Shown: positions 1-64,000 of the stretch, piece by piece
How the letters are laid out: each line of letters starts with the position of its first letter
Numbering within the stretch: the first letter of the stretch is position 1
Source of the DNA: [Synechococcus] sp. NIES-970
GTDB taxonomy: Bacteria; Cyanobacteriota; Cyanobacteriia; Cyanobacteriales; MRBY01
Assembly: GCA_002356215.1 (NCBI GenBank)
Contig: AP017960.1
Span: 1-64,000 of the forward strand
Length of the DNA: 64,000 bases
Direction: 5' to 3'
Made by a program: the position numbers and the translations under genes
The notes under the pieces: model-generated
What the model was told of the DNA's origin: nothing
The model's input: the letters and a program-made list of their open reading frames with translations, nothing else
Databases searched by the model: none

Positions 1-1
1 C

Positions 2-175
2 CGGAGGTTTTTTTCTGACGGAGGCAAAATCGCCACTATCGGAAGCAGATTACCTCTGGTCGGAAATTTGAGAGAATTTTTGCCTGTGTTGGCGATCGCC
101 AATTTTCCAAAACAACTTGAGGAGAATCCAGATTTGCTCGAGCAGGCTTTAGTTCAGCAGTTAAATCGGGGTTAG
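2..175 (+). CDS. C-terminal end of an unknown protein (5' truncated)
   Basis: An open frame runs in from the left edge and ends at a TAG at 173-175, giving 57 residues. It reads through a HIP1 site as VLAIANFPKQLEEN and finishes in a Leu/Gln-rich helix-like segment (LLEQALVQQLNRG). I do not recognise the family. It is accepted as the tail of a real gene because the frame is open to the edge, its composition is protein-like, and a normal intergenic gap follows. The N-terminus lies outside the window. Confidence 0.5.
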   Translation, partial: RRFFSDGGKIATIGSRLPLVGNLREFLPVLAIANFPKQLEENPDLLEQALVQQLNRG

Positions 176-359
176 GGGAAAGACTAGGGGCGATCGCCGG
201 AATTAGTCATTAGAAAGCTAACTTTGGTAGAGATTCCCATCTCACGCGTGATTCCTGATTTGACGACTGTACCTTGCGCCTGAAATGATTAACTTTTATT
301 AAGTAAGTCGTTTTTGTCCAGCGCAATTCTTTTGCTTGGCTTGTCTTTTGGAGTAACAA

Positions 360-1256
360 ATGGCTTTTGACTATTGGTTCATGTTTCCTGTTTCTGTGAT
401 GATCGCCACGATCGCCATGGCATCCGGAGTCGAGGGCGCTACCTTTTTTACACCTCTTTTCATTCTTGGTTTAGGATTACCGACTGACATTGCGATTGGT
501 ACAGGACTGATCACCGAAGCCTTTGGTTTTTCTAGCGGTCTCTATGCCTATATGCAGAAAGGTTTAATTGACTATCGTTTGGGGCGATCGCTCCTCCTAA
601 TCACCATTCCGATCGCCCTCTTCGGTACTTGGTTAGCACAAATTATCCCAACCAATTTGATGAAAGGAATTTTAGGAGTGGGGTTATTGGCGATCGCTAT
701 CAGTTTTTTACGCCCCGAGCCCGAAAACCAAATTCCAGTTGATCAAGATCCCCCAGAAACCCAGACCCAACTCACATCCCAAGCGGGCGAAGAATTCTTC
801 TACACCATCCGTAACCCCCTCGAAGGACGTTTACTATCAGGGATCGGCGCATTGTTTCTCGGCATGGTTTCCACCGGACTAGGACAGATGAACGGCTATT
901 TCCTCATCCAACGCTGTCGCATTCCCAGTAAAGTCGCCGTTGCCACCAGTGTTTTTATCGTCGCTATTACCGCCGTTCTCGCTTCCATCGGTCATGTGAT
1001 GCAATTTTTCCAAGCAGGCGGAGATTCCCTCAGCACCGTTTTTAGCCTTGTCATTTTCACTGTCCCAGGGGTACTCATTGGTGCACAACTCGGCTCACTC
1101 GTCGCAAATTACCTCTCCGCAAAGCGTTTAGAGCGGGGCATGGGCATTCTATTCATTTTGGTTGGTTCACTCATTTTGGGTGAAATTGCCTTACATCACC
1201 CAAACTTTACTGCGATAGCTGATAATTTAGCAGCTGTAGAATTTGGGAAACCATAA
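360..1256 (+). CDS. TauE/SafE family membrane permease
   Basis: A 298-residue integral membrane protein of the TauE/SafE (sulfite exporter/anion permease-like) superfamily. It has two hydrophobic bundles of about four helices each, roughly residues 5-120 and 155-285, separated by a polar loop rich in Pro, Glu and Gln (about 121-150). The N-terminal pattern of small residues around GVEGATFFTPLF, followed by a helix with GLPTDIAIGTG, is typical of the family. Start ATG at 360 is preceded by a GGAG at about 350. The substrate cannot be read from sequence; family members move sulfur-containing or organic anions. The following gene is a molybdate-binding protein, but no operon overlap links them. 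Confidence 0.85.
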   Translation: MAFDYWFMFPVSVMIATIAMASGVEGATFFTPLFILGLGLPTDIAIGTGLITEAFGFSSGLYAYMQKGLIDYRLGRSLLLITIPIALFGTWLAQIIPTNLMKGILGVGLLAIAISFLRPEPENQIPVDQDPPETQTQLTSQAGEEFFYTIRNPLEGRLLSGIGALFLGMVSTGLGQMNGYFLIQRCRIPSKVAVATSVFIVAITAVLASIGHVMQFFQAGGDSLSTVFSLVIFTVPGVLIGAQLGSLVANYLSAKRLERGMGILFILVGSLILGEIALHHPNFTAIADNLAAVEFGKP

Positions 1257-1315
1257 ACCTAGCTTTGTATACCGAATAAGCATCGGAGTTAAAAGCATGT
1301 CACCTTATTGGCGTC

Positions 1316-2188
1316 ATGCTGATATATTTGCGTAATGTTATTAGCAGATATAAATCTAAATTAAGCATGGGAGCGATCAGGCAATGGTTTTGGGTTCTAG
1401 CCCTGCTGAGTTTTTTAGCTGCCTGGGGTATATCTAGGGTCAATCAACCTTCTTCTCATGTAGTCACGGCTGTCTCACCTTCTACGGAGCCAATTACCCT
1501 TACGGTCTCCGCTGCAGCTAGTTTGCAAGATGTCATTGGAGCCTTAGATCTCAAATTTGAATCAGCTCACCCAAATATTCAAGTAAATTATAATTTTGCA
1601 GCTTCTGGAACATTGCAACGACAAATTGAGCAAGGTGCTTCTGCGGACCTGTTTATTGCTGCTGCCTCTAAACAAATGGATGCCCTGCAGGAAAAGAATT
1701 TGATCATCAATGATACCCGCCGTAATTTACTCACGAATAGCCTGGCATTGGTTGTTCCCCGTGATTCAACTTTGGGCATTAGAGAGTTTCAGCACCTTAG
1801 TGATCCTGCGGTGAATCGTATTTCGATAGGTGAGCCACGCAGCGTTCCGGCTGGACAATATGCCGAGGAAGTGTTTCAGGATTTAGATATTTTGGAGCGG
1901 TTACGTCCTAAGTTGGTGTATGGCAATTCGGTACGGAATGTCTTGGGCACGGTCGAGAGTGGTAATGCAGATGCGGGGATTGTTTATGCTACGGATGCTC
2001 GAATTTCAGACCGGGTGAGGACTGTTACCACCGCTGCCCCACACTTGCATACCCCGATTGTTTACCCGATCGCCGTGATTGCGGCGAGTCGTCATCCCCA
2101 AGCGGCGCGCACCTACGGACAATTCCTGACAAGCCCAGAAGTGCAAGGGATGTTTAGTGAATATGGTTTTGGCCCTGCTGCGTCCTAG
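1316..2188 (+). CDS. modA: Molybdate-binding protein ModA
   Basis: Periplasmic substrate-binding protein of the molybdate ABC importer, 290 residues from the ATG at 1316. A hydrophobic signal segment (WFWVLALLSFLAAWGIS) sits after a basic stretch; an in-frame ATG at 1367 (MGAIRQWFWV) would give a more conventional signal peptide and may be the true start. The mature part begins LTVSAAASLQDVIGAL, the typical ModA opening that supplies Ser and Ala backbone ligands for the oxyanion, and continues with FAASGTLQRQIEQGASADLFIAA. Thirty bases after its stop begins the fused permease-ATPase, so the two make a complete molybdate importer. Confidence 0.93.
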   Translation: MLIYLRNVISRYKSKLSMGAIRQWFWVLALLSFLAAWGISRVNQPSSHVVTAVSPSTEPITLTVSAAASLQDVIGALDLKFESAHPNIQVNYNFAASGTLQRQIEQGASADLFIAAASKQMDALQEKNLIINDTRRNLLTNSLALVVPRDSTLGIREFQHLSDPAVNRISIGEPRSVPAGQYAEEVFQDLDILERLRPKLVYGNSVRNVLGTVESGNADAGIVYATDARISDRVRTVTTAAPHLHTPIVYPIAVIAASRHPQAARTYGQFLTSPEVQGMFSEYGFGPAAS

Positions 2189-2217
2189 GCTGCCTCTGTC
2201 AACTGCATTACATATTT

Positions 2218-4074
2218 ATGGTCACTGACTTAACTCCCCTCTGGATTTCTCTCAAAACAGCAGGACTTGCCACTGTTGTGACGTTTGTTTTAGGGATTGG
2301 GGCAGCCTACTGGATGTTAGGCGATCGCCGACGTTGGAAATCACTTATTGAGAACATTTTTATTGCCCCCTTGATCCTCCCACCCACCGTGGTTGGCTTT
2401 TTGCTGTTGTTATTATTTGGCAATAATGGTCCTTTGGGGAAACTAAGCGCCCAGTTTGATTTCACAATTGTTTTTACCTGGTATGCGGCCGTAGTGACGG
2501 CGACCATTGTGTCTTTCCCTCTAATGTACAAAACAACATTGGGCGCCTTTGAGCAAGTTGATCGCCATCTTCTACAGGTCGCCCAAACCCTCGGAGCTTC
2601 TAGAGGATCTATCTTTTGGCGAGTTTTATTGCCCCTTTCTATGCCCGGGATTTTGGCTGCTACAACCCTGGCCTTTGCCCGTTCCTTGGGGGAATTTGGC
2701 GCCACCTTGATGTTAGCTGGGAATATTCCTGGTCAAACCCAGACGATCCCGATGGCCATTTATTTTGCCGTAGAAGCAGGAGCAATGGGCGAGGCATGGC
2801 TATGGGTTGGTGTTATTTTAGTAATTTCATGGTCTGGCATTGTGGCGACCAATATTTGGCAGGGATACGATCAAGGCCGACGCTCTCATCCCCAACAAGG
2901 GAGAAATCAATTAGTCATTTCACCCCAAGAAACAAGCAAGAATGGTCTATTTTTTGGTTCAAATCAACAGGTATCGACGCCAAGCATAAGCGTAAATATT
3001 CAAAAGCAGTTGGCACAATTCACCCTCAATATTGCTTTTGAAGCTCAGCAGGGAACCCTAGGGCTGTTGGGGGCATCGGGTTCTGGTAAAAGCATGATGC
3101 TCCGCTGTATTGCAGGTATAGAGACCCCAACCCAGGGACAAATTATCCTTAATGGTCGAACTTTATTTGACTCCAAACGGGGTATTAATTTACCGAGTCA
3201 TCAGCGCAAGGTGGGCTTAGTCTTTCAAAACTATGCCCTGTTTCCTCATCTGACAGTAGCCCAAAACGTTGCCTTTGGTTTACAGCATCTCCCTGCCAAG
3301 CAGCGATCGCGGCGGGTTCAGGAGCAGTTGAGGTTGGTACATTTAGACGAGATGGGCGATCGCTATCCTCGTCAGTTATCCGGTGGGCAACAACAGCGCG
3401 TCGCCCTGGCGAGAGCCCTAGCACCGGAACCCGATGTATTGCTATTAGATGAGCCCTTTTCTGCCCTAGATACCCATCTCCGCAATGAACTGGAAAAGCA
3501 ACTGCTCAAAACCCTCTCTAACTACAAAGGAGTCACCCTTTTCGTCAGTCATAATTTAGAAGAAGCCTATCGAGTGTGTCAGCAATTACTCGTCCTTGAC
3601 CAGGGGAAAGTCGTGGCAGCAGGAGATAAACAAGCCATTTTTGATCGCCCCAACACCCTCACCGTTGCCCGACTGACTGGCTGCAAAAATTACTCCCGAA
3701 TTCAACCCACCGATCGCCACACGCTCCGCGCCCTAGACTGGGGCTGCACCCTCAAAACCAATGATCCCGTTTCTCCTTTACAAACTCACATCGGAATTCG
3801 CGCCCATCAAATTACCTTCCTCGATACTTCTGAGCAACCCCACCCCCCAGTCAACACATTTCCAGGCTGGGTTGTTTGGACTAGCGAAACCCCTCATCGC
3901 ATGACTATCTACCTAAAGCTAGAATCACCACCCATCAATACAGACGACTACCATCTACAGGCAGAAGTTTTCAAAGAGAAATGGGAAATTTTGCGGCATC
4001 GCCCACTGCCCTGGTCTGTGCAGTTGGACTCATCGCGTCTGATGCTCTTTTCTGATGAACTACGATATACGTAA
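2218..4074 (+). CDS. modBC: Fused molybdate permease-ATPase ModBC
   Basis: A 618-residue fusion of the two other molybdate importer parts, an arrangement known from cyanobacteria. Residues 1-215 form a five-helix ABC permease (ModB) with an EAA-type coupling loop (GASRGSIFWRVLLPLSMPGI). After a linker of about 50 residues follows the ModC ATPase: Walker A GASGSGKS near residue 284, signature LSGGQQQRV near 386, Walker B LLLDEP near 407, and the H-loop in FVSHNLEEAY. The last about 130 residues resemble the TOBE/Mop-type oxyanion-sensing tail of ModC but diverge strongly, so that part is less sure. It is translated just after modA. Confidence 0.93.
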   Translation: MVTDLTPLWISLKTAGLATVVTFVLGIGAAYWMLGDRRRWKSLIENIFIAPLILPPTVVGFLLLLLFGNNGPLGKLSAQFDFTIVFTWYAAVVTATIVSFPLMYKTTLGAFEQVDRHLLQVAQTLGASRGSIFWRVLLPLSMPGILAATTLAFARSLGEFGATLMLAGNIPGQTQTIPMAIYFAVEAGAMGEAWLWVGVILVISWSGIVATNIWQGYDQGRRSHPQQGRNQLVISPQETSKNGLFFGSNQQVSTPSISVNIQKQLAQFTLNIAFEAQQGTLGLLGASGSGKSMMLRCIAGIETPTQGQIILNGRTLFDSKRGINLPSHQRKVGLVFQNYALFPHLTVAQNVAFGLQHLPAKQRSRRVQEQLRLVHLDEMGDRYPRQLSGGQQQRVALARALAPEPDVLLLDEPFSALDTHLRNELEKQLLKTLSNYKGVTLFVSHNLEEAYRVCQQLLVLDQGKVVAAGDKQAIFDRPNTLTVARLTGCKNYSRIQPTDRHTLRALDWGCTLKTNDPVSPLQTHIGIRAHQITFLDTSEQPHPPVNTFPGWVVWTSETPHRMTIYLKLESPPINTDDYHLQAEVFKEKWEILRHRPLPWSVQLDSSRLMLFSDELRYT

Positions 4075-4217
4075 TGGGGCTAGTTCATATAAGCGGCAAA
4101 TTTACCCCAGGACACCGGGGGAGAAACCATGGCCGCTGACTCCATAGCATAGGACGTCTGCCTCTATGATGAACGACTGATTAGACGATGCCATATTTCG
4201 CGGCGCACTTCTTAAAA

Positions 4218-5117
4218 TCAAGCGGAATTGAGTCCACCCATGGCGGGGAGGTAATTGGCACTGCCATCGGTTTCATTAGCATGGAGATAATTAGAAGTGA
4301 CACTGATATTGCTGTGACCGAGGTTGTCACTGAGAAGCTTGAGAGGACATCCCCCCGCAAGGCTATGGGTGGCATGGCTATGGCGCAGGTAGTGGGGCGA
4401 AAGTCTGATATTGAGGCGATCGCCTAAACTTTTAATGATGTTGTAGACCTGCTGCCGCGTTAACTGTGGCCCTTGACGCGAGCGAAACACATAGGGAGAA
4501 TCCCCCCGCAATCGCTGTAAATATTGATAGAGATGGTCCGGGATATTGATGTGCCGCTGCTTATTCCCCTTACCAATGACCCGGAGGCGCATCCCTGTAT
4601 CCGTTGGGCTGAAATCTGACCATTTCATCTCCACCAACTCACTGACCCGTAGACCGAGAGTGTATAAAGTCTGGGCAATCAACTCATTGCGATCGCTGTC
4701 CGCATGGAGCACCACAGCCTCCACCTGGGATTTAGTCAAAATCCGTTCATGGAGACAAGGGTGAGCATTGGGGGTTTTCAAGAGTACCACCGGATTAACC
4801 TGTAGATAGCCAGCCCGGTGGGCAAAATTGAAGAGACTTTTAATAATCGAAACTTTGCTGCGTTGGGTATTTTGGCTGTAGCGGAGAGAGAGCATTTGTT
4901 GCCACTGAATGAGGTCTTCGAGGGTAATCCGGTGGAGGGGCGCAAACTCAAAATGAAGCTGAAATTGACGAATAGTGGTGTGATAGGTCTGGCGGGAGCG
5001 AAGATTAACCCGAGAGAGCCAAAGCTCAATGACATTGTCATCCTGGGCAGCACGGATGAGTTGTTGAGTAGGTGATGAGAGGGATGACATTGGAGCGAAG
5101 CTAAGGTCTTCGCCCAT
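4218..5117 (-). CDS. XerC/XerD-like tyrosine recombinase
   Basis: Site-specific recombinase of the phage-integrase family, 299 residues. The N-terminal SAM-like core-binding domain covers about residues 20-110 and the catalytic domain about 125-290. All catalytic positions are present: Arg157 in TLGLRVSEL, Lys183 in IGKGNKQRH, His242 and Arg245 in PHYLRHSHAT, His268 in NLGHSNIS, and Tyr277 in SNYLHAN. The length matches chromosomal Xer-type enzymes. An alternative ATG at 5090 (MSSLSSPTQQ) would drop a weakly conserved 9-residue leader. It lies next to a decayed antitoxin gene and just upstream of the glycan island, so it may be a relic of an integrated element or a resident Xer-type protein; neither is proven. 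Confidence 0.88.
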   Translation of the reverse strand: MGEDLSFAPMSSLSSPTQQLIRAAQDDNVIELWLSRVNLRSRQTYHTTIRQFQLHFEFAPLHRITLEDLIQWQQMLSLRYSQNTQRSKVSIIKSLFNFAHRAGYLQVNPVVLLKTPNAHPCLHERILTKSQVEAVVLHADSDRNELIAQTLYTLGLRVSELVEMKWSDFSPTDTGMRLRVIGKGNKQRHINIPDHLYQYLQRLRGDSPYVFRSRQGPQLTRQQVYNIIKSLGDRLNIRLSPHYLRHSHATHSLAGGCPLKLLSDNLGHSNISVTSNYLHANETDGSANYLPAMGGLNSA

Positions 5118-5129
5118 TGTACTGGCCTT

Positions 5130-5324
5130 TCATACAGCATTAAAATCTAGCAGTTGTCTGAAAAGAAGAAAATCTGCACCTTCAATCCAGCAAATCATAT
5201 TTTTTCTGGCTTTTAATGAGGACTTGAGTACAAAATGCATCAGGTCCTTCTTAGTGCGTACATTCGTTAACCGAAAGGCCTCTTCAAGCAGTTGATCATC
5301 GAGCGCTACATTATCAGTTCACAT
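5130..5324 (-). pseudogene. Decayed VapB-type antitoxin gene
   Basis: On the minus strand an ATG at 5322-5324 is followed at once by TGA (5319-5321). After that the frame stays open for about 60 codons and reads NVALDDQLLEEAFRLTNVRT, then KKDLMHFVLKSSLKARK. This matches the ribbon-helix-helix N-terminus of VapB-family antitoxins (type II toxin-antitoxin): a short strand ending in the LDD motif, then LLEEA and TKK helices. The stop at codon 2 would arise from CGA or AGA by one change. The C-terminal part is not recognisable as toxin-binding sequence, and no toxin gene follows. I read it as a pseudogene left after loss of its partner. Confidence 0.6.
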
Positions 5325-5867
5325 CGTTTTTTGTGTAAAAAGTATTAGTTTACGTGTATTAAATATGGCTCAAGGCCGACGGTCTTTAAGATCGGATTTA
5401 TTTGTAGGACAAGCTGACTAGATAGGCAACTCTAAAGATAATTCCCATATGCAATCATCTAGACAAAGTGTTACAAAAACATTTTTTTGCACCTTTGGGA
5501 CTTGATTGACAAAAAACATATGTACTACTAACAGGTCAGCGCCTAAATTTAGAGGAGACAATAAATCACACTAAGTTGAGCATGATGCCTGGTGGCAAAT
5601 TTCTAGCTGAATTTATTTATAGGTGCGTTGGAATTTTCAGCCTGTTCAGCAAGCAAAAGCGCAAAATTAAAACTTGTATGTCAGCTTAACAAAAGAAACG
5701 TTTTGTCAAGCTTAGGCTGATTTAACTTTACTTATATGTAGTTCTGTCTGACAATCAAACAACTACAGCAATATTCATTTAGAGAGAGAGCGATTTTTTA
5801 TCTTTTGGGGGTAACTTAAGCTAAAAGTGCTTTAATATCCCAAATTTTCAGATTATCTAAAATTTTT
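5325..5867. other. AT-rich intergenic region upstream of the pse genes
   Basis: About 540 bases without a convincing gene. It carries several T-rich and A-rich tracts and a TTGACA hexamer at 5506-5511 that could be a -35 element, but I see no good matching -10 element. It probably holds the promoter and leader for the pseB transcript. Confidence 0.4.
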
Positions 5868-6881
5868 ATGAAAATCACTCAAGATAGTTCTATTCTCGTT
5901 ACAGGAGGGACAGGGTCGTTTGGGAAACAGTTTGTCGCCACGGTACTCCGGCATTTCCCGCAGATTCGACGCTTAGTGATCTACTCGCGAGACGAACTCA
6001 AGCAATTTGAGATGTCTCAAGTTTTTTCACCTAGGGAATATCCTGGTCTGAGGTATTTTATCGGCGATGTGCGAGACCAAGCACGCTTAAGACGAGCATT
6101 TGAACAAATCGACATTGTGGTACATGCGGCAGCGCTTAAACAAGTGCCGACAGCAGAGTACAACCCCATGGAATGTATTCGTACTAATGTGCTGGGGGCA
6201 GAAAATGTCATTCAAGCAGCACTGGATATGAGAGTGAAACGGGTGGTGGCATTATCTACGGATAAAGCGGCAGCTCCCGTGAATCTCTATGGTGCGAGTA
6301 AGCTTTGCTCAGATAAACTTTTTATTGCGGCAAATAATATCCGGGGGGGACGTGAAATTAACTTTAGTGTGGTGCGCTATGGCAATGTCATGGGTTCTCG
6401 GGGATCGGTTATTCCTTTTTTCCTACAAAAGCGTTCTGAGGGGAAATTGCCGATTACAGACCGCCGAATGACCCGTTTTAATATTTCCCTTGAAGAAGGG
6501 GTAGAAATGGTACTTTGGGCGATCGCCAATGGTTGGGGGGGAGAAATTTTTGTACCGAAAATACCTTCCTATCGAATTACAGATGTAGCCACGGCAATTT
6601 GTCCTGAGTGTGAGCAGGTAGATGTGGGCATTCGTCCTGGGGAGAAAATCCATGAGGAAATGATTACGGCTTCGGATTCCTACACCACCGTAGATTTGGG
6701 TAAATACTACGCAATTTTACCGATCAATGAGCGTTATTCTGTGGAGGATTATTGTCAGGCTACGGGCGCGAAACAAGTGCCCATTGGCATGAGCTATAAC
6801 TCTGGTGATAATGAGCAGTTTTTAACTGTGGAAGAATTACGAGAACTCATCCACAGCCATGTTGAGTCTAGTTTTTCCTGA
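5868..6881 (+). CDS. pseB: UDP-GlcNAc 4,6-dehydratase (inverting), PseB
   Basis: First enzyme of pseudaminic acid synthesis. It converts UDP-GlcNAc to UDP-2-acetamido-2,6-dideoxy-L-arabino-hexos-4-ulose with C5 inversion. The protein has 337 residues, the usual PseB length. The NAD(P)-binding glycine motif is at the N-terminus (VTGGTGSFGKQF). The catalytic region STDKAAAPVNLYGASKL contains the Asp-Lys pair and Tyr-x-x-x-Lys that distinguish PseB/FlaA1-type short-chain dehydrogenases. The stop overlaps the start of pseC by one base (TGATG), so translation is coupled. It heads a run of co-directional glycan genes. Confidence 0.93.
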   Translation: MKITQDSSILVTGGTGSFGKQFVATVLRHFPQIRRLVIYSRDELKQFEMSQVFSPREYPGLRYFIGDVRDQARLRRAFEQIDIVVHAAALKQVPTAEYNPMECIRTNVLGAENVIQAALDMRVKRVVALSTDKAAAPVNLYGASKLCSDKLFIAANNIRGGREINFSVVRYGNVMGSRGSVIPFFLQKRSEGKLPITDRRMTRFNISLEEGVEMVLWAIANGWGGEIFVPKIPSYRITDVATAICPECEQVDVGIRPGEKIHEEMITASDSYTTVDLGKYYAILPINERYSVEDYCQATGAKQVPIGMSYNSGDNEQFLTVEELRELIHSHVESSFS

Positions 6882-8047
6882 TGAGTAGCTATATTCCCTA
6901 TGGACGGCAAGATATTAACCAAGCAGATATTGATGCCGTGATCGAGGTGTTGCGTTCTGATTGGCTTACCCAAGGCCCAATGATCGAACGATTTGAACAG
7001 ACTGTGGCGAATTATTGTGGGGCAAAATATGCCGTTGCTGTCTCGAGTGCCACTGCAGGTTTACATTTAGCCTGTTTAGCAGCAGGTTTGGGGGAAGGGG
7101 ATTACTTCTGGACTTCGCCGATTACCTTTGTTGCTTCTGCGAATTGTGGCCTGTACTGTGGGGCACAGGTGGATTTTGTAGACATCGATCCACGCACCTA
7201 CAACATGAGTGTTGAGCGTCTTGAAGAAAAACTGATCACCGCCGAAAAAACAGGAAAATTACCCAAATTGGTCATTCCAGTTCACCTCGCTGGACAATCC
7301 TGTGCGATGGAACGGATTTATCAATTATCTCAAAAATATAGTTTTCAGATTCTAGAGGATGCATCCCATGGCATCGGAGGGAAATATCAAGGCAAACCGG
7401 TGGGCAGTTGTGAATTTTCGGATATGGCGGTGTTTAGTTTTCATCCTGTCAAAATTATCACCACAGGCGAAGGCGGCATGATCCTCACCAACAGAGAGGA
7501 TTTATATGAGAAACTGATTCGCTTGCGATCGCATGGCATTACCCGTGAACCCGACCTGATGACAGAACCTTCCCATGGGCCTTGGTATTATCAGCAACTG
7601 GAATTGGGCTATAACTACCGGATGACAGACATTCAAGCAGCCTTAGGGATTAGTCAAATGGAGCGATTAGATACATTTGTTGAGCGGCGGCGCTTTTTGG
7701 CTGGACGGTATGATGAATTGCTTTCTGATTTACCCTTAACGCTTCCTTGGCAACATCCTGATACAGAATCGAGTTGGCACCTATATATTATTCGTCTGCA
7801 ATTAGAGAAGCTTTATAAAACCCATCGTCAAGTGTTTGAAGAATTGCGGGAAGTAGGTATTGGTGCAAATTTACATTATATTCCAGTCCATACTCAACCC
7901 TACTATCAACAATTAGGTTATGAGTGGCAAAATTTGGCAGCGGCCAAAGCATACTATCAAATGGCAATTAGCATTCCTCTGTATTATGGCTTGAGTTCAG
8001 AAAATCAAGATCAAGTCTATAAAAATCTCAAGCAATTACTCCAATGA
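6881..8047 (+). CDS. pseC: PLP aminotransferase PseC
   Basis: UDP-4-keto-6-deoxy-L-AltNAc 4-aminotransferase, second step of the pseudaminic acid pathway and a member of the DegT/DnrJ/EryC1/StrS sugar aminotransferase family. It has 388 residues. The PLP-binding lysine is Lys191 in FHPVKIITTGEGG. The cofactor-contacting ILEDASHGIG segment precedes it at about residue 157, and the N-terminal WLTQGPMIERFE element is typical of the family. Translation is coupled to pseB, and its end overlaps the next gene by four bases (ATGA). Confidence 0.93.
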   Translation: MSSYIPYGRQDINQADIDAVIEVLRSDWLTQGPMIERFEQTVANYCGAKYAVAVSSATAGLHLACLAAGLGEGDYFWTSPITFVASANCGLYCGAQVDFVDIDPRTYNMSVERLEEKLITAEKTGKLPKLVIPVHLAGQSCAMERIYQLSQKYSFQILEDASHGIGGKYQGKPVGSCEFSDMAVFSFHPVKIITTGEGGMILTNREDLYEKLIRLRSHGITREPDLMTEPSHGPWYYQQLELGYNYRMTDIQAALGISQMERLDTFVERRRFLAGRYDELLSDLPLTLPWQHPDTESSWHLYIIRLQLEKLYKTHRQVFEELREVGIGANLHYIPVHTQPYYQQLGYEWQNLAAAKAYYQMAISIPLYYGLSSENQDQVYKNLKQLLQ

Positions 8048-8781
8048 AAGTTGTAATTATTGTACAAGCTAGGATGACCTCAACACGCTTACCAGGCAAG
8101 GTCTTAAAGGAAGTTTTAGGAAAATCTTTATTAGAGTATCAGATTGAAAGATTAAAACAGGTTAAATCAGCAGAAAATATTATTATTGCAACGACAGTTA
8201 ATGAGGCAGACCAGCCTATTATAGAATTATGTAAACGGCTGAGTATTGATTATTTTCGTGGCTCTGAAACTGATGTTTTATCCAGATATTATCAAGCAGC
8301 TTTAGCTCACCGGGCTGATGTTGTGGTGAGGGTTACATCGGATTGTCCTTTGATTGATCCTTGGGTCATTAATCAAGTTATTCAGTATTATTTAGACAAC
8401 CAGCTTGAATATGATTATGTTTCTAACAGTTTAGAGCGGACTTATCCACGAGGAATGGACACCGAAGTTTTCTCTTTTAAGGCATTAAAAGAGGCTTTTC
8501 AAGAAGCAACTGCACAACCAGATAGAGAACATGTCACACCATTTATTCATCGACAACCAGAACGATATCATTTAGGACATGTTAAGTATTCTGAAGACTA
8601 TAGTCATTATCGTTGGACAGTTGACACACTGGAAGATTTCGAATTGGTTCAGAAAATAATTGAAGCACTTTATCCAAGCAATCCTGAATTCACTTTAGAG
8701 GATTGTTTAAGACTACTTAAAAGATATCCAAGCTGGTCAAAAATTAATTCTCATATTGAGCAAAAGCAGTATGGGCAATAA
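8044..8781 (+). CDS. pseF: SpsF-type cytidylyltransferase, probable CMP-pseudaminate synthetase
   Basis: A 245-residue nucleotidyltransferase of the CMP-KDO/SpsF branch. The N-terminal nucleotide-binding motif is VQARMTSTRLPGKVL, followed by the family motif VVRVTSDCPLIDP with the Asp that binds metal and substrate near residue 98, and PREHVTPFI-like sequence further on (DREHVTPFIHR). It sits where pseF lies in pseudaminic acid operons and overlaps pseC by four bases, so activation of Pse to CMP-Pse is the likely role. The opening differs from classical PseF (IPARxGSKRI type), so the role rests on context. The gene is more AT-rich than pseB and pseC. Confidence 0.75.
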   Translation: MKVVIIVQARMTSTRLPGKVLKEVLGKSLLEYQIERLKQVKSAENIIIATTVNEADQPIIELCKRLSIDYFRGSETDVLSRYYQAALAHRADVVVRVTSDCPLIDPWVINQVIQYYLDNQLEYDYVSNSLERTYPRGMDTEVFSFKALKEAFQEATAQPDREHVTPFIHRQPERYHLGHVKYSEDYSHYRWTVDTLEDFELVQKIIEALYPSNPEFTLEDCLRLLKRYPSWSKINSHIEQKQYGQ

Positions 8782-8806
8782 ATAAATTAAAAAAATCAAT
8801 TTATTT
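8780..8806. terminator. AT-rich stem-loop after pseF
   Basis: A perfect 9-base inverted repeat (AAATAAATT at 8780-8788 and AATTTATTT at 8798-8806) lies right at the pseF stop. The stem is all A/T and there is no long T tract, so it is at best a weak terminator or pause site ahead of the oppositely oriented DUF29 gene. Confidence 0.35.
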
Positions 8807-8808
8807 CC

Positions 8809-8849
8809 AATCTTGAGAAGTGCTGCAGAGAAAATCATCGGCGATCGCC
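8809..8849 (+). repeat. Copy C of an island repeat ending in HIP1
   Basis: This 41-base stretch matches two other places in the island, near 16307-16347 and 17340-17381. The shared core is CAGAGAAAATCATCGGCGAT followed by CGC, preceded by CAATCTTG. All three copies end in a HIP1 octamer and lie in intergenic DNA. Only the core and its immediate left flank are conserved in this copy. Confidence 0.6.
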
Positions 8850-8860
8850 TTTTCAAAGTC

Positions 8861-9295
8861 CTAGGGACACTGCTTAGGGAAAGTTTTTAATGGCAAATCT
8901 GTTTCTCGTAAAGCCAGATCAATACCTGCTTCAAAACTATCCTCTAGGGCATCATCAAGACGAGATTTCAAGCTGGGATTACGCCGCAAATGGCGCTTGA
9001 TAGCCCGTCGCTGCTCCCGAATAATCAGGAACCAACTGCGCGATCGCCGTTCTGGTTGATATTCCCACTTAAGCAGATGTCCGATTAAAGCAGTAAGGCG
9101 ACTGACAAGTTCTCGATATTCTTCTTGTCTCCCCAAGGCTTCTAGCTCCTCCTGTAAATTTTGCCAGTCTAACTCCGAGACTTTTCTCTGGGCGATCGCC
9201 TGAACCTGCCACTGTGTCCAGCCATAAAAATCTTGTTCATATTGAGAAACGGTGTCGGATTTTATTGCATTAAGGGTTAGCTTGAAAAGAAACAA
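8861..9295 (-). CDS. DUF29 family protein
   Basis: A 144-residue protein of the DUF29 family, which is abundant in cyanobacteria and has no assigned function. Family features are QYEQDFYGWTQWQVQAI, then LDWQNLQEELEALGRQE, then LIGHLLKWEYQPERRSRSW and a C-terminal FEAGIDLALRETDLP. It is on the opposite strand to the pse genes and splits the operon between pseF and pseG. No ATG lies before the conserved start; the frame can begin at TTG (9295), while the codon where homologs would start reads ATA (AIKSDTVSQ). It is probably an inserted accessory gene unrelated to sugar synthesis. Confidence 0.85.
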   Translation of the reverse strand: MFLFKLTLNAIKSDTVSQYEQDFYGWTQWQVQAIAQRKVSELDWQNLQEELEALGRQEEYRELVSRLTALIGHLLKWEYQPERRSRSWFLIIREQRRAIKRHLRRNPSLKSRLDDALEDSFEAGIDLALRETDLPLKTFPKQCP

Positions 9296-9310
9296 TTTTT
9301 GATTATTTTT

Positions 9311-10360
9311 ATGCTACTCAACCCAATTATGATTCGTGCCGATGCTTCTAGTCAGATAGGAACAGGCCATGTGATGCGTTGTCTCGCTTTGGCTCAAGCC
9401 TTACAAGCATCTGATTTTATCGTCACCTTCCTCATGATGGGAGCCACATCGCCTCTAGAAGAAAGACTTGCAACCAACGATATACGAATCAAATATGCTT
9501 TAGCAAAACCAGGCAGCTTTGAGGATGCTAAGCAGACCGTTCATCTTACCCAACAATTACAGGCGGAGTGGATTATCGTTGATGGTTATCAGTTTGGAGC
9601 ACAATATCAAAAAATATTGAAGCAAGCAGGCCTAAAAGTTCTTTTTTTCGATGATTATGGCCATGTTCAACATTATTGCGCTGATATTGTACTAAATCAA
9701 AACCTGGGGGCAAATCCTGATTGGTATCGCCATCGAGAAAGTTATACACAGCTTTTATTAGGATGTTCTTACACGCTGTTGCGTAAAGAGTTTTGGTCAT
9801 GGCGAGGCTGGCAGCGAGAGATACTTCCCGTAGCAAAAAAAATTCTGGTAACTTTGGGAGGTAGCGACCCTGATAATGTCACTTTAAAAGCCATTCATGC
9901 TTTGCAACAAATCAAAAATACTGAGCTTGATATTTTAGTCGTTGTCGGTGGCACTAATCCTCATTATGTACAGTTACAAGAAGCCGTCCAGACAATGACT
10001 CTGAATTTACGATTGGTAAAGAATGTGGCGAACATGCCAGAATTGATGGCTTGGGCAGATTTGGCGATCGCTGCTGGGGGATCAACCAACTGGGAGTTGG
10101 CTTTTATGGGCTTACCCACAGTAGTGATTACCTTGGCAGACAATCAGCGAGACATTGCCCAAAAACTAGATCAGTTGGGAGTAGTCATCAACTTAGGATG
10201 GCATCTGGATGTAACAAAAGGGGCGATCGCCCAAGCCGTTTCTCATTTACTGCAAAATTCTCAGCAACAACAAGCTATGTCCCAAAAAGCACAGCAGTTG
10301 ATTGACGGGAAAGGTAGCCAAAGAGTAATTGAAGCCATGCAGCGACTCACTTTTCCATAA
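9311..10360 (+). CDS. pseG: UDP-sugar hydrolase PseG
   Basis: UDP-2,4-diacetamido-2,4,6-trideoxy-beta-L-altropyranose hydrolase, the fourth pathway step, which removes UDP to release the sugar that PseI condenses. It has 349 residues from the ATG at 9311; a TTG at 9299 would add four. The family signature IRADASSQIGTGHVMRCLAL, with its catalytic-site His, is at the N-terminus. The GT-B-like C-terminal half has ILVTLGGSDPDN and the UDP-binding segment AIAAGGSTNWELAFMGLPTV. It is separated from pseF only by the inserted DUF29 gene. Confidence 0.92.
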   Translation: MLLNPIMIRADASSQIGTGHVMRCLALAQALQASDFIVTFLMMGATSPLEERLATNDIRIKYALAKPGSFEDAKQTVHLTQQLQAEWIIVDGYQFGAQYQKILKQAGLKVLFFDDYGHVQHYCADIVLNQNLGANPDWYRHRESYTQLLLGCSYTLLRKEFWSWRGWQREILPVAKKILVTLGGSDPDNVTLKAIHALQQIKNTELDILVVVGGTNPHYVQLQEAVQTMTLNLRLVKNVANMPELMAWADLAIAAGGSTNWELAFMGLPTVVITLADNQRDIAQKLDQLGVVINLGWHLDVTKGAIAQAVSHLLQNSQQQQAMSQKAQQLIDGKGSQRVIEAMQRLTFP

Positions 10361-10459
10361 CCTGAAATCAGGAAGGAAGGGGCGATCGTCTTTCTACTTA
10401 TTTGAGTTGTCACTTTGCCTTTAAAATACCGAAGTCTGCAACCAAAGCCGAAAACATCG

Positions 10460-11311
10460 ATGAAAACAGACAAATGGTTTTACAAATTATTTTTGTCCCA
10501 ACCGGGGATGTTGGCAGAACTGCTGCCAGAGGTTGATGCAGACTGGGAATTTACCTACAGTGCTCCCGTTCTCAAAGAAAAAGAATTTCGCCTTGATGGG
10601 GTGTTTATCCCAGTCTCAGATGACATCACAATCCCCATCGTCTTTGCGGAAGCACAGATGCAAGCGGACAATAATTTCTATCGGCGTTATTTCGCAGAAA
10701 TCTTTCTGTATCTAAAGCAGTACGAAGTTGATCGCACTTGGCGAGGCTTGCTGATTTTACCGAATCCAAGTTGCAAGCTCGGTTCGGAATTGCCATATCA
10801 AGAGCTATTCGAGCAGCGGGTAACAAAACTTTACCTGAGCGACTTGAAACAGAAGCAGCATCTCACCCCGAATCTGGGGTTATTGCAGTTTTTAGCAAGT
10901 GATCGGGATCAAAGCGCAGAGTTGGGCAGAAGGCTGTTAAATACCGCAGAAACAGCAGCTGAGTTTGAACGACGCTTAAGTTTGATAGAGACTATACTGG
11001 CAGGTAAGTTCCCCGATTTGACCAAGGAAATGATTATGCAAATTTTAGATGTAAAGCAAATGGATATTACCCAATCTCGTTTTTACCAAGAGATTAGTGA
11101 AGAAGGCCGTCAGCAGGGAGAAGCCCGTTTAGTTTTACGTCTGCTCTCAAAACGTTTTGGAACTATTGACGAGGCGATCGCCAATCAAATTAGTCAGTTA
11201 GAGATCTCAGAATTAGAGTCTTTGGGGGAAAGTCTATTGGATTTCCAAAGTCTGGATGATCTCATAGTTTGGTTAGCCGCATCAGGACATACAACTTATC
11301 CTAAAGGATGA
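10460..11311 (+). CDS. Rpn-family PD-(D/E)XK nuclease-like protein with DUF4351 tail
   Basis: A 283-residue protein of the Rpn (recombination-promoting nuclease)/DUF2887 type, common in cyanobacteria and often labelled putative transposase. The start MKTDKWFYKLFLSQPGMLAE is typical. The nuclease core shows FRLDGVFIP (Asp) and IVFAEAQMQADNNFYRRYFA (Glu-x-Gln with downstream Tyr/Arg), consistent with a PD-(D/E)XK fold. The C-terminus (about 225-280) is a DUF4351 domain: LVLRLLSKRFG, then LSQLEISELESLGESLLDF-like sequence. The ATG at 10460 is preferred to an upstream frame opening at 10415. It interrupts the pse operon between pseG and pseH and looks like an acquired accessory gene. Confidence 0.85.
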   Translation: MKTDKWFYKLFLSQPGMLAELLPEVDADWEFTYSAPVLKEKEFRLDGVFIPVSDDITIPIVFAEAQMQADNNFYRRYFAEIFLYLKQYEVDRTWRGLLILPNPSCKLGSELPYQELFEQRVTKLYLSDLKQKQHLTPNLGLLQFLASDRDQSAELGRRLLNTAETAAEFERRLSLIETILAGKFPDLTKEMIMQILDVKQMDITQSRFYQEISEEGRQQGEARLVLRLLSKRFGTIDEAIANQISQLEISELESLGESLLDFQSLDDLIVWLAASGHTTYPKG

Positions 11312-11402
11312 TGATGCAGATTCTAGATCTTTAAAAAACAACATTATCCAATCAAATTTTTACCAAGAGCTTTGTAAAAAATATCTTCAGTAAGATTATT
11401 AA

Positions 11403-11882
11403 ATGGCAGACCAAATTCTTACACTGCGTCAAGTCCGAGAAGATGATTGTGAAATGCTATGGCATTGGGTTAATCAGCCAGAAGTCAGAGCCTCTGCTTT
11501 CTGTTCAGAACCTATCCCTTGGGAAGAGCATCAGATATGGTTTAGAAAAAAAATGGCTGACCCCAGTTGTTATATCTTCATTGCCTTAAACGAGGATAAA
11601 ATACCTATTGGTCAAATCCGCTTCGATCCCATAGATCAAGAAAATCTACAAATAGATATTAGTATCGAAGATTTATATAGAGGATCAGGATATGGAACTT
11701 TGTTAATATTATTGGGCGTCAAAAAAATCTTAAATATTGACTCTTCTAAGATAATCAATGCTTTTATAAGACCAGAAAACAAAACATCAATAAAAGTCTT
11801 CAAAAAAGCAGATTTTCAATATCTTCAGTCAAAGATAGTTAACGGAATTAAAACAGAGCATTATCAAAAACAAAATCAATGA
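11403..11882 (+). CDS. pseH: GNAT N-acetyltransferase PseH
   Basis: A 159-residue GNAT-fold acetyltransferase matching PseH, which acetylates the 4-amino group of UDP-4-amino-4,6-dideoxy-L-AltNAc. Family traits are LTLRQVREDDCEMLWHWVN-type N-terminus, then WFRKKMADPSCYIFIA, the acetyl-CoA segment IGQIRFDP and the RGSGYGTLLI loop, and C-terminal ENKTSIKVFKKADF. The stop overlaps the start of the formyltransferase-like gene by four bases, so the two are co-translated. The gene is A/T-rich compared with pseB. Confidence 0.9.
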   Translation: MADQILTLRQVREDDCEMLWHWVNQPEVRASAFCSEPIPWEEHQIWFRKKMADPSCYIFIALNEDKIPIGQIRFDPIDQENLQIDISIEDLYRGSGYGTLLILLGVKKILNIDSSKIINAFIRPENKTSIKVFKKADFQYLQSKIVNGIKTEHYQKQNQ

Positions 11883-12577
11883 ACAAAAACGAAAATATTA
11901 TAATTGTAGGCAGTAAGCCCTGGAATAAAAATGGTCTCAAAAGAATTCGGCATCTCTTCACAAAAAGATGCTTTTTTATAAATAAAAAAGATGAGCTTTC
12001 AATAAGTAAATTAAATTCTCTTTTCATAAAATACATTTTTTTTCTGCATTGGTCCTGGAAAGTGCCCGATGAAATAATCAAAAACTATGAGTGTATCTGT
12101 TTTCACATGACAGATCTTCCTTATGGTCGTGGTGGAAGTCCTTTGCAAAATTTAATCATTCTCGGACATCAGAAAACACAACTAACAGCTTTACGGATGA
12201 TATCTGAATTTGATGCAGGTCCAGTTTACTTAAAAGAAGATTTATTCTTGGGAGGAACGGCTGAAGAAATTTATATTCGCGCTACTCAGCTCGCCTATCA
12301 AATGATTGAAAAAATAATTAAAGAGCAACCTAAACCTATTCCTCAAAGTGGTGAAGTTGTTACCTTTAAACGACGAAAACCAGATGAAAGCAAGATTCCA
12401 CAGCTGAATTCATTACTTTCACTTCATGACTTTATACGCATGCTAGATGCAGAAGGTTACCCAAAAGCATTCCTAGAGCATCAAGGATTTCGCTATGAAT
12501 TTAGTCGCTCTGCACTTTATAACGGCAAGATCGTCGCTGATGTGACCATTACACCAATTGATGAGGAAACCAAATGA
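11879..12577 (+). CDS. Formyltransferase-like protein of the nonulosonate locus
   Basis: A 232-residue protein with the formyl-transferase fold related to methionyl-tRNA and sugar N-formyltransferases. The core motif is CFHMTDLPYGRGGSPLQNLI with the catalytic-type His. The loop Asp lies in FDAGPVYLKE. The Asn that normally sits two residues before the His in the Asn-His-Asp triad is Cys here. It lies between pseH and a PIG-L deacetylase with four-base overlaps on both sides, so it probably modifies an amino group of pseudaminic acid or its precursor, for example by N-formylation. The exact substrate is inference. Confidence 0.75.
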   Translation: MNKNENIIIVGSKPWNKNGLKRIRHLFTKRCFFINKKDELSISKLNSLFIKYIFFLHWSWKVPDEIIKNYECICFHMTDLPYGRGGSPLQNLIILGHQKTQLTALRMISEFDAGPVYLKEDLFLGGTAEEIYIRATQLAYQMIEKIIKEQPKPIPQSGEVVTFKRRKPDESKIPQLNSLLSLHDFIRMLDAEGYPKAFLEHQGFRYEFSRSALYNGKIVADVTITPIDEETK

Positions 12578-13260
12578 ATGTTTTAGTCGTTGCTGCCCAT
12601 CCGGATGATGAAGTTCTTGGCTGTGGTGGCACAATTGCTAAACATGTCTGTCAAGGTGATCAAGTCCATGTCATCATTCTGGCGGAGGGGGCAACAAGCC
12701 GAGATAATCAAAGAAATAGGGAAAAGCGGCAAACTGAGCTTTCAGATTTAGCAAAAGCAGCCCACGAAGCAAATAACATACTGGGAGTAACATCTTTAAC
12801 GCTACATGATTTTCCGGATAATCGAATCGATAGTTGTGACCTATTAGATGTTGTCAAAGTGATTGAACAGGCTGTAAAAAAATATTCACCAGAAATTGTC
12901 TATACCCATCACCGGGGGGATTTAAATATTGATCATCAGTTAATTCAGCAGGCAGTGGTAACAGCCATACGGCCACTACCGGATAATCCAGTAAAAACAC
13001 TTTTGTTTTTTGAAGTCCCTTCAAGTACAGAGTGGCAAATACAACATGCTGTCTCTGTGTTCTCTCCGAATTGGTTTATTAATATTTCTGAAACAATTTC
13101 ACTGAAGTTAAAAGCATTAGAAGCTTACCATTCCGAAATGCGTTCTTATCCCCATCCACGTTCTTTGGAAGCAGTTGAATATCTAGCAAAGTGGCGAGGT
13201 GCCACCGTTGGTTTTAATGCAGCAGAGGCTTTTGTACTAGGTAGAAAAATCGCAAAATAA
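12574..13260 (+). CDS. PIG-L/LmbE-type deacetylase
   Basis: A 228-residue zinc-dependent N-deacetylase of the PIG-L (LmbE) family. The zinc motif HPDDE is at residues 9-13 (VVAAHPDDEVLGCGGT), and the second metal/catalytic region is YTHHRGDLNIDHQ near residue 110. The family acts on GlcNAc-type sugars and glycan intermediates. It overlaps the upstream formyltransferase-like gene by four bases and is followed 12 bases later by pseI. A reasonable role is removing an N-acetyl group so another acyl group can be installed, but this is inferred from context only. Confidence 0.85.
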   Translation: MNVLVVAAHPDDEVLGCGGTIAKHVCQGDQVHVIILAEGATSRDNQRNREKRQTELSDLAKAAHEANNILGVTSLTLHDFPDNRIDSCDLLDVVKVIEQAVKKYSPEIVYTHHRGDLNIDHQLIQQAVVTAIRPLPDNPVKTLLFFEVPSSTEWQIQHAVSVFSPNWFINISETISLKLKALEAYHSEMRSYPHPRSLEAVEYLAKWRGATVGFNAAEAFVLGRKIAK

Positions 13261-13272
13261 ACTTTCAACAGC

Positions 13273-14325
13273 ATGAAAAATATTACTGTTCATAATCAAG
13301 TTTTGGGTTCAAATAATCCACCTTTTATCGTTGCGGAGATGTCGGGGAATCATAATCAATCCCTAGACCGTGCCCTAGAAATTGTTGAAGCTGCCGCAAA
13401 ATCGGGTGTTCATGCCCTCAAATTGCAGACCTATATGGCAGATACCATGACCTTAGACCTTGATGAAGGGAAATTCTTTATCAATGATCCTAAGAGTCTC
13501 TGGCGGGGTAACTCTTTGTATAAGCTTTATCAACAAGCTTATACTCCCTGGGAATGGCATGAACCCATTTTTAAACGGTGTCAAGAATTAGGCATCATTG
13601 GTTTTAGTACTCCCTTTGACGAAACGGCGGTTGACTTTCTGGAATCTTTGGATGTGCCCTGCTATAAAATTGCGTCCTTTGAAAATACGGATTTACCTCT
13701 CATTCGAAAAGTAGCTAGTACGGGCAAGCCGATGATTATTTCAACAGGAATGGCATCGATCGCCGAACTAGATGAAACTGTCAGAACAGCACGGGAAGCC
13801 GGTTGCCAAGATTTGATTTTGCTCAAATGTACCAGCACTTATCCCGCTAGTCCTGAGAATACAAATCTTTTGACTATTCCCCATTTACGAGAATTGTTTG
13901 ATGTGCAGGTGGGCTTATCAGATCACACCCTCGGGATTGGCGTGGCTGTTGCGAGTGTGGCTCTTGGGGCAACTTTTATTGAAAAGCACTTCACCCTGAG
14001 TCGTGCGGATGGGGGCGTTGATGCAGCGTTTTCGATGGAGCCCCACGAAATGAAACAGTTAGTCGAGGAAACAGAGCGGGCTTGGCAGGCTTTGGGACAA
14101 GTACGCTACGGAGCAACAGTGGCAGAACAAAAATCCTTAGTATTTCGGCGATCGCTTTATGTAGCAGAAAACATCAAAGCAGGAGAAATTCTCACGCCCC
14201 AGAATATCCGCCGGATTCGACCAGGCTATGGACTTGCCCCCAAATACTATGATTTAGTGTTAGGGAAAACCGCGAAACAAGATCTAGCCAAAGGCACTCC
14301 CCTTAGCTGGGATGCGCTCTTGTAG
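13273..14325 (+). CDS. pseI: Pseudaminic acid synthase PseI
   Basis: NeuB-family enzyme condensing phosphoenolpyruvate with the trideoxy-altropyranose released by PseG to form pseudaminic acid. It has 350 residues. The N-terminal TIM-barrel starts PFIVAEMSGNHNQSLDRAL and contains the PEP/metal-site segments LKLQTYMADTMTLD and GLSDHTLGIGVAV. A C-terminal SAF (antifreeze-like) domain covers about residues 290-350 (RSLYVAENIKAGEILTPQNI). PseI rather than NeuB or LegI fits the neighbouring genes. It closes the set needed for CMP-Pse. Confidence 0.92.
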   Translation: MKNITVHNQVLGSNNPPFIVAEMSGNHNQSLDRALEIVEAAAKSGVHALKLQTYMADTMTLDLDEGKFFINDPKSLWRGNSLYKLYQQAYTPWEWHEPIFKRCQELGIIGFSTPFDETAVDFLESLDVPCYKIASFENTDLPLIRKVASTGKPMIISTGMASIAELDETVRTAREAGCQDLILLKCTSTYPASPENTNLLTIPHLRELFDVQVGLSDHTLGIGVAVASVALGATFIEKHFTLSRADGGVDAAFSMEPHEMKQLVEETERAWQALGQVRYGATVAEQKSLVFRRSLYVAENIKAGEILTPQNIRRIRPGYGLAPKYYDLVLGKTAKQDLAKGTPLSWDALL

Positions 14326-14351
14326 GCTGCTCCTAGGACTTTAAAATTACG

Positions 14352-16223
14352 ATGGCAAACTCAGCCCGAGGGCATTGGCAGCAATCTCTAAAATCTTTTG
14401 TCAAAACACACGTTCAGAATCCTGCTTATCGGGTCGTACTGGGGACAATTAACTACAATCGCGGCTTGATTGCCCTAAACTTTAATGCCAACTTACTCTC
14501 AGCGGTGTTTGAAGGGAGTAGTTTTGGTTTAATTTTTTTGGCGCTCCAGGCGATCGCCTCCCCCGATGCCACAGCCCAGGTATTTAACAATAGCTTTCTG
14601 GCGAATACAGGATTTAGTGCCTTTGTCGCTCAACTGAGCCAAGGGCAGCTATTTGTAGGGCTCATTGTCTTGGCGATCACCCTCCAATATCTGCGCAATG
14701 CCTTGGAATATGCCGGTGCAGTATCCTCTGATTATCTGTCGGCGCGGATCCAAGCCCTGATGACCGAGAAAATTTTTCGGCAAGTGATGTCCTTTAGTTT
14801 TGCCTGTGCCAGTCGTTATAAAGTAGGCGATCTCACCAGTTACATTACCCTTGCCGCCCCCACAGTCAATAGAGAGATTTTTTATTGGAACCGTTTGTTC
14901 CTGAATGTAATGACGGCGATCGCTCAGCTAGTCGTGCTATTGGTGATCTCCCCCCTCCTCTTTTTGGTGACGCTGCTGGTTTCTGCCGGGCTATTTTGGT
15001 TTCAAAAATTTCTCTTACCCCGCATTCGTCAGACAGCCCTCTCGGTGACCCAATTTCAGGTGGGGGTTTCTAAACATATCACCGAGAGTATTCAAGGATT
15101 ACGGGTGCTCCATACCTTTGCGAGCCAAGGCCGCTCCATTCAAACTCTCCAAGCACTCCAACGGGATCTCGTCCCCCAACTCGAAAAACAAAGTCGTTTA
15201 ATTCAGTTGGCAACCCCCCTAGGACGTTCTCTAACCCTCACTAGTATTGGTCTCATTTTGTTAGCGGGTTATTCGATTCTCCAAAGTCGTTCTACAGAAT
15301 TGCTCCCTGTCTTGGTGACTTTTCTCGCCGTGCTCAATCGTTTAACGCTTTATCTCAATAGCATTACTGCCTGTCTCGGTGTCCTTGCCCAAAATGCAGG
15401 TGATTTTCAACGCCTAGAAGAAATTCTGCAGACTGAGGATAAAGAATTTATCCAGTCTGGTACAGTCATTTTTAAAACCCTCAAGGATCGGATTGAGTTT
15501 CGCGGAGTCTCTCTCAAATATCCTCAGACGGAGCGCTGGGCTTTGCGGGATGTCTCGTTTGCTTTACCGAGGGGTAAGGTTGTGGCCTTGGTTGGTGAAT
15601 CAGGTGCAGGAAAATCTTCCATTGCGGATCTGCTGATTGGGTTATATCAAGCAACTCAAGGCAATATATATGTCGATGGTACTTCCTTGGAGGAGTATGA
15701 TTTGCAGAGTTGGCGATCACAGTTGGGGGTCGTCAGTCAAGATACTTTTGTATTTAACGATAGCATTCTAGAAAATATCCGCTACGGTAAACCCAATGCA
15801 ACGGATGAAGAGGTAACCCAAGCGGCGATCGCCGCCCAAGCCGATCAATTTATCTGCGATTTACCAGAAGCTTATCAGACAGTTGTTGGGGAACGAGGCT
15901 ATCGACTTTCCGGTGGTCAACGGCAACGGTTGGCCTTAGCCCGTGCCATCCTCAAACAACCCCAAGTCCTAATTCTCGATGAAGCGACCAGTGCTTTAGA
16001 TAGTAAGTCAGAGCAGTTAGTCCAGGAAGCCCTAGGGCAGTTTCAAGAATCCTGTAGCATTCTCGTTATTGCCCACCGCCTTTCGACCATCACAGATGCC
16101 GATGAAATTCTTGTCCTAGAGCAGGGAGCAATAGTACAACAGGGCAACCATCATAATCTACTCAGTCAACCAGGGAAATACAAAGACTACTGGCTACGTC
16201 AATCTACAGCAACTTCGAGCTAA
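14352..16223 (+). CDS. ABC exporter (MsbA-like permease-ATPase)
   Basis: A 623-residue type IV ABC exporter half-transporter with a six-helix membrane domain (about residues 40-340) fused to an ATPase. Walker A is GESGAGKSS near residue 414, signature LSGGQRQRL near 519, Walker B LILDEATSALD near 540, and the H-loop is in VIAHRLSTI. All catalytic residues are canonical. It starts 26 bases after pseI, so a role in flipping or exporting the glycan or a lipid-linked intermediate is likely. Its C-terminal 130 residues are duplicated as a fragment at 17374-17766. Confidence 0.9.
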   Translation: MANSARGHWQQSLKSFVKTHVQNPAYRVVLGTINYNRGLIALNFNANLLSAVFEGSSFGLIFLALQAIASPDATAQVFNNSFLANTGFSAFVAQLSQGQLFVGLIVLAITLQYLRNALEYAGAVSSDYLSARIQALMTEKIFRQVMSFSFACASRYKVGDLTSYITLAAPTVNREIFYWNRLFLNVMTAIAQLVVLLVISPLLFLVTLLVSAGLFWFQKFLLPRIRQTALSVTQFQVGVSKHITESIQGLRVLHTFASQGRSIQTLQALQRDLVPQLEKQSRLIQLATPLGRSLTLTSIGLILLAGYSILQSRSTELLPVLVTFLAVLNRLTLYLNSITACLGVLAQNAGDFQRLEEILQTEDKEFIQSGTVIFKTLKDRIEFRGVSLKYPQTERWALRDVSFALPRGKVVALVGESGAGKSSIADLLIGLYQATQGNIYVDGTSLEEYDLQSWRSQLGVVSQDTFVFNDSILENIRYGKPNATDEEVTQAAIAAQADQFICDLPEAYQTVVGERGYRLSGGQRQRLALARAILKQPQVLILDEATSALDSKSEQLVQEALGQFQESCSILVIAHRLSTITDADEILVLEQGAIVQQGNHHNLLSQPGKYKDYWLRQSTATSS

Positions 16224-16520
16224 TGGGGCGGTTTAAGTTGGCGATCGCCTTTACTATTTTCCTTTATGTTTTATGAGGGGCAATAATCTGAAGCAGCTCT
16301 ACTCCCAATCTTGGCTGGTGTCACAGAGGAAATCATCGGCGATCGCCGTTGCTGCAGAAGATTACAGGAAGTCTGAAAAGCCTCCCTTGCCCCTCAAACT
16401 GGGGGGAGTTATTGAAGTTTTCAAGCAGTGAAATCCCCCAATTTAGTAAATTTAGAAGTCGGCCAATCAATATTAGTTACTGCTCAGACATCTCTTAAAA
16501 ACAACAGGCAACAGCAATGA
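16224..16520. other. Intergenic region after the ABC exporter, with repeat copy A
   Basis: No gene is visible. The first about 120 bases are repeated with roughly 80 percent identity before the ABC fragment. The rest contains a GC-poor stretch with CCCCTCAAACTGGGGGGAGT, a possible short hairpin. Confidence 0.4.
16227..16347 (+). repeat. Direct repeat copy A (about 120 bp)
   Basis: This segment aligns along its length with 17263-17381. Shared landmarks are GCGATC then TTTACT, GAAGCAGCT, AATCTTGGCTGGT, and CAGAGGAAATCATCGGCGAT followed by CGC. It is the region just downstream of the intact ABC exporter gene. The repeat pair brackets the PIN/AbrB toxin-antitoxin module. Confidence 0.65.
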
Positions 16521-16943
16521 TTAGAGTTTTTGGGGAACTGAAACAGAGGGTTGAAGACCTAGTCGTTGGGCACGTCTAGCAAAACGTTTATCATCAAAGC
16601 TCATAAAACGTTGGCACTCTCGACTGGCTGAAAGATGGAGTGCATCAGCAAAATCTAGTCCTTGTAAATGCCACTGCAGAGACAGATCAACACGTTCCCC
16701 ACCCTCGACCATCACATGCTCTAGCCCCAGCAAATGTCGAATGACCCGGGCAAAATCCTCCCGCTGAAAGGAATAAAACGCCCGTAACACCCATTCCAAC
16801 TCTAAAATGACCGTGAGCGGCACAAACAAACTCGTTGACTCCGTGAAAATTTGGTAAGCGAGGGTTCTTTGCTGTTCGGCTTCTGGGTCGTTGGGATCAT
16901 TTACATAAAATCGAGCCAAAATATTCGTATCAATCCCGATCAC
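16521..16943 (-). CDS. PIN-domain toxin (VapC-like)
   Basis: A 140-residue PIN-domain ribonuclease, the toxin half of a type II toxin-antitoxin pair. The acidic metal-site residues are visible: Asp5 in MIGIDTNIL, Glu48 in VILELEWVL, Asp97 and Asp100 in GLDFADALHL, and Asp117 in MSFDDKRFA. The start overlaps the end of the AbrB-type antitoxin gene by 14 bases, the usual arrangement. VapC-like toxins cleave tRNA or rRNA; the target here is unknown. The pair sits in the glycan island between two direct repeats. Confidence 0.9.
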   Translation of the reverse strand: MIGIDTNILARFYVNDPNDPEAEQQRTLAYQIFTESTSLFVPLTVILELEWVLRAFYSFQREDFARVIRHLLGLEHVMVEGGERVDLSLQWHLQGLDFADALHLSASRECQRFMSFDDKRFARRAQRLGLQPSVSVPQKL

Positions 16944-17190
16944 TTTGTTCCCTCATAGCTTGGGCAATATCAAAATCACTGAGCCGCCTGGGTGTTGTCG
17001 GTGGACAAACCAACAGGCCAAATCCCTCGTCTATCTTGGTCTGGTGTTGGGGATGATGTTGCAGCTCCACACGAATAGACTCCCCGTCTAGGCTAAATGA
17101 AAGCTTACAGCCTGGCTTAATACCCAATCGCCTACGAATTTCAATCGGAATTACAATTTGTCCCTTCTGGGAAACAGTTACTGTCGTCAT
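16930..17190 (-). CDS. AbrB/MazE-type antitoxin
   Basis: An 86-residue SpoVT-AbrB fold protein. The swapped-hairpin DNA-binding domain is at residues 1-45 (TVTVSQKGQIVIPIEIRRRL followed by GIKPGCKLSF). The C-terminal region about 55-86 (PRRLSDFDIAQAMREQSDRD) would bind and neutralise the PIN toxin. It is upstream of and overlaps the toxin gene. A palindrome just ahead of the start is a likely autoregulatory site. Confidence 0.9.
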   Translation of the reverse strand: MTTVTVSQKGQIVIPIEIRRRLGIKPGCKLSFSLDGESIRVELQHHPQHQTKIDEGFGLLVCPPTTPRRLSDFDIAQAMREQSDRD

Positions 17191-17200
17191 TGGCTTGGCA

Positions 17201-17215
17201 TCTTACTTGGTAAGA
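17201..17215 (-). promoter_or_regulatory. Putative operator of the toxin-antitoxin pair
   Basis: A perfect palindrome TCTTAC-TTG-GTAAGA lies 10 bases upstream of the antitoxin start codon. AbrB-type antitoxins usually repress their own promoter through such palindromes. The assignment rests on position and symmetry only. Confidence 0.5.
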
Positions 17216-17262
17216 CCATCATAACAAGCCTAGCTATACTGTTGGGGATAATGCCAACCTGT

Positions 17263-17381
17263 GGAAGTTCGTTAGGCGATCATCTTTACTGTTTATTTTT
17301 ATGTGCTGTGAGGTAGACTAATCCGAAGCAGCTTTAATCCTAATCTTGGCTGGTATCACAGAGAAAATCATCGGCGATCGC
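17263..17381 (+). repeat. Direct repeat copy B, ending at a HIP1 junction
   Basis: Second copy of the 120-bp repeat found at 16227-16347. It ends in a HIP1 octamer at 17374-17381. Immediately right of that octamer the sequence switches to a copy of the interior of the ABC exporter gene, whose own HIP1 is at 15825-15832. So the junction lies inside the shared HIP1 octamer. Confidence 0.65.
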
Positions 17382-17766
17382 TGCTCTGGCGGATCAACTT
17401 ATCTAAGATTTGCCAGAAGCTTATCAGACAGTTGTTGAGGAAAGAGGCTATCGACTTTCTGGTAGTCAATGGCAACGGTTGGCTTTAGCTCGTGCTATCC
17501 TCAAACAACCCCAAATCCTAATTCTCGATGAGGTGACCAGTGCCCTAGATAGTAAATCAGAGCAGTTAGTCCAGAAAGCATTGGGACAGTTTCAAGAATC
17601 CTGTAGCATTCGCGTTATCGCCCACCGTCTTTCAGCAATTACGGATGCAGATGAAGTTATTGCCCTAAAACAGGGAATAATAGTACAGCAAGGAAGCCAT
17701 TATAGTCTGCTCAATCAACCGGGAAAATATCAAGACTATTGGCTGCGTCAGTCTGGTTCAGCCTGA
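17374..17766 (+). pseudogene. Truncated duplicate of the ABC exporter ATPase domain
   Basis: This stretch matches codons from position 15825 to the end of the ABC exporter gene, colinear and without net length change. Reading in frame from the HIP1 gives AIAALADQLI, then a TAA where the parent has TGC, then DLPEAYQTVVEERGYRLS. It lacks the membrane domain and Walker A. The signature LSGGQRQ is changed to LSGSQWQ, and Walker B reads LILDEVTSALD. It is therefore a non-functional gene fragment, ending in DYWLRQSGSA just before the next gene. Confidence 0.88.
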
Positions 17767-17789
17767 GCATACCGCTATCATATTAACTG

Positions 17790-19268
17790 ATGAATAATAT
17801 TCTGTTTTATAGTCCTTATACAGTCTTTCCATTTCATTTTGAAACAGATTTAGAACTTATACAACAGCATGTAGACCAAGGAGATCAAGTCACTTTCTTG
17901 ACCTGTGATGCTGATCTGGCAGGATGTAATCCTAATCCCTTCCATATACAAGAACGTTGCAACGCCTGTATTCAGAGACGTAAAAATGGATTTGAATTGC
18001 TGAAATTAACTAATAAGGTGCAATTTAAACCCTGGATTTTTTTGATTAATGATGATCAAAAAGTTATCGAGCAATATAATGAATTAAGTATAAAAAACAT
18101 CCATGAACTCAAGTCTATAACATTTCAAAATTACGATCTGGGCACAAGTATCTTGTCAATTATTATTGATTTAACTAAAGAACCTACTCCAGAGATCAAA
18201 CAGTGGAAAAATTTTATATCTAAAAATATACGCTCTTCATTAGAAGTTTATCTGTCAATCAAAAACCATATATCTTCAGGGAATTATGAAAAGATTTATA
18301 TTTTTAATGGCAGGTCTCTATCATTGCGAGCTGCATTAAGAGCGGCTCAAAGCTCCCAAATAGAAACTATTGTGCATGAGCGTTCAGGAACATTCAATAA
18401 ATATAGGCTTACCTATGGAACCTACCCTCATGACTTAAATTATCAAAAACTTTTAATCAACAATCACTGGCACTCATCTCAAGAAAATCAATCAGTCAAG
18501 CAAGAAAAAGCTTGCCAGTGGTTTGATTCACGAAGACAAGGAAAGCCCCAAGGATGGTATTCTTTCACTGCAAGACATGATGACATTCTCCCTCCTGCCT
18601 TTAATCCCCAAAAAACAAACATTGTAATTTTTAATTCCTCCGAAAATGAATTTGCTACAATCGAGGACTGGGAAAATCCAATTTATATCAATCAAAATGA
18701 TGGTATTTCAAAACTAATAGAACACTTTAAGTCTAATCAAGACATAGACTTCTATCTCAGAATTCATCCAAATCTTAAGGGCGTCAAAAGCTCACAAACA
18801 CGCTTTTTATCAAATTTAAAAAACAGGTATAACAACTTACATATTATAGGTTCGCATGAGAAGTATAGCTCATACCTTCTACTAGATGCCTGTGATTTAG
18901 TAATCACGTTTGGATCAACAATGGGAATCGAAGCTGCGTACTGGAAAAAACCATCATTGCTTTTGGGGCGAGCCATGTATGAAGATTTAGATGCCTGCTT
19001 AAGAGTCACCTCCCATGAGGAAGCAATCAGAGTTATACAGGAAAAATCATTTTACTTAGATCAAGCAATTTTTAAAAAAGCTCATTTAAATTCACTAAAA
19101 TATGGATACTACATGGAGAACCACGGCATACCTTTCACAATTTTTCAACAAGATCGAGTTGTCAAATTACATCTTAATGGGCAAAGAATTTCAGATGGTC
19201 AATCTATTTTCAGCAAGATTATATGGAAACTGAAGTATTTTTATAGATGGTATTGCAAGAATTTTTAG
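17790..19268 (+). CDS. Probable GT-B-type glycan transferase (capsule-synthesis-like)
   Basis: A 492-residue protein without a family I can name with certainty. The N-terminus has a Rossmann-like opening (NNILFYSPYTVFPFHFETDL) and a Cys-rich patch (NPFHIQERCNACIQRRKNG). The C-terminal third resembles GT-B capsule transferases: FYLRIHPNLKG, then LLLDACDLVITFGSTMGIEA and YWKKPSLLLGRAMYE, the sort of segment that binds the nucleotide or lipid phosphate. It begins 24 bases after the ABC pseudogene and has low GC content. A role in transferring a nonulosonate or building a capsule is plausible but unproven. Confidence 0.55.
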   Translation: MNNILFYSPYTVFPFHFETDLELIQQHVDQGDQVTFLTCDADLAGCNPNPFHIQERCNACIQRRKNGFELLKLTNKVQFKPWIFLINDDQKVIEQYNELSIKNIHELKSITFQNYDLGTSILSIIIDLTKEPTPEIKQWKNFISKNIRSSLEVYLSIKNHISSGNYEKIYIFNGRSLSLRAALRAAQSSQIETIVHERSGTFNKYRLTYGTYPHDLNYQKLLINNHWHSSQENQSVKQEKACQWFDSRRQGKPQGWYSFTARHDDILPPAFNPQKTNIVIFNSSENEFATIEDWENPIYINQNDGISKLIEHFKSNQDIDFYLRIHPNLKGVKSSQTRFLSNLKNRYNNLHIIGSHEKYSSYLLLDACDLVITFGSTMGIEAAYWKKPSLLLGRAMYEDLDACLRVTSHEEAIRVIQEKSFYLDQAIFKKAHLNSLKYGYYMENHGIPFTIFQQDRVVKLHLNGQRISDGQSIFSKIIWKLKYFYRWYCKNF

Positions 19269-19376
19269 TTGATATTAATCAGTAAATGTTAAAACCATAT
19301 TTTTATCTCTATTTTGAGTAGATTTTAAAACAATATCCAACATATAATATATGGTGAATCACTGACATAATACCTA

Positions 19377-20270
19377 ATGAAAACCCCTGTTGCTTTTCTC
19401 GTTTTCAATCGACCCGATACGACTCAGCAAGTCTTTAATTCCATTTGCCAGGCTAAACCCCCAAAACTATTGGTTGTTGCCGATGGGCCGAGGGAAACTC
19501 ACCCCGATGATGCTGCAAAGTGTGCCGCCGTCAGGGCAATTATTGATACTGTTGACTGGGACTGTGAAGTTTTAACCAATTATTCTGATATAAACCTCGG
19601 TTGTAAAAATCGTGTTTCTTCTGGTTTAGATTGGGTATTTAAAGAAGTCGAAGAAGCTATTATCCTAGAAGATGACTGTCTACCAGATCAAAGCTTTTTC
19701 CCTTTTTGTGAAGAGTTACTAGAAAAATATCGTGACACTGAAAAAATCATGGCGATTTCTGGTGATAATTTTCAATTTAGCAAAAAAAGAACAGAATATA
19801 GCTATTACTTTTCAATCTATAATCATTGCTGGGGTTGGGCAACCTGGCGTAGAGCTTGGCAACACTATGATGTAAGTATGAAGCAATGGGGTCAAATAAA
19901 CCAAATAGAGTTTCTAAACAAAAATTTCCTGAACTTTTGGGCCGCCAAATATTGGCAAAATAAATTCAATCAAACTTACTTAGATAAAATAAATACTTGG
20001 GATTATCAATGGACTTTCACCTGTTGGCAAAAAAATGGTTTAACTATATTACCAGAAGTTAATCTAGTCAAAAATATTGGCTTCGATAGTTCTGGAACTC
20101 ATACAACTAGTAAGTTTAACCTTTATGCCAATCTAGAAACAACACCAATTTCTTTTCCGTTAAAGCATCCCACCGAAATTGTCCAATGTCAAATCGCTGA
20201 TCGGTTTACACAAAACCATAAATTTGGCTTCTGGCCGCGTGCTTATAGAAAACTTAGAAATCTTATTTAG
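19377..20270 (+). CDS. GT-A glycosyltransferase (family 2/GNT-I-like)
   Basis: A 297-residue GT-A-fold glycosyltransferase. The N-terminus TPVAFLVFNRPDTTQQVFNS is the nucleotide-binding strand-helix, and the metal-binding DxD-type motif is EEAIILEDDCLPDQSFF near residue 100. The downstream SIYNHCWGWATWRRAWQHYD segment with clustered Trp is typical of this group of polysaccharide transferases. Four bases separate it from the following methyltransferase start. The sugar donor cannot be predicted. Confidence 0.82.
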   Translation: MKTPVAFLVFNRPDTTQQVFNSICQAKPPKLLVVADGPRETHPDDAAKCAAVRAIIDTVDWDCEVLTNYSDINLGCKNRVSSGLDWVFKEVEEAIILEDDCLPDQSFFPFCEELLEKYRDTEKIMAISGDNFQFSKKRTEYSYYFSIYNHCWGWATWRRAWQHYDVSMKQWGQINQIEFLNKNFLNFWAAKYWQNKFNQTYLDKINTWDYQWTFTCWQKNGLTILPEVNLVKNIGFDSSGTHTTSKFNLYANLETTPISFPLKHPTEIVQCQIADRFTQNHKFGFWPRAYRKLRNLI

Positions 20271-20274
20271 TCCA

Positions 20275-21123
20275 ATGAATCTAAAAAACCAGTGTCCAGT
20301 TTGCAGTGCAAAAGATGCACAATTTTTATTTTCATTAAAAACAGGACAGCTTATAAAATGCAGTCAATGTCATCTTATTTATTTCACACCACGGCCTTCA
20401 TTGCAGCAGCTAGAAGAATTTTATAACTCAGAAGACTATCGTAATGAATTTTCTGAAAGTTTAATGTCTGGTACTGAATTTGCGACTAATAGATATTTAC
20501 ATTTCGAAAAAGCACTAAAAAAATATATTCCGAAAATTTTAAATCAACCTTCTCGAAAATTACTTGATATTGGCTGTGGTACAGGTGATTTTCTAAAAGC
20601 AGCTCAGGATCATAATTGGCAAGTTTCAGGTACAGAAATATCTTCTTTAGCATCAACTAAAGCCAATCAAAAACTAGGTAAAGATTGTATTATTTCAGGT
20701 GAAATTTTATCCTTAAATTTGCCTTATAACCACTATGATGTCATCACTTTATATCATGTTATTGAACATTTAATTAATCCTAATCTTCTGATTCAAAAAG
20801 CTTATCAACTTCTAAAACCAGGTGGTATTTTTTTCATTGAAACGCCCAATATTGCTGGTTTTGGTGCAAAAATTAAAGGAAAAGAATGGTCTCAAGTAAA
20901 ACCCCCGGAACACATCACTTATTTCCAGCCCAATTCTTTAAGATATTGTTTGCAACTTGCTGATTTTAAAACAAACTTTATCTTTACTGCTTCTCCCTCA
21001 ATTATTGAAAGTACTAAAGATATGTCTCCCATAAAAAGAAAAATTACTAATGCTTTTTATCAGTTTTTTCCTTTAATTAATATGGGAGCATTATTGCAGT
21101 CTATTTCAATTAAGACCCAATGA
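20275..21123 (+). CDS. SAM-dependent methyltransferase with N-terminal zinc-ribbon
   Basis: A 282-residue class I methyltransferase. A four-Cys zinc-ribbon-like element lies at residues 5-30 (NQCPVCSAK and IKCSQCHLIYFTPRP), followed by the SAM-binding motif LLDIGCGTGDFLKAA near residue 98 and YHVIEHLINPNLLI further on. This type is common in polysaccharide and O-antigen clusters, where it methylates sugars. The ATG at 20275 lies four bases after the upstream stop; an upstream in-frame ATG at 20179 would overlap that gene by about 90 bases and is less likely. Its 3' end overlaps the convergent glycosyltransferase gene by 14 bases. Confidence 0.85.
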   Translation: MNLKNQCPVCSAKDAQFLFSLKTGQLIKCSQCHLIYFTPRPSLQQLEEFYNSEDYRNEFSESLMSGTEFATNRYLHFEKALKKYIPKILNQPSRKLLDIGCGTGDFLKAAQDHNWQVSGTEISSLASTKANQKLGKDCIISGEILSLNLPYNHYDVITLYHVIEHLINPNLLIQKAYQLLKPGGIFFIETPNIAGFGAKIKGKEWSQVKPPEHITYFQPNSLRYCLQLADFKTNFIFTASPSIIESTKDMSPIKRKITNAFYQFFPLINMGALLQSISIKTQ

Positions 21124-22285
21124 TATAGTGATAGATGTCCAGAAGATAATCGATATTTTTTTCAGGAAAATAAATATCATCGAGATTATTTAAGATATTT
21201 TTTTTCAATTCAAGCCAGTTTTCCGGATCAGCTTCAATTGAAATAAGGGCTTGTTTTAAAGCCCCTTCGTCACCAGTAGCATAGGTTAAGCCTGTCACGC
21301 CATTTTGGATTGCATAGCTTACAGAACCAATATCCGAACCAACCACTGGCAATGATTGACTATAAGCTTCAAGGATCGTGAGTGGAAATCCTTCATACCA
21401 GATAGAAGGAAAAATTAAGGCGATCGCCTCTTGCATATATTGAATTACTTCTTCTCTCGTAGTTTTTCCTAAATATTGAATTTTAGGATTTTCAAGAGCA
21501 TATTTTTCAACAATCGACTGTAAGTTACCACTGCCAATAATATATAGAGGATATTCAGACTTTAAATGTTGATACGTATTTAATAAATTTAAGATTCCTT
21601 TTTCTTCTTCTAATCTACCAACAAAAAGATAATATTTTCCAAAACTATAAGTTTTGGATTTTTGAATCTTAGACTGTATAAAATTGGGCTTCAAATAAAT
21701 TTTCTTTTCAGGAACCCCCATATCAATTAGTTTATCTTTCACAAATGGACTAACTGCAATATAAGCAGTAACGACTTTTTTCCAAGTTCCGAGCAAGCGA
21801 TGCACTTGTAACATGAGTGCAACTATTGCTGTTTGTGATCTTGAGTCTCGATAGCACTTATAGTAAATACTAAATAACAAAGATTTATTTAGACATATTT
21901 CACAGATGTTTCCATCTCGAAAAAAAGTTCCTTTAGGACAGCTCAATCGATAATTATGAATCGTGAAAACGCTTGGAATTTCTTTTTTTTTGGCTGCATA
22001 AAAAATGGACGGAGAAAGTAATGGTAAAGTATTATGAACATGAATAATATCTGGTTTAAATTCATCAATAATAGCTAAAAGCTCATTATAAGAACTTTTA
22101 GACCACACCGTATCAACTGCTAATTTTAAAGCGTCCAAAAAGCTATTTATATTAATATCAGAATTGTCTTTTGTCCAAGCTTTGATCATATGATTTTTTT
22201 GTTTTAAAAAATTAATCTCTTGATCAAAAGTAGAATCTTCTCCTGCCCGATTACGATATCTATTATGGATAATTAAAATTTTCAC
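21110..22285 (-). CDS. Glycosyltransferase family 4
   Basis: A 391-residue GT-B glycosyltransferase of family GT4. The N-terminal acceptor domain opens ILIIHNRYRNRAGEDSTFDQ and includes IIHVHNTLPLLSP. The donor domain has FVGRLEEEKGILNLL and the E-x7-E motif in SIWYEGFPLTILEAYSQSLP. It is convergent with the methyltransferase gene, with the last bases overlapping. The retaining mechanism follows from the family; donor and acceptor are unknown. Codon use is A/T-rich like the neighbouring glycan genes, and the only HIP1 site between 17.8 and 22.3 kb lies in this gene near 21420. Confidence 0.9.
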   Translation of the reverse strand: MKILIIHNRYRNRAGEDSTFDQEINFLKQKNHMIKAWTKDNSDININSFLDALKLAVDTVWSKSSYNELLAIIDEFKPDIIHVHNTLPLLSPSIFYAAKKKEIPSVFTIHNYRLSCPKGTFFRDGNICEICLNKSLLFSIYYKCYRDSRSQTAIVALMLQVHRLLGTWKKVVTAYIAVSPFVKDKLIDMGVPEKKIYLKPNFIQSKIQKSKTYSFGKYYLFVGRLEEEKGILNLLNTYQHLKSEYPLYIIGSGNLQSIVEKYALENPKIQYLGKTTREEVIQYMQEAIALIFPSIWYEGFPLTILEAYSQSLPVVGSDIGSVSYAIQNGVTGLTYATGDEGALKQALISIEADPENWLELKKNILNNLDDIYFPEKNIDYLLDIYHYIIGS

Positions 22286-22758
22286 AAAAATTGATTTCCT
22301 GTTTTGCCAAAAGAAGTTTTAAGCATATCATATAGCAATCTCAAATACTTTAGAAAAAGTTGTAGAGATATTTTCATTGTGTATAAAGCATCACTATCGA
22401 TGAATGTATTGTCGGCAATCCTAATCTCAGGAACCTAAAATAGACAGAATAAAAGCACAATACAAATAAACTCAAACTCAGTCTATTTTAAGGGTTATCT
22501 CCAATAATATCAGGGGAAAGTGTATTAGAATTCATTGAATTTATAGGGAGTCATAGCCTTTTCAGTCAATCCTAAGGCAATACTGTAACTGCCTGTACAC
22601 AAAATAAATTCTGGGGAATTATTGGCTATATCAAACCAGAATATAATGTAGTTTATTGGCTCTTTAAAAAGTCAGAATACTTTACTAAAATAAGTTGACA
22701 TCAGGGTAAAAATTCTTTTAAAGCTAACAGGAAAGCTCTTGCATTTCAAAACTAAATC
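22286..22758. other. AT-rich intergenic region with an inverted repeat
   Basis: No supported gene. An inverted repeat (AAAATAGAC at 22437-22445 and GTCTATTTT at 22481-22489, extendable with gaps to AACC/GGTT) could act as a terminator or be an element end. Near 22590-22698 one frame reads KFWGIIGYIKPEYNVVYWLF, which looks protein-like, but it is too short to assign. The region separates the glycan island from the iron-uptake locus. Confidence 0.4.
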
Positions 22759-23562
22759 TTATCCTTTGACAAAGTAACGATCGCCTTGGGAGATAGGAAT
22801 ACACATTGGTGTGTGGGTGACTGGGTCGGGGATAATCTCTGCTTGCAAGCGAAACACATCAGCCACCATTGTTTGAGTCATCACCTGGTTGGGGTGACCC
22901 TGGCTATAGAGTTTTCCTGCTTTAATTGTCACTAAATGATCAGCATAACGACAGGCAAGATTAAGTTCATGGAGTACGATTACAATGGTTTTCTTTTCGG
23001 TACGATTGAGATAAAAAAGTAGATCTAAAACTTCAATTTGATGGGCCAAATCTAAAAAAGTTGTCGGTTCATCGAGTAATAAAATTTCGGTATTTTGCGC
23101 CAGGGCGATCGCAATCCAGGCCCGTTGTCGCTGGCCACCGGACAGAGTATCGAGGTCGCGATCGCCAAATTCATCCATACCAGTAATTTGGAGGGCTTTT
23201 TCGACATGATATTCATCTTCGGCCGACCATTGTTGCCACCAGGTTTGATGGGGATATCGCCCTTGGGCAACCAGGTCGCGCACAGTTAAGCCTTCGGGTG
23301 CGGTGGGGTTTTGGGGCAAGATGCCGAGGCGTCTGGCGATCGCCTGATTTGAATACTGCTGAATTGCTTTCCCATCGAGGTAAATATTGCCTTGTTTGGG
23401 GGGTAAAAGTCGGGCCAAACCTCGCAAAAGCGTGGATTTACCGGAACCATTCGCCCCCACTAAAATGGTGATTTTTTCGGCAGGAATAGTGAGATTCAAC
23501 TGCTCGATAATTGTTTTTTTGCCGTAATTTAAAGTGAGTTGCTTGGTGCTCAGTTGGCTCAT
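22759..23562 (-). CDS. Iron-siderophore ABC importer ATPase (FecE/FepC-like)
   Basis: A 267-residue ATPase of the iron-siderophore/cobalamin ABC importer group. Walker A is [11 protein letters not shown] near residue 36, signature [15 protein letters not shown] near 141, Walker [12 protein letters not shown] near 160, and the H-loop is in VLHELNLAC. Its start lies three bases after the stop of the permease gene, so it is last in a permease-permease-ATPase set. Together with the binding lipoproteins in this locus it would carry ferric siderophore across the inner membrane. Confidence 0.93.
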
Positions 23563-23565
23563 GGT

Positions 23566-24603
23566 TTAACGCTTTTTGATCAGAAGATATAGAAAATACG
23601 GGGCCCCGAGAATTGCGGTAATGATGCCACAGGGCAATTCGAGAGGTGCGAATAAAATGCGGCCCACTAAGTCCGCGACCACCACGAGGCATCCCCCCGT
23701 CAAAGCAGCCGTCGGCAATAAGCTTTGATGGACATTGCCTACCCATTGCCGTGCAATGTGCGGTGCAATCAGTCCCACAAAACTAATAGAACCTGCCGTG
23801 GCTACCGACGCCCCGGCGAGGGCAGTGCTGGTCAAGATTAATAAGGCCCGCCGAATTTCGATAGAAATACCCAGGCCTCGGGCGAGATCATCCCCAAGGT
23901 TGAAACCATTGAGTTCTTTGCTCATGAGCCAAGCTGCGGCACTCCCCCCCAACAACCAGGGAAGCAGGGCGATCGCCTGCTCCCAACTGCGCCCATAGAC
24001 ACTACCTGCCAACCAAACCAGGGCCTGGGAGACTTGGTTAATATTGCCGAAGGTGACGAGTAGATTTGTGAGGGCCGCCGCAACGAGGTTAAAACCAATG
24101 CCCACGAGAATTAGCCGTAATGGTGAACTGCCCCCCTGCCACGCCATCAGATAAATCAGTACAGTCACCACCAAAGCCCCCCCAAAGGCCGCAAAGGGCA
24201 ATATCGTTGCAGAAACACTGGGGAAGATAATCAGTAAGCTTACCGCTGCCAGGGCGGCGCCACTATTGATGCCGATGATGCCGGGTTCTGCTAGGGGGTT
24301 GCGGGTCAAACTCTGGATAATGGTGCCGGCGATCGCCAAACCCATCCCCACCAGCCAAGCGACGAGAACCCGGGGCAGGCGCAATGTCAACAGCACAAAA
24401 CTGGCGTCACCATTGTCATTTAAACCCAGTAAAGTCTGGAGAATCTCTAGGGGCGGCATAAAAAATTCCCCCACCCCCAAACTAATAATCATTGCCCCCA
24501 AGGTCAGGACAACCAACAGGGCGATCGCCAGAGGAAACCGCCGATCTAATTGGAACGAGATCGGTAAAAAATACGGTCGAAAAGTGAGCGGTGTTTTATT
24601 CAT
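23566..24603 (-). CDS. Iron-siderophore ABC importer permease (FecD-like)
   Basis: A 345-residue FecCD-family permease with about ten membrane helices. Recognisable family segments are LTLRLPRVLVAWLVGMGLAI, then GTIIQSLTRNPLAEPGIIGI, and near the C-terminus SISFVGLIAPHIAR, part of the ATPase-coupling helix. The ATG at 24603 overlaps the TGA of the other permease gene (ATGA), which fixes the start although the frame stays open further upstream. It pairs with the 342-residue permease next to it as a heterodimer. Confidence 0.92.
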   Translation of the reverse strand: MNKTPLTFRPYFLPISFQLDRRFPLAIALLVVLTLGAMIISLGVGEFFMPPLEILQTLLGLNDNGDASFVLLTLRLPRVLVAWLVGMGLAIAGTIIQSLTRNPLAEPGIIGINSGAALAAVSLLIIFPSVSATILPFAAFGGALVVTVLIYLMAWQGGSSPLRLILVGIGFNLVAAALTNLLVTFGNINQVSQALVWLAGSVYGRSWEQAIALLPWLLGGSAAAWLMSKELNGFNLGDDLARGLGISIEIRRALLILTSTALAGASVATAGSISFVGLIAPHIARQWVGNVHQSLLPTAALTGGCLVVVADLVGRILFAPLELPCGIITAILGAPYFLYLLIKKR

Positions 24604-25628
24604 CGTTTCACCTTGGCCCGAATGAGATAGACAAAGCAGGGCGCGCCAAGGAGGGGCATCACCAAGCCCACGGGCAGTTCCTGGGGCTGGAGCAATAATC
24701 GCGCGACAACATCTGCCAATAACAGTAAAATTCCGCCAAAAACTGCCGCATAGGGCAAAATCCACCGATATTCTGTTCCCACTAAAAATCGGGTGATATG
24801 AGGCACAATCAACCCCACAAAGCCAATCGGCCCGGCGATCGCCACACTCCCCCCCGCCAATAGCAAAATACAAACCGCCGCCAACGCTTTAATCACTAGG
24901 GTATTTTGCCCCAAGCCCTTCGCCATGTCCTGCCCCAAGCTCAGCAAGGTCACCTGTTTACCCAGGGCAAAGGCCAGTAACAATCCAGTGGTTAGATAGG
25001 GCAAAACCTGGAGAAGTAAATCTAAATCTCGCCCCGCCACCGAACCCGCCAACCAGAAACGAATTTGATCTAGGGTTTGTTGACTGACAATTAAAATACC
25101 GCTTGTGATTGACGCGAGGAATGCCGTAAACGAAGCGCCGACAAGGGTTAAATTTAAGGGGGAAGCGCCGCCCCTACCCAACGACGCACATCCATACACC
25201 AAAACTGCCGTTAATCCTGCCCCCAAGAGGGCGAATCCGGCATAGAGATCTAAAGAATTCCCCCCGCCAATTAAAGTCGCTAAAACCACCGCAAAAGCCG
25301 CCCCTGCATTGACCCCTAGAATGGCAGGTGAAGCCAACGGATTGCCGGTGATCCCCTGCATCAGGCTCCCGGCTACGGCCAGAGCTGCCCCCACAACCAG
25401 GGCAATCAGCGATCGCGGTAGGCGGACAGTCCGAATGATCAGCTGTTCCGTTGAGCCGTCAAATTGAAAAATAGCGCCGTAAACCTCGGCCACGGAAATA
25501 TCAGCGGCCCCAAAGTTTAAACTGGCGAGGAAACTGAAGACGAGGGCGACGACACTCACACAGAGTCCCGCCAACAAAATAGGCGATCGCGAAAAAAATA
25601 AATTGTGGAAAATGTTCTGTTTGACCAC
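24600..25628 (-). CDS. Iron-siderophore ABC importer permease (FecC-like)
   Basis: A 342-residue FecCD-family permease. Family segments include TVRLPRSLIALVVGAALAVA, GSLMQGITGNPLASPAILGV and the coupling-helix region GPIGFVGLIVPHITR. The start is a GTG at 25628. It is followed with a four-base overlap by the second permease and then the ATPase. The gene lies downstream of the MORN-repeat and TonB genes on the same strand, so they may be co-transcribed. Confidence 0.92.
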   Translation of the reverse strand: MVKQNIFHNLFFSRSPILLAGLCVSVVALVFSFLASLNFGAADISVAEVYGAIFQFDGSTEQLIIRTVRLPRSLIALVVGAALAVAGSLMQGITGNPLASPAILGVNAGAAFAVVLATLIGGGNSLDLYAGFALLGAGLTAVLVYGCASLGRGGASPLNLTLVGASFTAFLASITSGILIVSQQTLDQIRFWLAGSVAGRDLDLLLQVLPYLTTGLLLAFALGKQVTLLSLGQDMAKGLGQNTLVIKALAAVCILLLAGGSVAIAGPIGFVGLIVPHITRFLVGTEYRWILPYAAVFGGILLLLADVVARLLLQPQELPVGLVMPLLGAPCFVYLIRAKVKR

Positions 25629-25679
25629 GCGAATGTCAGGGTTGATTCATACTTTCAAAAAAGGTGAGCAAAAGATTTT

Positions 25680-26450
25680 TTATTGCACCAGCTCCCCCGC
25701 CTGCCAAGTTCCCTCAATGCGAGTCCCATCGCTGAAAATATAGACCCCTGGGCCATGTTGGAGGTCATCTTTGAAATTGCCTTCATAGCGATCGCCATCG
25801 GCATACTCACAAACGGCCTGACCATTGAGCTGATTATTTTGAAATTCCCCTTCACAGCGGTCGCCATTGCTAAAGGTATAAATGCCTTGCCCCATAAAGC
25901 GGCCCTCGGCAAATTCCCCGTCATATTGATTGCCATTGGCGAAAGTGTAGAGCCCTTGCCCGGTAATATTACCCGCTGTGATTTCCCCTTCGTAGCGGCT
26001 ACCATCATCGAAAATAAAGGCGCCCTGCCCATCGGGAATCCCTTCAGCAAATGAGCCTTCATAGCGATCGCCATCAGCATACTCACAGGAACCTGGCCCC
26101 CTAAGATTTCCTTCAACGACTGTCCCCGTACAGCGATCGCCATTTTGATAGGTAAATGTCCCTTCACCACTGGGCACCCCAACCTCAAATTCTCCGGTAT
26201 AGCTACCCCCATCAGCGGCGGTAAACGTGCCTTGGCCATGGGGAGCGCCCGCCTGAAATTCCCCCTCATAGCGATCGCCATTGACATAATTACAAGTCAC
26301 TGGCCCTTGGAGTTGCCCCTCAACAAGCTCCCCCTCGCAGGTACTGCCATCCGCTAAAGAAATAGTCGCGGCGGAGGCGATCATGCTTGTTCCCAAAACA
26401 CTCCAGGCGATCAGGCCCAAGGAAAAATAACAATATTGCTTAATGATCAT
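25680..26450 (-). CDS. Secreted MORN-repeat protein
   Basis: A 256-residue protein made of a signal peptide (about residues 1-28, ending MIASAATIS) and about ten tandem MORN-type repeats of 23 residues each. The consensus is GDRYEGEF, a variable turn, GxGxFTFxN. Some copies replace the Tyr with Cys (GDRCEG, STCEGE), and further Cys residues occur (TCNY, SCEY, VCEY), suggesting disulfides in the periplasm. MORN repeats form elongated beta-sheets and bind proteins or membranes in other systems. It lies between tonB and the siderophore permease genes; a role in iron uptake is suggested by position only. Confidence 0.85.
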   Translation of the reverse strand: MIIKQYCYFSLGLIAWSVLGTSMIASAATISLADGSTCEGELVEGQLQGPVTCNYVNGDRYEGEFQAGAPHGQGTFTAADGGSYTGEFEVGVPSGEGTFTYQNGDRCTGTVVEGNLRGPGSCEYADGDRYEGSFAEGIPDGQGAFIFDDGSRYEGEITAGNITGQGLYTFANGNQYDGEFAEGRFMGQGIYTFSNGDRCEGEFQNNQLNGQAVCEYADGDRYEGNFKDDLQHGPGVYIFSDGTRIEGTWQAGELVQ

Positions 26451-26509
26451 GGTTTAGAAAATCTGGTAGATGTGCAAAAAAACAAATTAAAAATCTGAGC
26501 GCTGGGAGC

Positions 26510-27898
26510 TTAGCTTCCCTCTTCTGCCGGGACAGGCTGCTGTTGCTGCTGCTCAAGTTCTGCCTGACGCTGGCGTTCTGCCTCCGCCTGTCTCTGCCGC
26601 TCCGCCTCGGCCTGGCGCTGGCGTTCTGCTTCTGCTTGCCTTTGCTGCTCAAGTTCTGCCTGACGCTGGCGTTCTGCTTCCGCCTGCCGTTGACGTTCTG
26701 CCTCAGCATCGGCTTGCTGTTGTTGCTCCTGCTGTTGTTGAGCTTGAAGTTCCTCTTGCAGTGCCTGTCGTTGGCGGGCTAACTCGGCCTGGCGCTGTCT
26801 TTCTTGTTCCTGGGCAATTCTCTCCTGTCGTTGTTGCTCTGCTTCTGCTTGCCGCTGCTGGGCCTCCCGTTCAAAATTTGTGCCGGGTTGGGCAAAGTTA
26901 ATCGCTAACCTTACCCGCCGTTGCTCGCCACTCGGACAGCGGATACCTTGGGCGGCAGCGATCGCCGCTTGATCCAGGGCGGCATAATTACTAGAACGAA
27001 TAATATTTGTTTGAATCACACTGCCGTTAGTGCCCGTAACGACTTCGACCACGGGTCTTGCTTCGATACCTCGAGAAGCCAGGGAAGCTGGGAATTGGGG
27101 CTGCCGTGGGGCCGAGCAACCAGCCCCGGAAGCAACAGGAGTGGCGGGGGGATTATTCGCCGGACGACTCGGTGTAGAACGTTGGGCCGCTGTTTGATTG
27201 GCAGGGGCGTTGTTATTGCCAGAGCTCGAATTCCCCCGGAGATTATTGCGTAAGCCCTCTAAACCTGTATTACTAGCTTGATTGGTTGACCCAGGATTAC
27301 TGGGTCGAGAACGGTTGGCGCCGGTGCGATTACTGCCCGGCTGGGTCGCCATGTTCCGGCTTGCACCAGAGGAGGCGGCCTGCAGTTGGCCCCGCAGCGA
27401 GTTTAGACTTTCTGGCGATCGCCCGACGGGGCTAGAAGTCTCTGGCTCTGCCTGGGATTCCGATTCTAATGATTCTGGGGCCGCCGCTTGGGGCTCCGGC
27501 TCCGTTGTCAAAGGAGTTTCTGGTACTTCAGGGGTTGCCTGTTCCGATGTTTCTGCCGGAGTATTCGGGGTGATTACCGCCGGAGCGGCGGCCACAGCCG
27601 TTGGGGTAGGCGCTGCCGGGGTAGGGGTATTTGTCAGGGATGTTGCCGTCTCTGGAGGTTCTGGCGGAGTTTCTTCGAGGGGCTGCACCTCCTCTGGAAG
27701 TGGCGGGGCCATCTCCGTCACAATAAATTCTAAGGGCGGTTGTTCTGTCGCGAGATTCTCCGCCTCAGGTAGCCCACTTAAGCCGAGTAAAGCACCTGTA
27801 TGAAGGACAACAGAACCCATGACGCCCCAGGTTAACCATTTCTTGAGGGCATCTTTTTCCTGTTCTCGTTCTCGTTGACAAATGTCGGAAATACTCAT
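26510..27898 (-). CDS. tonB: TonB-like energy transducer with a repeat tail
   Basis: A 462-residue TonB-family protein. Order: short cytoplasmic N-terminus, one membrane helix near residues 24-44 (LTWGVMGSVVLHTGALLGL), a Pro/Glu/Thr-rich periplasmic spacer (about 50-250), then a TonB C-terminal-like domain at about 255-340 (QPQFPASLASRGIEARPVV and VQTN-type beta strands). Unusually, this is followed by about 120 residues of Gln/Arg/Glu/Ala-rich heptad-like repeats (units of the ERQRQAEA type) predicted to be helical, so the receptor-binding domain is not terminal. ExbB and ExbD are encoded at 37-38 kb. The protein should power the two TonB-dependent receptors here. Confidence 0.85.
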   Translation of the reverse strand: MSISDICQREREQEKDALKKWLTWGVMGSVVLHTGALLGLSGLPEAENLATEQPPLEFIVTEMAPPLPEEVQPLEETPPEPPETATSLTNTPTPAAPTPTAVAAAPAVITPNTPAETSEQATPEVPETPLTTEPEPQAAAPESLESESQAEPETSSPVGRSPESLNSLRGQLQAASSGASRNMATQPGSNRTGANRSRPSNPGSTNQASNTGLEGLRNNLRGNSSSGNNNAPANQTAAQRSTPSRPANNPPATPVASGAGCSAPRQPQFPASLASRGIEARPVVEVVTGTNGSVIQTNIIRSSNYAALDQAAIAAAQGIRCPSGEQRRVRLAINFAQPGTNFEREAQQRQAEAEQQRQERIAQEQERQRQAELARQRQALQEELQAQQQQEQQQQADAEAERQRQAEAERQRQAELEQQRQAEAERQRQAEAERQRQAEAERQRQAELEQQQQQPVPAEEGS

Positions 27899-28187
27899 AG
27901 GGCTTTTCTTTGAGACTAGCTATGGTGAGCGACAAAACAAATATAACGTACCAGTAATAAGAATTTATTTCAATAAAAAGCTGGTTTATCCCAGAAATTT
28001 CACCGGACAGTTTTACACTTCGGGGCAATTATCGGGCTAGAAAAAGCTCGATGGCCTAAATGATTTAGATTGAACGGACATTTATCGTCTCTTTGTAGAA
28101 GGCTTTATGGCTGCCTCAGATGACATCATCTAATTTAGGATTTTTTTCAATAGAGGAAGATCCCCTAAAAGCTAGAACATTTGATAT
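27899..28187. other. Upstream region of tonB
   Basis: An intergenic stretch of 289 bases with no gene. On the minus strand AAATAAATTCTTATTACTGG (rc of 27951-27970, approximately) is reminiscent of A/T-rich Fur-binding sites, as expected for a tonB promoter. The match is weak. Confidence 0.3.
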
Positions 28188-28200
28188 TTAGGGGTTTTTC
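28162..28200 (+). terminator. Hairpin at the 3' end of the ABC half-transporter gene
   Basis: CCCCTAAA (28162-28169) pairs with TTTAGGGG (28187-28194) and is followed by TTTTTC on the plus strand. It overlaps the stop of the minus-strand ABC gene. The T tract is on the plus strand, so it would stop plus-strand transcription entering the gene from the left; on the minus strand it is only a stem-loop. Confidence 0.4.
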
Positions 28201-30005
28201 CCGGCGGGATGACGATCTGGTTTCCTTTGAATCACAGCGCTGATTTTTCCGGCCCGGAGTTGAATAATCTGGTCGGCGAGGGCCAAAATTGGGGGCCGAT
28301 GGGAGACGATCAGAAAACTTTGATGCTTGGGCGTTTGAGAGCCCCCCGCAGGAACATCTTCCATGGTCAGGAGACGTTGCCACAGGCGTTGTTCGGTCTC
28401 TAGATCTAGGGCACTGGCGAGGTCATCGCAGATCAGCAGTTGCGGTTTTCGGAGTAACATCCGGGCGATCGCCACCCGTTGTTTTTGGCCCCCCGATAGC
28501 CGAAAGCCTCGGGTGCCAATGGGTGTATCTAAACCCTCTGGGAAGGTCTGGAGATCACTATCTAGGCTGGCGGTGGCGATCGCCCAATCTAATTCGGCAG
28601 CAGTGGTGGGCCAATTGAGCGCGATATTTTCCCGGAGGGAGGTGCTAAACAGTTGGGGAATTTGCGGCAGATAGGCCACCTGGGGCGGGATTAGAAATTG
28701 ATGAGGGGCGGCGATCGCCTGGCCATTCCAGAACAATCTCCCCCCCTGGCAAGGCAACAAACCCAAGAGCACCTGGAGCAGGGTTGTTTTCCCCGCGCCC
28801 ATCGGCCCTGTAATCACCGTCAAACTCCCTTGGGAGAGGCTAAAGGTAATGTCTTGAATACCCTGACAACTGCCGGGATAGTGGTAAGTCAAATCCTGAA
28901 TTTTGAAAGTCTCTAAAGGGAGCGGCTCAACTGGCGATGGGGGCAAGGGGAGGGCTGGGGCCGGATGTTTACCCAGGGGCGGCAGATACAGAGGGACCGC
29001 CAAGAGCAGGGGATGGGTTTGGGGCGGGGCCGGGGGCGCTGCAATCAAATGTTCCATACGCCTGAGGGAAACATCACTTTGCTTTGTATCAGTGAGAAAA
29101 CCACCGAAAAAGCGAAAAAAATGGGTGATCAAGCCCAGGTAATAGACAAACAGAGCGAAATCTCCCACACTGAAGCCTTGAGTAAATAACTGGGCGGCAA
29201 AAACCAGGATTAACCCCGTGCCTAGGCTGATCATATTTTCAAAGCCCGCCTCCAGCAGTGCCGTAAAAAGGCGGTCTTTAATCATTAATCGCTGACGGCG
29301 ATCGCCCCTGATCTTGAGCTCTGCTAACACATGGGCCTCGGCCCCCGCCACTTTGATCGCTTGTACAGTGGTGAACAGTTCATTGATCAAGCTTGTAACC
29401 TGCTGGGTAGCCCGGCGACTGGCCTGGCGATAACGCTTGAGCCGTTGTTCTGACCATTGCACGAGGGCGACAATAATCCCGAGGGGCAGAAAGATAAATA
29501 AAGTCATCGGTACATTGACCGTCAGTAATAGACCCAAAGCGGCGATCGCCGTAATGCCTGCCGCCATAATCTCGTTTGTGCCAACTACTAGATCTTCGAG
29601 TTGTAGTACATCTTCCCGAAAATGGTTGATGATGCCACCGATGCCTAGGGGTTGCCCCTGGTCATCGGTTTGGGTGAGGGTGGCCCCTGGTCGTTGTAAT
29701 AAAGCTTTGAGAAGATTGTGGCGCAGGAGGGTGCTGATCAAGAAACGATGTTCTGTTTTTGTGATCCGTCCGGCAAAAATGGCGATCACCCGCGCTAATC
29801 CCGTTGCCAAGACGAGGGCAATCCAGAGCCAAGGGGAATGGTTAACGGGCGATCGCCCCGTGAGTTGATCAAAGAAGTTCCGGATAAAAATCCCTGGTAA
29901 AGCCGCCAGAGCTGCCATCAATAGCCATAACCCCGCATCCAACCAATACAGCCACCGAGCATAGCCAATCAAGTGCCAAAGCATCGACCAAATGGAACTC
30001 ATCAT
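28188..30005 (-). CDS. ABC half-transporter 1 of the iron locus
   Basis: A 605-residue ABC membrane-ATPase fusion with a six-helix membrane domain at about residues 15-320. Walker A is GPMGAGKTT near residue 401, signature LSGGQKQRV near 502, and the H-loop is in IVSHRPPIL. Walker B reads LLICDDLASALD, so the catalytic Glu is Asp. The same locus has a second half-transporter with the reciprocal defect. Neighbours are siderophore uptake genes. Such pairs either import ferric siderophores (YbtPQ/IrtAB type) or export the siderophore; sequence alone does not decide. It lies 17 bases after the DUF1636 gene. Confidence 0.88.
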   Translation of the reverse strand: MMSSIWSMLWHLIGYARWLYWLDAGLWLLMAALAALPGIFIRNFFDQLTGRSPVNHSPWLWIALVLATGLARVIAIFAGRITKTEHRFLISTLLRHNLLKALLQRPGATLTQTDDQGQPLGIGGIINHFREDVLQLEDLVVGTNEIMAAGITAIAALGLLLTVNVPMTLFIFLPLGIIVALVQWSEQRLKRYRQASRRATQQVTSLINELFTTVQAIKVAGAEAHVLAELKIRGDRRQRLMIKDRLFTALLEAGFENMISLGTGLILVFAAQLFTQGFSVGDFALFVYYLGLITHFFRFFGGFLTDTKQSDVSLRRMEHLIAAPPAPPQTHPLLLAVPLYLPPLGKHPAPALPLPPSPVEPLPLETFKIQDLTYHYPGSCQGIQDITFSLSQGSLTVITGPMGAGKTTLLQVLLGLLPCQGGRLFWNGQAIAAPHQFLIPPQVAYLPQIPQLFSTSLRENIALNWPTTAAELDWAIATASLDSDLQTFPEGLDTPIGTRGFRLSGGQKQRVAIARMLLRKPQLLICDDLASALDLETEQRLWQRLLTMEDVPAGGSQTPKHQSFLIVSHRPPILALADQIIQLRAGKISAVIQRKPDRHPAGKNP

Positions 30006-30022
30006 CGTTTTGATAATCCCGT

Positions 30023-30427
30023 TTAGGGAGCGGGGGGAATGCGGGCCAGGCGGTGGGGCCGTAGGGCTTTGGGGAGTTGGTATAGGGGCACCATGCCATC
30101 TTCGCTATCAACATACAATTCTGCCGCCGTTAATAAATCGGCGGCGCAGGTGCGGGGATCGAGATCTCCAAACAGAAAACTCGGCTTTTGGTGGCCGACA
30201 AAGGCGATCGCACAGGGGTTGTCGCAGACACAAAGACAGCCCGTGGTGGTAAAACTGAGGTGATCTCGGTAAGGCCATGTTTCATGGAGAGCCTGGAGTT
30301 GGGCGAGGAGGTCTGAGCCTTTGAGCTCCAGGGAAGTTTCCTCTGGGTGGGTCGAGTTTTGCGCTGCAGAACTTTTCCACACGCAGGCTTCACAAACAAT
30401 CAATTGGTGGCGAGCAGCATTGCTCAT
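30023..30427 (-). CDS. DUF1636 metal-binding protein
   Basis: A 134-residue protein of the DUF1636 family. Conserved cysteines are arranged as in thioredoxin-like 2Fe-2S proteins: VCEACVW near the N-terminus and GCLCVCDNPCAIAF near residue 63. Such proteins are often encoded with siderophore or cobalamin uptake genes, and their function is not established. The start overlaps the stop of the siderophore-binding protein gene by four bases (ATGA), so it belongs to the same operon. A role in iron release or [2Fe-2S] chemistry is a guess from cysteines and context. Confidence 0.8.
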   Translation of the reverse strand: MSNAARHQLIVCEACVWKSSAAQNSTHPEETSLELKGSDLLAQLQALHETWPYRDHLSFTTTGCLCVCDNPCAIAFVGHQKPSFLFGDLDPRTCAADLLTAAELYVDSEDGMVPLYQLPKALRPHRLARIPPAP

Positions 30428-31437
30428 GGGGCGATATTCTCCGTAAAAAAGTCAGTAAGGTGAGTAAACAGATCATCTAAAATTGCATCGGCAGCCACGG
30501 GGCCACTGCCAATCCAGTAGCTGGGCACTTCATAGACTTGTCCTTGCTGTACTGCCTGTAGTTGTTGCCAGAGGGGATTTTTTTTGAGGGCCGCTAATTT
30601 TTCTTGGGCTTCGGCGTCGGCGGTGGCCGTATTTTCCCCTGTCCAAACAAAGATCACATCACCATCAATCTGAGACAGGAGCTCCTCACTGAGCACCGCT
30701 TGGATCGGGTTGCCAAACTGCGCCTGGGCAGTGGCCGCATCAATCGCCTGGGCCGGGGGACGGCCTAATCCGACATCGGCTAACACAGTGCCACAGAAGG
30801 AATCTTGTAAGTACATGGTGGTGCTGTCGGGATAGAGGCGAATCACAGAAATTTTGAGATCGGCGCGGCGATCGCCTAAACGATTTTGCAACTCCTGGAC
30901 GCGCTGGTCGTAGGCCGCGAGCTTTTCAGCGACCACATCAGCTTTTCCCAGCGCTTCCCCAAAATTTTGAAATACCCGCTTCCAGCGGCCACTGTGCTCA
31001 AATTTCAACAGAAAAGTCGGCGCAATTCGGCTCAGTTGCGCATAGGTGGCGCCATGGGAATCTAGGCCGACCAATAGATCTGGTTTCAGCTGAAGAATAG
31101 CTTCTAGGTTGGGTTCACCATTTTGACCAATGTTGGCGGCTTCGGTTTGGAGGGCAGGTAGGGCCGTACGAAAATTACTCGAAGGTGTACCAATAGGTTG
31201 GAGCTCCGTGGCGATCGCATATTCAAAGGACACAGAATCTAACGTCACCAGCCGCTCGAAGGTTTTAGGAATGCAGGTTTCCCCCGCACTGTGGTTTACT
31301 ACCTGGCAATCTGGAGAGGGGTTCCCAGACTGAGGGGATGGAGACTGACAGGCCACTACGAGACAAAGACTGATCAGGCCGACCAGCCAGGGCCTTAGCC
31401 AACGCTGTATTGTTTGCCGAAAACACGCTAATTGCAT
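30424..31437 (-). CDS. Iron-siderophore binding lipoprotein 1
   Basis: A 337-residue periplasmic binding protein of the FecB/FhuD class. It starts at ATG 31437, with a strong Shine-Dalgarno sequence GAGGAGG eight bases upstream. The signal peptide ends in a lipobox LVVAC, so it is a lipoprotein. The binding-protein fold shows FERLVTLDSVSFEYAIATEL, NLEAILQLKPDLLVGLDSHG and the C-terminal lobe VFVWTGE. It lies immediately downstream of the TonB-dependent receptor gene and upstream of the DUF1636 and ABC genes. It hands ferric siderophore from periplasm to the FecCD-like permease. Confidence 0.92.
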   Translation of the reverse strand: MQLACFRQTIQRWLRPWLVGLISLCLVVACQSPSPQSGNPSPDCQVVNHSAGETCIPKTFERLVTLDSVSFEYAIATELQPIGTPSSNFRTALPALQTEAANIGQNGEPNLEAILQLKPDLLVGLDSHGATYAQLSRIAPTFLLKFEHSGRWKRVFQNFGEALGKADVVAEKLAAYDQRVQELQNRLGDRRADLKISVIRLYPDSTTMYLQDSFCGTVLADVGLGRPPAQAIDAATAQAQFGNPIQAVLSEELLSQIDGDVIFVWTGENTATADAEAQEKLAALKKNPLWQQLQAVQQGQVYEVPSYWIGSGPVAADAILDDLFTHLTDFFTENIAP

Positions 31438-31458
31438 CACCAAAACCTCCTCATTAAC

Positions 31459-33945
31459 CTAAAAATCCAGGGCAAACTTGGCCGTCACCGCAAAAGGGGC
31501 ACCGGGGGTCGCAAACTGAAATTCATCGGCAGCGGTGAAATATTCTGTATTAAATAAATTTTCGAAGTTCAACTGGGCGCGCCAATTGTCCCGCCGGTAA
31601 TAGATCGCCGCATCGGTACGAAAATAACTGGGAACCATAAACGCATTGTCGAGAGTGCCCGGGCGATCGCCCACATAGAAAAAGCCCAAGCCAAATCCCA
31701 AACCTTCCAGGGAGCCCTGGGGGATATCGTAGGTCGTCCAGAGACTGAACTGATTTTGGGGCACATTCGGCAATCTTTGGCCTTCGACGGCAGGATCCGT
31801 ATCTTCACTCACAAAGGCATCCATTAGGGTATAGGCCGCCGTCACGTTCCAACCTGTCGCTAATTCTCCATTGAGATTAAACTCTAGGCCGCGGCTGGTC
31901 TGTTCCCCCGTTTGAATCGACAGTAAGGGATTGTTGGGATCCTGCACGGAAATATTTTGTTTGCGGATATCAAAGGCGGCGGCTGTGAAACTGAGGCGAT
32001 CGCTGAAATCGGCCTTAACTCCCACTTCCCATTGGCGGCCTCGTTCCGGCTCAAAAGTAGACCCATCCCCATTACGACTGGCCCCAAAGCTCGGCTCAAA
32101 GGATTGGCTATAGGAAGCATACAAAGAAAGGGGTTCAATGGGTTGATACACAACCCCCAACCGGGGCGACAGGGCACCATCACTCTGGAAAAATTCATTG
32201 CGGGGGCCGCCCAGGTCTTGGGTAGACCGGAGCTGCTCCACAAAGTCATAGCGCAGACCCGCTAGGGCTTTAAATTGAGGTGAAAACTCGATCTGATCTT
32301 GGATGTAAACCCCCACCGTTTTGATGGTGTCATCCCGGAAAAATTCTGGGGCGATCGCATAGGGAATCCCCGTATATACCGGATTAAACACATTAATCGG
32401 TGTGTAATCATTACTGAACTGAAATTCTGGCTGTTCTAGGGTATTGCGGTATTCGATCCCCCCGAGAACTTGGTGTTTAACGCTGCCCGTTTCAAAGGTG
32501 GCGATCGCCTCGATATTCGTAAAGAAGCGCTGATAATGCCCACCCGCGAAATAAGCCAACCGACCGACGTCACCAGTTGTCTCATCAAATCCGGTGTAGA
32601 GGGGCGCATAACGACGGGGCCGGTACTGCAAAAACTGGAGACGATGTCTAAGGGAAAGATGGTCATTGACCTTATGACCCAAGTCATAGCCCACATCAAA
32701 GCGTTGCTCAGAAAACTCACCAAAATCTTCCCCCACAAAGCGACGCCGGGGCACATCCACTGGCCCGGCGGCCGTAAAAGGAATCCCCTCATCAATGGTT
32801 TCGCGGGTATAAGCATATTGCCCATAGAGGTCGAGGGACGTCTTTTCACTGAGATCGAAGCTTAAACGAGGCGAGAGTACCACCCGTTCCCCATCGACTA
32901 AATCGCGAAAACTGCCGAAATTGCCATAGCTAAAATTCAAGCGATACCGGGCTGAACCGTCCTCTGTCAGAGCATCAGACAGATCAACATTGCCCCGATA
33001 GTTCGCAAAACTGCCAACAGAGGCCTCAATGCCGATAAAAGGTTCTGCTAGGGGTTCCTTGGAAACAAGATTAATTACTCCACCAGGAGCCCCTTGACCA
33101 AACAGAACAGAAGCCGGCCCCTTGAGAATTTCTACCCGTTCGATATCGCTGGTGTCCAAAGCCGATAAGGAAACGGCTCCAATGCCATCGCGAAAAATAG
33201 ATGACCCTGAGGGAAAACCGCGAATCAGAAAGCCAGGGCCAAAGACACTGGTTCCCCTTCCCCCCCTAGAAACAATACTCCCATTGGTTTCGAGGGCTTC
33301 CCCGAGTTCCGTCACATTGCGGTCCCGGAGGACAGCCTGGGGAATAACTTGGATTGATTGGGGAATATCCCGCAGGGCCGTATCTAGCCCAGTGGCAGTG
33401 GTGGCACTGGCGGGATTGTAGGGTTGCTCAGTATCGGTCACCACCAGTTCAAAGGCTTCAATCGCACCACCATCTGTTTCGGCGGCCACAATTGCAGGCT
33501 CAATATTCAGGGTTAAGCCCGTCGCAGTGCTAGTCAGTTGGGTCTGAATTTGGCGATCGCCACTGCGGATCAAAATTTGGACATTATTGTCCGTCTGATT
33601 GCGAATCTCGATCTGCTCTAAGCCCGATTCTGGAGCAAATTCCTGCAATACTTCCGGCTGGATAACCGTGGCATTGGGGATGATAATTTCAGTCCCCTGG
33701 GCCCCCTGGGTCACCGTGGCATTATCGAGGGGAGTCGTTGCGCTCAAGCGCAGTTCCACTTGGTTACCTGTCTGAGCGATCGCCACATCAGTAATTACTG
33801 TCACCGCCTGGGCAATAATGGCCGCCGGAGTTTCAACAACGTCCTCCGGCGGCGGCTCCGCAACCCCCAGAGCAGAGACTTCCTGGGTAACCAACACCAA
33901 AGCAAAAGCACCCGTAACCTGCAAGAAACGATACCAATGGTGCAT
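31459..33945 (-). CDS. TonB-dependent siderophore receptor 1 with AMIN domain
   Basis: An 828-residue outer-membrane receptor. It starts at ATG 33945, preceded by AAGGAG at six bases; a GTG further upstream is possible. Order: signal peptide (FLQVTGAFALVLVTQEVSAL), AMIN domain at about residues 50-150, TonB-box-like FELVVTDTEQ, plug domain about 170-290 (IPQSIQVIPQAVLRDRNVTE, then VEILKGPASVLFGQGAPGGV), and a 22-strand barrel ending in the aromatic residue of KFALDF. AMIN domains are common on cyanobacterial receptors and may bind the envelope. It heads an operon with the binding lipoprotein. The specific siderophore is unknown. Confidence 0.93.
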   Translation of the reverse strand: MHHWYRFLQVTGAFALVLVTQEVSALGVAEPPPEDVVETPAAIIAQAVTVITDVAIAQTGNQVELRLSATTPLDNATVTQGAQGTEIIIPNATVIQPEVLQEFAPESGLEQIEIRNQTDNNVQILIRSGDRQIQTQLTSTATGLTLNIEPAIVAAETDGGAIEAFELVVTDTEQPYNPASATTATGLDTALRDIPQSIQVIPQAVLRDRNVTELGEALETNGSIVSRGGRGTSVFGPGFLIRGFPSGSSIFRDGIGAVSLSALDTSDIERVEILKGPASVLFGQGAPGGVINLVSKEPLAEPFIGIEASVGSFANYRGNVDLSDALTEDGSARYRLNFSYGNFGSFRDLVDGERVVLSPRLSFDLSEKTSLDLYGQYAYTRETIDEGIPFTAAGPVDVPRRRFVGEDFGEFSEQRFDVGYDLGHKVNDHLSLRHRLQFLQYRPRRYAPLYTGFDETTGDVGRLAYFAGGHYQRFFTNIEAIATFETGSVKHQVLGGIEYRNTLEQPEFQFSNDYTPINVFNPVYTGIPYAIAPEFFRDDTIKTVGVYIQDQIEFSPQFKALAGLRYDFVEQLRSTQDLGGPRNEFFQSDGALSPRLGVVYQPIEPLSLYASYSQSFEPSFGASRNGDGSTFEPERGRQWEVGVKADFSDRLSFTAAAFDIRKQNISVQDPNNPLLSIQTGEQTSRGLEFNLNGELATGWNVTAAYTLMDAFVSEDTDPAVEGQRLPNVPQNQFSLWTTYDIPQGSLEGLGFGLGFFYVGDRPGTLDNAFMVPSYFRTDAAIYYRRDNWRAQLNFENLFNTEYFTAADEFQFATPGAPFAVTAKFALDF

Positions 33946-33970
33946 TATTGACTCCTTCACACAAAAGCTT

Positions 33971-33992
33971 ACTTAGAAAAATTTCTTAATAA
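33971..33992 (-). promoter_or_regulatory. A/T-rich palindrome upstream of receptor 1
   Basis: ACTTAGAAAAATTTCTTAAT, an imperfect inverted repeat (TTAGAAA against TTTCTTAA), lies about 30 bases before the start of receptor 1. It could be a Fur or AraC-type regulator site. It does not match the classical Fur consensus closely. Confidence 0.3.
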
Positions 33993-34139
33993 CATACCGG
34001 ATTCTCTCTTCCCATTTGACCAAAAATGATCCAGAGCCGGAGTTTTTGCGATCGCCTGCGGGAGCTTTTTAGACCCCCTTCCGTTCCCTCACTCAGAACT
34101 CGCTGGGTAATGCCACCGAGGATGGATCAAAATAAATGA

Positions 34140-35096
34140 TCAAGATCTTTTTTGTCGCGCATAAAGGCCAGGATTGATGCCAAACTTACGGCGAAATGCT
34201 GCAGCAAAATGGCCGCGATTGGCAAATCCGACCGCTGCAGCTGCCTCCGCCACCGTCATTTCACCAGCAGCCAACAATTGACGTGACCTCTCAAGCCGTT
34301 GGTCGTGGAGATAGCCAAATACTGTTGTTTTAAATACCTGACGAAAGCCAATTTTTAACTTATGATCATTAATGCCAACGGCCCGTGCTAGTTCAATTAA
34401 AGAAGGGGGATTTTGTAAATGTTCCCGGAGAATTTTTCCCCCGTAGTGGATTCGTTCAATATCATCTTCTTTAAGGCCGCAGGCAAACAAGGGAATAGCT
34501 GTTTTTTCCTGGGATAAATCTTCAAGAATTAACACCATAAGCTCCCACATTTTACTTTCGAAGTAGAGGCATCGGGTTACTCCCGTAAATGGACATTGCA
34601 GGATTTGCTGCACTGTCATCTGCATTGCTGCATTCTGGGGTCGAGTGACTTCATAATATTTTGTATCCGGCGATCGCAATAGTTGATCAAAACAGGGTAA
34701 ATAATTGTCTTCTACACCAAACCAAGCTTTAAATAGGGCCGGATCGATATGCACATTAACCCCAGTGATCGCCGTCTCTCGATATCTTGTATAGATTTCT
34801 TTTGGTGCTAATCCACTGCCACATAGGGTGTAACGATACTCTGTTTTACCTCGGCAACAGACTTGCTCAAATATATATTCGATCGGATGTTCCCTCGGCC
34901 CTTGTTTTACACAAATATTCTCTTTCAGACAGATATTTTCAATGCCTAAATTAAGTCCGTCTCGGAGGTTATATTCTTGCCACAGTCCCTGTCCTAATTG
35001 GACAGGCAATTGGTAAGTTTTTGAAATGTCTGCTTGGGCATTTTCTGTACTTTGCCAAAGCTCCCAATATTCTGATTGAGAAAGGGTAATGGTCAT
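34140..35096 (-). CDS. AraC-family regulator (PchR-like)
   Basis: A 318-residue transcription regulator. The C-terminal double helix-turn-helix AraC domain lies at about 215-315: ELARAVGINDHKLKIGFRQV, then RQLLAAGEMTVAEAAAAVGF and HFAAAFRRKFGINPG. The N-terminal about 200 residues resemble the ligand-sensing part of PchR/YbtA-type regulators, which respond to ferric siderophore. It lies between the receptor operon and the second ABC half-transporter, so it probably controls this locus. A Fur-like sequence lies upstream of its gene. Confidence 0.9.
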   Translation of the reverse strand: MTITLSQSEYWELWQSTENAQADISKTYQLPVQLGQGLWQEYNLRDGLNLGIENICLKENICVKQGPREHPIEYIFEQVCCRGKTEYRYTLCGSGLAPKEIYTRYRETAITGVNVHIDPALFKAWFGVEDNYLPCFDQLLRSPDTKYYEVTRPQNAAMQMTVQQILQCPFTGVTRCLYFESKMWELMVLILEDLSQEKTAIPLFACGLKEDDIERIHYGGKILREHLQNPPSLIELARAVGINDHKLKIGFRQVFKTTVFGYLHDQRLERSRQLLAAGEMTVAEAAAAVGFANRGHFAAAFRRKFGINPGLYARQKRS

Positions 35097-35199
35097 TCGC
35101 GTTTGAATTTAAAACATGACTGGGAACAAGCTTGGAGATGGCGGTGGTGGTTCTTCAATCAGAATTAGAGCCGAGAAGCGCCAATAATAGCTTATCTTA

Positions 35200-35225
35200 A
35201 TTAATAAATATTCTCAATTATTTTC
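35200..35225 (-). promoter_or_regulatory. Candidate Fur box upstream of the AraC regulator gene
   Basis: On the minus strand this segment reads AATAATTGAGAATATTTATT, resembling the overlapping NATWAT hexamers of cyanobacterial Fur sites. It lies about 110 bases upstream of the regulator start, in the gap after the second ABC half-transporter. Iron-regulated expression of the regulator would fit. Confidence 0.45.
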
Positions 35226-35234
35226 TTGGAATTC

Positions 35235-36974
35235 TCAGGATAATTGCTGGGCGTGGTGCAACCGGAGTAGGCGGGCATAGTGGGAATTCACATCAGCTTC
35301 TAAAAACAGGCGATCGCCATATTCCAAAATTTTTCCCTGTTGGAGAACCAAGATTTTGTCCGCCTGCTCAATGGCCCGGAGACGGTGGGCAATGATAATT
35401 CCGGTGCGGCCCTTAAAAAGTTTCTGGATCGCCTGGGTGAGACAATGTTCCGTCTCAGGGTCTAAGCGAGAAGAGGCTTCATCGAGAATCACAAGGCTCG
35501 GATCTTTCAGAAAAACCCTAGCCAAAGCCAACAATTGCGCCTGCCCCGCCGAGAGACTACTACTATCAGGACTAAGCTCCGTGTCCAATCCCTGGGGTAA
35601 GGCAGTGAGCCAGGGCATCAAACCTAACTCTTCTAGGGCCTTGAGAATATGTTGATCTTGGATATTCGGGTTAAAAAAAGTGAGGTTTTGGCGGACAGTG
35701 GCCTGGAACAGTTGCACGTCTTGGGTAACAAAGCCAATGCGTTCGGTGAGTTCTGTTTGGGAAACCTGGGCCAGATCGAGGCCGCCAAAGCGGATCTGGC
35801 CCCGTTCAAGGGCATAAAGCCGCAATAGTAGGCGAATCAGGGTACTTTTACCGCTCCCGGTATGGCCGACAAGACCAAGAACTTGGCCAGCGGGTAACTG
35901 AAAGGTCAAATCCCTTAGGGCATAGTTCCCATTAGGATACCGAAACCATACTTGCTGAAATTCAAGACTAGGGGCAACAGCAGGTAGGGAAACGGTGTGA
36001 TTCGGGGGCTGGGGTCGGGGCGTCTGGAGTAGGGTTTGGATCCGCTGGAGACTGGCGATCGCCTGTTGAAATTGTTCCAATTCCTCACGAATCCGTTCAA
36101 TGGGATCCTGGAGGAGAGAGGCGTAATAGTAGAGCAGATAAATCGTCCCAATGGTAATCGCCTGCTGAGACCAAAGATAAGAACCGACCCCCAAAGCGAG
36201 GACATTACCCAAGGTGAACAGCCCCACTGTACTGCCCCAAAGGAGGGTACTCGTCCAGCGAGCCCGGTGAAAAGCCTGACGCCAGTGGCGAATGAGACGA
36301 TAAAAGCGCTGTTGTACATAGTCAGTAGCGCCGTTGGCTTGGAGATCTGTTAATCCCCCCAAATATTCTGCAACCATGCCATAAAATTCGGCGCTAATTT
36401 GACGATATTTTCCCCAGGGCTGAATCGCTAATCGTTGGAGGCTCCCCAAGATCCCCAAAACACCCAAGGCGAAGAGGCTTAAGGTAAAACCCGCAAGGCA
36501 ACTTTCCCGCCAAACAACAGCGAGAATCCCCACTACTAACAGGCCATTGCCCAGCACCTGCAAACAAAACTGAGAGAAAAAATGGGACAACTGCTCCACA
36601 TCTCCGTCCACCTGCTCCACGAGACTACCGGGGGAATGACGCTGGTGGAAATCCAAATCTAGATTGAGACAATGATCAACTAAGTGCAGCCGGAGGTGGT
36701 TTGTCACTGTCCAAGCGATGGTTTCGCTGTAATAGGTGGCGGCGATCGCCAAAGCTTGGCGTACGACGGTGAGGGCGATAAAAGCAAAAGCCGCCCCAAG
36801 TAACACCTGTTGGGAGGTTCCGGCGAGGGCAGTATCAATAAAGAAACGAATAATCTGGGGATTAATGACCTGGAGTCCGATACTCCCCAGCAGGGCGATC
36901 GCCAAAATCAAAAGATATTTTTTTTGAGGTTGGAGGTAGGCCCTTAAAAATTGGTAGCGGGTGGCAGCCTTCAT
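35235..36974 (-). CDS. ABC half-transporter 2 of the iron locus
   Basis: A 579-residue ABC membrane-ATPase fusion. Six membrane helices occupy about residues 18-300. Walker A is GHTGSGKSTL near residue 370, Walker B LVILDEASSRLD near 493 with the catalytic Glu intact, and the H-loop is in IIAHRLRAI. The signature is LSAGQAQLL instead of LSGGQ. Together with half-transporter 1, whose Walker B lacks Glu, this predicts a heterodimer with one impaired nucleotide site. The function is siderophore transport by context. Confidence 0.88.
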   Translation of the reverse strand: MKAATRYQFLRAYLQPQKKYLLILAIALLGSIGLQVINPQIIRFFIDTALAGTSQQVLLGAAFAFIALTVVRQALAIAATYYSETIAWTVTNHLRLHLVDHCLNLDLDFHQRHSPGSLVEQVDGDVEQLSHFFSQFCLQVLGNGLLVVGILAVVWRESCLAGFTLSLFALGVLGILGSLQRLAIQPWGKYRQISAEFYGMVAEYLGGLTDLQANGATDYVQQRFYRLIRHWRQAFHRARWTSTLLWGSTVGLFTLGNVLALGVGSYLWSQQAITIGTIYLLYYYASLLQDPIERIREELEQFQQAIASLQRIQTLLQTPRPQPPNHTVSLPAVAPSLEFQQVWFRYPNGNYALRDLTFQLPAGQVLGLVGHTGSGKSTLIRLLLRLYALERGQIRFGGLDLAQVSQTELTERIGFVTQDVQLFQATVRQNLTFFNPNIQDQHILKALEELGLMPWLTALPQGLDTELSPDSSSLSAGQAQLLALARVFLKDPSLVILDEASSRLDPETEHCLTQAIQKLFKGRTGIIIAHRLRAIEQADKILVLQQGKILEYGDRLFLEADVNSHYARLLRLHHAQQLS

Positions 36975-36994
36975 CTCAGCACAAGTTTTGCAGC

Positions 36995-37414
36995 TCAGTT
37001 AGAGACACTGGGCGTTTCCCTTTGGGTGGCGATCGCCAACCTTGCCCCTTCGATCTGTCGCAACTCATCCATCACCGTCACCACAACGCCATGGCTAACA
37101 CTTTCATCCGCATTGATGATCACCAATGTTTCCGCAGGCGCCGTCATCAGATTAGATACCCCAGCCTGGAGTGCCCCAATTTCAATGGGATTTTCGTTCA
37201 GAAAAACAGCCCCCGCCTCATCCACCGTCACTGTAATTTCTGTGCTGGGCTGCTGTTGAGCCGTAGTAGCACCGGGTAAATTAACAGGTAATCCCTCTGA
37301 TTTTGTCAAATAAAGGGTCGAAATAATGAAATAAGCGAGGATCGAAAAAATAATGTCAATCATCGGCACAATGTTAATGCCGACTGACTTTTGCTCTTCC
37401 TGGGGAATACGCAT
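36995..37414 (-). CDS. exbD: ExbD/TolR-type biopolymer transport protein
   Basis: A 139-residue ExbD-family protein. The single N-terminal helix VGINIVPMIDIIFSILAYFI carries the conserved Asp needed for proton coupling. The periplasmic domain follows (LPVNLPGATTAQQQPSTEIT and VLVIINADESVSHGVV-type strands). It lies downstream of the ExbB-like gene on the same strand. With ExbB and TonB it completes the energising complex for the receptors of this locus. Confidence 0.9.
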   Translation of the reverse strand: MRIPQEEQKSVGINIVPMIDIIFSILAYFIISTLYLTKSEGLPVNLPGATTAQQQPSTEITVTVDEAGAVFLNENPIEIGALQAGVSNLMTAPAETLVIINADESVSHGVVVTVMDELRQIEGARLAIATQRETPSVSN

Positions 37415-37502
37415 AATAAAAGTAACCAGACTTAAAAAAACTAAAAATATAAGTATCTGCTACCTGAACTGAAAACCATTAAAGGGCAGACCTAGAATTA
37501 AT

Positions 37503-38150
37503 CTAGTGATAAATCGGCCTTGAATCTTCTTTTTCATAGAAACGCCGATACAGCAATTCTAGTTGACCGCCATATTCTTGGATATAAGCGAGGTTGCGTT
37601 GGTATAAGCCATTGAATAGATTGGCAAACAATAATGTAAAAATTGCAACAACTAGGCCCATCACTGTCGAAACCAGAGCTTCACTAATCCCCCCTGTCAC
37701 CTCAACCGTATTGGTTGTACCGACATCACCGATATTGAGGGCAGAAAAAGACTGCATCAGGCCAAGAATTGTCCCGAGTAGACCGAGTAATGGCGCCACA
37801 GCAATAATTGTTTCAAACAGAGTATTAAAGCGTTTTAGGGTGGGAATTTCTGCCTGGGTTGCACTTTCAAGGGCGAGGCGAAATTCTTCACTATTGGGAT
37901 TTTCCAAGTCTAAAGCTTCGAGAAAAATACGGGCAATGGGTAAGTCTGCATTGCGCTTAAGAAATTTAATTGTATTGTCAGGGTCTTGACGATAGAGACC
38001 AAGGGCATCCCTAACGATCTGGCGTTGACGGCGGTGAAGACGCCACCAAAATATGGCTCGCTCAATGATGCAGGCAACGGCAGCAAGGGAAAACAGTAAC
38101 AGGGGGTAGGCAACGATCCCACCCGCTGCAAAAAAACTAGTGATGTTCAT
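37503..38150 (-). CDS. exbB: ExbB/TolQ-type proton channel protein
   Basis: A 215-residue MotA/TolQ/ExbB-family protein from ATG 38150; an upstream in-frame start at 38201 would add 17 polar residues and is less likely. It has three membrane helices: an N-terminal one near residues 8-28, and two near 125-150 (IIAVAPLLGLLGTILGLMQS) and 165-190 (ISEALVSTVMGLVVAIFTLL), which carry the conserved Thr and the pore-lining small residues. The length suits ExbB of the short cyanobacterial type. It precedes exbD. Confidence 0.92.
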   Translation of the reverse strand: MNITSFFAAGGIVAYPLLLFSLAAVACIIERAIFWWRLHRRQRQIVRDALGLYRQDPDNTIKFLKRNADLPIARIFLEALDLENPNSEEFRLALESATQAEIPTLKRFNTLFETIIAVAPLLGLLGTILGLMQSFSALNIGDVGTTNTVEVTGGISEALVSTVMGLVVAIFTLLFANLFNGLYQRNLAYIQEYGGQLELLYRRFYEKEDSRPIYH

Positions 38151-38311
38151 GGGCTTTATGGGCAATGAAGTGTGAGAGTTATCTAGAGCATTATGCGCCA
38201 CGCGGCTTCAAATAGCCAGTACTTAACTCAAAATAGTCGCAATAAAAGTAATTTGCTAAATTGCAAAAAGACAACCCAGAAGTGAGAGAATTATGCCTTA
38301 GGGTATGATAG

Positions 38312-38367
38312 CAAAAGCCCTAAAAAGCCTTTTATACAATAAATCCAGAGATTTTCTGGGCTTTTTC
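38312..38367 (+). terminator. Terminator-like hairpin between exbB and receptor 2
   Basis: CAAAAGCCC (38312-38320) can pair with GGGCTTTT (38358-38365). Inside it CCAGA-GATTT-TCTGG (38345-38359) forms an alternative stem that shares the G tract. T-rich CTTTTTCTTT follows on the plus strand. It stands between divergent genes, so it would end a short plus-strand transcript or act as an attenuator in the receptor leader. Confidence 0.45.
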
Positions 38368-38403
38368 TTTAGTTACAACTGAAAATTTATATCAAATAAG
38401 GTC

Positions 38404-38433
38404 TTGACATTGTAGCTAAAAATCTTCTAGTGT
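38404..38433 (+). promoter_or_regulatory. Possible promoter of receptor 2
   Basis: A perfect TTGACA (38404-38409) is followed after 18 bases by TAGTGT, a poor -10. It lies about 50 bases before the TTG start. The position is right but the -10 match is weak. Confidence 0.3.
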
Positions 38434-38479
38434 TTTTTCTCTAACGCAATAGATTAGCAATAAGTGTGAGGGAAGTTCG

Positions 38480-40906
38480 TTGAAAGAGTTTAGACAAGGC
38501 CTTGGTGCCCTAGGGGTTGCCAGCAGTGTTGTATTGGTTACAGCGCAGGGGGCGATCGCCCAAACATCGATTAGTGAGATTGAGATCAGAGCCACATCGT
38601 CAGGGATCGAGATTTTGCTAAACAGTGACCAGGCGATCGCCCCGGTGGTAAACCAACGACTTGAGGGCAACCAGCTCATTTTAGAAATTGAAAATGCTCA
38701 ACTGGCCGAGGGGAGCATTACGCCCGTTTTCACACCCCAGGCAGGGATAGAAGCGGTTAGCGTCAATCAAATATCGCCAGATCTGCTTGAAATCGTCCTC
38801 ACTGGAGAAACAGCGGCGCCTTTTGCTAATGTCGTGTCCCAGCCATCTGGTTTACTCGTCCAGGTAACCCCCGATGATTTTGTTGAAAACTTAGAATTAC
38901 TCGTCACTGCCACACGTACCGAAGCCGAAACTGCCGCCGTCCCCCGCTCTGTAACGGTTATTTCCCAAGCAGAAATTGCCCAGCAAGCAGATCTCGACCG
39001 GGACCTATCTAGTATTTTGGCGGAGCTTGTACCAGGACTGTCTACTGCCACAGAAACCAGTAGTGTTTTTGGGCAGACCCTCCGGGGCCGAAATGTTTCT
39101 GTCTTAATTGATGGAGTTCCCCAGAGCACAAACCGCAATGCCCAACGGGATTTCCGCAATATTGACCCCAGCGTCATTGAACGCATTGAAGTTGTCCGCG
39201 GCCCCAGTGCCATCTATGGGGATGGGGCCACCGGGGGGATTATCAATATCATCACCCGCCGAGGCGCTGCCACTGGTGTAGAATCGCGCAGTACCATCGG
39301 CTTCGATTTTTCGACCACCAATCCTGAAGATAGCTTTGGTTATTCTCTCCAGCATTCTGTTTCTGGCACAGAAGATAAGTTTGACTATGTGGCTGATTTT
39401 GCCATTTCTAAAACCGGGGGATTTTTTGATGCCGAAGGCGATCGCATTCCCCCTGATCCCCTCGGTCAAGGGGGCTTAGCAGACCTCAGAAGTATCAATC
39501 TCCTTGGGAAGCTGGGCTACAACATCGACGAGAATCAACGACTGCAGTTTAGCTTTAACTACTTTTCTGATCAGCAAGATTCTGATTTTGCTCTTTCTCG
39601 CACTCCCAGCGGCGACAAGGCAGAAGCTAGACCAGGCCTCGTTTTGCCCGATCAACCCGGTACCGAAAATACGGTGGTGAATTTGGCCTACAACAATGAC
39701 GATTTGTTTGGGAGTAAACTAAATAGCCAAATATATTACCGTAACTATTCCACCCGCTTTTATCCCTTTGATGACGACTTTGGCACTTTTGGAGGGGAAG
39801 TGCTGCAATCGGAAGTGGAGTCCGAAAAAATTGGGGGCCGTTTAGATTTCAATACTCCTCTCGCATCAGGCGATCGCCTCAACTTACTCTGGGGTGTCGA
39901 CTACGCCTATGAAAAATCATCTCAACCTGCTGATCTCTTCGACGAAGCGGTTTTTGAAGCCAGTGACGGCCTTGTTTTTGAGCCCATCGGCACAGGTTTT
40001 CTTTCGCCGCCCACAGAACAAAAAAACCTGGGTCTATTTGCCCAGTTAAATTGGAACGTCACTGACCAGCTCGTGCTCAATGGCGGGATTCGTCAAGAAT
40101 TTATTGATGTCGATGTCGATGACTTCACCACCCTTGCAGGTGACGATGTTACCGGTGGCAAGCTGAATTACGATGCGACTCTTTTTAACATTGGCGCCGT
40201 ATATGCCCTAAATGACAACATCAATGTCTTTGGTAATTTTGCCCAGGGTTTTTCGATCGCTGACGTTGCCCGTTCTCTGCGCACTTCCCCAGGCGGTAGC
40301 GTCGAAAACCTCAGTCCAGAAGCCCAACGGGTTGATAACTATGAACTGGGAATCCGAGGCAACTGGGGCAATATCCAAGCTTCCCTGGCTGGTTTCTATA
40401 GCTATTCAGATTTAGGCACAACCTTTGACAGTGCTTTCACGACAATTCGCGACCCCCAACGGATCTACGGGGTTGAAGCCGATCTACGGACTCAACTCAA
40501 TGATCAGCTCGCCTTAGGGGGCACTTTTAGCTACATCGAAGGGGAACGGGATGCAGATCGCGATGGTGATTTTGAAAGTGGTTTACCCAGTTTTCAAATT
40601 CCCCCAGTGAAACTGACCGGATTTGTAGAATACGAACCGATCACAGGTTGGGAAAATCGTCTGCAATTGCTTTATTCAGCTGGTCGCGATCCCAAGGGAG
40701 ATGGTTTCGGTCTTGGGGAAGTAGAAAGCTATCTGACGGCGGATTTTATTAGCAGCTATGACACTGGCGCTGGGAAAATCCAATTGGGCATTCAAAATCT
40801 GTTTAATACTCAATATTTTCCCGTGCTCGCTCAAGTTTACGGGGGTAGCCAGCAATATGCAGGCCAGGGCCGGACTATCAGCTTAAGCTACAGCTTAGAT
40901 TGGTAA
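38480..40906 (+). CDS. TonB-dependent siderophore receptor 2 with AMIN domain
   Basis: An 808-residue outer-membrane receptor starting at TTG 38480, preceded by GAGGGAAG. Order: signal peptide (LGVASSVVLVTAQGAIAQ), AMIN domain at about residues 30-130, TonB-box-like LELLVTATRT, plug at about 150-260 (VRGPSAIYGDGATGGIINII), and a beta-barrel ending in Trp (SYSLDW). It differs clearly from receptor 1, so a different siderophore or redox form is likely. It is followed by a second binding lipoprotein gene on the same strand, forming a receptor-binding protein pair divergent from exbB-exbD. Confidence 0.93.
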   Translation: MKEFRQGLGALGVASSVVLVTAQGAIAQTSISEIEIRATSSGIEILLNSDQAIAPVVNQRLEGNQLILEIENAQLAEGSITPVFTPQAGIEAVSVNQISPDLLEIVLTGETAAPFANVVSQPSGLLVQVTPDDFVENLELLVTATRTEAETAAVPRSVTVISQAEIAQQADLDRDLSSILAELVPGLSTATETSSVFGQTLRGRNVSVLIDGVPQSTNRNAQRDFRNIDPSVIERIEVVRGPSAIYGDGATGGIINIITRRGAATGVESRSTIGFDFSTTNPEDSFGYSLQHSVSGTEDKFDYVADFAISKTGGFFDAEGDRIPPDPLGQGGLADLRSINLLGKLGYNIDENQRLQFSFNYFSDQQDSDFALSRTPSGDKAEARPGLVLPDQPGTENTVVNLAYNNDDLFGSKLNSQIYYRNYSTRFYPFDDDFGTFGGEVLQSEVESEKIGGRLDFNTPLASGDRLNLLWGVDYAYEKSSQPADLFDEAVFEASDGLVFEPIGTGFLSPPTEQKNLGLFAQLNWNVTDQLVLNGGIRQEFIDVDVDDFTTLAGDDVTGGKLNYDATLFNIGAVYALNDNINVFGNFAQGFSIADVARSLRTSPGGSVENLSPEAQRVDNYELGIRGNWGNIQASLAGFYSYSDLGTTFDSAFTTIRDPQRIYGVEADLRTQLNDQLALGGTFSYIEGERDADRDGDFESGLPSFQIPPVKLTGFVEYEPITGWENRLQLLYSAGRDPKGDGFGLGEVESYLTADFISSYDTGAGKIQLGIQNLFNTQYFPVLAQVYGGSQQYAGQGRTISLSYSLDW

Positions 40907-41011
40907 ATTTTCGGGCGATCGCCTGATATTTTTAGTCAACAAATTGCTTTTGATAGGGATGGAGAGGAGGAGCTATTCTTCTTTTTTGTCCCATTTTTTA
41001 GATCTTAAATT

Positions 41012-42022
41012 ATGAGAAAAATCATGAAAAATCAGCGTCAAAAATCAATTTTTCAGTTTCATACCTTAGGGATAATTCTCATTGCAATCACTTATTTAAC
41101 TGGCTGTTTACCAACTGCCGAAAATCCCCCAATATCCTCCGATGTAGAGTCAGTTAGCGGAGTTACTGACACAGAAACCCGCACCATTGAGCACGCCATG
41201 GGCACGACAGAAGTCTCAGCAACCCCCAAACGCATCGTGGTGCTGACCAACGAAGGGACAGACATGCTCATCGCCCTAGGGATCAAACCCGTAGGAGCAG
41301 TGAAGTCTTGGCAAGGAAATCCCTATTATGGCTATCTTAGTGCTGAATTAGAGGATGTTCCGGTGATTGGGGATGAATTTCAGCCAAATTTAGAAAATAT
41401 TGTCGCCCTCAAGCCAGATTTAATTATTGGTTCTAAAGTGCGTCAAGAACAACTGTATTCCAAGCTCCAGGCGATCGCCCCGACTGTTTTTTCCGAGACC
41501 ATCGGCGCCCCCTGGAAAGACAACCTCCGACTTTATGCCAAAGCCCTCAATCGCGAAGCCGAAGCAGAAACCCTATTGGCACAATGGGATCAACGGGTAG
41601 CCAGTTTCAAAGAACAATTAGATAACGAACCACCGACCGTTTCCTTAGTTCGTTTTTTGCCAGGAACAACTAGAATTTATTATGAGCAATCTTTTCCGGG
41701 GCAAATTGTCGCTGAAGTTGGCCTCAAAAGACCTCAAGTACAACAAAAAGATGGCTTTGTTGCGGAGATTGGTCTAGAAAGCATACAAGATCTAGAAGCC
41801 GATCATCTCTTTTATTTCACCCACAATGAAGGCGAAAATAAAGGAGATGATACCGCAGAAGAATGGCAAAATCATCCACTCTGGCAACGTCTTGCTGTGG
41901 TTCAGAATAATCGAGTTTATCAAGTAGATGATGGTGAATGGACAAGCTCTAGTGGTATTTTGGCCGCCCATCAAGTTTTAGATGATTTATCTGCATATAT
42001 CTTCGGGAGGGCGTCTAATTAA
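41012..42022 (+). CDS. Iron-siderophore binding lipoprotein 2
   Basis: A 336-residue FecB/FhuD-class binding protein. The signal peptide ends in a lipobox (LTGC) near residue 32; an ATG at 41024 would shorten the N-terminus by four residues. The binding fold shows TEVSATPKRIVVLTNEGTDM and LENIVALKPDLIIGSKVRQE, with LRLYAKALNREAEAETLL in the linking helix. It follows receptor 2 by 105 bases on the same strand. It probably supplies the same FecCD-like permease with a second substrate. Confidence 0.92.
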   Translation: MRKIMKNQRQKSIFQFHTLGIILIAITYLTGCLPTAENPPISSDVESVSGVTDTETRTIEHAMGTTEVSATPKRIVVLTNEGTDMLIALGIKPVGAVKSWQGNPYYGYLSAELEDVPVIGDEFQPNLENIVALKPDLIIGSKVRQEQLYSKLQAIAPTVFSETIGAPWKDNLRLYAKALNREAEAETLLAQWDQRVASFKEQLDNEPPTVSLVRFLPGTTRIYYEQSFPGQIVAEVGLKRPQVQQKDGFVAEIGLESIQDLEADHLFYFTHNEGENKGDDTAEEWQNHPLWQRLAVVQNNRVYQVDDGEWTSSSGILAAHQVLDDLSAYIFGRASN

Positions 42023-42052
42023 AAAATATAAGGTTTTATCCAAGCCCTGATA

Positions 42053-42074
42053 GCAGAAACTGCGTTTTTCTTTT
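42053..42074 (+). terminator. Weak terminator after binding lipoprotein 2
   Basis: A short stem GCAG-AAA-CTGC (42053-42063) is followed by GTTTTTCTTTT on the plus strand, 30 bases after the stop. The four-base stem makes it a weak candidate. A second hairpin (GCCTGGG 42181-42187 with CCCAGGC 42196-42202) lies further on between the convergent genes. Confidence 0.4.
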
Positions 42075-42273
42075 CTCCTAAAATTCAGCTCTAAGCCATC
42101 GTCAATCGTTCTGTAAAAACAAGAAACATAACTGTTGGAATCTGCCGGGAAATTGTCACCCTGAAAACATCAATATGATGGCCTGGGCAATATCCCCCAG
42201 GCTCCGAGGGAGTTCACATGAGGCGATCGCCTTCATTTTTGCGATTCACCATGGCTTAAAGCTTTAAATTGCC

Positions 42274-43143
42274 TCATTCATCATGCGGATAACAAGCCTC
42301 CCCGGCATCAAACAGCTCTTGAAGTTGTTCTAGATGATCAGGATGCGTAAAAACAGGCCCACGCTCGCCATAGTAGTCTTCAGTTCCCACAAAGCCTCCC
42401 GTAATATCGTGGGGCATTCCCCAGAGAGCCGTTTGTAAAAACACCTGTTGCGCCGGGGCAAGAGACAAATCCGCATGACTCCCATCCAGATTGTTTATGT
42501 CTTCAAATCGCTCTGAAACACCATAACCAGGAGCCCAAATATTATAAAAACCCCTGACATTTTCCTGTCCAGGGGTTTCATTACGAAAATAGTGAATCAT
42601 CCCCTTCGGAGAAAACAGAATTTCTCCCTGATTCTGGATCACAGAGCCAACTTTAACTGGATCAACATTAATTCCAGGAATTTGACCAACTTGTAGAGGA
42701 TCTTGAGGTTCCTGGGAAGCATAAAGCCGCACAAGGGAAGACTCCGTAGAAAAAAACCATTCATCCGTGGCGAAATGAAAATGAGGCGGTGGTCCAGCAT
42801 TAGGAGGTAAAATCGCTTCTGCTATTTGATACAAACCACAGGTATCTGCGGCAGTCCTGAGCATTACTAATACATCTTTTCCTGGGGTTTCAAAAGCTTT
42901 TGGATTTTTCAAAAATCTAGGCATTGTTAATTTTAGACCTGTGTCAGGAAATTCATAGACAATGCGCTCTTGTATTCCTCTTAGATTTGTCTCTGATGGG
43001 GTATAGAGATATTCTCTGGCTGAAGTTTCAGCAGTATTACTCGACTGAAAGATTAAAATCAAGCCAACAACAACAATAAGTAAGCCTAATAATTGAGTAA
43101 TCCCCGAAAAGAACGATCTAGATAAATATCGAATATTTTTCAT
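42274..43143 (-). CDS. Membrane-anchored cupin protein
   Basis: A 289-residue protein with one N-terminal membrane helix (residues 15-33, ITQLLGLLIVVVGLILIF) and a cupin-type beta-barrel. The metal-binding motif is PNAGPPPHFHFATDEWFF near residue 112, giving His-x-His and Glu ligands; the second motif is around SPKGMIHYFRNETPG. The fold fits quercetinase-like or cupin_2 proteins exposed on the outer face of the membrane. The function is unknown. It is convergent with the siderophore lipoprotein gene and divergent from the TspO-like gene. Confidence 0.75.
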   Translation of the reverse strand: MKNIRYLSRSFFSGITQLLGLLIVVVGLILIFQSSNTAETSAREYLYTPSETNLRGIQERIVYEFPDTGLKLTMPRFLKNPKAFETPGKDVLVMLRTAADTCGLYQIAEAILPPNAGPPPHFHFATDEWFFSTESSLVRLYASQEPQDPLQVGQIPGINVDPVKVGSVIQNQGEILFSPKGMIHYFRNETPGQENVRGFYNIWAPGYGVSERFEDINNLDGSHADLSLAPAQQVFLQTALWGMPHDITGGFVGTEDYYGERGPVFTHPDHLEQLQELFDAGEACYPHDE

Positions 43144-43273
43144 TGAAGTACTTGGGTAGCTTTAGAGAATTATACTAATTGGAAAAAAACGTCAACAATT
43201 GCTATTAGATGATGAAAGATTAACACTTTTATGACTGATTAAATTAGGTTCAAGACTACAATAAACCTCTTAG

Positions 43274-43310
43274 AAAAGAGTGATGACTATCACTCTTTTT
43301 AGATTTTTCA
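43274..43310 (+). terminator. Strong terminator-like hairpin in a divergent intergenic region
   Basis: AAAAGAGTGAT (43274-43284) and ATCACTCTTTT (43289-43299) form a perfect 11-base stem with loop GACT, followed by T and then AGATTTTT. This is a textbook intrinsic terminator on the plus strand. It lies between two genes transcribed away from each other, so it must serve a short transcript or a leader of the TspO-like gene. Confidence 0.65.
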
Positions 43311-43392
43311 ATTCACGTAACCTGAATTAACTAGCATTAAAGACGATCGCCTGTTTTGAGGGTGCATATATTCAAAGATCTTTGCGTGAACC

Positions 43393-44289
43393 ATGAACAA
43401 CGAATCATCAGATAAACAACAATCTGTACCTATCGTTTACGATCAGTGTCAAACATCGTTATCTAAAACCATTGCCACAAAATCTATGGTGAATTTCGAC
43501 CGTGACAGTCGCCGTCAGTACAGTAACCTAGGGGCGATCGCCGCCGCTTTTATCACAAACGTCCTGGCCAACCTCAGACCCCTCGATGGCCTGACCATTG
43601 CTGAGATTTCCGACCAAAATTTTGGGGCAGTGCCCATTGTGCCCGCTGGGTACGCTTTCTCCATTTGGGGACTGATTTATCTCGGTCTTTTTTCCCTGGC
43701 CATTTACCAAGCCCTCCCGAGCCAAAAGCAAAAGCCCCACGCCCGTAAACTCGGCTATGCGCTCACCTGGAGTAGTTTGGCGCAAATTCTCTGGGTGGTC
43801 GCCTTTCAATACCAGCGTTTTGTCCTCTCCCTGGGGTTAATTATTTTGGTGTTACTGCCCCTTGTGACCCTTTATCGACATTTAGACAGCGGCCCCAAGC
43901 CCCTACCCAAAAAAGTGCAATGGTTTTTCCAGCGTCCTGTTGCCATTTACTGTGCTTGGATCACCGTGGCCACGGTTGTTAATGCTGCCTGTGTTTTAGA
44001 TTTTTTAGGCTGGCAGGGTTGGGGCTTGGGGGCAACCTTTTGGACGGTGGTGCTGCTCATTGTTGGGATTTTGCTGGCCATTGTAGTCACCCTAAAGCAC
44101 CGGGATATGGCCTATGGGGGCGTCTTCGTTTGGGCCTGGGTGGCGATCGCCCTGAAAAATCTCCCCCAAGGCATCACCATTCCCCTAGTGGCGATCGCGG
44201 CAGCGGTGGGTTTAACAGGCCTATGTATTGCGGTGGGCTGGTTTCCTGAACGCCTTTCAATTTATCCCGTGAGACCACCAGAAAAATAA
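43393..44289 (+). CDS. TspO/MBR-like tryptophan-rich membrane protein
   Basis: A 298-residue multi-helix protein of the TspO (tryptophan-rich sensory) superfamily as found in cyanobacteria. Characteristic segments are PAGYAFSIWGLIYLGLFSLA near residue 90, WSSLAQILWVVAFQYQRFVL and YCAWITVATVVNAACVLDFL; about seven or eight hydrophobic segments are visible, more than the five of classical TspO. The first about 40 residues are polar; an in-frame ATG at about residue 33 (MVNFDRDSRRQYS) may be the start. Substrate unknown; TspO proteins bind porphyrins and sterol-like ligands. Confidence 0.78.
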   Translation: MNNESSDKQQSVPIVYDQCQTSLSKTIATKSMVNFDRDSRRQYSNLGAIAAAFITNVLANLRPLDGLTIAEISDQNFGAVPIVPAGYAFSIWGLIYLGLFSLAIYQALPSQKQKPHARKLGYALTWSSLAQILWVVAFQYQRFVLSLGLIILVLLPLVTLYRHLDSGPKPLPKKVQWFFQRPVAIYCAWITVATVVNAACVLDFLGWQGWGLGATFWTVVLLIVGILLAIVVTLKHRDMAYGGVFVWAWVAIALKNLPQGITIPLVAIAAAVGLTGLCIAVGWFPERLSIYPVRPPEK

Positions 44290-44381
44290 AACGTGACTGT
44301 CTTGCAAAGAATGGGCTGCGTTTTGGGTGAATGGTTTTACAGTGGAGGGCGTTCAACTTTTTACAATTTACAAATTGCCCT

Positions 44382-46001
44382 ATGACCACCATCCCTGGGG
44401 GAACTATCCGCCCCCATTGGTTTGTCCGTCGCGATCTTGATGGCTTTTTTGGCCTTGCACTAAATAATTTTGTCCAAATTCTGGTGATTGTTGGTCTGAC
44501 CCAAGGGGTGCTGCAATTTCCGGCAGAACTGGTCTATGGCCGCATTTTGCCGGGGAGCGCCCTGAGTTTGATTGTCGGCAATGCCTATTACAGTTGGTTA
44601 GCCTACAAACAGGGTTGCGCAGAGCAGCGGGACGATATCACTGCTCTCCCCTACGGCATTAATACCGTGAGTCTATTTGCTTATATTTTTCTGGTGATGT
44701 TACCTGTCCGGCTCCAGGCGATCGCCAACGGCGCCAGTTCCGAACAAGCGGCAGAGCTCGCTTGGCAAGCGGGCATCGTTGCCTGTCTCGGATCCGGCAT
44801 TATTGAGCTGGGAGGGGCTTGGGTGGCCGACTATTTGCGGCGGTTTGCGCCACGGGCAGCACTCCTTTCCACCTTGGCAGGAATTGCCCTGAGCTTCATT
44901 TCCCTGGGGTTTATCCTCCGCACCTATGCCCACCCGGTGGTGGCTTTTTTACCCTTGGGCATTATTCTCCTCACCTACTACGGCAAAGTAAATTTCCCCG
45001 TGCCTGGGGGATTACTGGCGATTATTTCGGGCACGATCCTCGCCTGGGGGACAGGTCTCCTCACCTGGGATGGTGGTCAGCTTACTTCCGTGATTGCCCC
45101 GATTCAATTTTATATGCCCAAACTATGGCTTGGCAGTCTCTGGGAAGCACGCACCGAGCTGATTTCCTACTTCAGTATCATTCTGCCCATGGGGCTTTTT
45201 AGCTTGATTGGCAGCCTCCAAAACCTCGAAAGTGCCGAAGCCGCAGGGGATAAGTTTCCAGCAACACCAGCCCTAGCCGTTGACGGGATTGGGACGCTGG
45301 TGGCCGCTTTTTTTGGCTCCTGCTTCCCAACGACAATCTACATTGGTCATCCTGGCTGGAAAGATATGGGGGCTCGCATTGGCTATTCTTGGCTTAATGG
45401 CTTGATTATGGGGATTTTTTGTCTCACAGGAACCATTGGTCTGCTGAATTATTTCATCCCCGTAGATAGCAGCATGGCGATCGTCCTCTGGGTTGGCATT
45501 GTGATCGTCACCCAGAGCTTTACGGCCACCCCTTTACATCACGCCCCAGCGGTGGTGATGGGCCTCTTGCCAGGGATTGCAGCTTGGGGAGCACTTATTG
45601 CCAAGAACACATTGCGCGCGGCGGGCCTTGGGAATCCAGATGCCCCCTTTAGTGAAGCGTTAATTCCGGGCTTTGAAGCCAGTGACACCTTTATTACGGG
45701 TGCTTTTGCCCTGGAACAAGGCTTGATTTTATCAGCGATGATCCTCGCGGCAATGACGGTGCACATCATTGAACAGGAATTTGGCAAGGCGGCCCTGTGG
45801 ACTTTGGGGGCAGCGGTATTGTCTTGGTTGGGATTGATGCATGCCTACCGTTGGACGCCCGGCGATACGGTTTTACAAATCGGCTGGGGCGCTGGATCGG
45901 CCTGGGCCGCAGGCTATCTACTGTTAACGATCCTGCTGGTCTATGTGCAGTGGACCCACAAAAAACAACCCCAAGCAGAAACAGAAGAAGTTGAAATTTA
46001 G
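44382..46001 (+). CDS. NCS2-family permease (xanthine/uracil/AzgA-like)
   Basis: A 539-residue membrane protein of the NCS2 nucleobase transporter superfamily. It begins MTTIPGGTIRPHWFVRRDLD followed by FFGLALNNFVQILVIVGLTQ; the ATG at 44382 is preferred to one at 44331 that adds a poorly hydrophobic leader. About 12-14 helices are visible, with family segments GSCFPTTIYIGHPGWKDMGA and the Gly-rich region VLLPGIAAWG-like near 400. The substrate is uncertain (purine, uracil or related). The plus-strand terminator at 46032 marks the end of its transcript. Confidence 0.88.
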   Translation: MTTIPGGTIRPHWFVRRDLDGFFGLALNNFVQILVIVGLTQGVLQFPAELVYGRILPGSALSLIVGNAYYSWLAYKQGCAEQRDDITALPYGINTVSLFAYIFLVMLPVRLQAIANGASSEQAAELAWQAGIVACLGSGIIELGGAWVADYLRRFAPRAALLSTLAGIALSFISLGFILRTYAHPVVAFLPLGIILLTYYGKVNFPVPGGLLAIISGTILAWGTGLLTWDGGQLTSVIAPIQFYMPKLWLGSLWEARTELISYFSIILPMGLFSLIGSLQNLESAEAAGDKFPATPALAVDGIGTLVAAFFGSCFPTTIYIGHPGWKDMGARIGYSWLNGLIMGIFCLTGTIGLLNYFIPVDSSMAIVLWVGIVIVTQSFTATPLHHAPAVVMGLLPGIAAWGALIAKNTLRAAGLGNPDAPFSEALIPGFEASDTFITGAFALEQGLILSAMILAAMTVHIIEQEFGKAALWTLGAAVLSWLGLMHAYRWTPGDTVLQIGWGAGSAWAAGYLLLTILLVYVQWTHKKQPQAETEEVEI

Positions 46002-46031
46002 GCGATCGCCTTCGAAATTTTGATCTTGATT

Positions 46032-46058
46032 AAACCGGTCGCGTAGGCCGGTTTTTTT
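46032..46058 (+). terminator. Terminator of the NCS2 permease gene
   Basis: AAACCGG (46032-46038) pairs with CCGGTTT (46048-46054) and runs into a T tract (46052-46058). It lies 31 bases after the stop, so it is the expected intrinsic terminator. Confidence 0.8.
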
Positions 46059-46677
46059 GTGGGGCGCCCACAGGGAGATTCCTAGCCTAGTCAAGAGCCA
46101 AATACTCCCAAGTGGATATGCATATTTCTGGGCTATGGCGATTTGTTCGGCGATTACAACAGAACATAGTACCGCGTAATTATCACTGCCAACAAGGAAC
46201 GAATAGACAAACTCCACCAAGAAACTTCCAATAGACCAGTTAAACTCGTAAGAATTTTTATTAAGCTTCATTGAAAAATAATTTAATTAAAACCATTTAC
46301 ACTTAAGAAAATTTTTATTCCAATAATATTTAATTTTTTTTAACTAGGTAGACCTAGTGGAAGACAAGAAATAACGATTAATACATTTTTAAATTTGGCT
46401 TTATCTTTGAAAAAAGTCATAAAAGTCATACGAAATCAATCCAAACTAGGCGATCAATTGAGTTTCAGAGCTTTTTTGTAATGATTTTTAATTTTGTATT
46501 TCTCTGTGATATATGATAGTATTCCTTGAAAGTTTTAAATTTAAATACACCGACTTTCAATTTTAAGAAACTAAATAAAAATCAATTCTATTTTGTCTTG
46601 AAAATAAGATTTTTAATTTCTTGAAATTTCTTTAATTACTAGCAATCATTTAAATTTTTACAACTTTAGAAGTCTTC
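46059..46677. other. Long AT-rich region upstream of the vWA-tubulin-actin operon
   Basis: About 620 bases without a convincing gene and almost free of HIP1 sites. From about 46270 it becomes very A/T-rich, with homopolymer A and T tracts and repeated AAAAGTCATAAAAGTCATA near 46411. A frame on the minus strand (46060-46271) is open but has no recognisable domain. This probably holds the promoter and regulatory region for the operon that starts at 46678. Confidence 0.4.
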
Positions 46678-48108
46678 ATGCTGGAAAGTCTTTTGAAATT
46701 CAGATTAAATCAATTCTTAATCCTAGCTGTTGTTAGTTTAGTGCTCATTTCTTGTACTAGTACTCGGACCCGTAATCGTCCTGATCAACTAGATTGCGTG
46801 GATAAACCAGTAGTTGAGCAAGAAAATTCAATTGATCCTTTCGCAGGAGTTACTATCGATATGGGTATTGATGCCAGTGGATCGATGGTTGGCTTTGTTA
46901 ATCGTTCTGGCACTCTATATACTCAAGCAATTGATTCTTTAAGTACACTAATCGGAAATCGTAATATTCCAACAAGATACTGGCGTATTGGTTCATCAGC
47001 ACTTAGAAATACTTTAGGAGCAGAGTCTATTACGCCGGCTCAATTTCTTGAAGCAAAGTTTCCAAAGTTTTATGATTGTAAAATAGCAGATTCCAACTAT
47101 TCTTGTGTTTCTAGTACTCTACATCAAATTTATGAACTGCCTAGTAACAATGAGCCAAGCGCAGACGTTGAAACCCAAGAAATATTAGATACGCTAGATA
47201 GCGAAGAAAAAATAGTCACAATTTTATTAACAGATCTTGAGCCAGATCAATCAGCGATCGCTCAGTTATCGAGTCGGGTTAGCCAGGAGTTACAAAAAAA
47301 TCCTGACTATAAAGCGGTACTCGTAGGTGTACGCAGTGAATTCAATGGCAATGTTTTTTCGGCGGAGACTGGCCAAATCAGTATTGCCAATTATTCAACC
47401 GATACAGCGGAAGTGGCTGAATCAGGGCGACCCTTTTATTTAGTAATGACAGGCCCAGAGATTGCTCTCGATGCAATTATCAACAGCTTTAATAATCTCC
47501 CCCTTGATGTGAGTCGGTCTTTTCGGGTTACTTCTTTTGCTGCTTCCAATACCGAGGTACTCACTCTCGATAAGTCTGCGATATCAGATCCAATCAATGA
47601 ATGTCTTGTTCAACGAGGCAATATTGGTCGCGATCGCCCAGACCGAAACCAAGCAGATCAGTGGTTAATTCTGGGTCAGCGGCGCTGCGGCGAAGAAGCT
47701 AATACGGTCATAGATATCTGGTCTGAAAGCTCAAGTTCCCTAGTAGGTGCGACGATTGCCCCAGAAAAACTCATTTCCTCAAGTCCTCTACTTAAGGCAG
47801 AAGCTGTAGACGTCCAAGGCGATCGCCTCAAAGTTCAGGCCCAAATTATCACTAGTAGCTCAGGTTCTCGTCGGGGTGAAGCAGTCTATTTAACTCTTTC
47901 CCAAAGAGATCTCGATGAAGCAGTCTGGGCAGACTGGAACTCTACCGTCGCGAATCCAGATGGGTCAAAAACACAAAATCTTTTGCTCTTTGTTTATGGG
48001 CTCCGGGAAGCCGTCAAAGGAATGGCACTTCAAAATGTCAGTCTCAATCCTGAAGCACCCCCACCCCCCAATGATGATGCGGTGAAATTTTGTATTGGCA
48101 TTAACTAA
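46678..48108 (+). CDS. vWA-domain lipoprotein, first gene of the tubulin-actin operon
   Basis: A 476-residue protein of no family I can name. The signal peptide ends in lipobox LISC (Cys26), so it should be a lipoprotein in the periplasm or outer membrane. A von Willebrand A domain begins near residue 58. The MIDAS motif is Asp65-Ala-Ser-Gly-Ser69 in MGIDASGSMVGFV, and a second metal-site Asp is in VTILLTDLEPDQS near residue 182. The C-terminal half (about 290-470) is beta-rich without a known motif. It is the first of six co-directional genes. The vWA domain suggests metal-dependent protein-protein contact. Confidence 0.75.
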   Translation: MLESLLKFRLNQFLILAVVSLVLISCTSTRTRNRPDQLDCVDKPVVEQENSIDPFAGVTIDMGIDASGSMVGFVNRSGTLYTQAIDSLSTLIGNRNIPTRYWRIGSSALRNTLGAESITPAQFLEAKFPKFYDCKIADSNYSCVSSTLHQIYELPSNNEPSADVETQEILDTLDSEEKIVTILLTDLEPDQSAIAQLSSRVSQELQKNPDYKAVLVGVRSEFNGNVFSAETGQISIANYSTDTAEVAESGRPFYLVMTGPEIALDAIINSFNNLPLDVSRSFRVTSFAASNTEVLTLDKSAISDPINECLVQRGNIGRDRPDRNQADQWLILGQRRCGEEANTVIDIWSESSSSLVGATIAPEKLISSSPLLKAEAVDVQGDRLKVQAQIITSSSGSRRGEAVYLTLSQRDLDEAVWADWNSTVANPDGSKTQNLLLFVYGLREAVKGMALQNVSLNPEAPPPPNDDAVKFCIGIN

Positions 48109-48148
48109 ATTTTATTTTTTATGTTTTTTACAATGAGGAAACAAGATA

Positions 48149-48658
48149 ATGTCAAAATCATTTAAAAGTTGGTTAGCTTTAATTATTGCAGTGGCGATCG
48201 CTATTCTTTGGAACTTACTCCTCAAATATAATCTTTTTTATGTTCCGATTCTCCCCTTAAGTGCTGGTAATGCAGAGATTGAAGATTGGTTAGCCGAAGT
48301 TTTTTGGTTGAATAATGGTATTAGTCTTGGATTAGGTTTTCTTTTACTAGGATTATGGATTTTTAAAGCCTATAACAAGCAGTTCATTCGTGCCGAATTA
48401 GTTCTTGAAAGACGATTTCAATGGTGGTTTTCAGCTTTTTTACATTTTTTAGCCTGTCTATTGATTTTCTTTAGCACTTCTTATTTTTATGGTTGGTTAG
48501 ATGACAGCCTTTATGCAGAATTTTGGCTTTGGTATTCTGGTTGTCTTTTCTTTGATACACTCTTAATTTTTTGGTTACCTTCAGCCCTAGCTACACCAGG
48601 TTCTTTACGGAATATCCCCCCCCTAGCGATCAAACTTAGAAAACTTTATGGAGGTTAA
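48149..48658 (+). CDS. Four-helix membrane protein of the tubulin-actin operon
   Basis: A 169-residue protein with about four membrane helices: residues 6-35 (WLALIIAVAIAILWNLLL), 60-77 (ISLGLGFLLLGLWIF), 92-118 (WWFSAFLHFLACLLIFF) and 128-150 (WYSGCLFFDTLLIFWLP). The sequence is rich in Trp, Phe and Leu. I recognise no family. It lies 40 bases after the vWA gene and is followed in six bases by the tubulin-like gene, so it is likely the membrane platform of the system. Confidence 0.7.
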   Translation: MSKSFKSWLALIIAVAIAILWNLLLKYNLFYVPILPLSAGNAEIEDWLAEVFWLNNGISLGLGFLLLGLWIFKAYNKQFIRAELVLERRFQWWFSAFLHFLACLLIFFSTSYFYGWLDDSLYAEFWLWYSGCLFFDTLLIFWLPSALATPGSLRNIPPLAIKLRKLYGG

Positions 48659-48664
48659 GTAATC

Positions 48665-50176
48665 ATGCAAAAAATTTATGCGATCGGTGTTGGTGGGAGT
48701 GGTGCTAAATGTATTGAGGCTGTTACTTTTTTGCATGCAATTGGATTTTATGGGGCTAATTGTGAGCTTAATATCCTTTTAATTGATGCAGATCAAAATA
48801 ATGGAAATCTCACCCGCACCCAGCAAAATATTGACAAAACCCTTAAATGCTACAAGCTCTTTCAAAAGCAGTTTTCGCCATTTATGGCCGAAAAAATTCA
48901 GGATTGGGGTGTCTGGAATCCCCTAGAGCAGTCGGTAGGGCGTTCTTTTGAGCAAATGTTAGAACTACGCCTTGATGACCCCCTCCGGAGTGTTTTCGAA
49001 GTGCTCTATGGCCCTAACGAGCGGGGGATGGATTTTGAAGTGGGTTTTCGGGGTCGTCCTCCTGTAGGTTCAGCTATTTTAGGAACTCTGGGTATCGATG
49101 GCAGCTCTCCCTCTCGGCAAACTCCCCTCGAACGTATGCTGAATGATATCCAAAACACAGAAGGAGCAACAGGCACTTTTATTCATCTTTTTGGCAGTAT
49201 TTTTGGTGGTACAGGGGCGTCTGGAGTTCCGAGTTTGGCAAAGTTAATCGGTGATCGCCTGAAGAATGATATGGGCCACAATATCGAGATCAATGCCTCA
49301 ATCTTATTGCCTTACTTTGACTTTGAGAAACCTCCAGAAAAAGAAAAAGTTTTTGCCGAAAAACGCTTCTTTAACCTAAATACCCAAGCAGCTCTTAAGT
49401 TTTTATACGAACAAAGTAAACATGATGCCATCTTTAAAAATATTTACATTATTGGCAACAGTGCTCCTAAAACTTACAGTTCAAAAACAGGAGGCGAAGA
49501 GCAAAAAAATGACGCGCACTTTGTCGAGCTCTATGGGGCTCTCGCTATTAAGGACATCATTAACCACCAGAACGATGAATTGAGTCTGACTTCCAGTAAT
49601 GATACTCAGATACATTATGTCTGTCGCAGACACCAAGATAATCTGATTTGGACTGACTTCCCAGAAGGAGATGCCCTGAAAAAAAGTTTAGGCGGTGCTG
49701 TACGAGCGGCCTATATGTGGGCCCACAATTTTTCTCTCGAACTGCAGGCAGCAAGTAACATCGGGCCAACACAGTTTGCCATCGGTGCTCCCTGGTTCCC
49801 TCGACTCTTTAATACCAAGAGCGCCAAGAAAAAGGCCCGTGGCGAATCGCTACCGAGTATTACTGATGATGACCAAATCCAATGTATCCGCGCTTTTGAT
49901 CTCTGGGCTGATAGCTTCCTCATCTGGGCCAAGCAACTTTCTAAGTCCCATCACCGGGGCGATCGCCTGTTTAATCTTGCTCCAATCCAAGAGAAAGCCC
50001 AAGAAAAATCTTACCAAGAAAAACTCAGTCGAGTTGTCATGGATCAGGCTGTCAGCCCAGAGCAAGAGCGTCAAGACTGCATCGACACGATTAAAAATAA
50101 CCTCGCTGACCTAAACAGAGTTCAAGGAGATGGAGTTGTTGGTCTCGTCCACACACTCTTTAACGAAGCCTACTAA
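48665..50176 (+). CDS. FtsZ/tubulin-like GTPase (Tubulin_2 type)
   Basis: A 503-residue protein with features of the divergent FtsZ-tubulin families. The N-terminal nucleotide-binding loop is IGVGGSGAKCIEAV (residues 7-20), then LLIDADQNNGN at 38-48, and the tubulin signature-like Gly loop SIFGGTGASGVPSLAKL at 178-194, equivalent to GGGTGSG. The C-terminal about 250 residues are not FtsZ-like. Such proteins are linked to vWA proteins in a predicted membrane-remodelling system described for other bacteria and archaea. ATG 48665 is preceded by GGAGG. It is encoded immediately before the actin-like ATPase gene. Confidence 0.8.
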   Translation: MQKIYAIGVGGSGAKCIEAVTFLHAIGFYGANCELNILLIDADQNNGNLTRTQQNIDKTLKCYKLFQKQFSPFMAEKIQDWGVWNPLEQSVGRSFEQMLELRLDDPLRSVFEVLYGPNERGMDFEVGFRGRPPVGSAILGTLGIDGSSPSRQTPLERMLNDIQNTEGATGTFIHLFGSIFGGTGASGVPSLAKLIGDRLKNDMGHNIEINASILLPYFDFEKPPEKEKVFAEKRFFNLNTQAALKFLYEQSKHDAIFKNIYIIGNSAPKTYSSKTGGEEQKNDAHFVELYGALAIKDIINHQNDELSLTSSNDTQIHYVCRRHQDNLIWTDFPEGDALKKSLGGAVRAAYMWAHNFSLELQAASNIGPTQFAIGAPWFPRLFNTKSAKKKARGESLPSITDDDQIQCIRAFDLWADSFLIWAKQLSKSHHRGDRLFNLAPIQEKAQEKSYQEKLSRVVMDQAVSPEQERQDCIDTIKNNLADLNRVQGDGVVGLVHTLFNEAY

Positions 50177-50226
50177 ATTTCTTATTTTTTACGTTCTTCT
50201 TCTAAATCATCCACTTCTGATTAATC

Positions 50227-53200
50227 ATGAGCCATCCTTGCCTCCCTGCCCTCCTCGCTGACCGCACTTCTATTCCTGCCGTCGAGCCAGGTAAATTTAA
50301 TTCTGTAAACCTCAGTCAGATCAAAAGCCTAGCCGATGATCTAGATTTTGAGGCCAGCGATGATGCAGACATTCACTCCATTCCCAGCCCCTGGGCCCGT
50401 CCCTTGCAGTTTATGGCGGCGATCGCTGACCGACGTTACAAAGCTCGGGGAGGTTTAATTCGCCAGTATCGGGGGTTTTTAGCCGCTCTAGCCCTTTCAG
50501 ATTATCTGCATTTATCGATCAAAGCAGAAGCGATCGATCTCAGCAAAGAAGAATTACGAAGAAGTAAGCTCGGCAAGGCACTCATCACCCTTAAACCAGA
50601 TACGAATCAGAGCGTTTTAAGTCAGACTTTTGGCCAGGCCGACCCTTGGCTCAAGACTTATATTTTCTATTGTGGTGAGCATGTATTGGGAATGACCAAT
50701 CCCGCAACCCTCATCACCCCAGCCCCCCACATCAGTAATACCCTAAAACAACAAATTCCCTGGATTCAAGACCATCGTTTTACCGATCCCAGTCCATCTC
50801 TGAGTAGCCGCGAACGCTATGTGGTGATCGAATGGCTCAAAACTCTTTGGGGTCAGCTGAACAGAGCTTGGGATAACGCCAATCGAGAACTTATTGGTTC
50901 CCTGACTCAAGAGCTGCAAGATTTTGCTGATGATCTCGGACAAGGTCAGGTATCGCCCATAGAAGTCAATCAAAACGAAGATGGCTTCGGCATAGCGTTA
51001 GAGCCAGATCCCCTCAAATATCTCGCACCAATGAAGCTCGCAGAAGAAGGCAGTGCACCCCGTTCTAATGTCCAGGTTATGACGTCATTAGGTTTCGCAC
51101 CAGAGCGGCCAATTTATCTCATCGATCAAAAACATCTCCCTGCCAAATTGGGCCATCGCTCTGGTGAAATTATTGTTTACGGCACAATTTCCCTGCAGAT
51201 CTTTAATCCGGAAATCCACGGGCATGATGGTGCTTACTTCCTAAAACCTGAAGACTTTTTCCTTGATGAGCTGTTTTATATCGAAGGGGACAAATTACTC
51301 CCAGGAACTTGGATTGCCGAAAAGATCAGCCTCTATGACAGTATTGACGCACAGACAAATCGGGTACGGGGTGCGAAAACAATCCTCTTACCCCTCAATC
51401 CTCTCCTCAAACAGTATTTTGCCAGTCCTGACCTGGAAAAAGTTACCAAGCTAACTGTGGTTGGTCAGGGAGGCGATCGCAAGGTCAGAGTATCCCTGAG
51501 GCTACCTTTATCAGGCTACGGGAGTAAACCTGTATTTTATGAAATTGCCAAGGAATTCCCGCTTAAACCAGAGAACAGTTTACCGGGGGCGATCCCAGTG
51601 ATTGGGATGTGGCCAAATGTCCCTGTGGGCAGTTGGAAACAATTTTTTGTCTTTACGGATGCTTCTGAAAATGTTGAAACCGCTTTTTCCCTAGTACCGC
51701 CAACGGTAGGTGCCAGCTCCTTCTTTCGGAATATGGGGCAACAGGCTCGCTATCAATATTGGGAATGTCCTCAACATCCGAATATTCTCGAAGCAGTGAA
51801 TACAGATGGTCATCCCCTCGGCGTATTGCCCCTCAAAATCCCCAAAGTTCAATTAAGAGAAACAAGGGAATGGACGGTGGGTGTCGATTTTGGAACTTCC
51901 TTTACAAATCTTGCTGTGCGTCGTGGTAATAGTGCCCCCCAATGGCTCGATCTCCAGACACAGATGCTTTCAATTACTGAAGCGCCCCTATCCATCAGAG
52001 ATCGAGCTTACCGAGAAATGTTTGTGCCAGAAACCTTTATTAAAGATGAGCAGGAACGCTTACCGATGGCAACTTTGCTCACTACGATGGGATGGACAGA
52101 ATCTTCAAATACTGCCATACCCGAACCACTTAAAGAAGCTCGGATTTTTGTACCCCGTTTAGATAGATTTGACTTTAATGTTGAACATATTAAAAGCAAT
52201 ATCAAATGGGACCAAATTCGTTTTCAAGATCCCTTCCTACGTCATCTCCAACGCCTTGTTGCAGCACAGGCAGCCCTTGAAGGCGTAAAAAGCATTACTT
52301 GGGTCGTCTCCTACCCCTCTGCTTTCTCTCCCCACGAAGAACAGATGTATTTTGCTACATGGAAGCGAACATTGCGAGATACAGCAGAGATTACCTATCA
52401 GCGTCATTTATATGATGAAAAAATTCATCGCACCGAAAGTATTGCCTTTGCGGAATATTATCGAAATGTCTGTGCTGGGGTGGAAGATAATCTGCTCAAT
52501 ACCATCTGTGTCGATATCGGTGGCGGAACTTCAGATATTGCTGTTTTTCGGGAGAGCAAGGTTATTTACCAAACTTCTGTTTCCTATGCAGGTCGAGATA
52601 TTTATCACCGACTGCTGAAGCTCAACCTGAATGCTATTGGTGATGTATTTGGACTCTCTGATCGAGATGCTAAGAGCTTACAAGAAGTTCTGAGTGGCAG
52701 TAATTTCAACTCCGCCCTCGACAACTACCTGCGGGGTAATGGCCGCAAGATTCTTGAAGGAGGCTATGCAGTCAACGCTGGCAAAAAGAGAAATAAAGAA
52801 TTCCGTACTCTACTAGTTTTTGCCATTGGTGGTTTACACCATTATCTAGGTTTAGTACAGAAATATTTATCCCAGAACAAGGATGATTGTACTGCTACTA
52901 TTTTTATTGGTGGTAACGGCTCTCGTTTCTTAGACTGGCTAACGCCGACTGGTGAATACAATAGCAACTCTGAAATCAACAAAGTTCTATTGGGTGTTAT
53001 GGAAAAAGCAGCCGAACTGCAGCCTAATCCAAAAGTCGATCCAATTCAGCGAACTAAGCATCCAAAATCTGAGGTCTGTGAAGGTTTAATTATTCCTCAA
53101 GAAAAAATTCTTAAGCGTGTCGAACAAAGTAATCCTCTAGTCGGTGAAATTTGTGAAGTCAATGGTCAAGAATTTGCGGCTTTAGAAGTTTTTAATTTTC

Positions 53201-53508
53201 CTGAAGAATGGGAAAACATCACTAGCTTTAATATAACTAGCACTCAAGAGTTAGAGCGATATATTCGCAACTTCAATCAAATTATCACTCAAGAAAAAAT
53301 TGGTAGTATCCAAGCTTTACCCGGTGTCCAAATTAGAGGCAATGAGGCTATACCCAATGATCTAAAGCGAGTATTACAAGATATTGTTAGAGATACTTGC
53401 CAGAAAAAGTTAGGTAAAAAAGAAGATTTTGAACTTGAATCTACTTTCCTCCTGCAGTTGCGCTGTTTTATGGATATCCTAGCTAGTCGCTGGGCTCGTA
53501 GTAATTGA
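50227..53508 (+). CDS. 1093-residue protein with C-terminal actin/Hsp70-like ATPase domain
   Basis: A large protein whose N-terminal about 540 residues match nothing I know. The C-terminal half carries an actin/Hsp70-fold ATPase: phosphate-1 motif TVGVDFGTSFTNLAV at about residues 550-564, phosphate-2 motif CVDIGGGTSDIAVF near 760, and adenosine motif ATIFIGGNGSRFLDWL near 890. There is no signal peptide or membrane helix, so it should be cytoplasmic. It follows the tubulin-like gene by 50 bases. The Asp of phosphate 1 and the Gly-rich loops are intact, so ATP binding is likely. Its N-terminal part may bind the client or membrane partner. Confidence 0.78.
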   Translation: MSHPCLPALLADRTSIPAVEPGKFNSVNLSQIKSLADDLDFEASDDADIHSIPSPWARPLQFMAAIADRRYKARGGLIRQYRGFLAALALSDYLHLSIKAEAIDLSKEELRRSKLGKALITLKPDTNQSVLSQTFGQADPWLKTYIFYCGEHVLGMTNPATLITPAPHISNTLKQQIPWIQDHRFTDPSPSLSSRERYVVIEWLKTLWGQLNRAWDNANRELIGSLTQELQDFADDLGQGQVSPIEVNQNEDGFGIALEPDPLKYLAPMKLAEEGSAPRSNVQVMTSLGFAPERPIYLIDQKHLPAKLGHRSGEIIVYGTISLQIFNPEIHGHDGAYFLKPEDFFLDELFYIEGDKLLPGTWIAEKISLYDSIDAQTNRVRGAKTILLPLNPLLKQYFASPDLEKVTKLTVVGQGGDRKVRVSLRLPLSGYGSKPVFYEIAKEFPLKPENSLPGAIPVIGMWPNVPVGSWKQFFVFTDASENVETAFSLVPPTVGASSFFRNMGQQARYQYWECPQHPNILEAVNTDGHPLGVLPLKIPKVQLRETREWTVGVDFGTSFTNLAVRRGNSAPQWLDLQTQMLSITEAPLSIRDRAYREMFVPETFIKDEQERLPMATLLTTMGWTESSNTAIPEPLKEARIFVPRLDRFDFNVEHIKSNIKWDQIRFQDPFLRHLQRLVAAQAALEGVKSITWVVSYPSAFSPHEEQMYFATWKRTLRDTAEITYQRHLYDEKIHRTESIAFAEYYRNVCAGVEDNLLNTICVDIGGGTSDIAVFRESKVIYQTSVSYAGRDIYHRLLKLNLNAIGDVFGLSDRDAKSLQEVLSGSNFNSALDNYLRGNGRKILEGGYAVNAGKKRNKEFRTLLVFAIGGLHHYLGLVQKYLSQNKDDCTATIFIGGNGSRFLDWLTPTGEYNSNSEINKVLLGVMEKAAELQPNPKVDPIQRTKHPKSEVCEGLIIPQEKILKRVEQSNPLVGEICEVNGQEFAALEVFNFPEEWENITSFNITSTQELERYIRNFNQIITQEKIGSIQALPGVQIRGNEAIPNDLKRVLQDIVRDTCQKKLGKKEDFELESTFLLQLRCFMDILASRWARSN

Positions 53509-53519
53509 GGAAAATAAAA

Positions 53520-54488
53520 ATGATAAATCTAAATTTCATGTTTACTTTATTGCTTTTATTCAGCACTATTTCATACAGAATAAATCTTCAATCTCCAGTC
53601 GATGTGACAGATAATTTAAACGGGAGTACACTTCAAATTACTCTAGCAAATGCGACACCAAATGGGAGTACACCTCAAACTAATCCATCAGATACGACAA
53701 CGAAATCAAATGGAAGTACACCTCAAACTACTTCTAGAATCTCAAGAATCCGGAGTTTTTTTACTTGGATTATCATTTTAATGCTCTTAAGCAGTGCTTT
53801 TGTTGGATATAGAAAATTGAAATTTTGGATTAATGAAGAAAATCAGAAAAAATATGAAGCTCGTAAACGTTTATCCCAAACAATAGATGAGTTAAGAAGA
53901 AGTATTCAAAACTTAAATTACCAGCAACAAAATTTAGAGCAAAAAGTTAAATTATTAGAAAAACAAATTTCTTCTGATAGTTCTCGAAATACTTTTTTGT
54001 TATCAGAATTTCAAGAAAGACAGCAGCATCTAGATAAAGATAAAATACAATATTCAAGCTCTTCTGATTATGTCGAACCTACTCCAATTCAGCCATCTGA
54101 TCCATATCAAGAAGCAATTACAGCGTTCAATATTCAAGATAGAGCTTTTTTTCAGCAGAATACTTACACTTATTATCTGGCTTTAGACGAAAGTACAATT
54201 GATGGCGAGACTAGTGCTGGAGCTAAAAGAATTGTCCGGTTTGTTGACGTTGATAGTGCGAGAGATGCTCTATGTCTTGCGATAATGGTCAACTCTGAAT
54301 ATCTTATATTTCCCAATTTTTTTAGCCCATACTATGACAATTTAGATCAATGGCTATCTGACAATCAAGATATTTTTCAATGTCATGGTCAAGGAATAAA
54401 AGTTCAACTTTGTCAGCCTGGCAAAGTTCAATATAGTCAGACTCAGACATGGGATTTAACAGAGTCTATAATTCTAAATTTAGAATGA
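53520..54488 (+). CDS. Membrane/coiled-coil protein with the shared C-terminal domain
   Basis: A 322-residue protein from ATG 53520; a GAGG lies just before, and a TTG at 53505 overlapping the upstream gene is possible. Order: an N-terminal hydrophobic segment (NFMFTLLLLFSTISYRI), a low-complexity Asn/Thr-rich stretch with three NGST(P/L)Q repeats, a membrane helix (FFTWIIILMLLSSAFVGY), a coiled coil at about 105-160, then a C-terminal domain from about 195 with AFNIQDRAFF, then FPNFFSPYYDNL and IFQCHGQG. The same domain occurs twice in the next gene product. The function is unknown. Confidence 0.7.
   Translation: MINLNFMFTLLLLFSTISYRINLQSPVDVTDNLNGSTLQITLANATPNGSTPQTNPSDTTTKSNGSTPQTTSRISRIRSFFTWIIILMLLSSAFVGYRKLKFWINEENQKKYEARKRLSQTIDELRRSIQNLNYQQQNLEQKVKLLEKQISSDSSRNTFLLSEFQERQQHLDKDKIQYSSSSDYVEPTPIQPSDPYQEAITAFNIQDRAFFQQNTYTYYLALDESTIDGETSAGAKRIVRFVDVDSARDALCLAIMVNSEYLIFPNFFSPYYDNLDQWLSDNQDIFQCHGQGIKVQLCQPGKVQYSQTQTWDLTESIILNLE
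53618..53732 (+). repeat. Three imperfect 24-bp direct repeats inside a gene
   Basis: Copies of AAATGGGAGTACACCTCAAA start at 53618, 53660 and 53708 and encode NGSTLQI, NGSTPQT and NGSTPQT. They form the Asn/Thr-rich spacer before the membrane helix of the coiled-coil protein. Copy number of such in-frame repeats could vary between strains. Confidence 0.7.
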
Positions 54489-54587
54489 TTTAATAAAGAA
54501 TCAAAAATTATAGAGACAATAAAAATGTAAATAGTGAATTGGAACTAAGTAAAAAAATAAATCTTTAATGATATAGAGCATCTATTT

Positions 54588-55844
54588 ATGATTCGAAGAA
54601 ATACAGCCGGATTGCTCGCCATTTTTTTAGGCTCTTTCGGCATTCATAAATTCTATACAGGAGAAATATTTCTGGGTGTTATTTATCTACTCCTTTTTTG
54701 GACTTATGTTCCAGGAATTATTGGAATTATTGAAGGCATCTATTACCTATCCCTAAGCGAAAAAGAATTTAGAGATAAATTCAAAAATCCTCCTGTACAA
54801 ACTAAACTATTTACATATGTAAGTGATGATGACAGAGATGTCACAATAGAAACAGATAGTAGTGAAAAAATTTATTTCCTAGAAAACTCGATTCAAAGAC
54901 TAGAAAAAGAATTACAAACACTAAAATCTAAAAATCAAGAACTCAGCTCAATTATTATCAATCAGCAAGATTCGATTGCTGGTATTCGAGAGGCCCAAAC
55001 TAAAATTTTAAGCCAGACCCTAAGCCTAGGGCCTAATTCGATACAATCACCAACGAATACCCACAAGATTTTCAATCGTTCCATAGCAGATTATTCGGGT
55101 CGTGCAGTGGCAACAGCATTTGAAACTCAGGATCGAGCTTTCTTCATCGAACGAGGTATGGTCTTACTGTCTCCCATCCCAAAAGAAGACAGAGACCTCA
55201 ACTCAAAAGCTGAATTGACTCAAGTCTTGAGCCCCAACAAAGCGGCGTTTATTTGTGTCCAGATTGGTCAAAATTATTTTGCTGTACCTAACTTTATATC
55301 GCCCCATTATAAAGCTTTAAAATCTCACTACTCTGGCACAAAAATTTTTAGAACCTATGGCTCTGGAGATAATCTAACTCTCAAAAAACCAGCCCAGCTA
55401 GAACGTTTGGATAGTAATGCTTGGAAGATTAAAACAGCAGGGCTGTATTTTAGTGAATTTGCTGAAATTGAACTGTTGATTGAAGCCTTTAACGAACAAA
55501 ATCAAGACTTTTTTGCCGAAGCCTCTCCCGTTACCCTGAATCAAGGTGTCCTCGCTGGCGAGCTCAAAACAGATGAGGCGATTCAGTTTCGACAGGTTGA
55601 CGTCCACCGTGACGCAGAATTCATGGTGGTTAAAGTTGAAAATTCATATTTCCTCGTGCCTGACTTTATTTCCCCTTATTATGCTCAGTTAAACTGGCTG
55701 GAGCTTGGGGAAGATATTTTTCAATGCGATGGTATTGGGGAAAGCGTTAAGCTTATCCAGCCTGCTGAGGTCACCGCAGAACAGGATGGTCTGTGGACCT
55801 TAACAAAAGCCGGCAGTTGCCGCCTGATCACTGCCGAATCATAG
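54588..55844 (+). CDS. TM2-domain/coiled-coil protein with two copies of the shared domain
   Basis: A 418-residue protein. Residues 1-65 form a TM2 domain with two helices: RNTAGLLAIFLGSFGIHKFY, then GVIYLLLFWTYVPGIIGIIE. A coiled coil follows at about 83-128 (IYFLENSIQRLEKELQTLKS). Two copies of the shared domain lie at about 165-280 and 288-415; each has AFxxQ(D/N)xxFF and a later VP(N/D)FISP(H/Y)Y motif, with GSGD or GIGE loops between. It is last in the operon and convergent with the beta-lactamase-like gene, overlapping it by six bases. The TM2 plus coiled coil suggest a membrane anchor that positions the shared domain. Confidence 0.75.
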   Translation: MIRRNTAGLLAIFLGSFGIHKFYTGEIFLGVIYLLLFWTYVPGIIGIIEGIYYLSLSEKEFRDKFKNPPVQTKLFTYVSDDDRDVTIETDSSEKIYFLENSIQRLEKELQTLKSKNQELSSIIINQQDSIAGIREAQTKILSQTLSLGPNSIQSPTNTHKIFNRSIADYSGRAVATAFETQDRAFFIERGMVLLSPIPKEDRDLNSKAELTQVLSPNKAAFICVQIGQNYFAVPNFISPHYKALKSHYSGTKIFRTYGSGDNLTLKKPAQLERLDSNAWKIKTAGLYFSEFAEIELLIEAFNEQNQDFFAEASPVTLNQGVLAGELKTDEAIQFRQVDVHRDAEFMVVKVENSYFLVPDFISPYYAQLNWLELGEDIFQCDGIGESVKLIQPAEVTAEQDGLWTLTKAGSCRLITAES

Positions 55845-57080
55845 GCCGCCCTGGGCTGCATCCGGAGCCAAATTGATTTGTTCGTGGATGAGTTTGGCGA
55901 TCGCTGGAAAGAAAGTCTCATTTTCGGAGTAAGCGGAATGGTCGGCAAAAACACTGAGTATGAAACGCTGCCGTTCGTCAGGACTAACAATATAAGCTAC
56001 CTCATGACGACCTTGGCTCATCCAACCTGCTTTGGAAAAGATACGCATTTCTGGTGGTAAACCTTCCCCAAAAAAGTTCTGTACCGGATTGAAATAATCT
56101 TTCGGGCTCTGCCAATCTTGGGTTAAATCCCGCTGTAAATATGCCAGCATTTGCTGACTCGCTTCGGGGTCGATCGCCTGACCTTGGGCAATTTCTGTCA
56201 TGAGCCGCGCCGCTTGATAAGCACTGAGGCGATTGCGGAGGGGTCGATCGGGATTCCTCGAATTTTCACGCATCTGCAGATCGAAGCCGGCCGGTTCAAA
56301 AATCTCCACATCAGTGATCGGATAGGTCTTTTGGGTAATATCCAAGCCTTCATAGCCAGCCGTCTGGAAAAACACATTTAGTTGTTCCCGCTGAAAACGC
56401 CAAGTCGCAAAATCAGCCGGGGTTGCCGCCGTCAAAGATTGGGTTGTGCGCGTCATCGCATCAATCAAGCGACTAGTGGCATTGTTGTCAGACTGCTGCA
56501 CCATCAAAGCCAGATCTTCGGTATGGACTTCGGGATTGAGTAAGCCTTGATCAAACTGACCATAGAGAGCTACCAGCCAAAATAATTTTGGGACACTCGC
56601 CGGATAGTGAAAAGTATCGGACCGGTAGGAGGCGATCGCCTGACGATTGAGATCTACCAAAACCACAGACATCCTCTCTGGCGGTAGATTTTCTCTTTGA
56701 GCCAAGGCCCGGATTTGGGCAACAATATTTTGTAACGTCGGATCTTCTGGAAAATTCATCAGAGGATCTACCACATTGTAGGGCGCTCGCCAAATAGATT
56801 CTGCCTCTGTCGGCGTTGCTAGAGGAGTACCTGTTTGGTCTGCAGGAATATTTTCTGTAAAGGAAAAAGAAGAATCTGTCTCTGTTTCAGCCGTTGTTCT
56901 TATTTCCGCTTGATCCGATGCCGACTTAAATGGATTGAGCGAAGCATAGATTAACCACACACCACCGCCGACAATCGCCAAGGCGATCGCCCCAACTAAA
57001 AGCACAAACTGCTGAGGACTCATCATAACCGCCCCATTGTGACGACGGCGTCGAGGAGATTTCAAAGGAGATTGATTCAA
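55839..57080 (-). CDS. Membrane-anchored class A beta-lactamase-like serine hydrolase
   Basis: A 413-residue protein with a basic cytoplasmic tail, one membrane helix at about residues 24-47 and a periplasmic class A beta-lactamase fold. The active-site motifs are Ser162-Val-Pro-Lys165 in YPASVPKLFWLV, Ser-Asp-Asn at 197-199 in VQQSDNNATS, and Lys350-Ala-Gly in FSKAGWMSQG in place of KTG. Such proteins in cyanobacteria may act on peptidoglycan rather than confer resistance. The start is a TTG at 57080; an ATG at 57026 would remove the basic tail. It is convergent with the tubulin-actin operon. Confidence 0.85.
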   Translation of the reverse strand: MNQSPLKSPRRRRHNGAVMMSPQQFVLLVGAIALAIVGGGVWLIYASLNPFKSASDQAEIRTTAETETDSSFSFTENIPADQTGTPLATPTEAESIWRAPYNVVDPLMNFPEDPTLQNIVAQIRALAQRENLPPERMSVVLVDLNRQAIASYRSDTFHYPASVPKLFWLVALYGQFDQGLLNPEVHTEDLALMVQQSDNNATSRLIDAMTRTTQSLTAATPADFATWRFQREQLNVFFQTAGYEGLDITQKTYPITDVEIFEPAGFDLQMRENSRNPDRPLRNRLSAYQAARLMTEIAQGQAIDPEASQQMLAYLQRDLTQDWQSPKDYFNPVQNFFGEGLPPEMRIFSKAGWMSQGRHEVAYIVSPDERQRFILSVFADHSAYSENETFFPAIAKLIHEQINLAPDAAQGGL

Positions 57081-57136
57081 AATAAAGACCTAGACGATGG
57101 ACAAAAAGTGAAATACAGCCACAACAATAGGCAACC

Positions 57137-58954
57137 CTAACGACGCCACAGCACTTCAAGAGTGTTGTAATCTGCAATCTTCCAAGTACCATCGGCTCGC
57201 TGCAGGTTATAACGCACTAAGCGCTGGTCATAACCACTAGCATTGCGGTCAATGTTGCCGTTAGCAGTGTACAAAGTCCGTTGTTCTGTCACTACCACAT
57301 CGGCGATCGCCTGCTGACTATCCACCACATTCAGATTACGCACTTCCTCAACCACCTGATTCGCAAAAGCATAGTGAGACCCGTTACTTTTCAGCCACTC
57401 CATTGAACTCTGTTGCCCATCATTACGGCGAATATTGTCACTAAACGCTTTTCCCGTTAAAATTTGCGTGCCACAACTACGGTTATAGGGATATTCAAAC
57501 AACTCCTGTTTACAGTCGAGCCAATTCACCACTAAATCTGCTGCTTGATTTTCAGAGAGCGCTGGAGTTTTTGGTGACGGTGACGCTCTCTGGGCCTCCT
57601 GAATCCGAAAACTCAAACCCGTTGCCTGAGCTAATTGATTCACAAAACCTTGGGCACTGTCCCTAGAAGTGAAACTTGCAATTTGGATCACGCCATCTTT
57701 ACGCAGAAAAGCGTCTCCACAATAATTACTTTTAATCCGGTCTAGGGCAGCCCGATCGCCAATCACCCGGTACCAAGTATTCGCGTTACTCGAAAGATCG
57801 CCACAACTTTCTTGAAAGCTCAAAGAGACTTCAATGGGCGTATTGGACTGTTTCCGGGAAACACTAATTGGGCTTTCAGTAGACTCACTTTGGGGAGAAA
57901 CAAAGCTAAGATTACCTGAACGGTTGAGCATTTGCATTCCCAAAACAACGCCCCCCAGGAGAAAAACACCAACAACACTCCCCGTGAGTACCGCTTTTTG
58001 CCAATCGGCCATCCCTGTGGCTACGGGTATTCTTTGATTCTTTCCGACCGTAATTGTTGCCTGGTGAGAGGTCTGGGGCTGAGGTATTAACGGAACCACT
58101 ACTGGGGGCAGCATTGGTGCAACCATGGGTGTTTGTAGAGCGGCAACCATGGCCGAAACATCTTGAAACCGCTCCTGAAGCTGAGGTTGAATCGCTTTTT
58201 CCAGCACTGCAGTGAGATGTTCATCAACTGTGTTCTCTTCCTGAAACCATGGTCGCCAGAGAATCTTACGCGTCTGGGGATCACTTGGTAGTTCTTGGGG
58301 CAATTTCCCAGTCAATAAAAAAATCGCCGTCAATCCAAGACTATACAAATCGGTAGCCAATACCGGACGACCAATACCTTGCTCCGGCGCCATAAAGCCT
58401 GGCGTACCAATCACAATCGATTTACTCTGGGCAACACGACTATTGGTAGCATTCATCGTTTCTTTCACCGCCCCAAAATCAATTAAGACCGGTTGGCGAT
58501 CGCTTCGACGCAGAATAATATTTTCCGGCTTAATATCCCGATGAACGATGCCCTGATCATGAATAAATTTCAGTACAGGTAAAATTCCTAAGAGTAATTC
58601 TTTCACTGCCTTGCTAGACCAAGGGCCTTGGTGCAGAACTATATCGGCAAGCGTTTCTCCTTCAACCCACTCTTGAATTAAATAAAATTTTCCTGCTTCA
58701 TCTAGATAGGCATAGAGACAAGGAATCTGGGGATGATTTTCACCTAATTTTTCTAACAAAACTGCTTCTCTTTCAAAGCGATCTTGCACCAACTGATAAG
58801 TGACAGGGTCATTCACGATGGGCTTGAGTCGCTTAATCACACAGCGACGTTTCGAAGGCATATGCAGATCTTCTGCCAGAAATGTATCACCAAACCCCCC
58901 CTGTCCCAAGCCTCGCAAAATCCGGTAGCGACCTTCAAGAAGTTCTTTTTTCAT
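57137..58954 (-). CDS. Ser/Thr kinase with SPOR-like and ARC6/IMS-like domains
   Basis: A 605-residue kinase from ATG 58954; a TTG at 58969 adds five residues. The kinase domain is at about 8-265: Gly-rich loop GLGQGGFGDTF, VIKRLKP (Lys), catalytic loop IVHRDIKPENI, LIDFGAVKET and GFMAPEQGIG. A membrane helix follows at about 315-335 (SVVGVFLLGGVVLGMQML), then a SPOR-like segment near 415-460 (VIQIASFTSRDSAQGFVNQL), and a C-terminal ARC6/IMS-like domain (about 470-605, AADLVVNWLDCKQELFEYPY). All kinase catalytic residues are present. The periplasmic parts probably sense envelope or division status. Confidence 0.88.
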   Translation of the reverse strand: MKKELLEGRYRILRGLGQGGFGDTFLAEDLHMPSKRRCVIKRLKPIVNDPVTYQLVQDRFEREAVLLEKLGENHPQIPCLYAYLDEAGKFYLIQEWVEGETLADIVLHQGPWSSKAVKELLLGILPVLKFIHDQGIVHRDIKPENIILRRSDRQPVLIDFGAVKETMNATNSRVAQSKSIVIGTPGFMAPEQGIGRPVLATDLYSLGLTAIFLLTGKLPQELPSDPQTRKILWRPWFQEENTVDEHLTAVLEKAIQPQLQERFQDVSAMVAALQTPMVAPMLPPVVVPLIPQPQTSHQATITVGKNQRIPVATGMADWQKAVLTGSVVGVFLLGGVVLGMQMLNRSGNLSFVSPQSESTESPISVSRKQSNTPIEVSLSFQESCGDLSSNANTWYRVIGDRAALDRIKSNYCGDAFLRKDGVIQIASFTSRDSAQGFVNQLAQATGLSFRIQEAQRASPSPKTPALSENQAADLVVNWLDCKQELFEYPYNRSCGTQILTGKAFSDNIRRNDGQQSSMEWLKSNGSHYAFANQVVEEVRNLNVVDSQQAIADVVVTEQRTLYTANGNIDRNASGYDQRLVRYNLQRADGTWKIADYNTLEVLWRR

Positions 58955-59275
58955 TGCCCATGGTGTCAAATTTCAACTTCCATTTTACTGGAACTTTCAG
59001 GAGAAAAATATCACTGAGAACACGAATTACCTCTCTTAGTTACACTGCCCCTCAGAAGGAAATTTTTAACTGTTTGGGGCATACCTAAGATTTCATTCAT
59101 CGTGGCAAGATTTATGTTATGTTTTTTTAGTGGTTCACCCATCTCAAAACCACCATTTGCACCAAGACAAGTTAAGTATCGAGCCATATTCTCCGTATCG
59201 GAGTTGGCATTTAATCACTCGAGTCGACAGGATTCGTGTGTCTAAAACCAGCTTCAAACTAGGAGAGGTGACTAA
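58955..59275. other. Divergent promoter region between the kinase gene and a small gene
   Basis: No gene is visible. It must hold the promoters for the kinase (minus) and the 153-residue protein (plus). The AGGAGAG ribosome site at 59261-59267 belongs to the latter. I see no strong palindromes. Confidence 0.4.
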
Positions 59276-59737
59276 ATGTCTCTACTTAACCTGCAGTTCC
59301 GTACCATTGCTGCTCGTCTTCAGATTTTAGAAAACTCAAATCCAGACCTCGCCTTCCCTAAGGTTCGTCGTTTAGTGACAACCTATCTCCGACGGGAATT
59401 GATAAAGGCGATCGCCCAACGTCAGGACCCGGAAGATCCCCATACCCTCTGGGAGATTCTCAAAATTGATGCGGTGCTCTGCCTCGAAAACCGCCAGGGC
59501 GACAAAATCCGGGTTGGCATTTGTCTCGTATCGAACGAATATCAAGCTTACAAAACCCTCAAAACTGCCAACCAAGCCGCCTACTTCCAAGTGCGACGAC
59601 AGCTCGCCATTCAATGCTACTGGGTGCTGTGTCTCGACCCTAAAAAATTCCCCAATCAGGGACGGTGGACTGATCTTCTCTACTGGGAAATTGACCGCCA
59701 GGGCGAGGCTGACCACAGCCGTCTAATTTTCCTGTAG
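59276..59737 (+). CDS. Hypothetical 153-residue protein
   Basis: A small protein of unknown function, start ATG 59276, with AGGAGAG eight bases upstream. The sequence is mixed alpha/beta: FRTIAARLQILENSNPDLAF, then RRLVTTYLRRELIKAIAQRQ and VLCLENRQGDKIRVGICLVS, ending in DLLYWEIDRQGEADHS. There are no membrane helices or signal peptide. I do not recognise a family. It is convergent with the winged-helix gene, with tandem hairpins between. Confidence 0.6.
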   Translation: MSLLNLQFRTIAARLQILENSNPDLAFPKVRRLVTTYLRRELIKAIAQRQDPEDPHTLWEILKIDAVLCLENRQGDKIRVGICLVSNEYQAYKTLKTANQAAYFQVRRQLAIQCYWVLCLDPKKFPNQGRWTDLLYWEIDRQGEADHSRLIFL

Positions 59738-59770
59738 AACTACAGGGGGAGAGAATTCTGTCTCTCTCCC
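59731..59770. other. Tandem hairpins between convergent genes
   Basis: Two adjacent palindromes: CCTGTAG-AA-CTACAGG (59731-59746), overlapping the stop of the small gene, and GGGAGAGA (59747-59754) paired with TCTCTCCC (59763-59770). Neither has a T tract, but their position between convergent genes suggests bidirectional termination or RNA 3'-end protection. Confidence 0.5.
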
Positions 59771-59789
59771 GGCAACATCCAGGCCAGGA

Positions 59790-60941
59790 TCAACGCCGGA
59801 GACGTTTCTGGAGATATTCACAGGTCCACCCTCGTTCCACCAAAACTTGCCAAGAAACAAAGTGCTGGCCATCCCGCACAAAATAATCGCCATCTTTCTC
59901 TTCGTAGTAGCCTAGTCTGCCGATTTTACGCATCGCCTCAAACCAGAAAAAGAAATTGGACTGATGATTTGTATGTTGATTCTCCAAAGCATTGCGCACC
60001 GCATACACAAAGAAACCCGCTGGATTTTTCACATAGTGGTCCCGTCGATAGCGTTGGTAAGCGGCGATCGCCCCTTCGATAATTTCTGCTGCCGTGGTTT
60101 TTACCAAACGCACCAACGCCGGATTTAGACGAATGCCCAAACTATCCACCAGATCAAGTTGTTCCTTTGCCTTTTGGTTAACAACCTTAATCGGTTGCTC
60201 TCTTTCTTCCTCTTCCGTTTGTTGTGCTTGGTCTATAGGCTTATCTGCCGGGGCAATGCATTGATGCCCTGGCTCAGGCGACTGTGGTGGCCTTTCAAGA
60301 ACTCTATCTCCAAAATCTGGAACAGGATCAGGCTTTTTGATTGTTTTTTCTACACTTTGCCCGGGAATTATAGATTCTTTGGGTGCTGATTTATGAGTTA
60401 TCTCAGTTACTTCATTACGGTTCTTGGAAAGTTTTGGATTTTTGGTGACTTGTTCGATCTCAGAAAACTTTTCCAGAATACCGGTGACTTTGTCTTGAAA
60501 AAAAGAATTTTTAAGATCAGCAGCAGAACAAAATGTATTTGTTGTTTCTCTATTTTCTATATAAGTATCAACGACAGCATCAGGGTTTGCGGGTCGTTTT
60601 TGGGAAGTTTTGTTCTCAATCTGGAAAGTTTTATTCTCAGGTTGAGAAGTTTTGTTCCCAGCGCGATGGGCGGCGAGCTTATAGATTTTGCTGTTGTATT
60701 GCCGCTCAATTTCGACGAGGCCGAGGTGGGTGAGCTCGTCGATCGCCCGGCGTACCCACTTAAAGCAATAGGCTTTTTTCCGGAAAGTGCCAGTCCAGGT
60801 GCGGAAATCTTCGAGGTCTGCTTCAAAAAGTTTGCCGGCGGGTCGTTGCCGTAGAAGCCAGTGATAGAGAGTACTTGCGCAGCGGCTCACTTGGGCGAGG
60901 AGGCGATCACTGTCGGCGGTAATCATTGCAAATGCAGTCAT
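59790..60941 (-). CDS. Winged-helix protein with repeat linker, unknown function
   Basis: A 383-residue protein from ATG 60941, which has AGGAG eight bases upstream. The N-terminal 90 residues resemble a winged-helix DNA-binding domain (STLYHWLLRQRPAGKLFEAD, and WVRRAIDELTHLGLVEIERQ as recognition helix). A linker follows with three ENKT(S/F)Q heptads, then a long charged, Pro-rich region and a C-terminal helical domain (about 250-383, with RYRRDHYVKNPAGFFVYAVR). The layout resembles replication-initiator or regulator proteins seen in cyanobacteria, but I cannot name a family. Its leader contains a nested inverted repeat. Confidence 0.7.
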   Translation of the reverse strand: MTAFAMITADSDRLLAQVSRCASTLYHWLLRQRPAGKLFEADLEDFRTWTGTFRKKAYCFKWVRRAIDELTHLGLVEIERQYNSKIYKLAAHRAGNKTSQPENKTFQIENKTSQKRPANPDAVVDTYIENRETTNTFCSAADLKNSFFQDKVTGILEKFSEIEQVTKNPKLSKNRNEVTEITHKSAPKESIIPGQSVEKTIKKPDPVPDFGDRVLERPPQSPEPGHQCIAPADKPIDQAQQTEEEEREQPIKVVNQKAKEQLDLVDSLGIRLNPALVRLVKTTAAEIIEGAIAAYQRYRRDHYVKNPAGFFVYAVRNALENQHTNHQSNFFFWFEAMRKIGRLGYYEEKDGDYFVRDGQHFVSWQVLVERGWTCEYLQKRLRR

Positions 60942-60973
60942 TTTCAAATTTCTCCTTGTAGGGGCTTGGAGAA

Positions 60974-61043
60974 ACCGCCAAAAAACTGCTACAATAAACC
61001 TATCAAGAACCGGCGAAAGTTCTTTTTTGTGTTTTTTGGCGGT
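60974..61043. promoter_or_regulatory. Nested inverted repeats upstream of the winged-helix gene
   Basis: A perfect 13-base inverted repeat, ACCGCCAAAAAAC (60974-60986) and GTTTTTTGGCGGT (61031-61043), encloses a second hairpin AAGAAC-CGGCGAAA-GTTCTT (61005-61024) followed by T. It ends 33 bases before the ATG of the winged-helix gene. It could be an operator for that protein, an RNA switch in the leader, or a terminator for plus-strand transcription. Confidence 0.55.
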
Positions 61044-61157
61044 CTTAGGAAGAGCAAATGAGAGTTGCTACCTCTCTATTTTCCTAATTCTCCTGGTTTG
61101 TTTTCACGATTCTACAGGATCTTACCTGGTAAAGGAAAGTAAACTGAAGAATTGTTT

Positions 61158-61235
61158 CTAAACCCCCCAGCGGCCCAATAGTAAGCCCAGCCTAGTCATA
61201 GGCGGTCATACTGAGCCCTGGGGGGTTTAGTATTT
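61158..61235 (+). ncRNA. Candidate small RNA 3' end or terminator
   Basis: A perfect 13-base inverted repeat, CTAAACCCCCCAG (61158-61170) and CTGGGGGGTTTAG (61218-61230), is followed by TATTTTT on the plus strand. The 47-base interior contains another small stem CCTA-GTCA-TAGG (61191-61202). No plus-strand gene lies upstream, since the next one to the left is on the minus strand. So this is either the end of an unannotated plus-strand RNA or a structured element in the region between two minus-strand genes. Confidence 0.4.
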
Positions 61236-61374
61236 TTGTCACAAAAATAAACATTTCAAGATTTTTGCGGTTCTTAGAGTGCATTGTAGTTGCCTTGGAA
61301 AATATCCAGGGATACTAAAGTCCCCCCTGGGAAAGTTGAGGGGGATGCCAGTATTTATTTGAAATGAAGGTTGA

Positions 61375-62322
61375 TTAAGCCCCATGGCTGGCGGCGCTGC
61401 TGGATTGGGCGAGATAAATCCCGGTCAAAACTACAGCAAACCCAATCCAAGTGTTCACGCCTAGGGCTTCGGCAAAGATCATCCAGGCCAAAAGGGCACT
61501 GATAATCGGCTCGAGCAACAAAAAGAGAGAGACAAAACTCGAAGAAAGTTTGTCCATACAGGCGGCAATTAACCGCTGACCAAACCCTTCGCAGAGGATG
61601 CCTAAGCCGAGAACAGCAAAAATGGCGAGCTTACTGGTAGGAAAAAATTGATCTTCGGTGAAGAATACCAAGGGCACGAGTAATAGGCTGCCAACGCCAC
61701 AGCGCCACAGCAGGATTGTTGTCGCATCGAAGGTGTTGCGCAGTTGTTCCACCATGAGGAAATAAGTACCGAGAAAAGCCGCTGACAAAATTGCGTAGAA
61801 ATCACCAATCAGCAGGCCACCGCCACCATTGAGGTCTTCAAAGCCGAGGGCCATGGCTCCCCCCAGGGCGATCGCCATGCCGATGAGAAACTGTTTATCA
61901 AATTTTTTGCCAAAGATCAGCCAGCTGCCCAAACTGGTGAAAATTGGGGTCAGGTTATTTAACAGCATACATTTGGCGACAGTGGTGTATTGCAGGGAAA
62001 TGGCCCACAGGCTCAGGGAAATCACTGAAATCAAGCCTACCCCAAGGAGCAGTAGCCACTGGGCTTGAGTCGTCTCTGGGGCGGCTTCAGGAACGGGATT
62101 TGCTTCTGGGATTGCTGGGGTGCGAGTCAGAAATTTTCCTAGGCCGAATACCAGAAAAAAAATAAACATCCGGTTAAAAACTGTGGCATTGGCTCCCAGC
62201 TCGGTTTCACTGAAGCGAATAAAAATGGGGGCAAAAGAAATGGCGCAGAGGGCTAGGGTCAGGGTGGCGATCGCCAAAACCGTAGAGCGGTCCCCTTGGG
62301 GTCGGGAGAGATTAACAGCCAT
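61375..62322 (-). CDS. EamA-family (DMT) transporter
   Basis: A 315-residue membrane protein of the drug/metabolite transporter superfamily with ten predicted helices in two EamA repeats. Repeat one is about residues 10-150 (LTLALCAISFAPIFIRFSET) and repeat two about 165-305 (GDFYAILSAAFLGTYFLMVE). The typical EamA end-of-repeat pattern is LLNNLTPIFTSLGSWLIFGK and LLLEPIISALLAWMIFAEAL. The ATG at 62322 is preferred; an upstream in-frame start at 62361 adds 13 residues. The substrate is unknown. Confidence 0.88.
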   Translation of the reverse strand: MAVNLSRPQGDRSTVLAIATLTLALCAISFAPIFIRFSETELGANATVFNRMFIFFLVFGLGKFLTRTPAIPEANPVPEAAPETTQAQWLLLLGVGLISVISLSLWAISLQYTTVAKCMLLNNLTPIFTSLGSWLIFGKKFDKQFLIGMAIALGGAMALGFEDLNGGGGLLIGDFYAILSAAFLGTYFLMVEQLRNTFDATTILLWRCGVGSLLLVPLVFFTEDQFFPTSKLAIFAVLGLGILCEGFGQRLIAACMDKLSSSFVSLFLLLEPIISALLAWMIFAEALGVNTWIGFAVVLTGIYLAQSSSAASHGA

Positions 62323-62714
62323 GGAATATTTGGAAAAAATCTGGAGAATAAGCCTTTCCACCTTGCCCCAGGACTAACCTGGTAACTGTGCTGGCGATTA
62401 CATTTAGATTAAAGTCGTTTTTCGGGCTATTTTTGAACAATTTTTATGATCCGTGGGCTTTTTCCAATGACGACAGGATTTTTTATTAGTATCATTAAAA
62501 CACTAAGATGGGCAGAAAATTACTGCGAGCGGAAGATGCTAACTCTTAGAAAAAGTGGCACTGACCTGTCAAAGTTTCAAAAAAACATTTAGCTTGAAAA
62601 GGAGTCAGAGGGGGATTTTTCTAGCCTGCTAGGATAGGATCGCCTGCGTGACTATGCTGCAAAAAGCAGTCTAAAAAATTCTGAATCCATTCAGTCCAGG
62701 GAGCTTTTTCAATA
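62323..62714. other. Intergenic region between divergent genes
   Basis: About 390 bases with no gene. It contains T-rich tracts and the sequence AAGGAGTCAGAGGGGG near 62599-62614, but no convincing promoter or terminator. Confidence 0.35.
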
Positions 62715-63431
62715 ATGAATTTATTTTTTACAGGAATGGTTTGGGCTGAATTTTCCCACGGAATCACCGCCATAATCGGTTTACTATCTGGCGCGAGTAG
62801 TAATTTTTCTCCCCAAACTTGGTTACTAGAAGCCCTCCAATGGATTAATAACCTTGGCATTTTGGGGGTGATCGCCTTTATGGGGTTATATATTTTAGCG
62901 ACGGTAGCGTTTCTACCTGGATCCATTCTCACCCTGGGGGCCGGGGTGGTGTTTGGGGTGGTGTTCGGCGCAATATACGTGTTTATTGGGGCAACCCTAG
63001 GGGCGATCGCTGCTTTTCTGGTGGGTCGTTACTTGGCGCGGCCTTGGGTCACGAAAAAAATTGCCATGAACCCTAAATTTCAAGCGATTGATCAGGCCGT
63101 CGGTCGAGAGGGTTTTAAAATTGTTCTCCTTACGCGCCTTTCCCCAGTCTTTCCGTTCAACTTGTTGAACTATGCCTATGGGATCACAGGGGTTTCCCTC
63201 AAGGATTATGCCCTCGCTTCTGTGGGGATGATTCCTGGCACGATTATGTATGTTTACATTGGCTCCTTAGCTGGAAATTTGGCCACCCTCGGCACAGAAA
63301 GCAGTAATGTCAACCCGATCGCCCAATGGTCTATTCGCCTGTTGGGGTTTGCGGCCACCGTCGCCGTCACGGTTTACATCACAAAAATTGCCAGACGTGC
63401 CCTCCAGGAAACGGTGACGGAATTACCTTAA
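62715..63431 (+). CDS. TVP38/TMEM64 (DedA-like, SNARE-associated) membrane protein
   Basis: A 238-residue membrane protein of the TVP38/TMEM64 family. Conserved signatures are FLPGSILTLGAGVVFGVVFG near residue 75 and the re-entrant region KIVLLTRLSPVFPFNLLNYA near 137, followed by YGITGVSLKDYALASVGMIP. About five hydrophobic segments are visible. The family is related to DedA proteins, several of which scramble or flip membrane lipids. ATG 62715 is the first in frame. Confidence 0.9.
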   Translation: MNLFFTGMVWAEFSHGITAIIGLLSGASSNFSPQTWLLEALQWINNLGILGVIAFMGLYILATVAFLPGSILTLGAGVVFGVVFGAIYVFIGATLGAIAAFLVGRYLARPWVTKKIAMNPKFQAIDQAVGREGFKIVLLTRLSPVFPFNLLNYAYGITGVSLKDYALASVGMIPGTIMYVYIGSLAGNLATLGTESSNVNPIAQWSIRLLGFAATVAVTVYITKIARRALQETVTELP

Positions 63432-63468
63432 AGCTTCAGAAATCATTATAAATTTGTCTGCCGAAAAA

Positions 63469-64000
63469 ATGGAACAGCAATTATTCTTTGTGGCATTGAT
63501 CTTGCCACCAGACCTGGGGGCGATCGCCAACGGCTGGCAATATTACTGCGTGGATCATTTTCAGACGAAAAAAGCGCTCAATTCACCGCCCCACATCACC
63601 CTCCAGCCCCCTTTTAAACTGCCTGCTCAGGATTTTGGGCAACTGCAAAATCTCTTGCAAACCTTTGCCCAGAGCCGCCCAGTGATTCCAATTCAGCTCA
63701 TAGGGTTTAATTGTTTCCCGCCCCGGGTCATTTATCTGGATGTCGAATGCAGCCAAAAACTCCTAAACTGCCAGAGTCAACTTAAAAATACTTTCGCAGA
63801 AAAATTACAAATCTGTGATCAACGCTATGGCGATCGCCCCTTTAGGCCCCATGTTACCCTCGCTTTTAAGGATCTGAGTCGAGATAATTTTGCCCGGGCT
63901 TGGGCTTTTTTTCAAGGGCGTTCCCTGGATCATAATTTTGTTGCCCAGGGTGTAAGCTTGCTGCAACATAATGGTCGCCACTGGCAAATGAGCGCTTATT
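63469..64000 (+). CDS. 2'-5' RNA ligase-family 2H phosphoesterase (3' truncated)
   Basis: 177 codons are present; the gene runs off the right edge. It belongs to the 2H phosphoesterase superfamily (LigT/2'-5' RNA ligase-like). The two catalytic His-x-Thr motifs are visible: PPHITLQPPFKL near residue 43 and RPHVTLAFKDLSRD near 128. The start MEQQLFFVALILPPDLGAIA lies 37 bases after the TVP38 gene, so the two may be co-transcribed. The family acts on RNA or nucleotide 2'-5' or cyclic phosphates. Confidence 0.85.
   Translation, partial: MEQQLFFVALILPPDLGAIANGWQYYCVDHFQTKKALNSPPHITLQPPFKLPAQDFGQLQNLLQTFAQSRPVIPIQLIGFNCFPPRVIYLDVECSQKLLNCQSQLKNTFAEKLQICDQRYGDRPFRPHVTLAFKDLSRDNFARAWAFFQGRSLDHNFVAQGVSLLQHNGRHWQMSAY

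Follow-up and report, generated by a model that had tools for sequence, protein, structure and literature searches.

A conserved gene module pairing a tubulin-like protein with an actin/Hsp70-like protein and predicted membrane partners in cyanobacteria and other phyla

FtsZ and FtsA, which cooperate at the membrane, are the textbook tubulin-actin pair, one with a tubulin fold and the other with an actin fold. Dedicated pairs of this kind are, to our knowledge, rare in bacteria. FtsZl1 is a family of the tubulin superfamily encoded with vWA partners, and the sections of Makarova & Koonin 2010 (PMC2875224) that treat it name GTPases, kinases and OmpA-like proteins as partners and argue for a membrane remodelling or cytoskeletal role. 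According to Kaur et al. 2020 (PMC7159879), the GAP1-N2 GTPase-centric conflict systems use vWA, tubulin-domain and HSP70 proteins; tubulin and HSP70 fall into themes that do not overlap, and the one with tubulin occurs in Firmicutes and Actinobacteria. Full-text literature searches found no description of the module presented here.

The module lies in a window of 64,000 nucleotides, the whole stretch of DNA that was analysed. The contig is plasmid-like and the genome of Picosynechococcus type. The initial annotation described six closely spaced genes on one strand at 46678-55844, and the observation as such is confirmed. All six ORFs are on the + strand at these coordinates, with gaps in gene order of +40, +6, +50, -4 and +99 bases. 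This spacing suggests a single transcript. A terminator-like stem separates the module from an upstream permease gene, but it is a consensus match only, and neither terminator-like sites (11 versus 9.0 in shuffles) nor promoter-like sites (19 versus 21.1) are above chance. Scans of the window for Rfam families and tRNAs gave no hits. The start of gene 5 is uncertain, with an in-frame Met five codons downstream of the TTG.

46032..46054, + strand: terminator-like stem, 9 pairs with a T-rich tail
46678..48108, + strand: gene 1, vWA-domain lipoprotein, 476 aa, predicted extracytoplasmic (lipobox-like LISC, MIDAS, conserved position)
48149..48658, + strand: gene 2, small polytopic membrane protein, 169 aa, 3-4 TM helices (hydropathy, conserved position)
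48665..50176, + strand: gene 3, predicted tubulin-superfamily GTPase-fold protein, 503 aa, in a clade apart from FtsZl1 (AlphaFold2, motifs)
50227..53508, + strand: gene 4, predicted actin/Hsp70-fold ATPase-like protein, 1093 aa (AlphaFold2 pLDDT 86.6, pTM 0.79)
53505..54488, + strand: gene 5, signal/TM and coiled-coil protein, 327 aa, one copy of a shared domain (4-base overlap with the end of gene 4, provided that translation begins at the TTG)
54588..55844, + strand: gene 6, TM2 and coiled-coil protein, 418 aa, two copies of the shared domain

It is worth considering the tubulin-like protein first. Its AlphaFold2 model (pLDDT 85.3, pTM 0.91) matches FtsZ with Z 16.8 and rmsd 3.4 over 200 aligned residues, within residues 1-319 of the model. 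Foldseek matches it to tubulin (E 1.3e-4, probability 1.00, TM-score 0.26 by query length), and whole-chain TM-scores are low, at most 0.32 by query length among the matches listed. A PDB sequence search with the profile of the family returned S100 matches only, at E 0.57 or worse. Two nucleotide loops can be recognised.

48686..48709, + strand: T1-type nucleotide loop GVGGSGAK, residues 8-15 (G10, G11 and G13 in 76/76 rows, G8 in 58)
49205..49225, + strand: T4 signature GGTGASG, residues 181-187 (FGGTGASG in the window; FGGTGA[SA]G in 76/76 rows)

These rows belong to an alignment made with 75 ORFs of 470-540 aa from the best 80 of 449 relatives, and 53 of the 76 carry the full T1 pattern. 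The model supports an FtsZ/tubulin nucleotide-binding domain fold with conserved T1 and T4 loops, in line with the FtsZ/tubulin-like protein and GGTGASG loop first proposed. Among the matches listed it aligns with FtsZ only to about residue 340-349, and therefore the fold lends no support to filament contacts. No T7 catalytic loop motif was recognised by eye, and a conserved W329-x-D331-x-P333 comes after the helix at 286-302.

The initial annotation linked this gene to the described FtsZ-like family that is encoded with a vWA protein. The two are related, since hhalign finds remote homology between their GTPase domains (probability 96.5, 17% identity) and 20 of 22 relatives match Pfam Tubulin_2 (PF13809) at E<=0.01. 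The window protein reaches 22.1 bits against Tubulin_2, below the cut-off of 27. However, 8 of the 15 family members matched in the genome search exceed that cut-off, so a score under it is by itself weak evidence against FtsZl1. What rules out a simple FtsZl1 identity is the combination of scores, length and a separate clade. Across 244 genomes the Tubulin_2 proteins that we take to be FtsZl1 score 85-382 bits and are mostly frames of about 850-1170 aa (57 pieces), whereas the present family is about 500 aa long and scores 19-39 bits (15/21 genomes). The long coiled coil and helical C-terminal domain of the FtsZl1 type are missing from the 503-residue protein, which has only about 160 residues past its FtsZ-like part. 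In a quick tree a very long branch with SH-aLRT 100 separates 76 family rows from 10 presumed cyanobacterial FtsZl1 rows. Judged from sequence, the family is a relative of FtsZl1/Tubulin_2 that branches apart from it and has different partners, which modifies the link made at first.

The actin-like protein presents a different problem because its structural matches are tied: DnaK at Z 17.0 (rmsd 4.5, 326 aligned), MreB at 16.9 (3.6, 281) and FtsA at 16.7 (3.2, 254). Whole-chain Foldseek TM-scores are low for this model too, at most 0.22 among the matches listed. The annotation of a 1093-residue protein with actin/Hsp70 phosphate and adenosine motifs is upheld by this fold and by key residues present in all 64 rows.

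50227..51861, + strand: N-terminal region, residues 1-545, extra relative to FtsA (structure rows mostly span 546-967 and barely cover it)
51862..53127, + strand: actin/Hsp70 core, residues about 546-967 (structural matches mostly over about 547-960)
51880..51909, + strand: phosphate-1 motif GVDFGTSFTN, residues 552-561 (G552, D554, G556 and T560 in 64/64)
52435..52437, + strand: candidate catalytic Glu737 (E in 64/64 rows)
52513..52536, + strand: phosphate-2 motif DIGGGTSD, residues 763-770 (D763, G765 and D770 in 64/64, G767 in 54)
52909..52926, + strand: adenosine motif GGNGSR, residues 895-900 (G895 and G896 in 64/64, S899 in 48)

Here the motif alignment was made with 63 ORFs of 1030-1150 aa from the best 80 of 449 relatives; another alignment holds 17 of 21 listed ORFs and the window protein. 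The full motif patterns occur in 61/64 rows for phosphate 1, 51/64 for phosphate 2 and 55/64 for adenosine. Glu737 may correspond to the Hsp70/MreB glutamate. Pfam FtsA and MreB matches centre on the phosphate-2 motif, and the protein falls below the curated cut-offs for FtsA (22.5 of 31.8), MreB (19.2 of 27) and EutJ (22.2 of 182). An SrfB-like identity was rejected, as no SrfB model is among the Pfam matches of 18 members at E<=0.01. Actin-like paralogues do not have the first 320-340 or so positions. The model and alignment support membership in the actin/Hsp70/sugar kinase superfamily with the nucleotide motifs largely intact. A lack of nucleotide-binding sites would have spoken against the original proposal, and instead the gene 3 and gene 4 proteins both have predicted folds with conserved site residues.

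The remaining four proteins are predicted to be associated with the membrane, with topology taken from hydropathy and a pattern. Gene 1 was assigned to vWA by its motifs, and it has no Pfam match at E<=1. It had been annotated as a lipoprotein with a vWA MIDAS motif, and both signatures are there and extend across the family. The lipobox-like LISC is at residues 23-26 (Cys26).

46870..46884, + strand: MIDAS motif DASGS, residues 65-69 (D65 and S69 invariant in an 18-row alignment)

Of the family members that reach 350 aa, 78/78 have the MIDAS pattern and 63/78 the lipobox-like one; such counts, like those for TM segments and for the shared domain of genes 5 and 6, kept duplicate loci. The gene 2 product had been described as a four-helix protein. 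The window copy shows three helices at a hydropathy cut-off of 1.6, but four is the family mode, with exactly four in 58 of 90 members at a looser cut-off of 1.4 (the others have 2 to 7). Genes 5 and 6 were said to share a C-terminal domain, and they do, with one copy in gene 5, two in gene 6 and a clear TM2 domain in the latter.

54105..54485, + strand: shared adaptor domain, copy 1 (gene 5)
54600..54740, + strand: TM2 domain, residues 5-51 of gene 6 (51.6 bits, cut-off 27.9)
55101..55454, + strand: shared adaptor domain, copy 2 (gene 6)
55467..55829, + strand: shared adaptor domain, copy 3 (gene 6)

The adaptor domain is not a known one as far as Pfam goes, where four families each matched a single copy of 62 (E<=0.01), and its best PDB match has E 0.22. 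With no consistent Pfam match, it is largely confined to this module. It occurs in 19 of 21 genomes that have the tubulin-like gene, and 67 of 72 testable loci have a gene for it. In two loci (L077 and L031) it is fused to actin-like paralogues, which suggests a physical linkage.

The genes are conserved together. Nine duplicate loci were dropped before counting gene order and ZorAB neighbours, as was L065, a tblastn match where no tubulin-like ORF was called. L020 was left out of the gene-order, neighbourhood, shared-domain and fusion counts, and for each partner the loci we call testable are those that extend far enough on the relevant side. The actin-like gene follows the tubulin-like gene in 85/89 testable loci, which answers the concern that the neighbourhood might fall apart in relatives. 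Up to 3 ORFs ahead of the tubulin-like gene, a 4-TM homologue with the same orientation is present in 81/88, and up to 4 ORFs ahead of it a vWA homologue in 63/76. The vWA gene is divergently transcribed in 36 of the 53 cyanobacterial loci that have it, and therefore it may be separately regulated. Among 244 genomes of the cyanobacterial phylum the pair is patchy, with 21 carrying it. All 21 genomes with the tubulin-like gene have the actin-like gene, while two further genomes have only the latter, one by a 22.5-bit motif match and one in a fragmented, 73%-complete assembly. The hypergeometric value for this co-occurrence is 2e-29, which ignores relatedness. Distances in the two proteins correlate over 62 loci (r 0.965, at most 0.253 in 999 permutations), as shared descent of the locus would also produce.

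The module is not confined to cyanobacteria. Among the best 80 of 449 relatives are records with the labels Acidobacteria, Poribacteria, Aminicenantes, Nitrospirae, KSB1, Chloroflexaceae and Selenomonadaceae, and the 85 loci in which the actin-like gene comes second include 13/13 testable ones labelled as other phyla. Beyond the cyanobacteria the order is vWA lipoprotein, 4-TM protein, tubulin-like, actin-like, adaptor protein, which rules out a cyanobacterial coincidence. Hosts include Microcystis, a Prochlorococcus-labelled MAG, Trichodesmium and Picosynechococcus. Three Picosynechococcus plasmids and one mobilizable Gloeothece plasmid carry copies, two single-contig genomes (G014 and G187) have it on the main contig, and G087 retains a decayed remnant. 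The module travels as a unit over large distances and is accessory (21/244 genomes, plasmids, a remnant).

In 18/91 loci a TM/coiled-coil family lies near the module, in 16 of them with a small OmpA-like family; we read these as a ZorA/ZorB-like (MotA/MotB-like) pair or the first of its two members. All four neighbour pairs tested match ZorA/ZorB models in PADLOC, with scores far under the NCBIfam cut-offs (e.g. 26.9 versus 190). Neighbour-protein scans used 10 proteins in each set. ZorA and ZorB are not among the six genes of the window, and one query, a weak test, found none in its own genome. Two divergent copies are adjoined by helicase, DUF4357 and DNA-methylase genes. PADLOC (2023 library) gave the six proteins weak matches only, up to 17.2 bits for the coiled-coil protein, and by Pfam and NCBIfam none of them is a nuclease, a toxin or another clear effector.

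The module thus encodes two large predicted folds, of tubulin type and, in a protein of 1093 residues, of actin/Hsp70 type, along with adaptors that have one C-terminal domain in common, a vWA lipoprotein and a polytopic membrane protein. The original interpretation is partly supported, in its conserved set and its two NTPase folds, and three of its points have changed. Its "two motors" and its "secretion or stress" role have no direct support; the data are two predicted NTPase folds encoded with membrane partners. The reading we prefer, with somewhat less than even confidence, is a conserved, accessory, envelope-anchored machine with two NTPases. The vWA lipoprotein would use its metal site to sense or grip a target beyond the inner membrane, and the 4-TM protein would relay this through the membrane to the tubulin-like GTPase in the cytoplasm. 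The adaptors, with TM or TM2 segment, coiled coil and shared domain, would tie the actin/Hsp70-like ATPase to the membrane, and this ATPase may act as a second nucleotide switch on the tubulin-like protein, as FtsA ties FtsZ to the membrane. Once assembled, the complex would act on the envelope; some lineages would couple it to an ion-driven ZorAB/MotAB-like stator. Its purpose, of which we are less sure, is most likely a response to conflict or stress at the envelope, for example defence against phages, and not housekeeping division. One can imagine a bolder version, in which bacteria possess, besides FtsZ-FtsA, an old machine with an obligate tubulin-family and actin-family filament or switch, spread over eight phylum-level labels and plasmid-borne in some hosts, which connects through the inner membrane with a metal-dependent vWA sensor, is driven in some lineages by an ion-powered stator, and serves as an envelope immune or stress engine. 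We consider that version possible but rather doubtful.

There are other ways to read the module. Tubulin-like filaments on the inner membrane could shape or invaginate it with the actin-like protein as tether, a remodelling or cytoskeletal role like that argued for the related FtsZl1 in the relevant sections of Makarova & Koonin 2010 (PMC2875224). The tubulin fold, an actin fold near FtsA and MreB and the membrane partners suit this. Even so we judge it unlikely: FtsZl1 is a different clade, the model aligns with FtsZ in its first two thirds only, and a patchy, partly plasmid-borne distribution is odd for shape or division. A chaperone-like quality control system, with the actin/Hsp70-fold protein as chaperone and vWA as co-chaperone, would recall the vWA, tubulin and HSP70 parts of conflict systems (Kaur et al. 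2020, PMC7159879). DnaK is the top structural match, but MreB and FtsA fit equally well, and no GTPase, MoxR, GrpE or DnaJ family is found among the six proteins (Pfam, NCBIfam, E<=1), so this is improbable. An envelope-spanning adhesion or motility machine has a similarly poor prospect. By analogy with Agl-Glt gliding, in which a MotAB-like stator is coupled to an actin, the MIDAS vWA lipoprotein could be a metal-dependent adhesin and the cytoskeletal pair a track or clutch. Stator-like genes do occur near 18/91 loci, but not near most, the window included, and the host range fits no motility pattern known to us. Plasmid maintenance, with the pair segregating the replicon like TubZ or ParM, accords with the plasmid copies and the plasmid-like contig, but the main-contig copies and the conserved lipoprotein and membrane partners speak against it, and we consider it very unlikely.

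The module matters in several ways. It is a second tubulin-actin pair that stays together in distant phyla, accompanied by the same membrane partners, and in the window neither family of the pair matches a curated model above cut-off. It is testable in laboratory cyanobacteria. It adds a further branch of the FtsZ/tubulin superfamily useful for questions of tubulin origin, offers an unnamed adaptor domain, and may link cytoskeletal switches with ZorAB-like motors.

How does the module compare with known systems? It resembles Zorya in having a ZorA/ZorB-like pair or first member near some loci, but the window operon has neither and the scores elsewhere are below the NCBIfam cut-offs. It shares with FtsZl1 a vWA protein, membrane proteins and, in some genomes, OmpA-like proteins, and differs in its actin-like partner, which does not figure in those sections of the FtsZl1 account (PMC2875224). 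Membrane linkage, and a tubulin-domain protein with vWA in one theme or HSP70 in another, bring it near the GAP1-N2 systems (PMC7159879). Those centre on TRAFAC GTPases and GAP1, whereas the present operon has no GTPase family match (Pfam, NCBIfam, E<=1), and its tubulin-like and actin/Hsp70-like genes adjoin. Like FtsZ-FtsA, the module encodes a tubulin-fold and an actin-fold protein. Neither reaches the curated FtsZ or FtsA cut-off, and the actin-like protein of the module has an extra N-terminal region of about 545 residues.

The tubulin-like gene occurs in 21 of 244 cyanobacterial-phylum genomes by protein search, and a profile search returns the same 21. The actin-like profile matches 23 of the 244, among them all 21 with the tubulin-like gene (hypergeometric probability 2e-29, relatedness ignored). 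One of the two others (G056) has a 22.5-bit motif match in a 353-aa frame, and the second (G038) is a fragmented genome that is 73% complete. Profile searches find neither gene in the same-genus genomes G058 and G211. The protein distances of the two families correlate across 62 loci (r 0.965). In the window both genes are part of one unit:

46678-55844, plus strand: six-ORF module (vWA lipoprotein, four-TM protein, tubulin-like, actin-like, adaptor genes 5 and 6), with inter-ORF gaps of +40, +6, +50, -4 and +99 bases

A species-genome scan gave 449 relatives among 489 pattern matches, and the best 80 of the 449 were fetched. Record labels in these best 80 include Acidobacteria, Poribacteria, Aminicenantes, Nitrospirae, KSB1, Chloroflexaceae and Selenomonadaceae. 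The records are mostly MAGs, so any single label could be mistaken. A MAG labelled 'Euryarchaeota' is placed among the cyanobacteria in the tree and its label is doubtful; the Chloroflexaceae record, a short contig outside the tree, may be mis-binned too.

Gene order was counted with iterated profiles on called ORFs in 91 non-redundant loci, and loci too short for a given count were excluded. The actin-like gene lies within three ORFs downstream on the same strand in 85 of 89 loci (72/76 cyanobacterial, 13/13 other). Two of the misses (L084 and L060) have inserted genes. In the third (L042) the gene is on another contig of the same genome (L140), beside two adaptor genes, and the fourth (L047) is a solitary tubulin-like copy. 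The four-TM gene is upstream of the tubulin-like gene in 81 of 88 loci (66/73 and 15/15), and an adaptor-domain gene is found within five ORFs downstream in 67 of 72 (58/63 and 9/9). The vWA gene is within four ORFs upstream in 63 of 76 (53/65 and 10/11); among the 53 cyanobacterial cases 36 are divergent, whereas the 10 cases from other groups are all collinear. In one Acidobacteria MAG the four-TM and tubulin-like genes are separated by an inserted gene for an RHS-repeat protein of 1710 aa (L105:4824-9956). Tubulin-like relatives with 24-29% identity, each directly followed by an actin-like gene, are also present on four IMG/VR contigs, of which two are near-identical. A vWA match precedes the tubulin-like gene in 3 of the 4 and a four-TM match does so in 3 of the 4; several of these matches are weak, at 11 to 40 bits, and the adaptor domain was not detected on any of the four. 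Among these divergent copies, L154 is near UvrD-type helicase and DUF4357 genes, and L155 is near an N6/N4 DNA methylase gene.

Structure prediction was run on both proteins. The tubulin-like model (76-row alignment, pLDDT 85.3, pTM 0.91) has FtsZ as its best structural match (Z 16.8, rmsd 3.4, 200 residues, model 1-319). The listed alignments end near residue 349, which does not prove the last third different. For the actin-like protein the model (64-row alignment, pLDDT 86.6, pTM 0.79) matches DnaK (Z 17.0), MreB (16.9) and FtsA (16.7) equally well, mainly over residues 547-960. Foldseek returns the same folds for both at probability 1.00, with low whole-chain TM-scores. The ten actin-site positions checked are identical in 64/64 rows. 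They include Glu737, by its motif the candidate equivalent of the Hsp70/MreB catalytic-side Glu. The T4 loop of the tubulin-like protein is conserved in 76/76 rows. Full-motif patterns are matched by fewer rows (51 to 61 of 64 for the actin-like motifs, 53 of 76 for T1) because their looser positions vary. We regard the two proteins as two predicted NTPase folds. Five loci (L077, L031, L061, L081 and L090) have a second, shorter actin-like paralogue downstream without the first ~320-340 profile positions, so the N-terminal region of the actin-like protein is separable.

Family libraries add little to the models. In Pfam the tubulin-like protein scores 22.1 bits against the Tubulin_2 cut-off of 27, and the actin-like protein matches FtsA, MreB and related families below cut-off, chiefly through their phosphate-2 segment. 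Gene 6 has a clear TM2 match, and PHROGs families of unknown function match this region. At E<=1 Pfam has no match for the vWA or four-TM protein, and NCBIfam and PADLOC searches of the six proteins added nothing firm.

It is worth considering whether the tubulin-like gene is simply FtsZl1. PF13809 (Tubulin_2) has matches in 54 of the 244 genomes, 49 above cut-off. The matches at 85-382 bits comprise 57 pieces, mostly in open frames of about 850-1170 aa. We take these long proteins to be probable FtsZl1, going by the published description, in which an FtsZ-like domain is followed by a long coiled coil and a helical C-terminal part (Makarova & Koonin 2010, PMC2875224). PF13809 also matches the module's family: single pieces from 15 of its 21 genomes score 19-35 bits, and 39 once neighbouring pieces are added. 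Eight of these 15 members exceed the cut-off, therefore Pfam reaches some of the family. Our own profile has no match in any of the 244 genomes that have only the long proteins, and seven genomes have both kinds. Profile comparison indicates remote homology (probability 96.5, 17% identity), and a quick tree splits the two with a very long branch and full support. We reject the identification given the weak PF13809 scores, the remote profile homology and the separate clade. A 2023 superfamily study, in the portion consulted, describes Tubulin_2 proteins as scattered and divergent.

The adaptor domain common to genes 5 and 6 is about 120 residues long. Iterated search found 220 copies, spread over 191 genes at 80 loci; most lie in the second to fifth gene downstream of the tubulin-like gene. 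In 156 of the 191 genes the domain ends at most 15 residues before the C-terminus. We infer from signal/TM patterns that it is probably cytoplasmic. The domain is present in 23 of the 244 genomes, 19 of them with the tubulin-like gene; it was not matched in the tubulin-like genomes G042 and G035. The four without that gene are G058 and G211 (a chromosomal copy), G087 (a remnant) and G038 (fragmented). The chromosomal copy is present in the window genome as well as in the module-less G058 and G211; at L135:1465-3000 (G000 contig 1) it is a signal/TM protein ending in the domain. Two loci, L077 and L031, have fusions of the domain with an actin-like paralogue that is missing the first ~320-330 positions; L031 is cut by the locus end. 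The decayed module L142 (G087:C23) has a vWA fragment of 62 aa close to a stop-interrupted match to the adaptor domain.

The contig that begins with the window is 138 kb long and belongs to a 3.12-Mb genome. It appears plasmid-like because the closest named relatives are Picosynechococcus plasmids (strains PCC 73109, 8807 and 7003). Their tubulin-like proteins are 77-78% identical and annotated 'hypothetical protein'. A mobilizable Gloeothece plasmid has a more distant copy annotated 'tubulin-like', so the tubulin likeness itself had already been noticed by annotation. After the module, the minus strand at window 55839-58969 encodes a beta-lactamase-like serine hydrolase and a Ser/Thr kinase that carries an ARC6-like IMS domain. 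On the PCC 73109 plasmid the module is likewise followed by a serine hydrolase and an IMS-domain protein, and relatives of the hydrolase and kinase adjoin the vWA gene, on its strand, in Chamaesiphon (L076).

Of the 91 loci, 18 (9 cyanobacterial and 9 other) have a TM/coiled-coil family of 327-752 aa nearby, and in 16 of those 18 a small family adjoins it. For four pairs PADLOC scores the long members at 20-47 bits against ZorA and the small ones at 35-60 bits against ZorB. The coiled coil makes part of the ZorA scores, and the L054 match covers a MotA-like stretch. The Pfam OmpA match exceeds the cut-off in L108, whereas that in L054 stays below. NCBIfam ZorA/ZorB scores are far below cut-offs, and the L121 long member has no ZorA match there. 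On these scores we would call the pair ZorAB/MotAB-like, not Zorya. At L114:18584-20362 an ion-channel-domain protein (PF07885, 42.2 bits) comes directly after the pair.

Our best reading of the module is a putative envelope-anchored two-NTPase switch. We lean towards a conflict or stress role for it, given its patchiness, plasmid carriage, decay, stator-like partners and the helicase, DUF4357 or methylase neighbours of two divergent copies. The absence of an evident effector in the module leans against such a role. Judging by titles, abstracts and retrieved passages, full-text searches of open-licence PMC papers listed none that describes the module. In the sections consulted, Kaur et al. (2020, PMC7159879) describe GTPase-centred conflict systems, with tubulin+vWA and HSP70 parts in separate themes. 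Unlike those systems the module has no matched GTPase core, but they are, on the same sections, the closest concept to it.
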